From Ischnura elegans (Eukaryota; Arthropoda; Insecta; Odonata; Coenagrionidae), in the NCBI RefSeq assembly GCF_921293095.1, contig NW_025791658.1, positions 3,410,001-3,474,000 of the forward strand: a stretch of 64,000 bases of DNA, in the 5' to 3' direction. The position numbers were made by a program, and so were the translations under genes. Of this stretch, positions 1-64,000 are shown one piece after another (position 1 is the first letter of the stretch; every line of letters starts with the position of its first letter). The notes below the pieces were generated by a model that was not told where the DNA came from, did no database searches, and was given only the letters and a program-made list of their open reading frames with translations.

Positions 1-2
1 GT

Positions 3-464
3 AATTATGACACTTATAATGGGCGTGAGTTGAGTACTCAAGATTGGTCATCGTTTGCTGACTTTCCAACATCAAAAGTTTACTTGGGAGGAAAGATAGA
101 TGAGAGTCGTAAGGTTGAAAATGTAGCTTCAATTTTTGCTAGAACGCTGACGCAGATGGTTTTGTATATGATATTCAAAAATAAAGGGATGCCGTACAAG
201 AGCAATGATATCTACTACCGAGAAAAGTTCAATGCAGCATTTCAAGAAGCAGAGGTTAAGAGAATGAGTTGTGGTGAATTAGATATAAACATTGTAGTAG
301 CAATGACTGAGAGGGAGAGGATGATTGAATTTATTCCCATTGTTCCATCAATGATTGCATTCAAAGGTTCGACAGCAGGAATACCTCTCCTCCGTGAGCA
401 AGTGCCGCTACTCCTGAAGCTGTATGAAGACCATGTGATCCCAAAATTGCTGGCTCAGGCATAG
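3..464 (+). CDS. Unknown coiled-coil family protein, copy 1 (5' end outside window)
   Basis: The reading frame is open from the first bases of the window to a TAG stop, about 153 codons, and has no ATG at its left limit, so the gene starts outside the window. It matches the C-terminal part of the complete copy at 32500-33555 almost codon for codon without gaps. I counted 28 differing codons of 144 compared: 21 replacements and 7 silent. The segment contains no motif that I recognise; it is rich in charged residues and ends in a conserved hydrophobic stretch (...PLLLKLYEDHVIPKLLAQA). The homology continues about 135 bases past the stop, so this is a duplicated locus or mobile unit rather than only a conserved domain. 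There is no frameshift or internal stop. Function unknown; a domesticated or endogenous viral structural protein is one untested possibility. Confidence 0.6.
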   Translation, partial: NYDTYNGRELSTQDWSSFADFPTSKVYLGGKIDESRKVENVASIFARTLTQMVLYMIFKNKGMPYKSNDIYYREKFNAAFQEAEVKRMSCGELDINIVVAMTERERMIEFIPIVPSMIAFKGSTAGIPLLREQVPLLLKLYEDHVIPKLLAQA

Positions 465-909
465 GTAAGGATGCTTTTTAATAATTCACAAGCCAATGAG
501 GTTGATTTTGTCTTTTTATTTTGATGCATTGTCTTTTCATAGCTTGAGGTACAGTAAACGCCAGCTTATCAAGGCTCAGGCTCGTATTCTTAGTGACCCT
601 ACGTAACCATCCCTACATAACAAGAGGCCCATACATGCATTCCTCAGTCGACCCTACATAAGTGGTGGGGGGTGATTCCATCATCACGTTCTCTGAGATG
701 ATGCTAGTCCTGATGGCACAGCGGTAGTTTTCCACTCTGGTTGCGTAATGAGACCTAACAGTGAAAATATGGAAAGACGTCCGATAATTTTCGGGCGTAT
801 TGTTGGGGCTACGACTCAAGGTAAGTAAACAATCAGTTTCGTCTGCCAGGTCATGTCTTTACATTAATTATCAATACGAATACTCTCATATCGAGCCGAA
901 AGTAGAACC
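465..909. other. 3' flank of copy 1, then unassigned spacer
   Basis: Bases 465-600 align with 33556-33698 downstream of the second copy of the unknown gene, sharing the stop-proximal gtaaggatgctttttaat and a later agcttgaggtac. From about 600 to 909 I see no coding potential or known repeat. Confidence 0.5.
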
Positions 910-1443
910 GTATTGTCTTTAATAACAATAATAATAATAATTTTTTATTTGTCCAAGGATTTGTTGCAAATGTACAAATATAAGACATGTCATAATTGTA
1001 GAGGAAATAAAGAAGAAAATACAATGCTAAATTATTAAACATACATACATAATATAAGCAGAGGGCATGTCAATGTTTGGACAACAAAAATTCTTTTATG
1101 GAGTAAAACAGGTGAACCTTCAGAAACGTTTTCAGTTTTTCCTAGAAAATTGATGTCTTTTTTTCAAGCTTAATCTCGTGTGGTAACCTGTTAAATATCT
1201 CTAAACCCATTGAGTTGGTCCATGGGCAGTGTTACAAGTTCTAATGTAATGTTTGTGAAGATCTTTACATGCCCTTGTAAAGTGACTATGGTAGCTGTCA
1301 TTAGTCACAAACTGACAGAAATTATTCTTTATATACACAGATACAACATAAATATACGCACAAGGTATAGGCAATATACACAGTTTCTTAAATATCGGAA
1401 GACAGGGTGCATCATGGTGAGCACCTACAATAAGTCGTACCAA
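910..1443 (-). pseudogene. Non-LTR retrotransposon 3' end (RT C-terminus and tail)
   Basis: Read on the minus strand, the segment from 1443 encodes the C-terminal region that follows the reverse transcriptase in many Jockey/CR1-like arthropod LINEs (motif LPIFKKLCILPIPCAYIY, then a his/tyr-rich segment). The frame then decays. The element finishes with TTGGACAAATAAAAAATTATT and an ATT-type microsatellite at 925-943, the usual 3' tail of this LINE type. It is a 5'-truncated dead copy. A homologous but independently decayed copy lies at 48211-48840. Family-level assignment (Jockey versus CR1) cannot be settled by eye. Confidence 0.7.
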
Positions 1444-1461
1444 ACGTTTTTGAATTTTAAA

Positions 1462-1630
1462 TTCTTTAACCCTTTCTGGACAGCAATTCTTTTTTTATAT
1501 AAATTAATATTTATCGTAGAATTTCGTTTAAAAATTGTAAACGCTGCTCAAAAGACAAATAATTCAATTCTTAGTTTATTTTTCTTGAGAAATGAACAAA
1601 TATTTATTTCGAAACCTGACGGGATAAACA
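1462..1630 (-). mobile_element. Fragment of piggyBac-like non-autonomous family P2
   Basis: In reverse complement this stretch matches 61380-61500 of the longer P2 copy, sharing the blocks around aatatttgttcatttc and ttttgagcagcgttta. It is truncated by the AT-MITE that follows. The family is defined by the fuller copy at 61066-61936. Confidence 0.5.
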
Positions 1631-1632
1631 AT

Positions 1633-2295
1633 AGGGTAGTTTCCTTCATCAAAGAAAACTAAAGGCATTGATTGTGATTCGTTGCCCACCATTAGTGTAT
1701 TCATAATATACAAATTATTTCATTTTAGAAATACCGGTTTAGACGAATGGCAATGGTCCATTTTTATCCTCATTTGAAAAGGGCCAGATTGGTGCCCATG
1801 CGAAGCCACTCCACGTGACGTCACAGGGACCTAGTTTCTATATGAGAAGATAGGAGTTATACATCGTCTGAGATTACCAATGCATGCATGAGGCACAGAG
1901 CTCAGGGAAACATGTCTTAATAATCACCTATTAAAACTGGCTAAGTTCGGAAAGTTTTCTTCGTTTGATAAGGTATTAATAAACCTTTTTTAAGCCAAGA
2001 GCTACCATCCAGCAAGGTACTCAGCTATCCGCTAGCATCCTGCGACGTATCAGCGCTAAGCCTCGCCTCAAGGTCACCTCACCGGGCGGGAGGGGGAACC
2101 AGAAATACGACGTACGGAGATATTTCCCGGCATTCATACTTAAGCGTCGCGTTTTCGCACGCTTGAAAATTTTCACTTTTCATTTAATCGCGAAAAATAG
2201 ATGTTGTCATTTAAAAATCTAAAAGCGTGAAATACGTACTCCAGGAGTAATTATCTTTCGATTAAAGCAATAAAAAAATAATAGGAAACCACCCT
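1633..2295 (-). mobile_element. AT-MITE copy 1 (663-bp TIR element)
   Basis: Member of a family found seven times in this window. It has inverted ends AGGGTRGTTTCCT / AGGAAACCACCCT and lies between AT dinucleotides at 1631-1632 and 2296-2297. Full copies at 1633-2295, 9308-9970, 30902-31561, 43417-44080 and 54304-54966 are 660-664 bp. No copy has a credible transposase; the short open frame starting at a GTGACGTCACGTGG block is too variable to be a gene. The superfamily is not assigned; a 2-bp AT duplication would fit ISL2EU-type elements. Confidence 0.85.
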
Positions 2296-2297
2296 AT

Positions 2298-3115
2298 TCT
2301 TTTTACCTTTGGAAAAAATTTTTTCCTTCCAAATTTCAATTAAGTTTGAGTTCATAGAAGGCGCACCCACTCATTTTTTAAATTTTTTCTCAAAGTAGAT
2401 TAAAAATTCAGGCATGTGCCTAATTCGGTACATTGTGCATTCCCGTCACAGTTAGGCTCCACTGGAAAATAGGCAGCTTGCCGTACGATTGTTAGATATA
2501 AACACCGGATATGTCTGAATATAGTCCTCCCTTTTTTTCCAAAAATGCCTGTGGTAAAAGTAAAGGGTTTAGTGGACAATATTCAAACACATTTTTTTAA
2601 CTTTTCCCGAAACTTGTAACGCACACACGTCGCGAGAAATGAATTGACGAGAAATAGGCGGTTAGGAGTGAAAAATAACAAAACAATTGGGTTGATTTCC
2701 AACAGTATAAATACATTTAATATGCAAAGTAAGCTATAGGTACACAATACATATAATGCTAAATTGCCTGAGGTAAATGTACTCTTGAAGTTGGGAAAAT
2801 GCCAGGCACTAGGGGTTCCTTCCTTGTCCGAGGTCTGGAGCAGAGAGAGCTAGCCGGCTGGCTTACAGCATAGCCACCGCGCTCGAAGCAGGCGTGAGAG
2901 GGGAGGTGAAGGCAGAAGAGGGGAGACAGGTTTCACTCCGACGTTTCACCTTACAATTGGAGAGGTGGTGGCGGAGGGTAATGAAAGTTCACGCATGGCA
3001 TAAAGAGGCCGACACCGTTGATAAATTCACTGTAAATTGAGGAGAACTTCACTACACGCGAGAATCTGCGTCGCGCGGAATCTAGCTGGCGCGACAGACT
3101 CGAGCGCTTCGCGAG
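2298..3115. other. Spacer without recognised feature
   Basis: AT-rich to about 2750, then more GC-rich. I found no ORF with recognisable similarity, no TIR pair and no internal repeat here. Confidence 0.4.
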
Positions 3116-3119
3116 ATTT

Positions 3120-3207
3120 GGACTCGCGTCTCGGAGGGATTAAGTCTCGGAGGGATTGAGTCTCGGAGGGATTGAGTCTCGGAGGGATTGAGTCTCGAAG
3201 GGATTGC
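3120..3207. repeat. 16-bp tandem repeat (about 5 units)
   Basis: Consecutive units of the form gtctcggagggattga run from about 3128 to 3206 with only one or two substitutions per unit. The apparent minus-strand ORF here (PPR..S repeats) is a product of the tandem repeat. Confidence 0.85.
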
Positions 3208-3940
3208 TGAAGCCTCAAAATTAGGATGGGGGGGGACTATATTCGGAGAAATACAGTAAATGCTAATACTAACTGCCTATTTACAAAATTCAGTCTTACT
3301 AGTAAAACATTGGATCATCCCTGCTCAAATGTTGCCTTCCAAAATACACCTATCTCAATGTTCAATGTGGAAATACAATCAAACATCAGCAGGCAGCATA
3401 AGAAGAATACGTATATGCTACGAGGAAAAAGTTAATTTTTTCCAAACAGCAAACAACAATGTACCCATAATAACGTGTCTGATGAATTAAGGTTGTTTAG
3501 TGAAATAAATTTGGAGAGAGTTACATATCAAAATCAAACAGTTACTATAAAATGGGTGCCCTATGTGCTGTCATTATTTCAGCAAAACATAAAAATGAAT
3601 GGGGAAGCCTTGCAATGGGTGTTTGGTATATATAGAAGTAAACCGAGTTATTTTTCATGAAATTTAATGAAACCACTGGAATTCTTGCTCAAACAGGTGT
3701 GTGCATTGAATTTTGCACACTTTTGAAAAACTTTCTGAAGCACTCGTGGAGTCATCAGGTGACTCTGATTCCAAATCTTGATTGATCGAGCTTTCACCAT
3801 CATGAGTACCATTGGTATCCTCTGGTGGAACAATCGCATTTTGAACTACATCCCTCCTCCTTTTCCCATAAAAAGAAACGGGATACATTTTTTGAAATGC
3901 CAGCATAGTAAAAAACATCTGGTAATGCCATGTATAAATG
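3208..3940. other. Spacer without recognised feature
   Basis: Short ORFs on both strands show no recognisable domain. The right end approaches the 3' terminal region of the Penelope-like element that follows. Confidence 0.35.
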
Positions 3941-4016
3941 TTAGAACTTATCCATATAGCTACATTGTGGAAGGCTACACGGGATTTCCACCGGGTCAGG
4001 TTCTCCAACTCCATCT

Positions 4017-4060
4017 CGGCCGACGTTTCGATGGTCGAGTTGTCCATCGTCTTCATGGCA
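4017..4060 (-). ncRNA. Degenerate hammerhead-like motif in PLE 3' region
   Basis: Minus strand reads ...ATGAAGACGATGG-loop-CCATCGAAACGTCGGCC. The GATGG/CCATC pair forms a short stem directly before GAAAC, the position of hammerhead stem II. The upstream core is CCATGA rather than CTGATGA, so self-cleavage is unlikely. PLEs are known to carry hammerhead ribozymes in their terminal repeats; the assignment here is inference from motif order. Confidence 0.3.
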
Positions 4061-4293
4061 TGTCGAGTCGACGACGACGATCCTCAATTTAAGCGGGCTT
4101 ATATACCCCTGATTCGTCCAACCTCCGGTGCGTATATAAACCACCTCTCCGGCTGTGGTGAATTTACGCAAGTGCGTAAAAAGGGAATTTTGACTCAACA
4201 AGTGTATAGGGACCAGTGTAACCTTTCCAGTGTAAGTGAATGGGCATGTCGAGTCTTGAAAATCGTCCTCCTTATATATGGAAGACGGCGGTA

Positions 4294-5115
4294 TCAACCA
4301 GGGCAGGTGTTCTGTGATTGGTCGAGAGCTTCCCGCCTCTTTCCTCGTTCTTCACGGATGCTCCTCAGCACTGGTTTCCATGAGGCGCTCAGAATGTAGC
4401 CAGTGTCACGATTAATGGTGGTGTTAAGACGAATTTCAATGGCCTCCCTTGTCAGTCTTTCCCAAAATTTCTCTATGCGACAAAGGACCTTGGTCTTCTC
4501 CCAACAGATGGCGTGGTCGGAGGAAATGCTGTGTTCGGCCACGGCCGATTTTTCAGGCTGCCCGAGTCTGAAATGTCTTTGGTGTTCTTTCAACCTCGTT
4601 TCTATGGTCCTCCCTGTCTCTCCCACGCACACCAGGCCGCATGTGCATGGTATCTGGTAGATGCCCGGAGACTGGAGTCCACAAGGGTCCTTGGCTGTCA
4701 CAAGTTGGCCTCGAAGTTTAGGCGGCGGGCGAAAATAGGCTTCAATTCCATGCCTCTTGAGAATTCTGGCGATTTTTCCTGAGACGGTGGATATGAACGG
4801 AATGCCTGGCAATCAGCTTCTGGCGTTCTTCCCCCGTCATTACGTCTTGTGATGTAAAGGTCCTTTTTAGGGCCTTAGATATTTCTTTGCCGCTATAACC
4901 GTTCTGCAGGAATGTCTTCTTAAGATGACGAAGCTCATTGGGAAGGCTCTCCACGTCGGAAATGGATTTGGCACGATGTAGTAGGGTTGACAAGATCGCC
5001 GCTTTCTGTGAAGGGTGATGATGGCTTAGTCCGTTTAGGTATAGGTCCGTGTGCGTCGGCTTCCCATAAACGCTGTGGCCCAAATCCCGTGTAGCCTTCC
5101 ACAATTCAATACGCC
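4294..5115 (-). pseudogene. PLE reverse transcriptase C-terminus + GIY-YIG endonuclease (frameshifted)
   Basis: The upstream part (5115 down to about 4815) encodes the typical PLE RT thumb region: LGHSVYGKPTHTDLYLN, SHHHPSQK, then LPNELRHLKKTFLQNGY. The downstream part (4812-4294) encodes the linker ISTVSGKIARIL...RPP and the GIY-YIG nuclease: GIYQIPC, VCVGETGR, TRLKEHQRHF, AVAEHS, and the ending TREAIEIRL. The two parts lie in different frames that overlap near 4742-4812, so an indel has broken the ORF. The catalytic palm of the RT is absent because the copy is 5'-truncated. In an intact PLE this single protein reverse-transcribes and nicks DNA for retrotransposition. Function is lost here. 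Confidence 0.85.
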
Positions 5116-5269
5116 GGGAAAGCCTACGATCATTCTTCATATAGCTACATATTACTCTCATTTACATAAATACGACAACATAATGAAGTATGAAATATGA
5201 TTTTATGCTTTCCCGGCGAATAATGTGGGTAAACTTCTCTCGGGATTCCCACTGGGTTAATGTTTTTAT

Positions 5270-5313
5270 AACGGCCAACGTTTCAAGTACCGTCTCGGCA
5301 CTCATCATCAGGG
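5270..5313 (-). ncRNA. Hammerhead-ribozyme-like motif
   Basis: Minus strand contains CTGATGA followed by the stem GTGCC/GGTAC closed by a GAGAC loop, and then GAAACGTTGGCCGT. The order CTGATGA - stem II - GAAAC is the conserved hammerhead core, with a few extra bases between core and stem. It lies just upstream of the PLE body at 3941-5160 and parallels the weaker motif at 4017-4060. It is probably the second terminal repeat of that PLE or a solo fragment. Stems I and III were not convincingly built by eye. Confidence 0.4.
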
Positions 5314-5461
5314 CTGAATATTGATTTATTTAATGTTTGGTTGCTAAGTCCCATTGTTGTAATAAATTTAGTTAAATAAAAATATATATTTAAAAAATAA
5401 TAATAAAATAAAATACGATGTCAATTCATTAGACTGTTTAATATAGGTGTGATAAATGGAT

Positions 5462-5530
5462 CAAATTTAAAAATCTGAAATGTTGCAAATTCCGGAAAAT
5501 AGCCTTGGCAGTCTTCGTACATCCTACATG
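5462..5530 (-). repeat. Reverse fragment of the 3-kb repeat
   Basis: Reverse complement matches about 9000-9065 and 37385-37450 (gcaacatttcagatttta block, then tattttccggaatttgc). A further copy is at 60945-61058. A small interspersed fragment. Confidence 0.6.
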
Positions 5531-5657
5531 AAATGGACTGGCTATAAATGGTGTCAAAACTCATCACTGCTGGCAGATAAGAACGTGCCAAAAACGTCAC
5601 AATGGGGAGTAGTGAAAAAACTTACTTGACTACTGAGGCAAAATGATTCTGGAGGTA

Positions 5658-6611
5658 CAAGGGTTGTACCAAAAGTAAGGTTCCCAATGAGCTACAATGT
5701 TGAGAGAAGAAGTTAGGCTAATCCCACAACTGTGCCATGTGCAGTGGTTCCCCTACTCTGGAGTCCGCCAGTCCGCTATTCACTGTGTCGCTGATTATTG
5801 GCTTACAAATGTCAACAATGAAAGTGATGATCCCGGTTCCCGCCAAGTGTGAGGATCGAGCAGTAATCCGATTTCTCCACGCAAGGATGATACCGCCCGT
5901 GGAGATTCATCAGCAACTGACAGAAGTTTATGGTGAAGAGTGCATGTCCATTCAGCACGTCTGCGAATGGTGCAGGGCTTTTCCTGAGGGCCGCACAGAA
6001 GTTCACAATGAAGAATGGAGTGGAATAATGCCGTATTCGGATGCGATTGTCCAGAAGATCAACGTTGAGCTGCTCAAAGATCGGAGGGTCGCTGTCCGTG
6101 AACTTGTTGAACACATTCCTGAAGCTTCCAACGGCACAATTGAAATAACTTTAACAGAAACGTTGGGTTATCGCAAGATGTGTGCTCGCTGGGTCCCTCG
6201 GATGCTGACTGACGGATACAAGGAGTAAAGCCTTGACCATCTTCGCAAATTTCTTCAACAATGTGAGGGGGAGGCAACAAGGAGAAGTTGCTGGAGTCAA
6301 ACGTCACGGGAGATGAAATGTGGGTGTTCCATTACACCCCCAAAACAAAACACTCTGGTGGCAAACGCTTCAAGAGCGACAATGAAGTCTGAGCAGAGGT
6401 CACACGCTTTCTCAACGGGTTGGCGGGAGACTTCTTCAACTTGGGGATACAAAAGCTGGAGCACAGTCTTCAAAAGCGTGTAAAAAAAATGGAGACTACA
6501 TTGAAAAATAGCCAAAAGTGTGAGCTTTTTAACGATGTGAAAATTAATAGTAATTAACAAATTTTTCTATTTGTAAATAATCAGGGAACCTTACATATGG
6601 TACAACCCTTG
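5658..6611 (+). mobile_element. Mariner element, internally deleted
   Basis: Element of 954 bp flanked by TA at 5656-5657 and 6612-6613. Its termini are inverted repeats of about 28-30 bp starting CAAGGGTTGTACCA, with about two mismatches by eye. Full mariners are about 1.3 kb, so roughly 0.35 kb is missing from the middle. The transposase remnant inside is described separately. Confidence 0.9.
5737..6540 (+). pseudogene. Mariner transposase remnant
   Basis: The N-terminal helix-turn-helix DNA-binding part is readable (EDRAVIRFLHAR, SIQHVCEWCRAF, DRRVAVRELVEHI) and ends at a stop after MLTDGYKE. In other frames further on come the first catalytic aspartate motif (VTGDEMWVFHYTP) and then, directly, the C-terminal tail (GGKRFKSDNEV, AEVTRFLNGL, GIQKLEHSLQK). 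The region holding the second and third aspartates of the DDD triad is deleted between KTKHS and GGKRF. The protein cannot be catalytic. Frameshifts and a stop confirm decay. Similarity is to mariner-type (DD34D) transposases generally; no subfamily is claimed. Confidence 0.85.
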
Positions 6612-6639
6612 TATGTGCCGAATATGGCACACCTGACGT

Positions 6640-6960
6640 TAACATGTTACGTACTGGGGTATTTAAATTCCTAGGAATGCCGAGATTGGAAATGTGTGCC
6701 TATTAGGACGTAATGCCTTTGGTTTAAACATGGTTAAAAAGCTAATGTTTAGAATATAACTTTATGCAATCAAACGTTATGATGCATCAATTCATTATGA
6801 ATAACGAACAACAACTGAAAACGTACTAACGAATACATATTGTACGCTTTAAAATTGTTTAGGTTGACGTGCCTAAATGACGAGAATCTTCATCATCCGT
6901 CTGGAACGTTCAGGAAAAAAAAATGACGTGTATTCTCGCAATCCGTACGCAACGTGTTTA
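6640..6960 (+). repeat. Interspersed repeat R1, copy 1
   Basis: Matches 40417-40765: shared gtactggggtattt-like start, the block tttggtttaaacatgg, and the end around cgcaatccgtacgcaacg / gtcattcgtacacagc. No ORF or TIRs seen. Confidence 0.55.
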
Positions 6961-7257
6961 AGGGTTGAATTACTTTGAAAGCGGTCTGTCCAAGATAGAG
7001 ATAAGTACGGAGCAAGTATGATCATTGATTAGGGAACTTATGTTGCATCACCAAGATTCGTCATTCACTTTTACCTTCCCTAGATAAGTTTATTGTGTGG
7101 CAAATAGTGGCATGAAAATATGGTTTTATATGTTTATACATAAACAAAGTTTCGATTAATTTAGTTTTATTCCTGGGAGTAAAGTTTCCTCCCGGGTTGA
7201 AACTAAACTCCATGGTGATTTTAATTTTGTGCGGGAACGAAACTAAAGCTAGGCTTT

Positions 7258-7663
7258 GAGCGCCGCTATGATGCAGGCTGCTAGCAGGTATGTAGTGCTT
7301 GACTTAAATAAGGATTATTAATACTGTATCAAACGAAGGAAACTTTCCGACTTTAGGCAGTTTTAATAGGTGATTATTAAGAGATGTTTCCCTGAGCTCT
7401 GTGCCTCATGCATGCATTGGTAACCTCAGACAATGTAAAACTCCTATGTACTTGTATAGAAACTAGGTCTCTGTGACGTCACGTGGAGTGGCATTGCATG
7501 GGCGCCAATCTGGCCTTTTTCAAATGAGGATAAAATTGACCCTTGCCATTCGTCTGAACCGGTATTTTTAAAACGAAATAATTTGTATATTATGAATACA
7601 CTAATGGTGGATAACGAATCGCAATCACTGCCTTTCGTTTTCTTTGACGAAGGAAACTACCCT
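7258..7663 (+). mobile_element. AT-MITE copy, left part lost or scrambled
   Basis: From gatgcaggctgctagcaggt to the right TIR aggaaactaccct the sequence follows the AT-MITE family. The left end is replaced by an unrelated AT-rich tract (7140-7257) with its own inverted gtttcctcccgggttgaaac-like pieces. Confidence 0.7.
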
Positions 7664-7803
7664 AATCAAAGCGTGTGACCCGCGACTTTCGTGGTGGCGG
7701 GCCGCACCCATTACACTAGCCAAGTGACCCAGAGAGCCCACCAGGGGGAGGTGGCTGCACCTTGGGTTCCTCTGCTTCCTCTATGCCCTACCAACCAACC
7801 AAC

Positions 7804-8510
7804 AATCCCTTATCTTATTCATTATTTTAAATTTCTAGAAATCTTATGGAAAACTGCAAAAAAAATACACTTGTGGATTTCAAGAAGTCCTGAAAACTGC
7901 AAAATTCAAACCACTTTTGAAAAAAGGGATTCATTTTTGGTAGAAGATGCCTCCAAAATCATCTGTGTTACTTGTTTTATGTACAGCTACTTGTAGTTAT
8001 CTCATATTCACTTCAAAGGAATGATAATTTTTATACTGGTTTATTTTGTCACATTAGTATGACTAAGATTATACCAATGAAAATTTATATGAGTGTTTTA
8101 AAATGATTCCAAAATAATTAGCTAATTATTTCAAAATCATGTTAAAATGATTTAAAAATTATGTTGAAAATGATTTCAAAATTATTTTAAAATGTGCGTA
8201 AAATAATTTTGAAATTGTTTTAAAGAAATATTCACATAATTATTTTTCTGAGAAATTAAAAAAGGGACATTTTATGCAAAAAATAAGCCATTACTTCCTA
8301 CATATCCCTATATATATATACTATCAACAAAATGAGATCGAATGGTACAAGACTCAAAAAGAGCAACACGTAATACATTTTTTTTAAATTATTTGAAAAT
8401 CTTGAAAAACGTCATGAATTCAGCCATCTTACGATATTTTGATATTTATAATTACTTGAAATAATTTAAAAATCATTTTTCAATATTCTTTTGCTACTTG
8501 GGTATATGCG
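7804..8510. mobile_element. 707-bp AT-rich insertion with 16-bp target duplication
   Basis: Absent from copy B of the 3-kb repeat, where the target is uninterrupted. It is bracketed by the same 16 bases ctaccaaccaaccaac at 7788-7803 and 8511-8526. No TIR, poly-A or coding domain is seen; the interior has several short aaatgattt/aaaattatt-type repeats. A duplication this long fits a target-primed retroposon, but slippage on the CCAA repeats is an alternative. Confidence 0.6.
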
Positions 8511-9307
8511 CTACCAACCAACCAACGTAATGCAGACTAGTGTAGTTGATCTGAATAGTCAACGTCTGAAAATATTGTGAAAAATTTAGATTTCGATTGA
8601 AATTTTTGCGTAACTTGCCGTGAAATCAAAGTCTATCTGATGAAGCCATCCCTGGCATTATTGCCGCATACATGTGTAGCCGCTATTGCATTATTGGATA
8701 AGTATTGCATGTGTTCTGATTCCCATTTTATCTGCTTATTTACAGGTCGCAGCTCCCTATGGAGGCACTTCTTGAAGAATGTTTCTCTCCCAGATTCCTG
8801 CCTATGATTTCTGTGGTAGAGTTCACTTTGATATTTGCGAAAATGCTGATTCTCTCTCATGAATGTTAACACTCATTTGCCATCCTAATTTTTTTTTAAT
8901 TCATTGCATATTTTATATTGTCTTTAGCCTATTAAGCTCATATTTTGAGATCTATGATCAATCTTACGATGGACTCCTGAACCTTTTTATTGCTAGCACA
9001 TTTCTTGTGGGATGTACAAAGACTGCCAAGGCTATTTTCCGGAATTTGCAACATTTCAGATTTTAAAATTTTTCACCTATTTAATTTATTTAATACATAT
9101 AGATTTTTTCCCAATACTTTAGATATATTTAAGTCTTGTAACCTTTGATAGATTATCGGGTTTTACTTAAATTACAGCCGTTGAAAAGGCCACAATCACA
9201 AAAAAAAGTTATATGAGTCGAATCTGAAAAAAATCATGATGCTCTCTCATGAATGTTCACATTCATTTGAAATCCTAATTTAAAAAAAATTCAATGTATA
9301 TTTAAAT

Positions 9308-9970
9308 ATGGTGGTTTCCTATTATTTTTTTATTGCCTAAATCGAAAGATTATTACTCCTGGAGTACGTATTTCACGCTTTTAGATTTTTAAATGACAAT
9401 ATCTATTTTTCGCGATTAAATGAAAAGTGAAAATTTTCAAGCGCGTGAAAACGCGACGCTTAAGTATGAATGTCGGGAAGTCTCTCCGCGTGACGTATTT
9501 CTGGTTCCCCCTCCCGCCCTGCGAGGTGACCTTGAGGCGAGGCTTAGCGGTGATACGACGCAGGCTGCTAGCGACTAGCCTAGTACCCTGCTGACTGGTA
9601 GCGCTTGGCTTAAATAAGGATTATTAATAACTTATCAAACGAGGAAAACTTTCCGACCTTAGCCAGTTTTAATAAGTGATTGTTAAGACATGTTTCCCTG
9701 AGCTCTGCGCCTCATGCATGCAATGGTAACCTCAGACGACGTATAACTCCTATCTTCTCGTATAGAAACTAGGTCCCTGTGACGTCACGTGGAGTGGAAT
9801 CGCATGGGCGCCAATCTGGCCTTTTTCAAATGAGGATAAAAATGGACCATTGCCATTCGTCTAACCCGGTATTTCTAAAACAAAATAATTTGTATATTAT
9901 GAATACACTAATGGTGGGTAACGAATCGCAATCAATGCCTTTCGTTTTCTTTGATGAAGGAAACCACCCT
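9308..9970 (+). mobile_element. AT-MITE copy in 3-kb repeat
   Basis: 663 bp, with AT at 9306-9307 and 9971-9972. Copy B of the host repeat (around 37690) shows the unoccupied target caaattgtc, so the insertion point and the 2-bp AT duplication can be read directly. Confidence 0.9.
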
Positions 9971-10578
9971 ATTGTCTTCAGCCTATTAACACATTAAGTG
10001 CGGAGCACGTCAATTGAGCCAGGGCGGAAGCCCTTTCTCAGCCTCCGCACGTGACTAATATCCACTTCTGAGTCTTCCAATTGTGTGTATGGACTTCGGC
10101 AAGCTTTCCTCTTTTAAACCGTGTATACCACTCGTGAAAAGCAGTGTTTGAACGGAAGTTATGGCACAAAAACCTCCATGTATTTTTCTTTCTTATGTTA
10201 GCGGCCAATTTTGATGACTTTAATGAAAATCAGGCCTGCATTGATTGTGTTAAGCTCATATTTTGAGATATATGATCAATCATACGATGGGCTCCTTAAA
10301 AATAATTTTTATTCAAGCATTTCATGCTTTCCCAGTGGAAGTGTCTGGGGTAACTTTCCAAGTCAGTTGATCCACTCACATAGGAAGTAGTGGATCAACT
10401 GATGCCTAGGATGTGATGGATTAACTGAATTTGAAAGTTACCTGACCTTCATAATTTTTTTCATTATTTTTGAATATGATTAAGTTGAGTGATCCATATT
10501 ATTATGGCAAATAGCTTAAGTAAAATAAAGACTAATCTGGCCCTAAAATTGTGTACTGCTCGTAGTGGCAAGCTTTAA

Positions 10579-10723
10579 TCCTTTCGCTGCTGTGAACATA
10601 CCTACCAGGTACGTTCGCACAGTAGGCTGCTTTGAACGTGCATTTAAATACTCACTGCCGTGTGGTCAGCGCTTTCTCGCATGTGACGGGTAGGTTTCCC
10701 GAGAGTGGGCCGCAGCGAAAGGA
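10579..10723. mobile_element. piggyBac-like MITE (TTAA), copy 1
   Basis: 145 bp flanked by TTAA at 10575-10578 and 10724-10727, with termini TCCTTTCGCTGC / GCAGCGAAAGGA. TTAA targets and short C-rich TIRs are typical of piggyBac-type elements. No coding capacity. The same insertion is at 38299-38443 in copy B. Confidence 0.85.
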
Positions 10724-11335
10724 TTAATGGAGACTGAAGAAATATTTTAGTACAATATTTACAATTTTCAAACTACTGTTTTGGGCAAAGGTTCACACAT
10801 ATCTGGGCTGTTAAATATACATATATAATATATTTATATAATGTATTATTACAATATATATCTATATTTTTCAAATAAACAACCTGAATGTATTTTCATT
10901 TCAAATACAGATTTTGACATTTTTTTAAGACCTCTTAGTTTCCATGAAAATGTATTTTGTATTTTAAAAGGTGTTCAAAATGCTATTTTGTAGTTTGATT
11001 TTCGAGTACCAAAGTCAAAGGTATTTTGTATTTTACATTTTTAAATATATTTGGAGCAGTATTTTTTATTTCGTATACTCCTTGCCCTGTATTTTTCCTT
11101 AGAAATATGTATTTACAATGTTTTATTGAAACTCCTCTCTCCTTCATATCCCGGTGCATCAGCAGCGAACGACCTATGTAAACCAAATCAATTCAAAGCA
11201 AAAAAAAACCAACAGTAATACCATATGTAGATTATGCTAAACATAAACATGTGACTGTCATGATAGCATTTTAAGCACAACAACTACATACTTCTGTCAA
11301 AAATATAGGCATTTATTTAAATTTATACTTCAACA

Positions 11336-11386
11336 TTTCCCAGCCCTGTCTACACTGTTATTAACAGTGTAGACAGGGCTGGGAAA
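11336..11386. repeat. Palindrome with 25-bp arms, 1-nt loop
   Basis: Arms 11336-11360 and 11362-11386 are perfect complements. A third partial repeat (actgtagacagggct) follows. Copy B (around 39090-39115) has only the left arm, so the inverted arm arose in copy A. Confidence 0.85.
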
Positions 11387-12024
11387 CACTGTAGACAGGG
11401 CTACACTTTTATACAGTGATAAACTTCTCACTTTTATTGATATGGTCTGAGAAATTCAGTGGAGCCAACTCTCAAATATCCATGCAAACGATATATTGCA
11501 AGACGTGGCCCACATAATTTAGAAGCATGTATGATGAAGAATATTTTGACTGCGGCCAGAATATTGACATTTCTCTCCTTAATGTGGACGGCATTAATCA
11601 TGTTAGTTTCAATTGTAATCTTAACCATCACTTTCACCTTATGATAAGCTTACAACAAAGGCCATGGTCAGCGTAAAATATTAGAGTGCATAAAAAAGAA
11701 AGGAGGAAGTAAAATTCCGTTAAAGAAACCAGAAAACTCATAAGTATTCAGCTGCTGTAGTATCTCTTGTGAATTACCAGTCGTTTTAATTTATCTCTGA
11801 AGACATTTTCCTAGTTATATTTTTAATTAACATTGGAATCTCGTTACCAGAAAGCAGTTAAAAGTTTGCCAGAGTAAAAAGGTATTTCAGAGTGTCTAAA
11901 TGTATACATAAACTTTCTTGCAGAGTTCATCCAACTATAACCATGTGTGATATTTGCTTTATTCGTTTTTTTTGGTAATGAAATATTTTTTTCAAACCTC
12001 TCTTGGGGAACACATATATAAAGA

Positions 12025-12655
12025 ATATTTGCGGCATAGCCCTGAAGAAATCAGGATTCGTCAAGCGTATTGTGGGAAGAATTTCGGATGAGAAAGTGAA
12101 AGAAAGGTGATATTTTGCATTTATCCGACCCCACCTTGAATATGCAGTGAGCGTATGGGATCCGGTGCAGAAAGACTTAATCCGCGAACTGAATAAAAAA
12201 GGAATGTAGCAAGGTTAGTCAAAAACTGCTACGGGCATACAAAAAAATTTCTCTGAGCTCTGGGGGGGGTTTTATCCCCAAAAACCCCCCCTCATTGCAT
12301 TACTGGTTAAGCAAATTATGCTAGGAGCTGCTGGAGACTCGGAGGTTGCGCACTAGGCTTAGATTGCTTGACCAATTGAGAATGGGTATCATTAAGAGCA
12401 ACACGGAGAACATAATATTAGAGCCACACTATATTTCCAGGTCTAAGAGAAGCAACAAATTACGAGAGATGTTTTGCCGAATGGATAGATATGGGAATTC
12501 TTTTTTCTCGCGAACCACAGAGGACTTAAATGAATACTAGTCATCATTTCCTCAGAGCACTTCATTTTTATGTGTAAACGGCTGGTGTCCTGATACCCCC
12601 CGGCACACGCCTTTTAGGTGGTTTGCAGGGTATTATGTAGATGCAGATTCCCCTG
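12025..12655 (+). pseudogene. Non-LTR retrotransposon 3' end
   Basis: Begins in the region after the RT palm: KKSGFVKRIVGRI, then FAFIRPHLEYAVSVWDP, characteristic of Jockey/CR1-like RTs. It continues with decayed frames to a readable C-terminus (LRTRLRLLDQLRMG, HYISRSKRSNKLREMFCR, DRYGNSFFSRT). The untranslated tail has ccccccggcacacgcctttt and a gtagatgcaga end; a fragment with the same 3' design is at 32068-32135. At least two frame disruptions and a stop after KKGM. It is 5'-truncated. Confidence 0.8.
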
Positions 12656-12665
12656 CACCTATAGG

Positions 12666-13369
12666 CAGTGGCGGCTGGTGGTAATTTATCTAGGGTGTGC
12701 ATTAGAGCAGATATAGGATGATTTAATTATATTATGTTAATCCTAATCCATGAGCGTCATATTTCGTCGTAATAGAATACATAGCAAGCAAAACATATCA
12801 CTGGTACACTCTACCCTTAAAATTGCATGAACAGAAATAATATTAGCATGTATGAAAATAATTATTCTCAACACACCTTTACAAGTGACGGTAGTTGAAA
12901 TTCATTCTCTTTTCCTTACACCCTATGAGGAAGTAGTGTAGAAAACGGCTATACAGATGGCTCTGTATACGGACTAGGATCCTGGGCGCAGGTAGTGTAG
13001 GTGGTGGTAACACCACTACACTACCTGCTAGTCAGTCACCAAAAACATGTGCGTGCGCATTCGCATGGTTTTGAGTCTGCTCCTATCGCCCCTTTGAACA
13101 GCACATACCCCCCGCTTACCTCGTCCCGCCAGAGCACCCTCAAGCGATCGCACAGACCGAAAATGCGCCCGGCATGATGCCACGGGATCGCACACTTGTA
13201 GAGCGGTGAATTTGAAAAGGAGATAGCTGTAGCGTTCGGAGGCTCATGTTTCTTGCATATGCAGACAGTACTTTTATCCTTCGCGTTGCAAAGGAATAGT
13301 TTTCTTTTATAATTTATTCATCTTTGGGTGTGCACTTGCTAACATGCGTATACGCACGCGCCGCCACTG
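12666..13369. mobile_element. hAT-like MITE, 704 bp
   Basis: Termini CAGTGGCGGC / GCCGCCACTG, flanked by the perfect 8-bp duplication cctatagg at 12658-12665 and 13370-13377. An 8-bp duplication and CAGTGGCG ends are typical of hAT-derived MITEs. The centre has a small inverted repeat around ggtggtggtaacaccactac. No transposase. Confidence 0.9.
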
Positions 13370-13377
13370 CCTATAGG

Positions 13378-14452
13378 GCATCAGGCAATGCAGTGAGGTG
13401 AATGTTGATTAGGTCGGAATTAGCAAAGTCACTTGGGGCAGAAGCCATGAGTGTTCCTGTTTATGTGAGGAACTAATCTCTATCTAGGATTGTAAAGATT
13501 CGGATATCTATATGGTATTATCGAGAAGTGTAGAAATCACTTCTGAAAAAACTTATGAATGAAACTGAGTGTTTGACTGTAAAGAGTGGCTTGATGATGA
13601 CGGTGATAAATTTGATTAAAGGAAAAATATCAATGTTGTTTTGAGTTTGAGCTGGAGCAGGCAAAAGTTTTGTCAGCTCCACTGTAAGTAAATGATAGTG
13701 ACAAAACAGAAACATGAAAGAAGGGAAAAATGAAAGGCTTGATAGTAATTACCAAATATCAGCATGGTGTAGGAAAATGGTTGTATTTGCCTGGTTGTAC
13801 TAGATCACATTTATGTTTTGCATTAAGTTAAATACACCAAGAGTGAAAATTTTAAATAGTCTATTATAGAATATTGTGATTCAGATTATAATAGTACCTA
13901 TCAAAAGTGTAAGAGAGTTATATTCTGGATATGTTATATCCTTGGGTAATGGTCTTATTAAGTACATACTTGGAAAATGAAGAAGAAGAGTGTAATTGCT
14001 AGGTACTGCAGTAAAATATGTGTGACGCAACTATAGTGGTACTGTGATTATAGTGAATTTAGAAGATGTGGAACAAAGTCATTAAATCCCTAAGCCATTA
14101 GTGATTCAAGGTGATAATCAATATTCCACGCCAAATTTGATTAATCAACCAATATTTTGACCAAATGAAACCCACCCACTCGATTTTCATGAAACTTTCC
14201 ACAGTCATACATTCTGTAATGTTTAGAGATTGTGCATAATTTTAGCCTCCAATTGTCAATAGTTTATGAAATATGAGCAATTGAAATTTTTGCATGACCC
14301 CTAAAATGCCGCAACGTGCACCGCTTGGTGATTTTTATTTTCATCCATAACTCCATTCCTGTGCGATAAAAAGTCATGAGTTTTTTCCTAGAGCTAAGTA
14401 GTCCATGAAGTAATTCAGCTGCAAAAAAATAAAGTTAACAAAAAAATCTTAC
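13378..14452. other. Spacer without recognised feature
   Basis: AT-rich single-copy-looking sequence. Only short ORFs without recognisable similarity; no TIRs or tandem repeats detected. Confidence 0.4.
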
Positions 14453-14632
14453 CATATCTTGTTTGACGAATTTAAGTATACCGGGACTAGCCACAGTGAT
14501 AACTTTTACGGGAGTCACCCGCAATGCACAATTGTGCGAAAAATCCACAGAGAAAAAATCATTCGCCTTGACCGGGATCCCGGTCAAGGCGAATGATTTT
14601 TTCTCTGTGGATTTTTCGCATATCTTGTTTGA
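14453..14632. mobile_element. 152-bp insertion with 14-bp direct repeats and an 84-bp palindrome
   Basis: The same 14 bases catatcttgtttga occur at 14453-14466 and 14619-14632. Between them lie 68 bases of unrecognised sequence and then a perfect palindrome at 14536-14619, 42-bp arms with no spacer, centred on a BamHI-type ggatcc. The direct repeats look like a target-site duplication. No coding potential. Confidence 0.6.
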
Positions 14633-14989
14633 GTAAGAATGGTTTGGACTCTGAGAGATACAATGACATGGCGGATAGATATAAAGTTTGGTCTCCACAA
14701 GATCGTGTAAATAAAAGGGGAAACTCAATTTAAACATGCACCATCTTCACGAAATATTGCAGATTTCTTTATAAAAGTGTTGAACGGACCTAAGAGTAAA
14801 GACTTCATCAACAAGATTCACCGGGATAGCACCAAATCCTTCATCTAACTCAAGTAAAAATTTCTCCCTTGAAACTGGGCTGAAGCTACCTTGAAACTCG
14901 CTGCCTTGCTTCTATGCTGAAACTGCATTGAAATTGAAACAAAACCAGTGGAGTTTGGGAGAGGGATGGCAGTGCAATTAAGAACTCCA

Positions 14990-15150
14990 GCTACTCCAAT
15001 GAAACTCCCTTGGCCGACTAAACTGAAACTCCCTTGGCCACTAACTAGAATCAAACTCCCTTGGTTACCAGCTAGACTGAAACTCCCTTGGCCATCTAGA
15101 CTGAAACTCCATTGGGTAGCTAGACTGAAACTCCCTTGTTTTGCTGAATA
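14990..15150. repeat. Degenerate minisatellite, ~22-28 bp unit
   Basis: Six or more units of the form tgaaactcccttggcc followed by a variable spacer and ctaga. Both strands give spurious ORFs rich in repeated LKLPW or QGSFSL; these are artefacts of the repeat. Confidence 0.75.
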
Positions 15151-15478
15151 CATTTACCCTACCCAATCCATTAAAATTCCCTTGTCAAATCATATGAAAC
15201 ACAGTAAATTAACAACTTGCGCAACCCAGCCAACAGTGGATGATCACATAACAGGTTTCCCCCACAATTTTGCATGCATGATAAGAGATAAAGGGTGGAC
15301 AGGTTATTGCGATCAACAATAGTTATAACTGCAATGACCACAACATTTTTCAAGACACAATTTATTAGAACATGAAAATACATCAATAAATTAATAACTG
15401 TTAAAAGCAAATACAAATATATTCTAAATTAAATAGGTCATGGAAGTTAGATGCGCCTGCAATAGAGAAGAAACATGA

Positions 15479-15925
15479 CTGATTAGAGTCACAAACGACT
15501 TAACTCAAAATCAAATTAGCAAAATTGCACATAAAAAAGTTAACTCTCCTTTACGCGACAACATTGACAGAAGGATCACGGAGGATAAAAGTAGTGTTGG
15601 TCAACTCCTGACAAAGGCTGGTGAAGTTTGTGTCAATGACATTAAGGTTGTGAGGCTGGGTAGAAATTCAAATGGTGATAAACCCAGGCCGGTGAAAGTG
15701 ATTTTGAATTCAGTGAGGGAAGTTGCACAAATTTTGAAATTAAAGAGCAAGGTAACAGCAGGATCGAAGTTGTCTATTAGCTCTGATAAGACTCCGGCGC
15801 AACGTAAATTTTTGGATAAACTTAGATTGGAACTGGAAACTCGGAAGGCCAATGGTGAGGATGTCACTATTAGGTATGTCTCTGGAAACCCAAAAATCGT
15901 TCCGGTCTCGTCAAAAAACTATTGA
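15479..15925 (+). pseudogene. LINE ORF1 C-terminal part (5'-truncated)
   Basis: Frame open from about 15479 to TGA at 15923-15925. The end shows the ORF1 C-terminal pattern common in Jockey/CR1-type insect LINEs: VVRLGR, then KPRPVKVILNS, ISSDKTPAQRKFLDKLRLEL and a final VTIRYVSGNPKI. In these elements ORF1 is the RNA-binding gag-like protein. The N-terminal half is missing, so the product is not functional as such. Its stop codon overlaps the first codons of the ORF2 frame, suggesting coupled re-initiation. Confidence 0.7.
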
Positions 15926-18771
15926 AACCAAAAGTGCACACATGTATGATGTATTATCAAAATTGCCGGGGATTACGTAGTAAACTAGATGATTTTCGCT
16001 GCAGTGTTCCTTTGTTTAACAGTTATGATATTCTTGTTTTAACTGAGACGTGGTTAGTGGATAGTATATCTGACAAGGAGCTGGGTTTGCAAGATTATGT
16101 GATATTTCGCTGTGATAGGTCTGTGAGTGCAACGGGTAAAGGAAGAGGTGGTGGTGTGCTCCTAGCGGTAAAGAATACCTTTTGTGTCAAACAAATAATT
16201 TTACCTGTGAACAACTTGGAGATAGTTATTTTGAGTGTTACTTTTGGCTTTAGTCAAGTGATTTTGTGCAATGCCTATATTCCCCCTGGATCTACGTTGG
16301 ATACATATAGACAATATTGTGAAACAGTGGAGAATGTAGTGTACATGTATCCTAATTGTCAATTTTTATTTATTGGTGATTTTAATTTGCCCGACTACAT
16401 ATCCATGGTAAACGGTGCTGAATCTTCTAAGGTACATAACTCAAGTGCATGTGAGCTAGTCTATGATACTTTCTTATCTTTAAATTTAAGACAAATTAAC
16501 CACGTGTGCAACAAGAATAATAGACTGCTTGACTTATGTTTTAGCTCATTTGATAAAATCACTGTGGATAAATGTGAGGACCATTTGGTTGAACCGGATT
16601 TACACCACCCACCTTTACTAACTACATTCATCCAATCCCCCAATGAACAGGTGGAATTTACTCATCAAGTGCTTAATTTTAAGAAGTGTGATTTTAAGGG
16701 TCTATCTGCTCATCTTTCGAATATTGACTGGCCTTCGCTTATGGTATTACCTTTCAACTGCTTGGTGGATAAATTTTACGAGTATTTATTAAACTCCATC
16801 AAATTATATGTACCCATTGTAAATGTTAGAAAAAGGAGATTTCCTGTTTGGTATTCCGAGGAGGTCCGGAATCTTATAACTGAAAAGAAGATTGCGCATA
16901 AGCATTATAAGGAGACTGGTTTGTTAACACACTATAACAATTTTTCAAAACTTAGGGCCAGTGTCAAGAATTTACTCAGAGACTGCTACATGGGTCATAT
17001 TAAAAATATTGAACTAAGTCTGTCACGAAATCCTAAGTATTTCTGGAATTACATTAAAACTCTTAGATCTTCAAATGGTTGGCCGAAAACAATGGGTCTT
17101 GATAACCTGCAAGCAGATAATCCTTTTGATATTTCTAACTTGTTTGCTAAACATTTCTCAAGTGTGTATTCTTCAGGTAATGTATACTCTTATGACGATA
17201 AGTATTTCAACCAAATGAATTTACCAGAGTTGTCAATCCATGTTATGGAAGTTGATTCTGCTCTTAAGTCTCTTGATTGCAACAAAAGTGTTGGCCCTGA
17301 TGGAATTCCAGCATCTATACTGAAAGAGTGCCACATGATTTTGGCTTACCCATTGACTATGATTTTCAATAAGTCACTCGGCTCTGGTATTTATCATCAC
17401 ATGTGGAAGCTAAGCTACATTGTTCCTATTTATAAGTCTGGTGACATAGGAGATGTTAAAAACTACAGGCCAGTGGTCATTCAGTCATCCATACCCAAGG
17501 TGTTCGAAAAATTGGTGGTAAGCAAGCTGACCCCTCTTTTTAAAAACTTAATCAGTGATTCACAGCATGGATTTATGAGGGGTCGATCAACTATTACTAA
17601 TTTACTAGAATATCGTAAGTTTATTGAAGTGAATCTTGAATATGGGCATCAAGTAGATGCAATATATACTGACCTAAGTAAGGCTTTTGACTCAGTCAAC
17701 ATTCCATTACTATTATTAAAACTGAAGGGTATTGGATTTTCTGGCAGTTTATTATCCTGGTTGGAAAATTATCTTTCAAATCGAAGGCTCTCTGTGAAAA
17801 TCAATCACCAGATATCCAATGAAATTATTGCCTTATCTGGGGTTCCTCAAGGCTCTCACTTGGGTCCATTGCTATTTTTGCTTTTTGTGAACGATGTGTC
17901 ATTTATTTTTTCCGGTGTTAAATTTTTAATGTTTGCCGATGACTTAAAGATTTTTTCTGTTGCTGATAGCAAGAATGATGTCAATAATCTACAAGAAAAT
18001 TTGGACAGATTCTCACTTTGGTGTCAACAAAATGGTTTGTGCATCAATGTTTCTAAGTGCAATTGTATTTCATTTAGCAAATCGATGTCACCTAATATCA
18101 ATTATTATACTCTTGATAATATGGTATTAACTAATGTAGAAAAAATTAAAGACCTTGGAGTATTATTTGATAATAAGCTTAGTTTTAACTTTCATCTTGA
18201 CTATGTCATAAAGAAATCAATGAAAAGCCTTGGTTTTGTGATTAGGAATTCAAGGAATTTTCACATTGACATTATAGGGCATTTGTACACTACTTTAATA
18301 CGTCCGATAACTGAATATGCTTCTATTGTGTGGTGGCCATACAAGAGTACACAACTCAAACGTATTGAGAGAATTCAGCACAAATTACTTAGGTATGTTC
18401 ATTTCAAAATCAAGGGATTCTCTTTTGACGTTAATTATGGGGTAATACTTTCTATGCTTCAATTAGACACTTTATGCCATAGAAGAGTTAAGGCAGATTT
18501 AATATTTTTGTATAAACTTTTAAATAATAGAACTGTGTCTCCAGATCTTCTTGGTGCTGTTAATCTAAGAGTTCCATCTCACAATACAAGGACTAACCTA
18601 GTGTTTTCGAACAACTACCACAGGACTTCTTATGGTCATGGTGCCCCAATTGAAAGAATATTGAGGAATTTTAATCTCTTTGGAAGTTCACTGGATGTAT
18701 TTAACTCTTCAATTACCCAAATTAGGAATTTAAAGATTGTTTGCTATAAAGAATGTGACATCTGTGAATGA
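15922..18771 (+). CDS. LINE ORF2: AP endonuclease / reverse transcriptase, intact 949-codon frame
   Basis: The frame opens at 15922, but the first ATG codons are at 15946 and 15949, the more likely start (about 941 residues). Domains in order: apurinic-type endonuclease (about residues 10-235; YQNCRGLRSKLDDF, LTETWL, GDFN at residues 152-155, and LHHPPLL near the catalytic His); linker; reverse transcriptase (about 440-740; SVGPDGIPASILKE, KNYRPVVIQSSIPK, DLSKAFDSVN, SGVPQGSHLGPLLF, catalytic FADD at residues 671-674); C-terminal region with ITEYASIVWWPY. Length matches complete ORF2 proteins of Jockey/CR1-like LINEs. There are no stops or frameshifts, so the protein could be active. It would nick DNA and copy its RNA at the target. 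Transcription from this copy is doubtful because the 5' region is missing. Confidence 0.9.
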   Translation: MKPKVHTCMMYYQNCRGLRSKLDDFRCSVPLFNSYDILVLTETWLVDSISDKELGLQDYVIFRCDRSVSATGKGRGGGVLLAVKNTFCVKQIILPVNNLEIVILSVTFGFSQVILCNAYIPPGSTLDTYRQYCETVENVVYMYPNCQFLFIGDFNLPDYISMVNGAESSKVHNSSACELVYDTFLSLNLRQINHVCNKNNRLLDLCFSSFDKITVDKCEDHLVEPDLHHPPLLTTFIQSPNEQVEFTHQVLNFKKCDFKGLSAHLSNIDWPSLMVLPFNCLVDKFYEYLLNSIKLYVPIVNVRKRRFPVWYSEEVRNLITEKKIAHKHYKETGLLTHYNNFSKLRASVKNLLRDCYMGHIKNIELSLSRNPKYFWNYIKTLRSSNGWPKTMGLDNLQADNPFDISNLFAKHFSSVYSSGNVYSYDDKYFNQMNLPELSIHVMEVDSALKSLDCNKSVGPDGIPASILKECHMILAYPLTMIFNKSLGSGIYHHMWKLSYIVPIYKSGDIGDVKNYRPVVIQSSIPKVFEKLVVSKLTPLFKNLISDSQHGFMRGRSTITNLLEYRKFIEVNLEYGHQVDAIYTDLSKAFDSVNIPLLLLKLKGIGFSGSLLSWLENYLSNRRLSVKINHQISNEIIALSGVPQGSHLGPLLFLLFVNDVSFIFSGVKFLMFADDLKIFSVADSKNDVNNLQENLDRFSLWCQQNGLCINVSKCNCISFSKSMSPNINYYTLDNMVLTNVEKIKDLGVLFDNKLSFNFHLDYVIKKSMKSLGFVIRNSRNFHIDIIGHLYTTLIRPITEYASIVWWPYKSTQLKRIERIQHKLLRYVHFKIKGFSFDVNYGVILSMLQLDTLCHRRVKADLIFLYKLLNNRTVSPDLLGAVNLRVPSHNTRTNLVFSNNYHRTSYGHGAPIERILRNFNLFGSSLDVFNSSITQIRNLKIVCYKECDICE

Positions 18772-19119
18772 TTTTTTTGTTTCTATGCATTTTATTGTGA
18801 TATACATGTTGTATTTTATATTGTATTTTATTGTGATATACATACTCTATTTTATATTGAGAATGTTTAGATAATTGTATTTTATAATGTGTTTATGTGA
18901 TGTTCTACTGTGTCTTGTAACATCTGTTGATGCTATGGTACTGATTTGTTTATTATCTTGATAATGTGTTTATATGGTAATATGGGCATTTTGCCTGTTA
19001 AAGCAATTAAATTAAATTAAATTAAATTAAATTTACTTGGCTTATTAGTTATATGGTGCATTAATGTGAAGCATTCAAATTATAGAAAGCAAAACTTAAA
19101 TTATCACTGAGGAAGCATG

Positions 19120-19470
19120 CAATTTTCAGCATAGTTAAATGAAAAACGAAGCGATGACTCATTACTTAGGCTATGTGTGAACTCCAAACGAAAACCACGC
19201 AAGCTTCCGAAACGATCTGCAGTAACTAATGAGTATAAGCAGTAAATATACATTGCACTATAGTGATACTCACCCGCATTCCTTATTTCTTCGAAAGCCC
19301 GCTTGAGCTCACATGTGCCTGGAATAAAACACAAATTCAATGTCAACGTTCTCATGGCTAAACATGGAAGGAATAAACATGCTATCAGAGAAGTTAAAAT
19401 GCTTACCTCCAATTTTGACTGCAGTCACCACCAATGACCTCGTTCTCCCCTTCACCTTAATTTCGATTAA
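19120..19470 (-). other. Exon-like segments on minus strand (possible spliced transcript)
   Basis: Minus strand shows a segment ending GTCAAAATTGGAG|GTAAGC (donor at about 19407), a 45-base segment (about 19277-19321) between a good acceptor (tgttttattccag) and donor (|GTGAGTATC), and a third segment after ttactgcag near 19220. Phases are compatible (1/1), giving a continuous reading KVKGRTRSLVVTAVKIG...CELKRAFEEIRN... No start codon is found in the first segment and the protein is not recognised. It could be a non-coding RNA, an old transposon gene or chance. Confidence 0.3.
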
Positions 19471-19729
19471 TTCTTGCCGTTAACAACCGTCGAAGTACCG
19501 GGAAAATATTTATGCCATCAATCTTTTCATGCCAAAACCCACACTCACCACTCGTCTTTCGCTCCTAGCAACTTGAGAGAAATAACGGTAACCGACAGTT
19601 TGCGCGCGGGAAAAGATATACCTGTTGCCAAAAGCTAAATTTAAAAAATACATTGCCGCTGAAAACAGGGATTGCGTATATGTCCAGTAGATGGGTTCCG
19701 TATGTTGGCAAAACTTACGATGGGTAGCA

Positions 19730-20100
19730 CACGTGCAGCAAGGGAGAAGTAGTTCAAATCCATGAGGGAGAGGGGATACCCAAATGCTGCAGCAGCTCTG
19801 TGGCAAGGCAGTAAAGACATGCGGCAAGAGAGATGCAGTGGTGTCATAAATTCGGCCTGGCCTGAGGCTATTGTCCAGTTCAGTATCAGTGGAGCACACA
19901 TGCAGCAAGGGAGAAGCAGTTCAAATGCCATGGACTTGCAAGGGAGAATGGCATCAGAGTTTCAGTTGAGTGCTCTTTTTCTTGTTGAGGACAAGGCAGT
20001 GCAGTGCAGTCACAAGGTTGTTTCAAGGCAGTTTTCACACATTCAGTGGAGTTTCAGCCCAGAGTCAGCTCTGTTTCAAGGGAAAAATTTTTACTTAAGA
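19730..20100. repeat. Degenerate tandem sequence, right part of 14853-20099
   Basis: Two direct copies of gcagcaagggagaag followed by cagttcaaat-like sequence (19736 and 19903), then GCAGTGCAGT-type repeats and the inverted end shared with 14853. The ORF across it has no recognisable domain. Confidence 0.5.
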
Positions 20101-20159
20101 AGACAGAGGGATTTGTATTCATGTTGGGACTATCATTAAGTGTATAATTGAGATTTCTT

Positions 20160-20530
20160 TTGTTTATTTTTTGGTAATGAAATATAATTTTTTAATGGAA
20201 TAACTGTCGAGGGAAAGCGTTGATCTTATAATGACATATAATATTCCTTCATAGGTGGATTTAGTAGGGGAGGACACGTGCCCCCCCTATACGCTTAAAA
20301 AATAGACAATATTTTTTATACGTTCATTATATTTTTATCATTACGTTCGTTTTATTTTGTGTATTTCAGAGCCACTATCATTCAATTTAATTTTAATAAC
20401 TTCCATACCTAAATAAAGAAAATATATATTCTACAGTAATTGTTGTACTTTGCTTATAATCTGAAATATATGAAAAGACCTGTCAGATATTGGTGCCCCC
20501 ACCCATAAAAAAATCCTGGATTCCTTCACA
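20160..20530 (+). repeat. G/C-tract interspersed repeat family, copy 1
   Basis: Shares ttttggtaatgaaata, a ggtggat...ccccccc core and tcattacgttcgttttattt with 28715-28990, 39690-39903 and 58876-59090. The ends in 58876-59090 resemble ...atcctggatgcgcccctgg, suggesting a degenerate hAT-like MITE. The ends are not well defined. Confidence 0.5.
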
Positions 20531-20631
20531 ATAACATATGTTATACTAATGACATCTTGTAACAGAACAACAGCTGTTATAAATCATATATGATTCAATA
20601 GGCTTCTGATTCGAAATTTTTGTCATTAATG

Positions 20632-21425
20632 TAGACGCCGGCTGCTAGATTTTGAAAGTTGGCGATCAAAGAAGGTTCGGTCAATTTTTAGCAACCACAA
20701 CTTCAATAACTGAAGAAAAATTCTTACCTTGAGATGGTACCAAAGACGAAACTATTCCTCGGTTATGTAACGGCAATCCAGCCAATCATTGCCCTCACCC
20801 CTTCCCGTAAAAGGACGCCGGATTGATTGTAGAAACGTCGCCTCTCGTAAACAAACGCTGCACTGCAAAACTGGAGAAGCTACTTAAACATTTCCTCAGC
20901 AATCAGATGGGGGCTAAAAATCCCGGTACACTTCGAAGGAAACTCTTTAAATTCACTGTGTAAACCTAGTAATCAATATTTTTTCATGAAATTCTAGCAA
21001 TGAGTTACACTTTTATTAAAATGCCTCTGAAATGGCACACATGCTTTGACCCAGCAATTAACCCGTCAATGGAACTCTTTTCAGAATTAAAATATTGAAG
21101 TCATATTTGAACTGCATATTTTATAGACCTTAATCAAGTATTCAGTACCTGCGTATAATTGAAAAAATATCTTATGGTTTTCAATGGTGAGGAGTACTGT
21201 TAATGATGAAAGGACTGAACCTCTTTAAAACTAAGTTCAAAAAGTGGTTCCCAAAATCCCCAAAATAAACAAAAATTTTCATTTCGTCTTTCAATTGTTT
21301 TATCTCGAGCACAGTGAGCCTTTTAAACATCACTAAACATCTCGTAATCATGAACCATGAGCATATAACATGCACGTATGTTCATGATCGTAAACATGGA
21401 TATTCTCGTGAATATGGGCAAGGTG
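20632..21425 (-). other. Duplicated segment, copy 1, with splice-donor-like site
   Basis: Highly similar to 40782-41500 over about 700 bp (copy 2 lacks about 60 bases around 21330-21395). On the minus strand both copies contain the same exon-like end ...ACCATCTCAAG|GTAAGAATT (donor at about 20733), preceded by a more GC-rich stretch with attggctggattgccg. This resembles a promoter plus untranslated first exon, or an unrecognised transposon. No ORF. Confidence 0.45.
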
Positions 21426-21429
21426 CGTG

Positions 21430-23240
21430 AATTTAAGCCACCTTGGTTATTAGTTTCTTTAGGGACCGCCCAAGAGATCGTTTTCAGTAATGGTTAACGC
21501 GTCGACCAAATATTTTGTAATTTTGTTTTTCAGAATAAGATAAGCCAATCTTCTGCGGCTAAATTTAGCGCGTGAAATGGCTGTGTCGATTTCACTTTAC
21601 CGTATTAAAATGTTCCTGTCCTGTAATGATAATATTTATTGCTCCTTAAATAATTTTAACGCATTGAAATTTCTCAAAACAATCTTTGGAGCTTTTGGTG
21701 ACTCCGGAGGCTATCACCCTCAGAAAAACGATTGGAATACTGAGCATAACGTTGAATGACAAAAATATGTCCTCAGATGAACTTCTGATACATAGATTCA
21801 TTCAGGTAACACAACAATATATTATAATAACTCGTATTTTGTGTTTTTTTCCCTGCTCAATCATTGCAAGTTCTATGCTCATCGATTTTCCCTAATCTAT
21901 CCTTGAATCAATCTTGGCCTTACTTATCTTAATGCGAGCCACTGATAATGCCAGTATCAGGCAGATAACACCAAATGCTGGGTTATAGTAGTCCATTTTT
22001 CGCCGATATTTTGTTTCCGTCTCCACAAGGGCCGGTTAAGCACAAAAAATATCACATTCAAAATATAATAGTAAGTACGTTATATGTTCACGCTGGTAAT
22101 TAAGTCTCGACCCATATTCCTAAATTATTTGTTTTTATTTTAAAATGTATGCAGAGAGAATCCCTACTACCTGTCAGGTTATTAATTTTGAGGGGGACGG
22201 AATGTTCTTCGCTCCCCAACAGAAATTTTTCGTGCAATTGCATGCAATGTGTACAGAGGATTCCCCACTGTACAAATTTTGTAAAAAAACGTGTAAATTG
22301 TCCATTTTTTACAAAACTGTAAAAATTACGTTAAATGTACACAATTTGTGTACAATACCTTTAAACTAATATCCCCAAATGAAGTGAATTTGGAAGCTAC
22401 AAAACAATGGCCGATTAACAGGAAAGAATGAATTTTTATGTAACATTATTAATACGCAATTGAACACCCATAATCTGGAAACTCCTTGCAGTTTCACAGC
22501 CTTGCAATCAAAATTGTACTGGAACTATGCAGAAGTATATTTTTCCCAGGAGCATTGAGATAGCTTTTTTTCAAATGCGGTTCATGATGAAAGCTTCAAG
22601 TTATAACAATCACTCATTCATTATTCAATATGAACTAAGAATTCCATCAAGCTTGGTACCTTATAGTTACATAACTCCGCATTGAGATAATAGAGTACAT
22701 TAGAGGTATTAGCATATAAGCTTATTCTAGAAAAATGTCTAGAACCGGCCCTAATCCTCTTGGCAACCTATTCAACGTTGAATAGGTAGCCAAGGAAAAT
22801 ACTATCCTATGTACTTTACACACAAAGGATGCTGAGGGTGTACAGTGTGAAAGGGTGAAAGCATTTTTTATCCATAAACATGGGGTTGGAACTATTTCCT
22901 TAGTTTCTGGGCTATGGCAACACAAACATTTTTTTTGGATGCACCATACCAAAATATTGCTATGTCCATTTTACATAAAAATGGCAAAAAAGAGAGTTTT
23001 TTAGGGGGTTCCGGACCCCCCTCGCTGCACCACTGTTACAGAGCTATATAAATAGTATTTAAAGCATGAACATTGTTAAATTTTTGACATTCTCTTCAGG
23101 AAATCTAGATTCTTTAAGGCATCACAGACAATTTGGTCAAGATGCACAGTAAATGAGAGCTGGCTATCAAACCAAACACCTAATTTTATAAACTAATAAA
23201 GCACTGTCAAAATTTTCTTCACATTTTGGTTTCATTAACC
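21430..23240. other. Spacer; hAT-like G-tract fragment near right end
   Basis: Mostly unrecognised AT-rich sequence. A short ATG frame at 21767 ends at a good donor (ATTCAG|GTAACA), but its phase does not fit the ankyrin exon downstream. The stretch about 22720-23035 ends ttccggacccccctcgctgcaccactg, which on the minus strand starts CAGTGGTGCAGCG, like hAT MITE ends. No left end was found. Confidence 0.35.
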
Positions 23241-23345
23241 TATTCTGTGATAAAATGTTATAACTTGAACAACCATGACCGATTTTGATCATGGGTGTAC
23301 CCTTGGTTCCCTGATAAAAAACTTATTCCTGTCTTTAAACATAAG

Positions 23346-23598
23346 GGAACTTCCAATGGCAACTGGTGAAGATGTTCCCATCATCCCAGAGGAGTGTAAA
23401 GAAGAGAGACTGTTGCAGGGATTGTTTATGGGAACATTTATGGAGTACCAAGGCCTAATTACAGATGCATGGCCCATAGACACACGGATTTTAAATCAGC
23501 GCTCCCTTCTGCACGTGGCAACCAGACTGGGGAAAGTAGATTGGGTGGAAGGACTTCTACGATTGGGTGCAGACATTTACCTCAAGGATGAGAGCAAG
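23346..23598 (+). CDS. Ankyrin-repeat gene, exon with start codon
   Basis: ATG at 23356 (context ccaATGG) opens 81 codons ending at a donor AAG|GTAACG after 23598 (phase 0). A pyrimidine-rich tract and AG just before 23346 suggest an upstream untranslated exon; a further in-frame ATG lies at 23275 if the exon is longer. The product begins MATGEDVPIIPEE and contains an ankyrin repeat: RSLLHVATRLGKVDWVEGLL then RLGADIYLKDESK. Ankyrin repeats mediate protein-protein contacts. The next exon at 26703 continues the following repeat in the same phase, which confirms the junction. Identity of the family was not recognised. Confidence 0.7.
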
Positions 23599-23814
23599 GT
23601 AACGTCATCATCGCAAACATATTGTATCATATGAGACATGATGTGGTGGAGGTTATTAATATGTATCAGTAAAATTAGACATTGCAATATTTCCACGGGA
23701 TTTCCAAATCCAACATCATCACGAAATGGGCAGTACGATTGGAAACGCCAGGAGGCAACCCCTACCATGATGAACGGCTGGGGAGAGATAAGCCGCTTAA
23801 GCAGTCTCTATAGT

Positions 23815-24830
23815 TTGTTTGCTTTGAAATTCAATACTGTCAGTCTGTTAAAAACTTAGTTACTCTTAACAATGTACTCACTTGGGAGGAACAAGTAGCA
23901 CATATTTCAAATAAGTGTTATAAAAGGTTGGCACAGCTTAAGCATTTAATACCTCTTGAATTGCGCAAAAAGTTGATTCAATCGTTGTACCTTCCTCATA
24001 TTCAGTATTGCTTGCTGGTAATGTCTGATCTAACTAATGAATTGTCCAATAAAATGCAAATATTGTTAAACGCTGGTGTAAGATTTATATTTAATGTGGC
24101 ATTGCATTAACACATTACTCCTTATTACTTAAAGATCGAGTGGCTAAAACTTGAAGAAAGAAAAAAGCTACAGTATTCTATTTTTATGTTTAATTTATTG
24201 TCAAGCAAAACTCCTGATTATTTATATTTATATTTGCAATTTGCAATTGTGACAGGGTTGTTAGGGCGCGGAGACGTTTTAAAATACCAAAATGCAGAAC
24301 AAACTCGTTCCTGCAATCCCCTCTAAATACATCAATGAGAATATGGAATGATATCCCTGATTACATTGTTAATGTTAATAACATTTACCAGTTTAAAAGG
24401 GTTATGACAGCTCACTTATATCAAACTTTCCATGCAAACCTAAATGAAAAACGATCTGGTTCATTGTCCAATGCATAATATTAAGTGTATACATATTATG
24501 TTGGTATATTTCACACATGTGTGTGTATTTAGCTTCAGAAGAGATGCATAATTTATACTTTGTATTTTTTTCCCCTGTGTATAATCTTGTATGAATACCT
24601 AAGCATGTTTTCACTGTCATGTAATTGGAATTTTGTCTATGTTAACATACCTATGTATACTCCTTTATGAATATCTATGAATGTTTCTATTGGCATGTAA
24701 TGCGCAGGTATGAAATTCAAATAATTGGTATATTGTCCATTTGCAGCACCAAAACTAAAAAAGGTTAAATTGTAATCCTGTTCCATAGGACACTAGTCCT
24801 CGAACAATAAAATTCTATTCTATAGTGAGG
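23815..24830 (+). pseudogene. LINE 3' end in ankyrin-gene intron
   Basis: RT C-terminal sequence spread over several frames: LTWEEQVAHISNKCYKRL, QLKHLIPLELRKKLIQSL, LPHIQYCLLVMSDL, then HITPYYLKIEWLKLEERKKL, MRIWNDIPDYI and a final QFKRVMTAHLYQTF. A tail of acaataaaattctattctat at 24806-24826 marks the 3' end. Stops and frameshifts show decay. Same orientation as the ankyrin gene. Confidence 0.75.
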
Positions 24831-25427
24831 GAAAGTCTTGCTACCTGGGTAGCACCAAAAATTTAGGGAAACTGTATTAGGCATAGTCAAGCAATGGTCT
24901 AATGTTTGAAAACGTTTTTCCTGCAGTCAGTGTACAACATGTTGAAAAACGTCCCCGCCGTCTCATGCATTAGTAAATACTAGGTGGAATTCAGTACCTG
25001 CATTTCTTTTTCTTTATAATTTGTGAACGGCTGGTATCACTGACGGGTCTATCAGGTGGTGGGACTCAGCACTGCTATAATCTGTTCACTTTATGCTTGC
25101 GTGTGAGCTTTCGTGTGAGTCCAGACAGTCTCGGAGAGCTTCGCTGATGGCCAAGAGTATACTCTTAGGAATACGGTCTATCTTTCCTTAGACTAGTCAA
25201 CATTCGAATGAGTGTAATCGTTTTGGCCACTGTTATATCTCTGCCGTTTTCAGGTTGGATCAGTCAACAAATCTTCACAAACATTTAAAAAGGGAACTAT
25301 ATATCTTTGCTAATTGGCCTATCTTGATTTAATTCTGCTTTTTGTTTTCCATAAGATCTACAGGGAATGCAATAGCCACATCTAGGCTGTCAATTATTGA
25401 TTCGGAAAGAGTATTACAGTAAAAACT
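24831..25427. other. Spacer without recognised feature
   Basis: Contains gtgaacggctggtatcactg, resembling the 3' untranslated region of the LINE at 12025-12655, but too short to call. Nothing else seen. Confidence 0.3.
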
Positions 25428-25790
25428 GTGCTATGGCAACTGCACTGTGACTCTGCTATGGCAGCTGCACTGTGGCTGTGCTATGGCAACTGCACTATGA
25501 CTGTACTATGGCAACTACACTATGACTGTGCTAAGGAAACTGCACTGTGACTGTGCTGTGGCAACTGCACTGTGACTCTGCTATGGCAGCTGCACTGTGG
25601 CTGTGCTATGGCAACTGCACTATGACTGTGCTATGGCAACTACACTATGACTGTGCTAAGGCAACTGCACTGTGACTGTGCTATGGCAACTCCACTGTGA
25701 CTGTGCTATGGCAACTGCGCTGTGACTGTGCTATGGCAACTGCGCTGTGACTGTGCTATGGCAACTGCGCTGTGACTGTGCTATAACTGT
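25428..25790. repeat. 25-bp minisatellite with 125-bp higher-order repeat
   Basis: About 14 units related to ctatggcaactgcactgtgactgtg. Variants such as gcagctgcac recur exactly 125 bp apart (25461 and 25586), so five-unit blocks have been duplicated. The right-hand four units are the most homogeneous (aactgcgctgtgactgtgct). Lies in the intron of the ankyrin gene. Confidence 0.9.
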
Positions 25791-26690
25791 ACCGTGATGT
25801 TTCAATTTAAGTGCAGTCTAAGTAGAGTCATAGTACAGTCCCTTTAGCAAAGTTACAGTGTAGCTTTTGTACAGTAGCAGCACAGATTTTTTTGTATGGG
25901 TAGTTCAGAGAGAGGACAGGAGCGAAGTCAATGTTGCCAAATTTACATAGTCGCCCTACTTTGTCAATGAAAAGGCATGAGTCATGGGTGGCTGCTGGTA
26001 TTTTGAACCCTATGTCGAGGCGATTTACCTAATCATTTGGAAGGCACAGAAGCCCATGACATTGTCAGCTACCACGCTGAATGTGGCACCATTGTTGAAT
26101 GGCATACTTATAGCACATACAAGGAGAAAGAGTGACGTTTGGCAACACTGCTCCTTGAGCAAATTCACGATGTTAACTCGACGGAGGTCTGAGAGCGACT
26201 GAATTTCGGAAGCGCCGGGGCATTGTCTTCTGATTGGCAAAGGGAAAGTCAGGTGTCGAGAAACTTTCCGTACCCTCGACCCTCCTTGCTTCAGACACAA
26301 CAGCTCACCCTCAAAGATAAAATGAACAAAGTTGGACCAAAAACCAATGGGGGGAAAAATTGTCAATGCGATACGTGGACATCACAACGGGAGTTTAACG
26401 ACTAAAGATTAATATGAAATATGTCTTCATACTAATTGGTCAACATTGCATATCTACTTGTTGAAACAATATTGATGATAATCCCACTTCATGTCCTGAT
26501 ATTCCCTCCTAATTGCTTGTGCTTAACTTTCTCTTGCCATCCCTCAAAGCAGGGATGGCCTTCCCGACTCTCCTATCGTACTGCCATTTCATGTTTTTTC
26601 CTCCTCGCTCCAGCATGTTAATCTGCCTATGACCTGCGCCCAACTGCAGGCCTATTCCTACCAAGTGCCACACACCACTTAACGAAACAC
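25791..26690. other. Intron sequence without recognised feature
   Basis: Open frames around 25984-26400 on both strands have no recognisable domain. Pyrimidine-rich sequence before 26700 is the acceptor region of the next exon. Confidence 0.35.
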
Positions 26691-26702
26691 TTTTCTCTCC
26701 AG

Positions 26703-26823
26703 ATGACTGCCCTGGAGTATGCCAAAGAGATGGCATCCAAACACCCTGACCGCAGTGATCGTCGCGAGGTTCTGAGGTTGTTGGAGCTTCTTGTTAGCTG
26801 GGGTGAGGCGAAAAAAAGTGCAG
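26703..26823 (+). CDS. Ankyrin-repeat gene, second coding exon
   Basis: Acceptor cttttctctccag ends at 26702, and the donor is GCAG|GTGAGT after 26823. The 121-base exon starts in phase 0 and ends in phase 1. It encodes MTALEYAKEMASKHPDRSDR followed by an L-rich helix (EVLRLLELLVSWGEAKKSA). Joined to the end of the previous exon (KDESK), the MTALEYA segment supplies the start of an ankyrin repeat, so domain and phase agree. The track upstream is an intron of about 3.1 kb occupied by a LINE tail and a minisatellite. Confidence 0.75.
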
Positions 26824-26919
26824 GTGAGTACAAGTGACTGGATTTCATGCGTGTTATCTAGGAGTAAGGATTCACAAGTTTAGGGGTATAAATAAAATAA
26901 GACCATCTTGTGCTTTCCA

Positions 26920-27445
26920 CACTTATTTTAATATTCTGCAACCGGTTTTGATGTATTCTACATCATTTTCAATCGAATCTGCTGTCTCCAAACAAGCCAG
27001 AGTTCATTTTATACTACAACAAGGTGGGGGAGGGGAAGTAGGTGAGGTGAATAAGGAGGTCGGGTGAAGGTTGGTGGTATGAGTGGTGAAGGTCACGTAC
27101 CTATTCGGATCCGGGTGTGGAATTGATGGAGGTATTGATGGGGAATGGGAGGTTAACACGAAGGAGGGGTGACAAGCGGGTTAGCACAATGTCATTAAGC
27201 AATTCCTTACCACATTGTTTTGAATATGACACATTTTCAAAGTTTTCCAGGAAGTCCAGTTTTTTTCCTTTGTCACAAGTGTGTAAAATACATATATGGA
27301 TCAAAATTTGCCTCGTGTAACATTTCACATAGATGTTTAGCAAAAACAGTTATATTGTCACGGCTCAAAGATGAATTTAAATGTTCACGGGCCCTAGTCT
27401 TTATTTGGTGGCCAGTGTGGCAGTTTTGCTTGAGAATGACATAAA
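26920..27445 (-). pseudogene. Penelope-like element 3' end (GIY-YIG remnant)
   Basis: Minus strand: NCHTGHQIKTRAREHLN, FAKHLCEMLHEANF, then after a frame change KGKKLDFLENFENVSY and LLNDIVLTRLSPLL, the C-terminal part of a PLE GIY-YIG protein. The 3' region ends with gaaaatgatgtagaatacat and caaaaccggttgcagaat; a homologous end is at 46835-47035 on the plus strand. It is of a different PLE lineage from the element at 3941-5160. Confidence 0.75.
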
Positions 27446-27699
27446 ACACGTCAAAACCAATGTCAGAATGGGCAATTCCATTTGTGACGGAATTACCTTT
27501 ATAGAGAAAACTATGCTGTACGATATTTCAATAAAATTGTAGAAAACAAAAAAAATGCAAACTTCTATCTGATTATGATAAAAAACATGTATGAAGCTGA
27601 TGTTTACAAACAAAAGCAAAATTAATCATCGAAATACTTTCTAAATATGTATGATTGAAATTAACATGTGACGGAATTACTGCCAAGTCAGCCTCCTAA

Positions 27700-28248
27700 A
27701 GGCCGTATCACACTAGCGACTGCGACCGCCGCTGCGACCGCGATTTCGGCTGCGGCTGCGACTGCACCCCATCACACATTGCGGCCGACGCCACGATCGC
27801 GCATACGCACGTATGAACGTTTCTGCTTGTGGCTTGTTTGTTTACGAAAGCCCAGAGATAGAGAGCAGCAATTGTTGAAAATGTTCCTAATAAAATATGT
27901 TAAAACGTACTTCATTTTCATTCACCTGTGTACTCGGGTGCAATATCCAATAAACTGGGCTTCCATTTTCACTTTAAAAATCCGAAATTATCTCAGCGTT
28001 ATCTTATAACCTTCTTGAACTTCCCTCGCTATGGTTACCAAAACAAACAAACACGTCTGCCACAAGCGCGCGAGATTGAAATGGAGCTCTCTGATTAGCT
28101 GCGACTGCGACTCAGAAGAATAGCCGGTCGGCTATTCTTCGGAGTCGCAGTCGCAGCGTCGACTGCCTCGCTCTGATTGGTCGACGGGCCAGTCGCAGTC
28201 GCGGTCGCAGCCGCAGCGCCGGCTGCAGTCGCTAGTGTGATACGGCCT
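27700..28248. mobile_element. Harbinger-like MITE, 549 bp
   Basis: Ends AGGCCGTATCACACTAGCGA and its complement, flanked by TAA at 27697-27699 and 28249-28251. A 3-bp TWA-type duplication suits PIF/Harbinger. The subterminal zones are unusually rich in gactgcgac/gcggctgcg repeats, and the centre has a 15-bp hairpin (gaatagccggtcggctattc). No transposase. Confidence 0.8.
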
Positions 28249-28714
28249 TAAGTTTGACGACTTTAAACATCTTCAAAACTCTGTGAATCGAAGTATAATT
28301 TGAAAACTTTAATTAGGCTCTGAATAACCTTTCATATACTGATTTCATAAAATTCAATCATTTGGCTGTTGATTTATCAAGATTAAATATGTCTAGCCTA
28401 GATTTTAATTTGTGAGAAAAAGTTGACATTTTTGCAAGTGACCCACATTGGTCATCCTCAGACATTTGGGCGAAACGTACATATGTTTTTGGGTAGCTGA
28501 CCCAAGGAGTCCCTCCCACTGTATGCATTCAGTATTAAGAAGTTTACCTCTTCAAAGCGGTGCATATCCAGTCAACTTCAAAGTAAATGGGGATACGTCT
28601 TTCACTGGTGATGCCAAAAATAATAAATCCAGCAATTGGTGTCTCTTTTTTACTTTGTCAGCAGAAATATTAACCGTAGATAAGGTAAAATTTTGGTTAA
28701 CTGCATACCCATTT

Positions 28715-28990
28715 GCAGATTTAGGGGGGTTGGGGGCACGGGGCATGTGCCCCACCCCCAAGACACTTGGAAACTAGACAAGATTTTTAATACAGGTAAG
28801 TCATTACGTTGGTTTTATTTTGTGTATTACGGAGCCTCAATCATTTAATTTAATATTTATGACTTACACTTCGAAATGAAGAGAATATTTTCTACAGTAA
28901 TCGTTGCGCTTTGATTTTAATCTGTAATATGGGAATACCTGTCAGACACTTGCGCTCCCGCAGAATAAATCCTCAATCTGCCCTGACCAC
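28715..28990 (+). repeat. G/C-tract interspersed repeat family, copy 2
   Basis: Shares tcattacgt...ttttattttgtgtatt, the tttctacagtaat block and the cctgtcagac block with 20160-20530. The left part has a ttaggggggttgggggcac core. Confidence 0.5.
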
Positions 28991-29130
28991 ACCTCTAACC
29001 TCATTTACACCGCAAGTACCATTATGACTAATAGTATACAGGGCAGAACTCTTTCAATCGATATTAAATGGAATTAACTTTGGTTTTTAAGTTTGCAGAT
29101 GTTTGCATTTTTTTACTTTAACTTCTTTAA

Positions 29131-29883
29131 CCCTTTCACTGCTGCGGACGTACCTAGTACGTCCGCACGGTAGACTGCTGTGGACGTACTTTTTCTTCCT
29201 CCTTGCCATGCAGTCAGCACTTTCGCCGAAGCACTTGGAAGGGACCCACTAATCAAGGACCCTTTCCTCGACGAACTCACCCACGCGGGACCGTCTCATC
29301 GGCCCTACCAGCGGGGGCCCTACCTCCGGAAAAGTGACCTCTCTGACTGCAATTTGAAAATCAATCAATCAATCCGATCATCACAATATGATTGTTTTCA
29401 TCGCACTCCTGCCAATCAAGCAATCAAATACGTCTATGAACCGTGTTTCTGCGATGAAAAATAACGATTTTGTTAACTTTGATATAATGGCCGTTTTCCG
29501 GTGGTCCGCAGCCACGTTTTGTTGCAAAGTTAACAAAATCGTTATTTTTTATCGCAGAGACACGGTTCAAAGACGTACTTGATTGCTTGATTGGCAGGAG
29601 TGCGATGAAAACAATCATATTGTGATGATCGGATTGATTGATTGATTTTCAAATTGCAGTCAGAGCGGTCACTTTTCCGGAGGTAGGGTCCCCGCTGGTA
29701 GGGCCGATGAGACGGTCCTGCGAGGGTGAGTTCGTCGAGGATAGGGTCGGGGATTAGTGACCCTTCGGAGGGTGTACCACACCCATCCTGGAAGTACCTG
29801 CTCCATGGGCCCAGGAAACGCATTTTAACATTTTCGCCGCATGTGAGGAGAAGGTTTTCGGAGATTGAAGAGCAGTGAAAGGG
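29131..29883. mobile_element. piggyBac-like MITE, copy enlarged by a nested foldback element
   Basis: Flanked by TTAA at 29127-29130 and 29884-29887, with ends CCCTTTCACTGCT / AGCAGTGAAAGGG. The outer 90 and 50 bases correspond to the short MITE at 10579-10723 (gctgcggacgtacct, tagactgctgtggacgt, cgcatgtgagg). The difference is the 603-bp insertion at 29229-29831. Confidence 0.85.
29229..29831. mobile_element. Foldback element with ~244-bp arms
   Basis: Flanked by 8-bp duplications tttcgccg (29221-29228 and 29832-29839). Arms about 29238-29481 and 29525-29769 are near-perfect inverted copies, with a 43-base loop. Matching ORFs on opposite strands (MIVFIALLPIKQS...) simply mirror the palindrome. 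An 8-bp duplication would fit hAT- or foldback-type insertion. Confidence 0.85.
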
Positions 29884-29994
29884 TTAATTTTAGGGACTCT
29901 TTTATATTTTCTATATAATTTTACTCTTTAATTTAAGGGACCTTTGATTAATTCTTCTTAAATTAAAAATATTTTGAATACGTTTTCCACCCAG

Positions 29995-30020
29995 GTGTCG
30001 GATCCACTCAAAGAAAGTGA
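29995..30020 (+). CDS. Candidate last coding exon of the ankyrin gene
   Basis: ttttccacccag precedes 29995. Starting with the two bases needed to complete the phase-1 codon of the exon at 26703, it encodes G-VGSTQRK and a TGA stop at 30018-30020. This would give a short ankyrin protein of about 129 residues. The support is only acceptor quality and phase, so another exon may be the true one. Confidence 0.3.
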
Positions 30021-30690
30021 TCATGGATGCAACGGCTTGAAAATTTGTATTATATTCTTCAATTTGTGGACCAAACTTAATTTGTGTCACTTTATCCCAA
30101 CTCCTTCAACTTTTCCTTGACTGTGCTTAGAAAACTTACACGAACGACTGTGTGGAGTATCTCAGGAACCCATTTATAATTAATAGATTACATGTTGTAT
30201 TGTAGTCTTGCAACTTGTAATTCAACACCATGGCTCTCTATTATAAGGATATAATATCTTGTTTTGCATAATTTATAAATACATTGTCTGCTATCCAAAG
30301 GTTTTTACATAGATTTTGTTCGAAATGGATGGAATCTTTCATATTTCGCTATTGTAACAGTGCATTGTCCGACATGCAATGAAAAAACAAGTACATAAGG
30401 TGCCATCATGTAGAATATTGGCGTTATTGAAGTTATGGTGAGATTAAATTTATTGCATTCAACTTTTATCCCTGCACTCATATAGCAAACAAGTTTTTTA
30501 TTGCTTCCCGACAGCAGCTGTTGGGTAACTCATTTGTCCCACCAATAAAAGTTTGAAGTTTTCAAAAACAATTTAAGTCTAAAAATATCATTCATTGCCT
30601 GAATAGCGACAAAGTGGTTGTGCTCAAATACAAAAAAATTTCAAAGGGGAAAAATAAAAAAATTATCTAAAATTATCCGAGTGATGTTTG
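30021..30690. other. Possible 3' untranslated/intergenic sequence
   Basis: AT-rich, with many ataaat-type signals. No recognised gene or repeat. Confidence 0.3.
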
Positions 30691-31864
30691 TATAAGTAAA
30701 TCAAGAAATTTGGATAAATATATTTGCTTATTTATTATTATCACTTTAAAATTTGACAGTTCTCAGAATGAAACGTTGAATTCAATTCGAAGTGTGTAAT
30801 TCAAAATATCAATCATCAACAAATTTGGATAAATATATTTGCTTATTTATTATTATCACTTTAAAATTTGACAGTTCTCAGAATGAAATGTGGAATTCAA
30901 TAGGGTGGTTTCCTATTATTTTTTTATTGCTTTAATCGAAAGATTATTACTCCTGGAGTACGTATTTCACGCTTTCAGATTTTTAAATGACAACATCTAT
31001 TTTTCGCGATTAAATGAAAAGTGAAAATTTTCAAGCGCGCGAAAACGCGACGCTTAAGTATGAATGCCGGGAAATATCTCCGTACGTCGTATTTCTGATT
31101 CCCCTCCCGCCCGGTGAGGTGACCTTGAGGCGAGGCTTAGTGCTGATACGTCGCAGGATGCTAGCGGATAGCTGATTACCTTGCTGAATGGTAGCGCTTG
31201 GCTTAAAAAAGGTTTATTAATACCTTATCAAACGAAGAAAACTTTCCGAACTTAGCCAGTTTTAATAGGTGATTATTAAGACGTTTCCCTGAGCTCTGTG
31301 CCTCATGCATGCATTGGTAACCTCAGACGATGTATAACTCCTATCCTCTCGTGTAGAAACTAGGTCCCTGTGACGTCACGCGGAGTGGAATCGCATGAGC
31401 GCCAATCTGGCCTTTTTCAACTGAGGATAAAATTTGACCCTTGCCATTCGTCTAAACCGGTATTTCAAAAACCAAATAATTTGTGTATTATGAATACACT
31501 AATGGTGGGTAACGAATCGCAATCAATGCCTTTCGTTTTCTTTGATGAAGGAAACTATCCTATTCTAAGAGTGAAATTTACATTCAAGCAACAGTTGTCC
31601 ATACAGCTAATTCATATTAACAAAGCATGATTAACCACTAACCAACCCCGCTTGTAGGGTAATACACCCCAAAAGGATCCTACGAGGGAGCCCAACTACC
31701 CTCAGAGTCCGAGATAATCATAGGAAGGGTCGAAAAAGGTTGGTGCTGAGAGTGTGTGATTATCCATGACACACTTCTTAACGAATGTCCAGCAAAAATG
31801 CTCCATACGGAGGGCTCTCAGTACAGCAGTCATGCTGAGGAGAGAACTCCACAGTCACGGAAGG
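30690..31864 (+). mobile_element. P2 (piggyBac-like) fragment interrupted by AT-MITE
   Basis: Left part contains a direct duplication of about 75 bp (30707-30785 and 30822-30899). The right part (31564-31864) matches the end of the fuller P2 copy near 61610-61936 (acagcagtcatgct, gtgtg-attatccatga) and ends AAGGG|TTAA. The uninterrupted relative at 61605 reads caattctaag at the insertion point. Confidence 0.7.
30902..31561 (+). mobile_element. AT-MITE copy inside P2
   Basis: 660 bp with AT at 30900-30901 and 31562-31563. Right TIR slightly mutated (ggaaactatcct). Confidence 0.9.
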
Positions 31865-31870
31865 GTTAAT

Positions 31871-32499
31871 GTCTTATGCTCTTAAAATAAGTTGAGAGAC
31901 AATTTTTCAGTTTTGAATTAATATTTTTTTACTTAAGTCCATTGCATCTCTACACTTGATGTAGTAGAGGAATTCATTTCCCCCTCCCCTCAAACAATTG
32001 AGAAATTTAATAAATGCCAGCCAGAACTTTGTTAATCAATTTCCTTTTTATTCGTAAACTTTTGCTTGTATCTTAACACCCCCTTCCACGCATCTATTGA
32101 GGCAACTTGCAGGGCAGCATATATATGTAGATGATCTAGGACCAAATATGTCCTACCTCCTATAAAAACATATATGTAGCATCTATTACATATCCTGGTA
32201 AAAAGAGTTTTTTCACCTATCACTTGTAACATACAGTAGAGAATGTATTACCCAATATAGGGATATCTCGACGTTAAAATTTTAGTCAAAAAGTAAATAT
32301 ATTCATCCAAATTTCTATTTTTGTTTTCTAATTGTCTAATTTCTATTTCTATTCTTGATTTACTTCTACTAAGGGCACTCACATATGAATCCATTGTATC
32401 ATTATTCATGAACCAGGAAATTCCTTTTTCAGTTGTGTTTATTCTTTTGCTGAGTTACGCTGCACAGTCACGGTTAAAAGCAAAATTTTTATATCAAAT
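31871..32499. other. Spacer upstream of unknown gene copy 2
   Basis: Contains a short LINE 3'-UTR-like fragment (about 32068-32135: cacccccttccacgcatc, cagcatatatatgtagatg). No TATA-box or other promoter element could be assigned with confidence; a ctttttcag acceptor-like site at about 32430 could join an upstream untranslated exon. Confidence 0.35.
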
Positions 32500-33555
32500 A
32501 TGTCTGATTTTTATAATCCAGGAACGCAGAGTCAGCTTAGGGAGGACCATCTATCTCCTGAGTCACATCCCACGTCACTTGTAGAGGGGTCTTCCCCTAC
32601 CGCCATCCATACTGACCCCACGGAGGATGCTTCAGCCTTGACAGCTCTCAAAGGATCTGTCGACAGCCTTAAAGAGGAGATTACGTCATTGAAGACACAG
32701 GTGGACGAGTTGAAGACGGCAGTCAGGGGGCACAATACCCTTTTAGAGTGCTTAGAAAGAGCTGTAACATCGTCCTCAGAGAAGTTGACATCTCTGAACG
32801 AACATGTGGAGCCTTTACTTGCATCGGGGGCCGCTGCAAATCCACCTCCCCCAATAAACAATCAGCGAAGGGAGTGCATTGAGGCCATGATGGCTAAAAC
32901 TGATATCTTTGAGGGAGACAAGGGGAAGGTTTTATCCTTCCGACGCATTTATGAATACCTCTACGACCAGGGCAATTTTACTGCCAGCCTTCTTCTGTTT
33001 CTTGCTAGAAAACCACATTTCAAAGCTATTGTAGACTGTGTTGACAGTCATATCAGTAGGATAAGGCCAGAGTTCAAACACAAATCATGGAGTAATTATG
33101 ACACTTATAATGGGCGTGAGTTGAGTACTCAAGATTGGTCATCGTTTGCTGACTTTCCAACATCAAAAGTTTACTTGGGAGGAAAGACAGATAAGAATCG
33201 TAGGGTTAAAAATGTAGCTTCAATTTTTGCTAGAACGCTGACGCAGATGGCTTTGCGTATGGCATTCAAAAACAATGGGATGCCATATGAGAGCAATGAT
33301 ATCTTCAACCAAGAAAAGTTCATGGCAGCATTTCAAGAAGCAGAGGATAAGAGAATGAGTAGCGGTAAATTAGATATAAACATTGTAGTAGCAATGACTG
33401 AGAGGGAGAGGATGATTGAATTTGCTCCAATTGTTCCATCATATGTGGCATTCAAAGGTTCGACAGCAGGAATACCTCTTCTCCGTGAACAAGTGCCGCT
33501 ACTCCTGAAGCTGTATGAAGACCATCTGATCCCAAAGTTGCTGGCTCAGGCATAG
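32500..33555 (+). CDS. Unknown coiled-coil family protein, complete copy
   Basis: A single open frame of 351 codons from ATG (tcaaatATGTC) to TAG. Residues about 1-40 are low-complexity Ser/Pro/Thr-rich. Residues about 43-110 have a heptad-like pattern (LKGSVDSLKEEITSLKTQVD...), a probable coiled coil for oligomerisation. A short proline linker (NPPPPINN) follows. Residues about 122-351 look like a compact alpha-helical domain with conserved blocks (YLYDQGNFTASLLLFLARKP, QDWSSFADFP, NIVVAMTERERMIEF, KGSTAGIPLLREQVPLLLK). No signal peptide, transmembrane helix, zinc finger or nuclease motif. The stop is immediately followed by GTAAGG in both copies. Its codons are intact, so expression or recent origin is likely. 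I do not recognise the family. The layout (coiled coil plus helical domain) is compatible with a capsid- or nucleoprotein-like origin, but that is speculation. Confidence 0.7.
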   Translation: MSDFYNPGTQSQLREDHLSPESHPTSLVEGSSPTAIHTDPTEDASALTALKGSVDSLKEEITSLKTQVDELKTAVRGHNTLLECLERAVTSSSEKLTSLNEHVEPLLASGAAANPPPPINNQRRECIEAMMAKTDIFEGDKGKVLSFRRIYEYLYDQGNFTASLLLFLARKPHFKAIVDCVDSHISRIRPEFKHKSWSNYDTYNGRELSTQDWSSFADFPTSKVYLGGKTDKNRRVKNVASIFARTLTQMALRMAFKNNGMPYESNDIFNQEKFMAAFQEAEDKRMSSGKLDINIVVAMTERERMIEFAPIVPSYVAFKGSTAGIPLLREQVPLLLKLYEDHLIPKLLAQA

Positions 33556-34215
33556 GTAAGGATGCTTTTTAATGAACTGCTAGCCAATGAGGTTGATTTT
33601 GTTTTTTTTGCTGTGACACATTGGCTTTCATAGCTTGAGGTACATTAAACTCCAGCTTATCAAGGCTTAGGCTCGTATTCTTAGTGACCATACTGTAACC
33701 GTTGCCGTTTGGTGCGGTTCATGGGTGTTTAAATCGGCGTTTACGAGGTAGGGAAGGCTTATGTCATTTTGTATGAATGTGTGCTTATTATTATTATTAT
33801 GGTGCGGTAAGGGGGTTTTATTCTCTCATCGTCACCTTCTTTATTTCATCAATTGTTCATCATTTCAATTCTCATAATTTTCATTCATTTGCAAGTCGGA
33901 GGATGCGAGGAGTGCAAGGAGGGGGCCCCCGAAGGGGCTGGTTACCGCAACCTTGGCCCCCCTTTCCCCAACGCTCATGTCCCGTCCCTCCGACAGAAAA
34001 CTATCCACCCTATATCATTTCCTCCACACCAATTTCTTTTTTCTCGCAGATTCCTTTTAAAACCAGTTCGTCATTTTCTAAAGCGCAGATAACGTCATTG
34101 TAACACCATAGCCCTTTAAAGAAGAACAGAGTGTTTCTCGCCCGGTGGTATGCATGCTCTCTAATCAAGCATTTTTTAAGCTCTGCCGTAAAAGTTGCTA
34201 AATATTCAACTTTAC
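33556..34215. other. 3' flank of unknown gene, then unassigned spacer
   Basis: Homology to copy 1 extends to about 33698, then stops. A TTA microsatellite lies at 33785-33800. The GC-rich stretch 33895-34010 (gggggcccccgaagggg) has no recognisable coding content. Confidence 0.45.
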
Positions 34216-34218
34216 GTA

Positions 34219-35235
34219 CTTTTTTTTTTAGGAAAGGGTGAACTGCTTATGAATTGAGCTCTTCGCTAGTGTCACCAGGTAATTGGACAGCTTTACTCCG
34301 TTGTTGAGGAATCTGCCTTCAGGGAAACCACTGTATATATCGACTCGCTTAATGGTGTCCTTCTTCAGTAGAGTCTTTAGTACTTTAGTCAATGGTGTCC
34401 ACAGGTCTTGGGCTGCAGTACAGGACAGAATCAGGTGTTCGCTGTTTCCTTCTCCATCTCCGCAGACTATGCATTGGCGGTCGTTGGCCATGCCAGTCTT
34501 ATGAAGGAAGATGCAGTCCGCAAGACGGCCTAGGGCGAGTCTCCAGGCCACTTATCCCTCTCTTCCAAAACAGGGCTTCCCTTGAAGTTGCCTCCAATAA
34601 ACTTTCTCTCCTCCGTTAGCTCCCACCATCGGCCATTTACTCCCATAGCGGTTGTAGAGAAGCTCATAATAAATAGTCTGTTTGGCTATTGGTAGGATAA
34701 GTGTCCTCTTTTGCTTCCGACTTTCATAGCCCATGTCTTGTAGCAGGAAGGGTGGTGGCCATGGTTCCGGGAAGGGTGCTATTTCTCCAGCTAGCTTCGG
34801 CTTCAAGAACTTCCACGCCTCTACAACTTCAGTGTGGAATCGGGAAATCGGCTTTCTACCAGCGGTTGCTTGGCTGTGAGCCAGAAGTTTCCATGGGTCG
34901 GTGTGGGGTGGCGACAAAAGCCTTTGGTAATAACGAAGGTGAAAAGTCGGAATTTTATCCTCCACGTTGACAAGGCCCATCCCTCCCTCTGATATTGGTG
35001 CGCTCAAAACCTCTCCTGCCGCCCAATGTCTCTGTTTTCCCCAAACAAAGGAAATCCAAGAGCTTTGGAATCTCTTGACGGATGCACTGGGGATTGCTAC
35101 AGATTGCAAAATGTGCCACGCTCTAGGTGCCAGGAATTTATTAGCGACCTTTACTCTTCCCAATAGAGAGAGCGACTCTCCACTTCTCTGCCAGGCTCTA
35201 AGTCCCCTGTCGAGTTTCTCGGTAATGCAATCTAT
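34219..35235 (-). pseudogene. L1/Tx1-like LINE 3' end
   Basis: Minus-strand frame from 35235: KLDRGLRAWQ, SLLGRVKVANKFLAPRAWHI, SWISFVWG, SAPISEGGMGLVN, then a TAA stop at 34552-34554. The same frame then continues VAWRLALGRL and a terminal CCHC knuckle (CIVCGDGEGNSEHLILSC). This arrangement of RT C-terminus with zinc knuckle is typical of L1/Tx1/R1-like LINEs. The final stop codon is made by the first A residues of the poly-A tail (34219-34230). One internal stop and missing RT palm make it a pseudogene. Confidence 0.8.
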
Positions 35236-35239
35236 TCCG

Positions 35240-35990
35240 TGAAAACCTGGAAAAAACCGTGAATTTTATAATCTAGTCAGGGTGATAACCCTGACTAGAT
35301 TATAAAATTTATGTTTATGTTTTTATAAGTTATGGCCCGTGCGACCTAAGCGCCTCGTTATCCACCCATCAGGGTTCCCACTCAACCGTGGAAACCTTAA
35401 AACCGTGAATAAGACGTGAATTTAGTCTACCATGAAAAAAACTGGAAATAGCCGTGAAATTCGTCATAAAACCTTAAAAACCTCTCAAACTTGATTTCTA
35501 GATCTACGATTGATGGACCAAAAAAAAATAGGTCAGTCACTCGCAGACACTGCCCTTGCATTTATCTGCATACACATATTAGAAGCGCAAATATTGCTCC
35601 GTGTATCATGATGACACTCAGACCTTAAGGCTGTGATTGGACGACCTTCAACCAAAGTGATCATTAACCCTGGCGAGAAATCAGACACCTCTTCACTTCC
35701 CTGTCACACCCCATTTTCTCACTCACAACCATTAGCCGGCCCTAAATTTTGCTAACGATAGGCGACGTCGTAGGAGCACTTTCATTGCTGCGTTTTGCAT
35801 TCCCGGCATTCATCGCGCTTGCTATAATTTTAGTTAAAGTGCTGCCAGTGATTGTTATTTGACCAATATTTCTTTCTAAAATGGCTTATCAAACAGACCG
35901 TGAATTTGACCCAATTTAGACCGTGAAAACCGGGAAAAAACCGTGAATTTTATAATTTAGTCAGGGTGGTAACCCTGCCTGTGCCATCAC
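35240..35990. mobile_element. MITE-like repeat with ccgtgaa motifs
   Basis: Outer sequence cagggttcccac (35369) and ggtaaccctg (35980) form imperfect inverted ends; ccgtgaaaaccgggaaaaaa-like motifs are repeated near both ends. A copy of the right end also precedes it at 35235-35280, where a hairpin with 21-bp perfect arms (35263-35283 / 35288-35308, loop gata) is present. No clear target duplication. Confidence 0.5.
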
Positions 35991-36077
35991 CAGCAGCTCC
36001 TCTCCTTCCCGAGACTTTTTGGTAATATTCTAAATTTTGGCTACTCTACATGCACAAATTCGTCAATACTTTATGTA

Positions 36078-36685
36078 CAGTAGGTTCCGTTTAATGGGTC
36101 CACCGGTTACTTGGGGCAGCTGCTTTATTGGGGCAGATCTTGCAGAACAGAACCCAATAGAGGAATATCCCAGAGTATTCTCCGCTTAATTGGGACAGCA
36201 TGCCGCTTTATTGGGCCATGAGTCGGCCTATACATAGACTCTATACTCGCGAGGAAATTAAATTTTTTTGTTTTCAGAATACTATTTTTTTTCCTCCTTT
36301 GATTTACTCTTATTTTTCACAAATGTTCCTATTTTTGCCCTATTTTGAAAGCTCTTGTTGTTATAGTATCTGTAAGAGGATAGGACTTTTCTTTAATAGG
36401 ACTTAGGGAAAGACATTCATTCAGCGTCGCCCAAGGCTGTGAAAAATTTCAACAAAAATGTTATAATTCTTAAAAATGATAATAAATTAACTAAACTCGC
36501 TGATTTATTAATCAAATTAATAGTTTAATAAACTTATGTTGCATTAGAAACATTCTTTAGTCTTCTTTCTACCATTTCAAAGATTTTTATGCCCATATAC
36601 AAGAGAGTTCACCTAATTGGGGTAGCCGCTTCATTGGGGCAAAGTGCACAAGTCCCAATATGTCCCAATTAACCGGAATCTACTG
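36078..36685. mobile_element. pogo/Tigger-like MITE, 608 bp
   Basis: Ends CAGTAGGTTCCGTTTAATGG and, inverted, CAGTAGATTCCGGTTAATTG, flanked by TA at 36076-36077 and 36686-36687. Subterminal repeats of the type ttattggggca occur near both ends. No transposase ORF. Confidence 0.85.
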
Positions 36686-36818
36686 TATATTCATTGAATT
36701 GATTGGGTAACTGGGATTTTAAATGGAAATAACCTTTGGGATAAAAACTTTAACGACTTGTGTGTGATTATTCGCTTCCCGACACCAAGGGCAAGAACCC
36801 ACACGCAATACGAAGCGT

Positions 36819-39760
36819 TGTGACCCGCGACTTTCGAGGTGGCGGGCCGCACCCATTACACTAGCCATGCGACCCAGAGCCCACCAGAGGGAGGTGGCTG
36901 CACCTTGGGTTCCTCAGCCTACTATATGCCCTACCAACCAACCAACGTAATGCAGACTAGTGTAGTTGATCTGAATAGTCAACGTCTGAAAATATTGTGA
37001 AAAATTTAGATTTCGATTGAAATTTTTGCAGAATTTGCCGTAAAATCAAAGTCTATCTGATGAAGCTATCCCTGGCATTATTGCCGCATACATGTGTAGC
37101 TGCTATTGTATTATTGGATAAGTATTGCATGTGTTCTGATTCCCATTTTATCTGCTTATTTACAGGTCGCAGCTCCCTATGGAGGGACTTCTGGAAGAAT
37201 ATTTCTCTCCCAGATACCTGCCTATTTTTTCTGTGGTAGAGTTCACTTTGATATTTGCGAAAATGCTGTACGTGTGAAGGCGCAATTTTCATTGCGCCTT
37301 CACACGTAAGTCAGACTGCGCAATTTCGTTTACCGTGTAAAACGGCCTATACAATGGACTCCTGAACCTTTTTATAGCCAGCCCATTTCTTGTGGGGTGT
37401 GCGAAGACTGCCAAGGCTATTTTCCGGAATTTGCAACATTTCGGATTTTAAAATTTTTCACCTATTTAATTTATTTAATACATATAGATTTTTTCCCAAT
37501 ACTTTAGATATATTTAAGTCTTGTAACCTTTGATAGATTATCGGGTTTTACTTAAATTACAGCCGTTGAAAAGGCCACAAACACGAAAAAAAAGTGAAAT
37601 GAGTCAAATTTGGAAAAAATCAAGATGCTCTCTCATGGATGTTCACATTCATTTGAAATCCTAATTTTAGAAAAATCATTGTATGTTCAAATTGTCTTCA
37701 GCCTATTAACACCGTAAGTGCGGAGCACGTCAATTGAGCCTGGCTGGGAGCCCTTTCTCTGCCTCCGTACGTCACTAATATCCACCACTGAGTCTTCCAA
37801 TTGTGTGTATGGACTTCAGCAAGCTTCCCTCTTTTAAACCGTGTATGCCACTCGTGAAAAGCAGTGTTTGAACGGAAGTTATGGCACAAAAACCTCCATG
37901 TATTTTTCTTTCTTATGTTAACGGCCAATTTTGATGACTTCAATGAAAATCAGGCCTGCATTGATTGTGTTAAGCTCATATTTTGAGATATATGATCAAT
38001 CATACGATGGGCTCCTTAAAAATAATTTTTATTCAAGCATTTCATGCTTTCCCAGTGGAAGTGTCTGGGGTAACTTTCCAACTCAGTTGATCCACTCACA
38101 TAGGATGTAGTGGATCAACTGACGCTTAGGACGTGATGGATCAACTGAATTTGAAAGTAACCTGACCTTCATATTTTTTTTCATTATTTTTGAATATGAT
38201 TAAGTTGAGTGATCCATATTATTATGGCAAATAGCTCAAGTGAAATAAAGACTAATCTGGCCCTAAAATTGTGTACTGCTCGTAGTGGCAAGCTTTAATC
38301 CTTTCGCTGCTGTGAACATACCTACCAGGTACGTTCGCACAGTAGGCTGCTTTGAACGTGCATATAAATACTCACTGCCATGTGGTCAGCGCTTTCTCGC
38401 ATGTGACGGGTAGGTTTCCCGAGAGTGGGCCGCAGCGAAAGGATGAATAGAGACTGAAGAAATATTTTAGTACTATACTTACAATTTTCAAACTACTGCT
38501 TTAGGCAAAGATTCACACATATGTGGGCTGTTACATATATATAATACATTTATATAATGTATTATTACAATATATATCTATATTTTTCAAATAAACAACC
38601 TGAATGTATTTTGTATTTCAAATACAGATTTTGACATTTTTTTAAGACTTCTTATGCTTCCATGCAAATGTATTATTTGTATTTTAAAAGGTGTTCAAAA
38701 TGCTATTTTGTACATAGTTTGATTTTCAAGTACCAAAGTCAAAGGTATTTTGTATTTTGCATTTCAAATATATTTGGAGCGTTATCTTGTGTTTCAAATA
38801 TATATGGAGCGGTATTTTTTATTTCAAATACTCCTTGCCCTCTCTTTCTCCTTAGAAATATGTATTTACGATGTTTTATTGAAACTCCTCTCTCCTTCAT
38901 ATCCTGGTGCATCAGCAGCGAACGACCTTGTAAACCAAATCAATTCGAAGCAAAAAAAAACCAACAGTAATAACATACGTAGATTATGCTAAACATAAAC
39001 ATGTGACTGTCATGATAGCATTTTAAGCGCAGCAACTACATACTTCTGTCAAAAATATAGGCATTTATTTAAATTTATATTTTAACATTTCCCAGCCCTG
39101 TCTACACTGTTATTAACTTCTCACTTTTACATGGTGATAAACTTCTCACTTTTATTTACATGATATGGTCTGAGAAATTCATTGGAGCCAACTCTCAAAT
39201 ATCCATGCAAACGATATATTGCAAGACGTGGCCCACATAATTTAGAAGCATGTATGATGAAGAATATTTTGACTGCGGCCAGAATATTGACATTTCTCTC
39301 CTTAATGTGGACGGCATTAATCATGTTAGTTTCAATCGTAATCTTAGCCATCACTTTCACCTTATGATAAGCATACAACAAAGGTCATGGTCAGCGTAAA
39401 ATATTAGAATGCATAAAAAAGAAAGGAGGAAGTAAAATTCTGTTAAAGAAACATCAGAAAACTCGTAAGTATTCAGCTGCTGTAGTATCTCTTGTGAATT
39501 ACCAGTCGTTTTAATTTATCTCTGAAGACATTTTCCTGGTTAAATTTTTAATTAACATTGGAATCTCGCTACCAGAAAGCAGTTAAAAGTTTGCCAGAGT
39601 AAAATGGTATTTCAGAGTGTCTAAATATATACATATACCTTCTTGCAGAGTTCATCCAACTATAACCATGTTTGATATTTGTTTTCTTTGGTAATGAAAT
39701 ATTTTTTAATGGAATAACTCTTGAGGGAAAGCATCGATCTTGTAGTGACATATTACATTC
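36819..39760 (+). repeat. 3-kb repeat, copy B
   Basis: Continuous counterpart of copy A (7673-11990). Contains the TTAA MITE at 38299-38443 and a local replacement at about 37269-37352 whose cgtgtgaaggcgcaa hairpin and aaaacggcct end resemble the Harbinger-like MITE at 57584-57817. The conserved block at 39170-39370 has open frames on both strands (plus: KYPCKRYIARRGPHNLE; minus: YRLHGYLRVGSNEF), neither recognised. The last part passes into the G/C-tract repeat family. Confidence 0.75.
38299..38443. mobile_element. piggyBac-like MITE (TTAA), copy 2
   Basis: Orthologous in position to 10579-10723. Left TTAA at 38295-38298 is intact; the right target is mutated to TGAA. Confidence 0.85.
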
Positions 39761-39903
39761 CTTCATAGGCAGATTTTGGGGGGGAGGGTACACTTCCCCC
39801 CCCTCTCAGACGCTTAAAAAATAGACAATGTTTTTAATACAGTTATCATTACTTTCATTTTATTTTGTATATTACGGAGCCACAATCATTTAATTTAATA
39901 TTA
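39690..39903 (+). repeat. G/C-tract interspersed repeat family, copy 3
   Basis: Starts ttggtaatgaaatatttttt and carries a gggggggagggtac...ccccccc core, as in 20160-20530. Cut by the MITE at 39903. Confidence 0.5.
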
Positions 39904-40416
39904 ACATCCCACATAGCAGAAATACGTCTCTGAGATGTCTCGAATATTACATGTTAAGTCTCAGAGACATTCTGAGAGCTTCAGAGACATCTCTCAGACT
40001 TCTCTTAGATGTCACTATATGTCCAAAAAAATGGTCACTGAGATGTCTCATGAGAAGTCTCGCACAAGTCTCTGAGATGTCTCATGAGACTTTGTATTGT
40101 GGTATGCTTTAAATTTAGGCAAAAAAATAATTAAATGCAAATTATACAGTTATGGCCTACTTATCCCGATCATTTTTAGTGACAAATTTTGCAATGGATT
40201 ACCTTTTGAAAATAAGAAACTCATATTAAATGTCGTGATTTTAATGATCAAAACTGCAGATTTGCACCGAAAATATATATATGGAAGGCATTGATGGCGT
40301 TTAAATGTTTTTTTTTTTAAATTCCTGAACGTCTCACAATTACATCTCTGAGACATACGTGATATTTGAGACCATAGTGACACGTCTCGGAGAGGTTCGT
40401 TGCTATGTGGGATGTT
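39903..40416. mobile_element. MITE with GTCTCTGAGA repeats
   Basis: Perfect 16-bp inverted ends AACATCCCACATAGCA / TGCTATGTGGGATGTT. Next to each end are clustered short palindromic words (tctgagatgtctc, gagacatctc, tctcatgaga), at least eight in the left 180 bp. The centre is plain AT-rich sequence. It is inserted at the junction of two other repeats. No target duplication recognised. Confidence 0.75.
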
Positions 40417-40765
40417 GCGTACCGGGGTATTAACATGCAGTGGAATGACATAACTGGGTAAAGGTGTTGAGAATGAAAATATGTGCCGATTGGGGCGAAT
40501 TACTTTTGGTTTAAACATGGCTAAAAAGCTAATGTTTAAATATAACTTAACCCCAATCAAACATTTCTATACATATGTTCATAATAAGTTACGAGCGACG
40601 ACACAAAAACGTACGACCAAACACCTTTAGTATGCATTAAAATTTTTTAAGTTGAAACGTATGAACGACAAGAATCTTCATCATCCATCTGGAATGCTCG
40701 GGGAATAATGACAAGAATTTTCGTCATTCGTACACAGCATATGTTAATAACTTGGCGATTCGATA
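40417..40765 (+). repeat. Interspersed repeat R1, copy 2
   Basis: Counterpart of 6640-6960, starting gcgtaccggggtattaac. Confidence 0.55.
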
Positions 40766-40781
40766 AAACTATACCGTTGCC

Positions 40782-41500
40782 GCCGCCGGCTGCTACATTT
40801 TGAAAGCTAGTTATCAAAGAAAATTCGATCAATTTTTAGTAACTGCAACGCCGATAAATGAAAAAAATTCTTACCTTGAGATGGCACCAAATACGACACT
40901 ATTCCTCGGTTATGTAACGGCAATCCAGCCAATCATTGCCCTCACCCCCTCCCGTAAGACGACGCCGGATTGATTGTAGAAACGTCGGCTCTCGTATACG
41001 AACGCTGCACTGCAAAACTGGAGAAGCTACTTAAACATTTCCTCAGCAATCAGATGGGGGCTAAAAATCCCGGTACACTTCGAATGAAACTCTTTAAATT
41101 CACTGTTTAGACCTAGAAATCGATATTTTTTCGTGAAATTCTAGCAATGAGTTACACTTTTATTAAAATGCCTTTGAGATGGCACACATGCGTTGACGCA
41201 GCAGTTAATCCACCAATGGAAATATTTTCAGAATTAAAATATTAAAGTCATATTTGGACTGCATATTTTAACGACCTTGATCAGGTATTTAGTACCTGCG
41301 TATCATTGAAAGAATATCTAATGGTTTTCAACGGTGAGGAATACTGACAATGATGAAAGGACTGATGCTCTTTAAAACCAAGTTCAAAAAGTGGTTCCCA
41401 AACACGAAAATTTTAATTTCATATTTCAATTGTTTTATCTCTAGCGCGCTAGCGCAGTGAGCCTTGTAAACACGGATATTCTCGCGAATGTGGGCTCGTC
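40782..41500 (-). other. Duplicated segment, copy 2, upstream of ZAD gene
   Basis: Counterpart of 20632-21425. Minus strand again shows ...GCCATCTCAAG|GTAAGAATT (donor near 40882). It lies about 500 bp upstream of the ZAD start codon and points away from it, so a divergent promoter is conceivable; a transposon is equally possible. Confidence 0.4.
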
Positions 41501-41994
41501 TTTGAGGAAGTAAACATTGATTAACAACGATTACGTTGTTATGCGAAAATTAATAAAAGTTAATTATAACACTCCTATACTTTAAGTTACACTGGAGGTC
41601 AATTAATTCCCGCCATTGCCACCTGACTTAACGAGCTAGAGTGCGAGTTGCGGAACAAAAATAAAAGAGAATGTCTGTAAACAAAGTGTCACAGACTGAC
41701 AACTGTATTTTGTATGAATATGTAGGTTACACGCCAATCGTAGTGATTCTCTTACCTCCCCGCTTGAATTTTGTTGAAATGAATGTCTTTTCCTTATTTT
41801 AACTTTATGTGAGCCTCAGTCTAACAATGGAAAAGAGTTTGTTAATGCCACTATTTCATGGGAAACTATTTCCATGAATGCATGTATCTTGCGACTGAAC
41901 TTTCTTCCTGCCATTAATAATTGAACTTCAAGTGAAGCGTTGAACCAAGTGGATCCTACGTTTTGAGTCCCATTTTGTTGCCAGTGACTGAATC
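41501..41994 (+). promoter_or_regulatory. Presumed promoter / 5' UTR region of ZAD gene
   Basis: Non-repetitive 490-bp stretch between the duplicated segment and the ATG at 41995. No TATA box at a sensible position was identified; several ttaatt/attaat words are present. Assigned by position only. Confidence 0.3.
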
Positions 41995-42156
41995 ATGGAA
42001 AGAATTACATTAGAATTCAGCGAAGTTAAAATAGATAAATTTTCTACCTGTAGACTTTGTATGAAGAGAGGCGAATATTATTTAAGCATTTTTGTTTCTA
42101 CTGAAGCAAGCAGTGTATCTATTGGAAAGACCATTGAGGATTTACTTAATTTAGAG
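41995..42156 (+). CDS. ZAD-domain protein, first coding exon (N-terminal half of ZAD)
   Basis: ATG (gaatcATGG) opens 54 codons ending in a strong donor GAG|GTAAGA (phase 0). The product reads ...KIDKFSTCRLCMKRGEYYLS...SIGKTIEDLLNLE. The CRLC pair of cysteines (residues 19 and 22) followed by about 30 residues and an I..LLNLE helix is the first half of a ZAD (zinc-associated domain, zf-AD). ZADs bind zinc through two CxxC pairs and dimerise; they sit at the N terminus of many insect C2H2 transcription factors. The second CxxC pair is on the exon at 55030. Location at the extreme N terminus and the phase-0 junction within the ZAD are both expected. Confidence 0.8.
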
Positions 42157-43249
42157 GTAAGATCTAATCAGCTGTTGTTTCCTTAACGCTGAACTATATG
42201 TCTGTTAACTCTCCACTGTGTGAAAAATAGTTCGCAGCTTGGCCATTAGAAAAAAACCACATTTATGAAATATGCATGAAACTTGTACACAATCCAATAG
42301 CACATATTTCAGCACATATTTTTTCTTGTTACCGACTAACCAACATTTCAAAACCTATTCCCAATCAACAGATAATACCGTCGCAGTCTTAATATCACTA
42401 CTACATACTCAATTTACCCTGAATAAATAACCGAATAAGTGAACTGAAGGGTTGAGAGAACACGGTATCAAATCCTAACAATGAATGTAAATTATTGTGT
42501 ACCGATAGTTAGGTATACTATGGTGTCTGTAATATTTTTTCTATTTTTCTTTGATAAATGCATGCTAAATTTATTTCCTTTTAATTCTATCCACGGGTAA
42601 TATAGGGCATTTACATTTTTTTTGTTATGTAACATAATTCTTGTGTTAAGTACAAATTTTACAGGGAAAAGTATGATATATATCATACTTTTACTGTATA
42701 TTAATCATAAATTAAGTAAGTAATTGCAAGTTCACAAAATTATTTATTAAATATATAATGGAATCTAGGGCATACCTAGGATGAAAACTAGATAAAGTAT
42801 GTTTAAGGTAAATGGTTCAAAAGGGGGGGCTAGCCATGGTTGTTCAAGTTGCAGTTAAGATTTAACCATGGAAAAGGTATGAAATCAACATGAAAAGGAA
42901 ACAGTAACAGCTCTTTATTAGTTATTAAAGATATTTGCTTGAAAAAATATTATCTTCCTTAAAAACATTTGCGATTTTCGTTTCTTGAGGGTGGGGGGGG
43001 GGGGCTGCCCCCTCCTGCCCCTCGCTGGGTACGCCCATGAATGGAACTGGGAACATAACCGAACCGTAACAAAAAATAACCGACATGTCCATGATAATTG
43101 TACTTCTCCCCATCAATGATTTAACCAGATGGTTGGTTAGGATATAGATGAGAGTAGAGCTCTCCACGAATAAAGCTACAGCTAGGTGAATTACAGGGCA
43201 GGGCAGTTCTTTTCCCTGGGCCATCTAGCGCTCTGCAGATTTTGTTTGC
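42157..43249 (+). other. Start of the ZAD-gene intron, no recognised gene
   Basis: AT-rich sequence containing an inverted ttagaggtaag-free spacer. A G/C tract at 42980-43040 (gggtgggggggggggg then tacgcccatgaatgg) resembles the ends of G/C-rich MITE remnants elsewhere. No ORF of note. Confidence 0.35.
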
Positions 43250-43330
43250 TTCACGCAGGATTTGAACCTGGGACCTCTCAATTAGCAGCCAAGCACTCCA
43301 CCCTCCAGGCCACAGCACTTCCGAATGTGC
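43250..43330 (-). mobile_element. tRNA-derived SINE head / tRNA-like sequence
   Basis: Minus strand has a B-box GGTTCAAATCC (43258-43268) and an A-box-like TGGCCTGGAGGGTGG at a suitable distance upstream, within a tRNA-sized block. The fold is too imperfect for a functional tRNA. Sequence downstream on the minus strand (to about 43120) could be the SINE body; no tail or target duplication was defined. Confidence 0.5.
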
Positions 43331-43416
43331 GGAGTATTCCATATCTAATCAATTTACCATGTAAATTCTCTGATTAAAAATATCTTTATGAAGAAAACAC
43401 TCAATAATATTATAAT

Positions 43417-44080
43417 GGGGTGGTTTCCTATAATTTTTTTAATGCCTAAATCGAAATATTATTACTCCTGGAGTACGTATTTCACGCATTTAGATTTTTA
43501 AATCACGATATCTATTTTTTGCGATTAAACGAAAAGTGAAAATTTTCAAGCGCGCGAAAACGCGATGGCTAAGTATGAATGCCGGGTAAACTCCATGTGA
43601 CGTCGTTCTGGTTCCCGCTGCAGCAAGTGAGGTGACCTTGAGGTGAGGCTTTGAGCGCTGATACAACGCAGGATGCTAGCAGGTAGCAAGAGCACCCTGC
43701 TAGCTGCTAGCACTTGGCTTAAATAAGGATTATTAATACCATATCAACGAAGAAAACTTTCCGACCTTAGCCAGTTTTAATAAGTGATTATTAAGACATG
43801 TTTCCCTGAGCTCTGTGCCTCATGTATGCATTGGTAATCTCAGACGATGTAAAACTCTTCGTGACTACTCGTATAGAAACTAGGTCCCTGTGATGTCACA
43901 TGGAGTGGCATCGCATGGGCACCGATCTGGCCTTTTTCAAATGAGGATAAAATTGACCATTGCCATTCGTCTAAACTGGTATTTCTACAACCAAATAATT
44001 TGTATATTATGAATACACTAATGATGGGTAACGAATCACAATCAATGCCTTTCGTTTTCTTTGATGAAGGAAACCACCCT
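43417..44080 (+). mobile_element. AT-MITE copy in ZAD intron
   Basis: 664 bp with AT at 43415-43416 and 44081-44082; left end begins GGGGTGG. Confidence 0.9.
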
Positions 44081-44499
44081 ATTATTACAACTGTAAGCAT
44101 GAGGGTAAATTTAGTTGTGAACTATGAAAATATCTGGGATATTCAGGTTATAAATGTCAATTTTTCAGTGGCATATGAAATGCTGTAGGTGATAATAGCA
44201 AATATTAATTTAAAGCTAGAATTAAAGAAAAGCTAGAAAATATTTAGCTATATTTTGAATAATATAAAAATAAAAAATCATATCCTCTACGGAAGTTAGG
44301 CATGAACAATGACAGCAGCGGAGAAAGCAAGGATAGAGGCCTTCGAAATATGGTGCTACAGAAGAATGATGAAAATCAAGTGGATCGACCGAGTTAGTAA
44401 TGAGGAAGTCCTAAGAAGAGTAGGAGAGAAGAGAAGCCTCGAGAAAAGATGCAGTTTGATTATTCTCATGAAAACCATATAAAGAATAAGACCATTAAA

Positions 44500-46327
44500 C
44501 CGTATAAGCTTGTGTAAGAGGCGCACACGTGTAAGAGGCGCACCCCTATTTTGAGGATCGAAGCTATAAAGAAAAAAAAATTTTTTTATCCTATCGTGCG
44601 GTGTTGCACACGTATGCCTGGAATTTCGACAGTTATCGAAATGTCCTCTTTCAGTACTATTTGAAAGAGGAAATTTTGATAACTGCGGCGGTAATAGCGG
44701 CATAAGAGGGAGTAGAAAGAGTTCCGATCCTCTCTTTGCATACGCCATCGCTCTACGTTGCTTGTCCTACTCACGAACAATTTTATTTAAAAGCTCTCGC
44801 AGGAGTATTGCAATAGAATTGCAGCCGTGGAAATTTTTAAGGCAAAACACGACAGGCAAATGGCATGAGCTTTCCCAAGAGATTGAACAACAATCGGGGC
44901 AATCTCAGCGCCGTAGGATAATAACCACGTCGTAGATTTAAGGCCCCTTGCACACGCACCGATTTTGGACGGCCGGTAAAATATTGGCCGTCCACATTCC
45001 AATAGTGAACAATGAGCGAGCATTGGAGCTTGCACACGCACCGACCACACGCCGGCACCGGCAAAATGCCGGTTAGCTGCCGGCTATTGTCACTGTGGAT
45101 CGCAGATGCCGGCTCAAAAACTTCGCAACGTATCGTTTGACCGGTAAAAATCCGGCGTGTGTGCAAGCATCGCTTCGCCGGTAAAATATCGGCCAATATT
45201 TTACCGGCCGTCCAAAATCGGTGTGTGTGCAAGGGGCCTAACGGAACTACACTCGGCTCTCCATCAGCTAATGCCTCTGCCGTTTTTTTCCTGTCCGAGA
45301 CTCCACAGGAAAATATCAAGTTACAGGGGAACAATGGAAACGTGTTTCATCCCTACCCCATTCCACCAACTGACCTTTTTCGGTCTACCAGGTTCAATTC
45401 CCCGAGTTTCTGGAGGTCAAATGCTACGTGAGTCACCTTCTGAGCTCGAAGATATCCCGATATCTTTCAGCAATTGTATGACACGCACGAGGTTCTAAAA
45501 AGAATTAGACCTAACGCGACGTATATCTTACAGCATTTAAGTTTTTTGAGCTCTAATTGATTGACACAAAGATTTATAGCTAAAATAAGGCTACTAATAT
45601 TCAACATAGTCCAAACAGCACAATTTCGGAAGAAACAAGCGTAGCATAAGCGCATTCAAACAAGACGAGACGGACTGGAAACTCAGGCAACGCAAACTGC
45701 GTATATCACATTGCTGCGCCTTCGCCCCTTCGCTTTAAAGGCAACGACGTCACATGCAAGATCGGACGTGTTCTTCCCTTGCTCCTTCGCTCGTAGCTTT
45801 AAATACGGAGGGGAGGGAGCCCTCTTCCCCTCGACCTCTCCTTCAGCACTCTTCACTTATAAGCATTTCCGATTTCTTCTATCAACCATTAAGTCCAACA
45901 ATGAGCACACTCGTTCGATTTTTTTCAACCGCAGGTTTTGACACCAATATTACTATATGCAGTATAAATGCCGCGGGATGCCCACTCGTGGCAATAAATT
46001 TAGCGCGCGCTCCGGAGCGAATCACCCCGCGCGATCTTTTCAATGTTCACCTCTGGGGTACCGACTTGACGGCGCGATGCTTGCAAGAAATTCAAACAGG
46101 AGCATTTTAAAAATACGTCACTAAGGGAGAAACTCCCCTGCCTGCCGCTTGATTTTGACCCAAGGTTTCAGATGACTTACTCACGCTGAAAACCCCTCAG
46201 TTCCCCTTGAACTTGCAACCGGTGAAGGGGAGGGGAGGAAGATAAGAAGTTTGTGTAAGAGGCGCACCCCCATTTTCGGCTGCAATATCTGGGAAAAAAG
46301 GTGCGCCTCTTACACGCGCTTATACGG
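44500..46327. mobile_element. 1.8-kb TIR element inserted in the LINE fragment
   Basis: Ends CCGTATAAGC followed by TGTGTAAGAGGCGCAC on the left and the inverted GTGCGCCTCTTACACG...GCTTATACGG on the right. The right end alone forms a small hairpin (46253-46327), and the left motif is duplicated. Interior ORFs (for example 45754-46110) have no recognisable domain. A Harbinger-like MITE is nested inside. Target duplication unclear. Confidence 0.6.
44942..45238. mobile_element. Harbinger-like MITE with long inverted ends, 297 bp
   Basis: Flanked by TAA at 44939-44941 and 45239-45241; ends GGCCCCTTGCACACGCACCG inverted over about 50 bp. Additional inner inverted blocks (gccggcaccggcaaaatgcc) make most of the element foldable. 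Confidence 0.85.
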
Positions 46328-46834
46328 TACTCTCTGTACTCTAAACAGAGAAGGTTTTGAGAAAGATTGAAGTAAATATTAAAGCTCCATATTATTACAT
46401 TATTTTATATATTTATGCCATACTATACGGTGAAAACCTTATTAAGAAGACGGCACAACCTTATAGGCCACATCTTGAGACATGATGACCTGATGAAGAC
46501 AGTCGTCATGGGATAAGTAGAAGGCAAGAACGGACAAGGAAGACCTCGAATTAAATATATGGAACAGGTAAAGAAGGGTGTGAAAGAGAGGAAATACGCA
46601 GGTGTGAAAAGATTAGCTGATAGGAGAATTGAATGGAGAGCTGCGTCAAACCAATCCTAGGATTGTTGACCAGTGGTAATGATTAAAAATAATGTAGGCT
46701 GTATTTCCGGGTTTCACCGCGTCGTCGTTGCGTTGGGGACAACAGTTTCTCCTGCATTCCAGCAAGCGTCTTCAGGTCAAAGTGATTAAAAATATCATTT
46801 TACCTCACATTAGTTAGAAATAGTGGAATATTTC

Positions 46835-47035
46835 CCCCCCATCAATACCTCCCAATTCCAGACCCGGATCCCAATAGTATGTGGCATTCACCAATCAAAC
46901 CACCAACCTCCTAATTCCACATTACCTACTTCCCCCTCCTCCCCCACCTTGCAGTTTACAATGAACTTAGGCTTGTTTGGAGATGGCAGTATAACTTGAA
47001 AATGAGGTGGAACATGTCAAAACCGGTTGCAGAAT
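46835..47035 (+). mobile_element. Penelope-like 3'-terminal fragment
   Basis: Plus-strand counterpart of the 3' region of the PLE at 26920-27445 (catcaatacctcc, cccggatcc, ttgtttggaga, then aaaaccggttgcagaat). No coding part remains. A P2 element is inserted at its end (TTAA at 47036). Confidence 0.65.
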
Positions 47036-47039
47036 TTAA

Positions 47040-47595
47040 CCCTTACAAGAGGGTAGAGTTCTTGCCTTAACATGACTGCTTTACTGAGCCCAAAGAAACT
47101 CTTCCGTCCCCTCCATATGGAGCATTTTTGCAGGACATTCGTTCGGAAGGGTGTCGTGGATAATCACACACTCTCAGCACCAACCTTTTTCAACCCTTCC
47201 TACTGGGGACTCCGCAATATCTTGGAATCTGAGGGTAGTTGACCTCCCTCCTTTAGGGCTTTATAACCCTACCAGCGGCATTGGTTTCCAGTCAATCATG
47301 CTCTGTTTATATTAATTAGCTACATGGACAACTGTTGCTCGAACGTAAATTGCAGACTTTCAATTGAATTCCTTGTTTTATTGTGAGAATTGTCAAATTT
47401 TGAACGAAGCTCTACCATCATTAGTAACGCATTTAATGCAGCAACAATTTCCATTTTCTTGTTTATACTGAAATGGAGATAAAAGTTTATATTTATAGTA
47501 GATTTCGTTTAAAAATTCAAAACGCTGCACTAAAGGCAAACGATCAAATTCTCAGATTATATTTTTTGAGAAAGGAACAAATATTTAGTATGCCG
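47040..47595 (-). mobile_element. P2 (piggyBac-like) copy, reverse
   Basis: Starts at TTAA|CCCTT (47036-47040). In reverse complement it follows the right-hand 550 bp of the copy at 61066-61936 (tggagcatttttg, gtgtg-attatcca, gcaattta blocks). The other end is not preserved. Confidence 0.6.
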
Positions 47596-47599
47596 AAAA

Positions 47600-48210
47600 C
47601 TGACTGAATGAACAACTAAATTGCCACGGCCCCTTAACCACAAATCAGATCACGAAAAAGGGGATCAGAAATGATTCGGAGGAAAAATCTGAAAACTCGA
47701 AAAAGTCGATTAATTTTCGAGATATATTGACTTGAATTAACATGGGAGCCTTACGGGACTAAAACTTTTTCCCAATTATTGCGTATTTGTAAATGTTTCA
47801 GGAAGATGAAATTTCTGTGACGAAAACGAGATTTTTTGGTCAATTTTTTGGCGTGGTTGTAATTACGATGTATTGATGTTTTGTATTTTTTTATCATTTT
47901 TTAAAAATTCCCAATGCTTTTCTTATGGGCCTAACTTTGGAATTTATTTGACCAACTTGCAATAATAGTAGGACAAATTCCTTGAAAAGGAAGATACTAG
48001 ATTTTTTGCTTGATTTTTTGGATATCTTGAAATATTCAGAAGTCGAAAGAATTCTGAGGAATGAACGATTTTCGATTTTCCATCGTCGAGATGAGGAATA
48101 TTCAGTTTGGGATTTCGGCTTTGAGACTTTGTCATGTGAAAATTTGGATATGAGGATTGAGGGGCAGTATAGGACTTGGGGTCCGGGTACCTGCTCCCGG
48201 ATTCGAGGGT
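47600..48210. other. Spacer without recognised feature
   Basis: AT-rich intron sequence. The ORFs on both strands near 47980-48250 lack recognisable similarity. Confidence 0.35.
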
Positions 48211-48840
48211 AGAATAGAATAGAATAGAATTTATTCTCCAAAGACTGTACAAACATGTGTAGGTATAGGATTCGTCATTTACAAATACAGAAAATATTAA
48301 CCCAATACAAAAAATGAAATATATACGCATAAACACATTTTAATACAAGTACTTTAGTAAACTGTTCAGCAATTTGTAATTGCAAACAAATACGTACCAG
48401 GTCAAGATATAATTAATGCAAGTTATGTGTGCTGCATAAATTCGTCGAATGAGTAGAAGATATTTATTTATTAAATATTGATTAAGTGCATATGCACTTG
48501 AATGAACTTTTCGATTCACAGTTTTTTATTTCAGTGGGTAACTTGTTAAATAGCATAAGGCCCATATTTTTCGGTCCTAGTGCAGTATGTCTAGTCCTGA
48601 CATAGGTTTGGTGTAGGTTTGTAGCACTTTGATCTCGTGTTATAACTGTGATAGAAGTCATTTCGGCTATAACTGGAGAGATTCAGTTTAGCACAGGTGA
48701 TTGCAGCATATATATAGACACAAGGAAGAGGCAGGATGTAAAGTTTTTTAAAAAGAGGGCGACATGGTACATTGAAGGGTGCGTTACACATAAGTCAAAC
48801 AACTCTTTTTTGTATTTTAAATATAACATTAGCCTTTGGT
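48211..48840 (-). pseudogene. LINE 3' end, second copy of the 910-1443 type
   Basis: Minus strand: CRPLFKKLYILPLPCVYIY then a DFYHSYNTRS segment, parallel to the fragment at 910-1443. Further on, decayed frames give YGPYAI and INIFYSFDEF. The tail is an ATTCT-type microsatellite (48211-48232 on the plus strand as agaat repeats). 5'-truncated, several stops. Confidence 0.75.
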
Positions 48841-49019
48841 GAAGAACCCCAGAAAAGAATACTATAGATTACATGGAGGTAAAATTCACCAAAATAGGGT
48901 ACGACCCTAAGACCCTCTTTTTTTGGTCCCGAAACTAAGACTTCGTGAACCTGCGACCGTCATAAAAGGGGTGAGCAAGGAAACATATGTTTTCGGCATT
49001 AGTTCTCCTGCATAGAAAA

Positions 49020-49700
49020 ATACTTACTTACTTACTTCCTTGGCACTACAGCCCGGTATGGGCTTTGGCCTCCCACAAGACGCCTGTCCATTCTCTCCTG
49101 TTCTGCACTTTCTCCCACTATCTGACAATCCTCATAGCCTTTATGTCTTCTTCCACATCCTGCATCCATCTTTTCCTCGGTCTTCCTCTTTTTCTCTTTC
49201 CATCCATATTTCCATGTAGGATCCTCGTAGGCATCCTTTCTTCACTCATTCTTTTTACATGACCTAGCCAAGCTAGCCGTTGGGTCTTCACAAACCTCAC
49301 TATGTCTTCGCCTCGGATAATATTTTCTATTTCCTTCTTTGTTCTTATCCTCCAAGTTACCCCATCTGTCACGGGACCATATATCTTTCGCAAAACCTTC
49401 CGTTCAAATATCCGCAGAGCTTGCTCGTTTCCAGCGGAGATGCTCCACGTTTCTGCTCCATATGGCACGACCGGTCTGATAAGTGTCTTATAAATCTTGA
49501 ATTTCATCTCCCTAGATAGAAGAGTTGACTTCAGGAGCTTAATATTAGCTAAGTAAGCCCTATTTCCTGCCATTATCCTCTTGTTGATCTCTTCTGTCAT
49601 TGAGTTCTTACAGTTTAAATTAGTATTTATTCGGCATAAGTTCTCCTGCATAGAAAAATCTCCAGCAAAAATTGCGGCTTCCGTCTCCAGGGTCAAGAAA
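49020..49700 (-). pseudogene. RTE-like LINE 3' end
   Basis: Minus-strand frame of about 190 codons: MKFKIYKTLIRPVVPYGAET, ALRIFERKVLRKIYGPV, RLAWLGHVKRM and KRKRGRPRKRWMQDVEEDI, the C-terminal tail of arthropod endonuclease-reverse transcriptases. After a stop and short 3' region it ends in an AAGT microsatellite (49020-49036). The RT catalytic core is missing. Confidence 0.8.
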
Positions 49701-50221
49701 CTTCCTGCTGCATATTTTCGTCATTAGTAGCCAAGGCCGTAGCCAGGGGGGGATGAAGGGGGATTGATATCCCCCCCGAAATGAAAAAAACTAAATAGAT
49801 ACTTTATGCTCGCTTGGTGCTCACACGACGATATTATACAGTGGCGCAGGGACATCTAGTAGTCCAATGCGACTCAAGTCAATAATTATCCAAGCGAATT
49901 TGTAGGTGCAGTGTGTGTAGTTGTAGTGCAGTGCGTGAAATAATAGTGCTGTGAATTAGTAGAGAGGTGAGTGACTTATGAGCCTCCTGAGTGACCGCAG
50001 AATTGACATCGACACCGAGGAGTTAATTCATTTGGTCGCAGAAAAAAAAAGCTAGAAGGCTAAATTCAATTTTATAATAATATTTTTATATTTTCCTTTA
50101 AGGGTTTATAATAAATATGTATATTTAACCGTATACCCTATTTTATTTATCTTATAAAAATAAATTTATGTTTGTCTACTATTCCATAAACCCCCCCCCT
50201 TATACTATACATATATACTAA
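49701..50221. other. Spacer with G/C-tract MITE remnant
   Basis: The start (gccgtagccaggggggga...tatcccccccg, 49728-49780) looks like an end of a G/C-tract repeat. The rest is AT-rich without features. Confidence 0.35.
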
Positions 50222-52851
50222 TTTTTTTGACAAATTGACCTATAGTGAAATTATTAATAATGAAATATTTATCCTTGGTGACTTTAATTGCCCCTCATTC
50301 ATGTCATCTATTGAGACGAAAACGCCATTATGTATTGAGTTGTTGATGTTCATGAACTTATTGGGTCTGAAACAGAAGAACAATGTGGAAAACAGTTACG
50401 GAAAATTTCTTGATCTTGTTCTTACTAATGTGGCCGAGAGTAATATTGAGGTGATTCGCTGTACGTTGCCAGTGATTAAAGAAGATCACTATCACCCAGC
50501 AGTAACCGCTCATTATGTCTGTGGTATTAAAAAAAAAACAAAAGATGATTTTGCCAATTCATATAACTTTAAAAGAGGTAACTACTTGAAATTATATGAG
50601 GAGCTGCGGAGTAAAGATTGGAACGCAATTTCATCTACTAGTGATGTCGATATTGGTTTGGAAATGTTTTACAGTTACCTAAATGAAGCGATTGATATAT
50701 CTATTCCAAAATGTAAAATATTAAAGTACAAGTATCCTTCGTGGTACAATTACGAGGTAATTAAAAAAATAAAGAAGAAAGATAGACATAGACTACTGTT
50801 CAAGAAAACTGGGTCAAGTTATCACAAATCAAAATACAATACTTTGAGAATAGAAGTTAGAGAAGATATTAATAAAGCTCTAAGTGTTCACTTGGAAAAT
50901 ATCAAATATGAAGTTGTCAACGGGAACTATAGTAGTTTTTGGAAATTTGTGAGAAAAAATAAGGCTAGTGGTCATATCCCTGAAGTGCTTACACTAAATG
51001 GTTGTGAATTTGCCTCACCAAGAGAAATAGTTAATGCATTTAAAGAATATTTTATGTCTGTTTATGTTACTCAAGTAGATCCCTCTAAGATAAAGTATGC
51101 TAATGAAACCCTTGCCCAAAACAATGATAATATAATCATTATTAGTATTAGCATGGATGAAGTGCTTGAAGCAATCCAAAGTTTAGATACCAAAAAATCT
51201 ATTGGTCCTGACAATATCCCTACGTATATTGTGAAAGGCTGTAAAGAGATCTTAGCTCAACCTTTATGTCAGTTGTTTAATAACTCTTTAAAAAGTGGGG
51301 TATTTCCCACAAAATGGAAAACTGCCAAGGTGTGTCCTATTTTTAAAAAGGGAGAACGAAACGACATAAAAAATTATAGGCCTATAAGTATATTGTCTGT
51401 TTTTTCAAAAATATTTGAGGGTATTTTATGTAAGCGTATTAACTTTCTATTAAAAAATCGGATAAGTGATACATAACACGGCTTTATAGCTAATAGGTCA
51501 GTAACGACCAACCTAGCTATCTTAACTGATTATGTTATGAATTCCATGGATAGCGGTTCTCAGGTGGATGCAGTCTACCTAGACTTTAAAAAAGCCTTTG
51601 ATACTGTACAACATAACATATTGCTAAGCAAACTGAAAAGTATTGGCATTGCAGGCTCTTTGTTAACTCTTTTGAGTTCATTTCTAAATGAAAGAAAACA
51701 ATACGTAGTGTATCGAAACGTGGTGTCTGACAAATACTCTGTTGTATCTGGTGTGCCTCAAGGCTCGAACCTGGGTCCACTTCTGTTTTTGATATTTGTT
51801 AATGACTTGCCACAATGTATCCATCATTCAAGATGCCTAATGTTTGCAGATGATGTTAAAATATATAGAAAGGTGAACAACTTACAACATTGTCTCCAGA
51901 TACAGTCAGATTTAAACAGTCTAGTCACCTGGTCTCATGAAAATGGTCTATTTTTTAATGTTGATAAGTGTTTTGTTTTATCTTTTTCACGGAGAAAAAA
52001 TGTAATCAAATGCAATTACCATATGGAAGAATCCAAATTGAATAGGACTAACGAATGGAAGGATCTAGGGGTCACCTTTGATAGCAAAATGTATTTCACC
52101 ACACATATATTGAATATTAGCATAACTGCATGTAAACTTTTGGGCTTTATACACCGTATGTCAAAATATTTTGACTCTGAGATGGTACTTAAGACATTGT
52201 ATTACTCTTATGTAAGAAGTAAGTTGGAATATGGGTCAGTTATTTGGAATCCCTATTTAAAGAAACATATTGTACTGCTAGAGCAAGTTCAAAAGAGATT
52301 TTTAAGATTTCTATATTTTGTATTATATCATGTGTATCCGCTTTTCGAGAATTATGTCTGTTATAGTGATTTGTTAAGAGTATTTGGTCTCCATACCCTG
52401 CAAAATAGAAGAACCATAAACGACCTGCTATTTCTGCATGATGTCATTAATAAGGGTCAATGTTATGAATTGCTTAAGGAAATAAAAATAATAGTACCAA
52501 ATGTTAATAGCCGGTTCAAAAGAACATTTTACATATCTAAGGTTAAAACAAATTATTGTTCCAATACGCCAATACGAAGGATCTGTGTACTATATAACAA
52601 AACCTTCAATGATTTAGACCTGTATCAAAAGAAAAACTGCTTTTTAAAAGATGTTAAGAATATGTTTCGCGACTGTGATAGTATTTAGTTAATATTTTTA
52701 CCATTTGTTATCATGATTGTTACTTTTTTTGTGGCTGTGACCAATTTATTTTCTATTTTTTGTAGTTATAATCATGTATTGTTCGCCCTATAATTATGTA
52801 CATGTTGGGCGAACATTAAACATAATAAATAAATAAATAAATAAATAAATA
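50222..52851 (+). mobile_element. Second long LINE (Jockey/CR1-type), 5'-truncated
   Basis: Contains most of one ORF2 (partial endonuclease, full RT), a 130-bp 3' untranslated region and an AATA microsatellite tail (52822-52851). 5' truncation falls inside the endonuclease domain. Lies in the large ZAD intron in the same orientation as the gene. Confidence 0.85.
50235..52688 (+). pseudogene. LINE endonuclease/reverse transcriptase with one internal stop
   Basis: The frame starts in the endonuclease (ILGDFNCPSF; EDHYHPAV near the catalytic His) and runs through the RT: KSIGPDNIPTYIVKGCKEIL, KNYRPISILSVFSKIFE, DFKKAFDTVQHN, SGVPQGSNLGPLLF and the catalytic FADD at 51843-51854. A TAA at 51474-51476 interrupts it between NRISDT and HGFIANRS. 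The same frame continues on both sides with no indel, so a single base substitution is the only visible lesion over 2.4 kb. Ends with a C-terminal SKLEYGSVIWNPYLK region. It is clearly different from the LINE at 15479-19034. Confidence 0.9.
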
Positions 52852-53240
52852 TGACATATTGATGCATAAATAGAATAATTATAACTCGAGTGTTTTGGGC
52901 ATCAGTTTTTTGAGCCTGCTTCAAATCACAATTTTTAATGACAAATTGGTTCGTATTGGGAGTGTAAAAATTTTAAAATAAGTTTAAGAATACCTAGTTA
53001 AGCATTCAAACAAAAATTAAACAAAACAATAACAATGGCGTTGCAACATTTTATGAATTTTTGATTTATTGCGGTCTCCAAGACCGAACGTCACTGGTAG
53101 TGTAACAAATATTTCACGTCACTGGTTAAGGGTTAAGAGGAAAGTACAAACCAATTTCCACTGTACTATGAGACGTGGAATAAGGATGGCTTTCGAAACT
53201 GTTGTCAGGAATTTGGTGGTCATCTTCACACGCTCTCACA
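52852..53240. other. Spacer with duplicated 60-bp block
   Basis: The block ttgcggtctccaagac...cgtcactggttaagggttaa at 53070-53135 recurs at 53895-53957. On the minus strand this is also the region downstream of the zinc-finger stop codon. Confidence 0.5.
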
Positions 53241-53412
53241 TTTAACTGATTCTTTGAGGTGATGTTTCCTAAAATGAGGCTCAAGATCCCTCACCCTTTT
53301 CATTACTTTCCCACACATCGTGCACTCCAGTCTATTCGCACCATATTGATTGTGCATGTGGCTCACGAGGTATCCCTTGATCTTGTAAGCTTTCCCGCAG
53401 AGGTCATTTTCA
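53241..53412 (-). pseudogene. C2H2 zinc-finger gene remnant (C-terminal fingers)
   Basis: The minus-strand frame encodes NDLCGKAYKIKGYLVSHMHN, the second half of a C2H2 finger, and then a complete finger ECTMCGKVMKRVRDLEPHFR-KHH with spacing C-x2-C-x12-H-x3-H. After about 10 residues comes a TGA stop at 53241-53243. The first finger has Asn where its first Cys should be, and the frame is cut upstream by an AT-MITE end at 53413. The expected function would be DNA binding. It may be the relic of an inverted paralogue related to the ZAD gene whose intron surrounds it, or a genuine terminal exon disrupted recently. Confidence 0.6.
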
Positions 53413-53738
53413 GAGGTATTAATAATCCTTATTTAAGGCAAGCGCTACCTGCTAGCATGGTACTCTGCCACCTGCTAGCAGCCTGCATCGCAGCGGCACT
53501 CATAGCCTCGCCCCAAGGTCACCTCACATGGCGGGAGCCGGAACCAGAATGACGTCACACGGGATTTTCCCAGCATTCACACTTAACCATCACGTTTTCG
53601 AGAGCTTGAAAATTTTCACTTTTCATTTAATCGCGAAAAATAGATATCGTCATTTAAAAATCTAAAAGCGTGAAATGCGCACTCCAGGAGTGATAATCTT
53701 TCGATTTAGGCAGTAAAAAAATAATAGGAAGACACCCT
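53413..53738 (-). mobile_element. AT-MITE, left half only
   Basis: Reverse copy of the left 325 bp of the family, ending at the TIR ggaagacaccct and AT. Its inner end abuts the zinc-finger relic, with no target duplication, so a deletion probably removed the other half. Confidence 0.75.
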
Positions 53739-53974
53739 ATTGCGAGCAAATTTGGAAAACTGGAATTAATAGGAAAAGGGGGTAAGGCATATGTGTTAAA
53801 CCAATGCATCGTAGCGGCGCTCATAGCCTCGCCCCAAGGTCACCTAAATAATTATAAAATGGCATAGCAATATTCTATGAATTTTTTATTTATTGCGGTC
53901 TCCAAGACACGTCACTGGCAGTGTAACAAACATTTCACGTCACTGGTTAAGGGTTAAGAACGTTCCCGCAGCAA
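53739..53974. repeat. Duplicated fragments of neighbouring repeats
   Basis: catcgtagcggcgctcatag and gcctcgccccaaggtcacct repeat the AT-MITE part at 53486-53525, followed by the 60-bp block also present at 53070-53135. This suggests a local duplication of about 0.8 kb with internal loss. Confidence 0.5.
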
Positions 53975-54302
53975 TATTCTATGAATTTACATGAAGTACA
54001 TGTCAAACAATCGAACCTAGCTCTGGTATCTAGAGGGCCTGAGCTCATGTGTACAAAAGTGTATAATAACCTACCTGTAAATATTAAAAGTATAGAAAAT
54101 ATTGATGTTTTTAAAAAGAGGGTCTTAGCTTACTTAATAGAGAAGAGTTTTTATAGTATAAAAGAATATCTTCAATCTGAAATGTAGCATTTTCTTATGT
54201 GAATTTGTTAATTTTGACGTGCCCTATATACTTGTTTAATGATTTTATCATGACATATTGTATCCTTGGGCAAATAAATATTATTATTATTATTATTATT
54301 AA
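53975..54302 (+). pseudogene. LINE extreme 3' end
   Basis: Encodes about 65 residues ending YNNLPVNIKSIENIDVFKKR, VLAYLIEKSFYSIKEYL, the typical last residues of Jockey/CR1-like ORF2. A short 3' region (ccttgggcaaataaatatt) and an ATT microsatellite (54280-54300) follow. An AT-MITE starts directly in this tail. Confidence 0.75.
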
Positions 54303-54303
54303 T

Positions 54304-54966
54304 AGGGTGGTTTCCTATTACTTTTTTATTGCCTTAATCGAAAGATTATTACTCCTGGAGTACGTATTTCACGCTTTAAGTTCTTTGAATGACGATATCT
54401 ATTTTTCGCGATTAAATGAAAAGTGAAAATTTTCAAGCGCGCGAAAACGCGACGCTCAAGTATGAATGCCGGGAAATATCTCCGTACGTCGTATTTCTGG
54501 TTCCCCCTCCCGCCCGGTGAGGTGACCTTGAGGCGAGGCTTAGCGCTGATACGTCGCAGGCTGCCAGCGGGTAGCTGAGTACCTTGCTGAATGGTAGCGC
54601 TTGGCTTAAAAAAGGTTTATTAATACCTTATCAAACAAAGAAAACTTTCCGACCTTAGCCAGTTTTAGTAGGTGATTATTAAGACACGTTTCCCTGAGCT
54701 CTGTGACTCATGCATGCATTGGTAACCTCAAACGATGTATAACTCCTATCCTCTCGTGTAGAAAGTAGGTCCCTGTGACGTCATGTGGAGTGGAATCGCA
54801 TGGGCGCCAATCTGGCCTTTTTCAAATGAGGATAAGATTTGACCCTTGCCATTCGTCTAAACCTGTATTTCTAAAACCAAATAATTTGTGTATTATGAAT
54901 ACAGTAATGGTGGGTAACGAATCGCAATCAATGCCTTTCGTTTTCTTTGATGAAGGAAACTACCCT
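54304..54966 (+). mobile_element. AT-MITE copy next to ZAD exon 2
   Basis: 663 bp with AT at 54302-54303 and 54967-54968. It ends only about 60 bp before the splice acceptor of the ZAD exon at 55030. Confidence 0.9.
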
Positions 54967-55029
54967 ATTATCATAAGAATTCCTAACTTGTGGAAGTAAA
55001 GGATACTATTTCAATCTCTCAATCTTAAG

Positions 55030-55173
55030 GTCACTGAGGATGATGGGCTGCCTGGGGCTGCTTGTCACCCATGCGTTGCGAAGCTGACGGAACTGCGCGA
55101 GTTCAAGGAGATGTGCGTGAAATCCGCAACTGAGCTGGGGAGGAAGCGCGTCCTGGATGGCGCCACTGTCACG
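55030..55173 (+). CDS. ZAD-domain protein, second coding exon (C-terminal half of ZAD)
   Basis: Acceptor tctctcaatcttaag ends at 55029. Read in phase 0 the exon gives VTEDDGLPGAACHPCVAKLT, ELREFKEMCVKSATEL and GRKRVLDGATVT. The EDDGLP...CxxC...L..F...C pattern is the second half of a ZAD and fits exactly onto the exon at 41995-42156. The donor is taken as ACG|GTTGGT (phase 0), which is weak; a read-through would meet TAG seven codons later. The second CxxC pair (CHPC) completes the zinc site with CRLC. Downstream exons are also phase 0, consistent with this end. Confidence 0.8.
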
Positions 55174-55489
55174 GTTGGTGGATACTATTTTTAGCTCTCT
55201 TAAGCCTGTTTATGGGAAAAATGGCGATTAAGCATGATTGAAGTCTTTGTCATCGTTTTTGAATCCCACCAATTTCAATTCATTATTCTTTTGGTTGACT
55301 AAGTAAAGCCTCATTCACATTATGATCTTTGTATTTTATATTGTTCATGTTTTCTCTTTCATAGCCCTGGAGGATGATTTTAAATAAATCGAAACGTTTT
55401 CTATAACTTGGTTTTTATTGACCTAAACTCCAAGTAATATCATAAAAAGTTATTAAACAAGGTCAAGAAATGAAGAGGAAAAGTAATAT
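55174..55489 (+). other. Intron sequence
   Basis: No gene seen. gcctcattcacattatgat at 55312-55330 is a solo end of the MITE family found at 57154-57582. Confidence 0.4.
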
Positions 55490-56150
55490 TTTCATTATGA
55501 TATTTGTTACGTTTTTTACCGACTGATGAATCGATATTATATCCACTCCATTCGTATAGACATTGCGATTGATCTTAGCCTTCGATAAGTGATGAATTTT
55601 TACAATGGTATTTGTTGCTATTTTTTCCCGACAGATAAATCGATATTATGTCCGTTCAATTCGTATGGACATTGCCTTTGAATAAAGGTTAATTTTCCTT
55701 ATGACTTTTGTTGTGATATTTTTTCCTGACTGATCAATTGACATTCTTTCCATTCGATTGATCGAAGACATCGATAAGTGGTGAATTTTCATGGTGGCAT
55801 CTGTCGCGATTTTTCTCCCAATGATCAATCGATATCCTTTCCATTCGATTCTTACATATACAAATTGAGATTGATCAGAGGCTTTGCTAAGGAGTTGATT
55901 TTCATGATGGCATTTGTTACGATGCATGTGACATAAATTCCTCCTTCAATTGTTTTAATTAACTAACATAATTAGTTACTCTTCATCACCCACCAACCTC
56001 AAAATACGTTGTAAGTAACAATGAAAATATGAAATTTTCATCACGGCATATGTTGCGATTTTTTTCCGACTGAACAATCGAAATTCTTTTCCATTCGATT
56101 CTAATACGCATTGTGATTGATCGAAGGCTTCGATAAGCGGTGATTTCCCC
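55490..56150. repeat. Satellite-like tandem array, ~100-115 bp unit
   Basis: About five degenerate units share tgatggcatttgttgcgatt, a gactgatcaatcgatatt-like segment, ccattcgattc and gattgatcgaaggcttcgat. A gap at about 55935-56035 contains other sequence. The array ends exactly at a MITE. Confidence 0.7.
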
Positions 56151-56152
56151 AT

Positions 56153-56390
56153 GATGCCTCATTCACATTATGATTTTTCGAGCCATCGTCCTAACGATAG
56201 TTGGCCAAAATAGCCGTGCGAATGCATGTCCTGACAATAGTTCAAGTATCCATGAGAATAAAATAAAATTGTGTGGAAATTTACCATTTTATTTTATTCT
56301 CACGGATATAAAACGTTTCCACCAGATATCGCTGGACACTGTGAATTATAATGGTTCAAGTAGTTCCGAATGTTGCCACTAGAAATTAGA
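56153..56390 (+). mobile_element. MITE of the TATGCCTCATTCAC family with a nested insertion
   Basis: The first 90 bp match the start of 57154-57582 (gagccatcgtcc, gatagttggcc, gaatgcatgtcctgac), and the match resumes at gtagttccgaatgttgccac after an insertion. The right end is missing. Confidence 0.65.
56249..56353. mobile_element. 105-bp nested insertion with 9-bp duplication
   Basis: Bracketed by gttcaagta at 56240-56248 and 56354-56362. Contains a hairpin with perfect arms tgagaataaaataaaat / attttattttattctca. The empty site is approximated by 57238-57252. Confidence 0.65.
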
Positions 56391-57153
56391 ACCAGGGATA
56401 CTTTAAAAAAAGTCAGTAAATAGAAGAAATTATTTTCCTGAAGTAGAAAATTGCTCTTAGAATTTGGATTGTATAATGTTGCGTTAACGAAACGCTGGGA
56501 ATTAATCGGTTCATAAAATATACCTCAGAAAGCCGTAAAAATCACCATTTTGAACTTATTAAATTATCTTAAAATTCTGCAATTAAAATTCTCGCACCTA
56601 CCACTTATCCTGGTGGGTATACCATACCCCACACACCTATTAGTTGCACCTAAACCCCCCCTGCCTTAATTCCTGGGTGTGCCCCTGGTTCTATACTACT
56701 GAATGCAAATTAGTTGGAAGACTTTTTCATGTAAACTGGCATTAATTTGTTGTTGATTTTTTTTCGAGGACACTCATGCCATATTTATGCACTATTTCCA
56801 ATTTTCAAATAGTTTCTCAAGGATAGAAAAGTCAATTACGTCACGAAAAAGCACTACGTGTTTTTTAAATTGACGCTACGCTACGAATGTTTGTGATTTC
56901 AATTACTAATTCATGATCAAGTAACAGTTTTTCAATTTAATGGTAACACCGGCAACGGTGATGAACCCATTCGAAATTTAAACCCGTTTCCAAGGGGTCG
57001 AAAAAGTTTATTATGTCACCGCTTAAGTTTATTTAAGCGGTGACGGGGATTAATGGGTTAAATAAAAAGTAAATAATTCTTCATTCATTCCGATTCTAGA
57101 TTGTTTCGATTAATTTTGTCAAAGTCGATTGACCATTCAATTAATTGGTTACT
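56391..57153. other. Intron sequence without recognised gene
   Basis: AT-rich, with a short G/C-tract remnant at 56600-56695 and a small hairpin tcaccgcttaag/ttaagcggtga near 57016-57043. Confidence 0.35.
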
Positions 57154-57582
57154 TATGCCTCATTCACATTATGATTTTCCGAGCCATCGTCCGAACGATA
57201 GTTGGCCGAACTAGCAGTGTGAATGCATGTCCTGACGATAGTTGACGTAGTTCCGAACGTTGCCACTTTACGATGGTTAGGCGCTGGGAGACCGGAAAAG
57301 GAAGCGACAAGAGAACGACGATTAGCTCGTGAAGCTCTATTTTTTTCATGGATTGGTCCTAGGAAGGAAGATTATGGGCGGAAGAAAAATTATTCATTGA
57401 ATAGTACACGTTGGACACAATAATATCTGGTCACTGCATACCTCAACAGCTCTGCTAACCGTCAATTTCTTGTTCACTTTAAGATGTCAGCACTAGAGGG
57501 CAGCACAGGTTTTAACAATCGTCGTGTGAATGCACGACAGTTCCGACAATCGCTGGAACAATTGTAATGTGAATGAGGCATA
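57154..57582. mobile_element. TIR MITE, 429 bp
   Basis: Perfect 18-bp inverted ends TATGCCTCATTCACATTA. Subterminal inverted words (ccgaacgatagttgg, cgacaatcgctgg). No ORF of note. The right end directly abuts the next MITE. Confidence 0.8.
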
Positions 57583-57583
57583 T

Positions 57584-57817
57584 AGGCCGTTTTACACGGT
57601 ACACGGAATTGCGCAGTCTGACGTACGTGCGAAAGCGCAATCAAAATTGCGTCGTGTAAAGCGGTGAATTGCTAGAACACATGCGAGAATGCGTGGATGC
57701 GAGACGGCAAAATAGCCCCTGTTCTAATTTCGTTCATGCATTCGCGCAATTCCACACCATTTTATAAATTAATGCAGCTCTAACCTGCGTAATTCCGTGT
57801 ACCGTGTAAAACGGCCT
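57584..57817. mobile_element. Harbinger-like MITE, 234 bp
   Basis: Ends AGGCCGTTTTACACGGTACA inverted over about 25 bp; flanks TAT (57581-57583) and TAA (57818-57820) fit a TWA target. Its motif gcgcaatt...gcgcaa recurs in the replaced segment at 37269-37352. Confidence 0.8.
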
Positions 57818-58432
57818 TAATATGTATATGTGGAACTGCCCCACGTGTTCCGGTGCCGTGGTTAGGCAGTCAGCTTTTGGTCGACATGTAGAACGGTTGA
57901 ACCGAAGAGTTCTCCTTTATTGTCTGAATCTGTCTGTTTCTAAAATTCTGTCTCTAAAAAAGATCGCAAACTGACAAAGAAAGCTCTCATTGATTCCAGG
58001 AAGCACTCTAAAGTAACAGAATGACTGCGTAAATAATAATATATTGTAACGTTTTAACTATCCACTTTTAACTTGACAAATAATTTTGTTACACTTTGTA
58101 AAGAAATTTTATAATTTTAAAACTCGCGAGAAAAATCAACATCAACAAGCCGCCATGACCATTACAATCCCATTTGCACTACCCGTACTGCCACTCACTG
58201 AGCCATTGCCATGAACTGCACCAGTGGGGATCTTGAGTTCTGCCGTATTCCTTTCCTTTGGTCTCTTTCCCTCTCGTAGGCACCTCCTTTTCCTCTGCGT
58301 CCTTTTCTTCTCCCTGCCGATCTTGAATTCTGCCGTATCTCCTCCCCTGGTCTCTCAATACACCACAATTTTAGCTTTTCTCTCGATCTTTTTTTTATAA
58401 CACGTCTATCTCTTCCTTCTCTCCATACACGA
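57818..58432. other. Intron sequence without recognised feature
   Basis: Pyrimidine-rich stretch at 58200-58430, no exon recognised on the plus strand. Confidence 0.35.
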
Positions 58433-58440
58433 CTCCCCAT

Positions 58441-58700
58441 CAGTGGCGGATACAGAAAAAACTCAAGGGGGGGGGCCCAACATATTTTGAGTTGTCTTTA
58501 CTTTTATTGTAGTAAGAGATGATCAAGTCACAGGCAAAGTGTATGAAAATTTTATTTAAAGTGATCATAAACATGTAAAAGACAATGCCATCTTATGATA
58601 TAAAAAGTTACAATTGTGGTTTTTCAATGTTCGGCAATACAGGCGGACCCGCAAGGGGGGGGCGCGCGCCCCCTGCGCCCCCCATCTGTATCCGCCACTG
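58441..58700. mobile_element. hAT-like MITE, 260 bp
   Basis: Inverted ends CAGTGGCGGATACAG, flanked by the perfect 8-bp duplication ctccccat (58433-58440 and 58701-58708). Contains the G-tract/C-tract blocks near the ends that recur in other G/C-tract repeats. Confidence 0.95.
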
Positions 58701-58875
58701 CTCCCCATTCAAATAATATCATGGTCGTCTCTCCCTACCATTATTGCCTCCTCACTACTATTGTTAATGTTATTTCATTTAAATAAACAACATGGCGGCT
58801 TGTTTACAATATTGTATGTTTTAGTTAAATTATGAGCATTGCAATGCATTCAAGTGAAAGTTTGGGTTATCCGCA

Positions 58876-59090
58876 TAGGCATATCTAGGGGGGGGGGGTC
58901 ACAGGGGCACGTGCCCCCCCCAGACCCTCAAAAATATGCAAGATTTTTAATACGGTCCCATTATCACTGCATTCGTTTTGTATTACGAGGTATCCTAGTG
59001 CCCCTCCCAGAACAAAATCCTGGATACGGCCTTGCTTGTGCCCTCCCCCCCCCAGAAAGAAATCCTGGATGCGCCCCTGGTTATCTGTGT
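58876..59090 (+). repeat. G/C-tract interspersed repeat family, copy 4
   Basis: gcatatctaggggggggggt...gtgcccccccc, then gatttttaatacgg, ending in two tandem ccccccagaa...atcctggat-type ends. Related to 20160-20530. Confidence 0.5.
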
Positions 59091-60200
59091 TTTCCGATCA
59101 TTCGTGTGCCTTCCCTCCCCATCATTATCCTGGATAATCGGGAGTGTACTGTATATGCATAGGTTTGTGTGGCAATGCTCATGATGACTACCAAATTCTG
59201 GTTATTATTATGTGTGAAGAGGAAAAAGAATTAGAAAAGCTGCAATTCATACATATTTACGGTATTGTGACTTCATATTTATTGAATTTTAACTTGATAT
59301 ATATTGAATTTTTACTTCATATTTATCGAATTTTTGACTTCATATTTATTGAATTTTTACTTCATATTTATCAAATTTTGACCCGTAATTCATTGAATGT
59401 TGACATATATATTTTTCTCTGGATTCTATGCATTGTTATTATGCTTGTTAATTATGACCTCAAATCTATTGCATTTTTAAGTTACTCCTGTTTTAAAATA
59501 ACCTCAAACATGAGACTGCAATTTAAGTTTATTTTCAATGGAAATGGTTCATTCTTATATGCACGACATATTACGTACGTAAAATGCCTTAAAAAATACT
59601 CGCATGAAACCTTAGGAGCAGCTGGAGTGGGAGATAATAATAATCAGGAGTGATCTGTAAATATAAATTGTGGTTGTGTAAGGGTGTCGCTCGCCGTCTC
59701 GTGCCAGCTCGGTTCCGCTCTCGGTGTAATGGAAGAATCGCAGAGTCACGTTCGAGTGATGGGTCCAGTATCTGAACCTCATAACACGTTGCAACCTCTC
59801 GCGTGGGATCCATCCTCGTGCATGACTCTGACACTTTACTCCGATTAACAACTTGCAACTGGCTCTCGCGTGGGAATTGGTCTCTGCGTATTCCTCCAAC
59901 ACTTAATGCCGTAACACGTTGCAGTATCTTGGCGTGGGAAGGCGTATGATGTGCACAATCATGCGGCCTTTTTCCGGCCAATAGGAGGACGCTGAGAGGG
60001 TCACGGGACGGACGCGACACGGGAGGAAGCCTCTTGGAGGGAATAGACTGGGAAGTCTTACGCTGTAGCTCGGAGGGGGAGTTTGTACATGTGCTAGTAA
60101 CAATTAAACGTGTGGAACCAGACTTGTCATCTCATTCTGCCCTCTACGAACCTGGCCCTTCCTATAAGCTTAGTGCTTACAGTTGTATATTTAATTTTAG
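59091..60200. other. Intron with two small tandem repeats
   Basis: 59267-59390 holds about five AT-rich units (ttcatatttattgaattttt). 59779-59940 holds three ~67-bp-spaced units (aacacgttgca...tcgcgtgggaa). The minus-strand ORF at 59589-60020 covers the second repeat and has no recognisable domain. Confidence 0.5.
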
Positions 60201-60329
60201 GAGGGTGATGTGCCAGAAACAGCCAGGGAATCTTTGACAGAAAATGAGAAATGCAGACAAGATAATTCAGAAGTGGAAGATTTCCCCATTTCAAATGCTG
60301 AAGTAGATCCTCTTTACACTGGAAATACG
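60201..60329 (+). CDS. Duplicated 129-bp exon, copy a (presumed ZAD gene)
   Basis: Acceptor atttaattttag precedes 60201 and donor ACG|GTATGT follows 60329. It is 43 codons in phase 0, acidic, with ETARESLTEN, NSEVEDF, NAEVDPLYTGNT. Copies b and c have the same length and pattern. Belonging to the ZAD gene is inferred from strand, phase and position; acidic linkers between ZAD and zinc fingers are common in that family. The most diverged copy (contains Cys and PISN instead of SIAS). Confidence 0.65.
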
Positions 60330-60449
60330 GTATGTGTGTAAAAAAAAAAACTCTATCATCACACACACTGCAAGAAATCCAGAATTTCCTATATTTTTTG
60401 TTTGCAGTTCTTTTCTAATGTAATGTTTGGTTGTATATTTAATTTTCAG

Positions 60450-60578
60450 GGGAATGAAGGGCCAGAGACAGCGAGGAAATCTTTGACAGAAGATGATGGC
60501 AGCAGAGAAGAGAATTCAGAAGTGGAAGATTTTTCTATCGCTAGTGCTGAAGTTGATCCTCTTTACACTGGCAACATG
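60450..60578 (+). CDS. Duplicated 129-bp exon, copy b
   Basis: Acceptor atatttaattttcag ends at 60449; donor ATG|GTATGT follows 60578. 43 codons, phase 0: ETARKSLTEDDGSREENSEV, EDFSIASAEVDPLYTGNM. Separated from copy a by a 120-bp intron. The intron just before it (taatgtttggttgtata) is also shared with copy c, so the duplicated unit included upstream intron DNA. Confidence 0.7.
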
Positions 60579-60749
60579 GTATGTACATGCGTACAAATCA
60601 ATCTAAAATAAAAAGCGATTTTTTATGAACATGATCTTTCCAAAAACTGCTGACAAGTCTCGGTTACGAAAATGACATGACATGGTTGCAAAAATGTTGG
60701 TAACATTTTTTGTCACGTTATATGTACCTCAATTTTCATTTTTCGACCT

Positions 60750-60905
60750 GCAGTGGCATAGCTAGGAATTTTGTTCGGGGGGGTCCAAAACCAGGGGGAA
60801 AATTTTTGAAAAACAAGATACTTAGTGGAGGGTTTTTAATTTTAACACTCTTCGTGATCAAAAAAACTTCATCTGTCGAAGTAATCTTTCTTATATTCTG
60901 ATTTT
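60750..60905 (+). mobile_element. hAT-like MITE fragment, left end
   Basis: Starts CAGTGGCATAGCTAGG followed by a G-tract. No right end found. Confidence 0.4.
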
Positions 60906-60944
60906 TCAATATTTTTTCTTTTAACCCTTTCACTGCCAGCCTAT

Positions 60945-61058
60945 TTTGTGCGGGATGTACGAAGACTACCAGGGCTATCATCCAGAATTTGTAACATTTC
61001 AGATTTAAAAATTTTTCAGCTACTTAATTTTATTTAATACATCTAGATTTTTTCCCAA
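60945..61058 (+). repeat. Fragment of the 3-kb repeat
   Basis: Matches about 8995-9110 (gggatgtacgaagact, gaatttgtaacatttcag, tagattttttcccaa). Confidence 0.65.
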
Positions 61059-61065
61059 TTCTTAA

Positions 61066-61936
61066 CCTTTTCCCCACTAAAGACGGAAATATAAGTGTGG
61101 ACGTTTCTTGACCCGGGAGATGAAAGCCGTATATTTCCGTCTAAGATTTTCCTACGCACGTGAACGAGAGCCATATATATATAAATATTTCCTAACTCTC
61201 CCCCTTTTATGACAGTCGTGGGTTTACGTTGTCTTTGTTTCAGGACCCAACGCTGCGGGGTTTAGGTTTTACCCTCGGAATCAGGGAATAAGTACCCAGA
61301 CCCCTCATCTTTTATAACCCCTCTTAGTGGTAAGGGACAGTGGTCGTACAATTGTTTATCTAGTCAGTTTTTGAAATAAATATTTGTTCATTTCACATAA
61401 AAAATAAACGAAGAATTCAATTATTTGTCTTTTGAGCAGCGTTTAAAATTTTTAAACAAAATTCTACGATAAATATCAACTTATATCTCGAGTTCTGCGT
61501 AAAAATCAACATGGAAATTGTTGCTACATTAAATACGTTAATATTGACCTTAGAACGTTTAAAGAATGTTTAAAATTTGACAATACTCAGACAAAAATGA
61601 TGATTTCAATTCTAAGTCTGCAATTTACGTGCAAGCAACAATTATTATCCATGTGCCAAATACATATAAGCAATCCATAAGTTGAGCGCAAACCAATGCC
61701 ACAGGTATGGCCGTAAACCCGGAAAGGAGGGAGCACAACTACTCTCGGAGCCTGCGATAATGCAGAGTCCTCGCTGGGAGGGGTTGAAAAAGGTTGGAAC
61801 TGAAAGTGTGTCATTATCCATGAGACCCTTCTTTACGAATAGCCTCCAAAAATGCTCCATAGCACTAGAAAGAAGAGTCTCTTGGGGCTCAGTACAGCAG
61901 TCATGCTAAGACGAAAACTCCGCCGTCTCGAAAGGG
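61066..61936 (+). mobile_element. P2, fullest copy (piggyBac-like, non-autonomous)
   Basis: Left flank TTAA at 61062-61065, right flank TTGA (mutated TTAA) at 61937-61940; weak inverted ends CCTTTTC / GAAAGGG. Homologous pieces occur at 1462-1630, 30690-31864 and 47040-47595. Contains no transposase. Lies in the intron between duplicated exons b and c. Confidence 0.6.
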
Positions 61937-62414
61937 TTGAGATATATTTATATGTTATGACCATTGATAGATTATGGGGGTTTACGTAAATTACAGCTGT
62001 TGAAGAGGGCACAATCACGAAAAGGTGAAATAATTCGGGCCGATAAATCGGCCCGTGGCAGTTTTTGCTCAACCAGCAAGGGCAGATATATCGGCCCGGT
62101 GGCAGTATAAATGTGCGTGGGTTAAATGCGCGTGTTAGTGAGCAACTCTCAAAAGAAAAAAAACGTGCACAGTATGCAATTGTAAAGTGATAAATGAGTT
62201 TTTTAATCTCTTTTTTTCACTTTTTGGCCTTGAATACGCTGCAGACCATTTCGGGTGCCAAATTCAAATCCTCGCCACCGTTCCAATTCGGCTTCAAAGT
62301 ACCGACTTTTTGCGATCAGTCCTCGATACCAGTTCCACAGGCCAGGAACCGGCAGTACCGAGAACGAAGAACCAGAACCGACCCATCACTAATATATTTT
62401 TTATGTATCTAATA

Positions 62415-63218
62415 CAGGGTGTCCCATTTATCATGACCACCCTAAATAACTTTTTGCCCAGATGCAAATTCAAGAAATTGTCGAGCAAATGTTCATTAGC
62501 CATCAGGGGGACATTAATCAGCATGATTGCCTTCCTTGTAGCTTTGTTATTTACAAAGATATGAACAGCGGTATGTCTTCTTTAAATGGCACCCTAGACG
62601 TGGACGTGGTTGTGGTCCCGGGGTCAAAGTGACTTTTGTGTTATGTTTTGACTTGCTTGTCATTTGTTTACTACTAACTCCAGTAAGTGGACGAGTTTCT
62701 TATGTTTTCATGACGTTGTGTTTATGCTAATGGTCCACTGTGCTACATTTTTGAATAAGTCCTTAGGAGAGGAAATGAATTGCCGAATAAAAAATGGCAC
62801 TCTATAGTTTTTATTCGGCAATTCAACGGACGATGGTTGACTGTTGCGCATTTTACTGTGTTTTCATTTGTTCACTGTCAACATAAGTAAGTGGAGTAGT
62901 TCCAAAACCCACGTACCTGCACTAAGCAGTAGTGAGTCAGCCATTTTTCATAACACTGTGTTTATGTTAATGGTCCACTGTGCTACATTTATGAATAATT
63001 CTTTAGGAGAGGAAATGAATTGCCGAGTAAAAACTTTAGGGTGGCATTTAAAAAAGACATACCGCTGTTAATATCTGTGTAAATAACAAAGCTACAAGGA
63101 AGGCAATCATGCTGATCAATGTCCCCCTGACGGCTAATGAACATTTGCTTGACACATTTTTGAATTTGCATCTGGACAAAAAGTTATTTCGAGTGGTCAA
63201 GATAAATGGGACACCCTG
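62415..63218. mobile_element. Long-TIR element, 804 bp (TA target)
   Basis: Flanked by TA at 62413-62414 and 63219-63220. The arms, about 175 bp each (62415-62590 and 63040-63218), begin CAGGGTGTCCCATTTATC and are near-identical inverted copies. The centre has a direct duplication of about 90 bp (62700-62790 and 62942-63033) containing tggtccactgtgctacattt. A Tc1/mariner-type MITE is likely. Confidence 0.85.
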
Positions 63219-63220
63219 TA

Positions 63221-63764
63221 TATTTATCATTTAATGATAGCAGAAAGCGAGTGCTATCGCATGATTTTTAACCATGATTCAAGAGAAAACGATAAGATCT
63301 CTCTTAATCCAACAGTCACTTAAAATGATTAGGATGGTTGGATTCCTTTTCTTTCTTATTTACTGTTAGGTATGCTCTCATATGGGACAAAATGGCCACA
63401 AGTAATGATTAACGTGAAAATTACAGCATATTTAAGGTGTATAAGAAAAAAACATAAACGTGAAACATATATTGCTGGAAATGTCATTTCACGTACGTAA
63501 TCATGGCTGCATTAATGGTCTCTAGTTGTCTCGGAACAATTCGCGGTGGTAGTTTGGCCATTTCGGGGGTGTCTCCTTGGTATGATAAGTGGAGGTTTTA
63601 TGATATAAAGAGGTTCACTATATTGAGGTTTGCCTGTAAATCTAATAAAATAAAGCAGTTTTATCATCATTACTATTATCTCAAAAGAGAATAATGGTTT
63701 TGCCTTCATTTTTTTGATGCAATTCCTATCCAATGTAATGTGTGGTTGTATTTTTAATTGGCAG
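63221..63764 (+). other. Intron before exon copy c
   Basis: No gene seen. The last 40 bases (caatgtaatgtgtggttgta...ggcag) are homologous to the intron before exon copy b. Confidence 0.5.
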
Positions 63765-63893
63765 GTGTTGGTAGAGCAAGAAACGGCCAGGGAATCTTTG
63801 GCAGAAAATGATAGGAGCAGACAAGAGAATTCAGAAGTGGAAGATTTTTCTATCGCTAGTGCAGAAGTAGATCCTCTTTACACTGGAAACATG
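63765..63893 (+). CDS. Duplicated 129-bp exon, copy c
   Basis: Acceptor tttttaattggcag ends at 63764; donor ATG|GTATGT follows 63893. 43 codons in phase 0: EQETARESLAENDRSRQENS, EVEDFSIASAEVDPLYTGNM. Closer to copy b than to copy a at the C-terminal half. Its phase allows inclusion or skipping without a frameshift. Confidence 0.7.
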
Positions 63894-64000
63894 GTATGTA
63901 AGAGTAAAAATAGATAAAAATTATATTGTTTAATTTCTCCCAAAATATAGATGCAGTAAAACCTCTTCACATCGTAATGGAGGGGACCAAAATTTGGGCA

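Follow-up and report, generated by a model that had tools for sequence, protein, structure and literature searches.

The DNA analysed here (the window) is a stretch of 64,000 nucleotides from the damselfly Ischnura elegans, corresponding to C15:3410001-3474000 in the genome that was searched (1,722,721,009 bases in 110 contigs). As listed in Table 1, it contains three segments of 129 bp, designated a, b, and c, which look like in-frame tandemly duplicated exons. A preliminary description of this DNA had reported them as phase-0 segments with AG on the 5′ side and GTATGT on the 3′ side, and the coordinates and peptides were found to be exact to the base. The 43-residue cassettes are indeed acidic, as had been described, with 11-12 D/E residues and 3 K/R residues in each, and the intron sequence upstream of b is shared with c. 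Each cassette has two aromatic residues. The amino-acid identity is 28/43 for a/b, 29/43 for a/c, and 33/43 for b/c (65-77%), and the nucleotide identity is 102/129, 104/129, and 110/129, respectively. Codon position 3 accounts for 13 of the 27 differences between a and b, 12 of the 25 between a and c, and 8 of the 19 between b and c.

Table 1. Candidate exons and repeats of the cassette locus, in window coordinates (positions above 64,000 lie right of the window).
Feature	Position	Strand	Remarks
ZAD exon 1	41995..42156	+	ATG to donor GTAAGA, 54 codons, with CRLC; tblastn E 2.8e-9 with paralogue ZAD exon
ZAD exon 2	55030..55173	+	48 codons, with CHPC; tblastn E 3.2e-8 with paralogue exon; 3′ end (donor GTTGGT) picked by hand and uncertain
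Solo LTR, 505 bp	59677..60181		Ends TGTAAG/CTTACA; GTTG target-site duplication on both sides; 19 bp before exon a
Cassette exon a	60201..60329	+	43 codons
Intron upstream of b, common to c	60385..60449	+	51/65 identical
Cassette exon b	60450..60578	+	43 codons
Repeat-filled part of the b-c intron	60750..63644		From 244-kb self-comparison; 595/3186 intron bases outside repeats
Intron upstream of c, common to b	63700..63764	+	51/65 identical
Cassette exon c	63765..63893	+	43 codons
45-codon phase-0 exon	65331-65465		Weak donor (score 1.06); detected only by the laxer splice scan
Last exon, 594 codons	70951-72735		zf-C2H2 E 5.6e-41

Is such an arrangement common in the surroundings? A splice-site scan of both strands of 244 kb, using one threshold set that was fixed after the cassettes were already known, identified 14 phase-0 candidates that are 90-300 bp long and free of stops (8 on the + strand and 6 on the - strand), and the three cassette pairs were the only similar same-length pairs within 5 kb. 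A first, stricter scan had listed nothing, the cassettes included. Scanning 39.4 kb of the + strand gave seven candidates, four of which are the cassettes (b appearing twice), while the other three lie within a LINE, an intron repeat, and the finger exon. A Pfam 'Docking' match of cassette c (E 0.00028) was taken as chance, with no match for a and b.

It had been suggested that more copies may lie to the right. This was not borne out, as no further copy was found by tblastn in 100 kb rightward or in 30 kb leftward, nor in the genome searches. Three genome matches were obtained with a as the DNA query (E <= 0.001), and three with c as the protein query (E <= 10); in both cases these are a, b, and c themselves. 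Since the genome search was made in two steps, strongly diverged copies could escape it.

The host of the cassettes seems to be a ZAD-C2H2 zinc-finger gene composed, in order, of two ZAD exons, the three cassettes, a 45-codon exon, and a finger exon with 11 intact C2H2 motifs. The host ZAD exons were located by using the ZAD exons of a paralogue as queries. When the two exons were joined by hand, zf-AD was matched with an E-value of 1.9e-15 (57.3 bits against a cut-off of 28), and the four ZAD cysteines are present as two CxxC motifs. The region of ZAD exon 2 is also matched in a whole-genome zf-AD scan (C15:3464997-3465137). The seven modelled exons are in phase 0 throughout and, with all cassettes included, encode 870 amino acids with no stop, where the joins were made from sequence and extra linker exons may have escaped. 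The nearest downstream finger ORF on the + strand is the one at 70.9 kb, and the next in the 244 kb lies 113 kb further and has its own ZAD; this is the paralogue, for which two ZAD exons and two candidate linker exons were found. In the whole genome, the 45-codon exon had itself as its sole match at E <= 1, and it resembles an exon of the paralogue (174736-174867; tblastn E 0.02, a score reached by none of 500 shuffles). The earlier idea that the host is a transcription regulator is thus likely to be right, given its ZAD and C2H2 domains, between which the cassettes form part of the linker. The 3′ end of the finger exon (72556-72753) recurs in inverted orientation, with 94% identity over 198 bp, at 53208-53405 on the - strand, inside an intron of the host gene.

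The ankyrin gene of the window was considered as the host and rejected, since its two parts, the exon 23275-23598 and the open frame 32500-33552, match consecutive regions of relatives elsewhere that consist of one exon, and the reading frame ends after 33552. These parts, both on the + strand, belong to a family with ankyrin repeats, a coiled coil, and an uncharacterised C-terminal part, which elsewhere mostly forms one open frame of 450-510 codons. Among the best 150 of 179 candidate matches of this family, 146 are on C13-C17 (hand count). A second copy lies left of the window, having an ankyrin exon with one stop at -8936 to -8613 and a second part at about -534 to 461. A structure model of the protein predicted from 32500-33549 (+) (mean pLDDT 69.8, 9 sequences) resembles the PPEP-1 or lethal-factor-type metallopeptidase fold, the best match having an E-value of 1.4e-3, with none <= 0.001; against PPEP-1, the TM score is about 0.6. 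For this predicted protein, no match to Pfam exceeded the cut-off.

The paralogue has acidic phase-0 exon candidates at 165998-166120 and 174736-174867, and the - strand has several acidic candidates (for example, 98782-98910 and 124680-124844) that are flanked by a finger ORF at 96358-97368 on one side and by a ZAD near 143 kb on the other. Since nearby genes also have acidic phase-0 candidates, such linker exons appear to be usual in this region, and the triplication would be exceptional. None of five neighbour linker-exon peptides resembled the cassettes above shuffles (P 0.18-0.87). A K-x-E motif, of the kind seen in SUMO sites, occurs near the start of several acidic linker-exon candidates of zinc-finger genes (65331-65465, 124680-124844, and 165998-166120, all right of the window), as well as in the candidates C8:43031155-43031286 and C8:43034977-43035102. 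The motif is absent from all three cassettes.

How did the array arise? Cassettes b and c have 201 bp in common at 83.6% identity, including 65 bp of the upstream intron. Two rounds of short tandem duplication may have produced the array, the unit being the exon with at least 65 bp of upstream intron. Judging the order from identity alone, a would have diverged first, leaving b and c as the younger pair. Afterwards, repeats would have stretched the b-c intron, which is now 3,186 bp against 120 bp for the a-b intron, and an LTR element would have inserted just before a. The b-c intron contains an element at 62412-63223 with 185-bp inverted ends that are 92% complementary, with relatives at other places in the 244 kb. 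The region that spans the cassettes and the finger exon is bracketed by a direct repeat (about 480 bp, 84% identical; 59156-59634 and 73212-73709, the latter right of the window), which contains a 22-bp tandem repeat.

Exon a had seemed to lack the common upstream intron because the LTR lies 19 bp before it. The homology upstream of a is limited to these 19 bp, and past the excised LTR, 13 bp more could be compared by eye (9/13 against b and 10/13 against c). Since the homology beyond the LTR covers only 13 bp, the identification of the LTR relies chiefly on its ends and its copies. Among the best 40 of 309 genome candidates, the query included, 27 start at the position corresponding to 59677 and 11 end at that corresponding to 60181, while four same-strand pairs are 6.3-6.4 kb apart, like the ends of full-length elements. 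The closest other copies in this set are 96-97% identical, an identity by which the LTR would be judged young.

Signs of selection were sought in the differences between the cassettes. The NG86 dN/dS ratio is 0.40-0.46 for the whole exons and 0.18-0.28 for the last 38 codons. Compared with shuffled substitutions, the b/c pair has fewer amino-acid changes (uncorrected P 0.021 for the whole exon, 0.0066 for codons 6-43, and 0.025 for codons 20-43). The corresponding uncorrected values are 0.148, 0.049, and 0.056 for a/b, and 0.136, 0.169, and 0.095 for a/c. Between b and c, the upstream intron has 14 changes in 65 positions and the whole exon 19 in 129, which is not a significant difference (P 0.23); with codon cuts that were set after the data had been seen, the exon has 12 changes in 114 positions for codons 6-43 (P 0.050) and 3 in 66 for codons 22-43 (P 0.004). 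These comparisons give a fair indication of selection on b and c and a weak one of selection on a.

Taken together, I consider it probable, at roughly 60%, that a, b, and c are tandemly duplicated exons that encode linker sequence of a single ZAD-C2H2 zinc-finger gene, with b and c included as repeats and a less reliably. Every exon would contribute an equal acidic, probably unfolded segment of 43 residues to the part of the protein that separates the ZAD from the fingers. In the most likely form, both b and c would be present in the message as repeats of a short segment for interaction (NSEVEDFSIASAEVDPLYTGN), extending the acidic linker, and a would be included less reliably than these two. 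Since every junction is in phase 0 and the exon lengths are multiples of three, all cassettes can be included together; the 129-bp phase-0 design allows any combination and proves none. I infer a single spliced message, the order of the duplications, and the disorder of the linker in this scheme, and the interaction or activation role is suggested by composition only.

Some competing explanations concern the working of the exons. The one that b and c alone are the working exons, the LTR having removed the branch-point region of a so that a is left out or enters only those messages that start in the LTR, is not likely but deserves real weight. The end of the LTR is only 19 bp from the acceptor of a, and a has the weakest selection signal. 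However, a retains its frame, acceptor, and donor, and the LTR terminus CTTACA could itself act as a branch site. The insertion is apparently recent, as its closest copies are 96-97% identical, and thus decay of a may not yet show. It seems unlikely, if only slightly more so, that the cassettes are used alternatively, each transcript taking one or a variable number of them, as in mutually exclusive clusters. Neighbouring homologous exons of equal phase are the usual substrate of such a choice, according to an excerpt of PMC9013439, and in 2 of 19 crude pairing tests, those of the region before b with 58200-60200 and of the region before c with 63894-65330, the score was above that of each of 30 shuffles. 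However, these two signals point to different targets and thus do not indicate a shared docking site, and the small number of shuffles preserved base composition only. In addition, the frame survives double inclusion, and introns of 120 and 3186 bp are no obvious bar to it. A further reading, in which the array is a length-adjustable ZAD-ZNF linker, is improbable as a whole. It would have the number of cassettes alter the acidic load between the ZAD and the fingers, and hence the strength or the partners of the protein, that number being set by splicing, and duplication and the LTR near a causing it to vary among individuals or species.

Other explanations question the gene itself. The surroundings are repeat-rich and a broken copy of the neighbouring ankyrin exon is close by, as might be expected if the whole host gene were a decayed copy. 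This is very unlikely in view of the 870 modelled codons with no stop, the 11 intact finger motifs, and the zf-AD score over the cut-off. It is hardly credible that the repeats belong to a transposon or are chance open frames rather than exons; while 13% of the 129-bp windows on the + strand are open and repeats abound, this explanation is largely refuted by the copy number, with three matches in 1.72 Gb, and the differences are skewed to codon position 3 and splice signals flank the segments on both sides.

Mutually exclusive clusters of the Dscam type are arrays of homologous equal-phase exons. The cassettes form such an array as well, but no common docking site for competing pairing, one known route to exclusion, was found in the 19 pairing comparisons. 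Loss of frame upon double inclusion, one possible route to exclusion, is absent here, where the exons are 129 bp long and in phase 0. Neighbouring homologous exons of equal length and phase, with the intron copied too, are also features of the tandem exon duplications treated in excerpts of PMC9013439 and PMC9741552; the present case differs from what is described there in having three copies in a probably unfolded linker, known from sequence. The host gene as modelled resembles insect ZAD-ZNF genes, having an N-terminal zf-AD, a variable linker, and a C-terminal C2H2 array, and it differs in that its linker has three tandem copies of one exon. Large lineage-specific ZAD-ZNF families are reported for holometabolous insects in a part of PMC9810180. 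In a search of open-access papers, I found none on ZAD zinc-finger genes with alternatively spliced duplicated exons, none by title on Odonata ZAD zinc fingers or chromosome 13, and none on expansion of the zinc-finger associated domain in hemimetabolous insects.

A search for ZAD (PF07776) gave at least 146 genome matches among the best 150 of 901 candidates, 134 of the 146 being on C13-C17 (hand count), which are probably chromosome 13 and its unplaced pieces. On C14, at least 10 head-to-head ZAD pairs are about 1.5-1.7 kb apart. From the sequence, there appears to be a large ZAD expansion on one small damselfly chromosome; chromosome 13 of I. elegans is given as 21.32 Mb in a passage of PMC9975421. 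The contig C15 is plausibly unlocalised scaffold 2 of this chromosome. According to an excerpt of PMC10781644, the female colour-morph locus occupies the first ~1.5 Mb of that scaffold, and one haplotype has morph-linked sequence ~3.5 Mb off on the same scaffold. The host gene is at 3.45-3.48 Mb, and the window is about 1.9 Mb past the morph locus if the coordinates compare. Since the host gene is probably on the morph-locus scaffold, a connection with morph variation would merit attention, although none is shown by the present data.

The cassette array is an exon duplication of an ordinary type, and the LTR 19 bases before a makes it slightly unusual. To the description of this locus, the present analysis adds the identity of the host gene, a closed copy number, and the LTR beside a. 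For a gene family with variable, poorly understood linkers, it provides a named host gene and a splice array open to testing. It also offers a natural experiment, in which one of three closely similar exons has an LTR at the distance of a branch point and the two LTR-free copies serve as internal controls.
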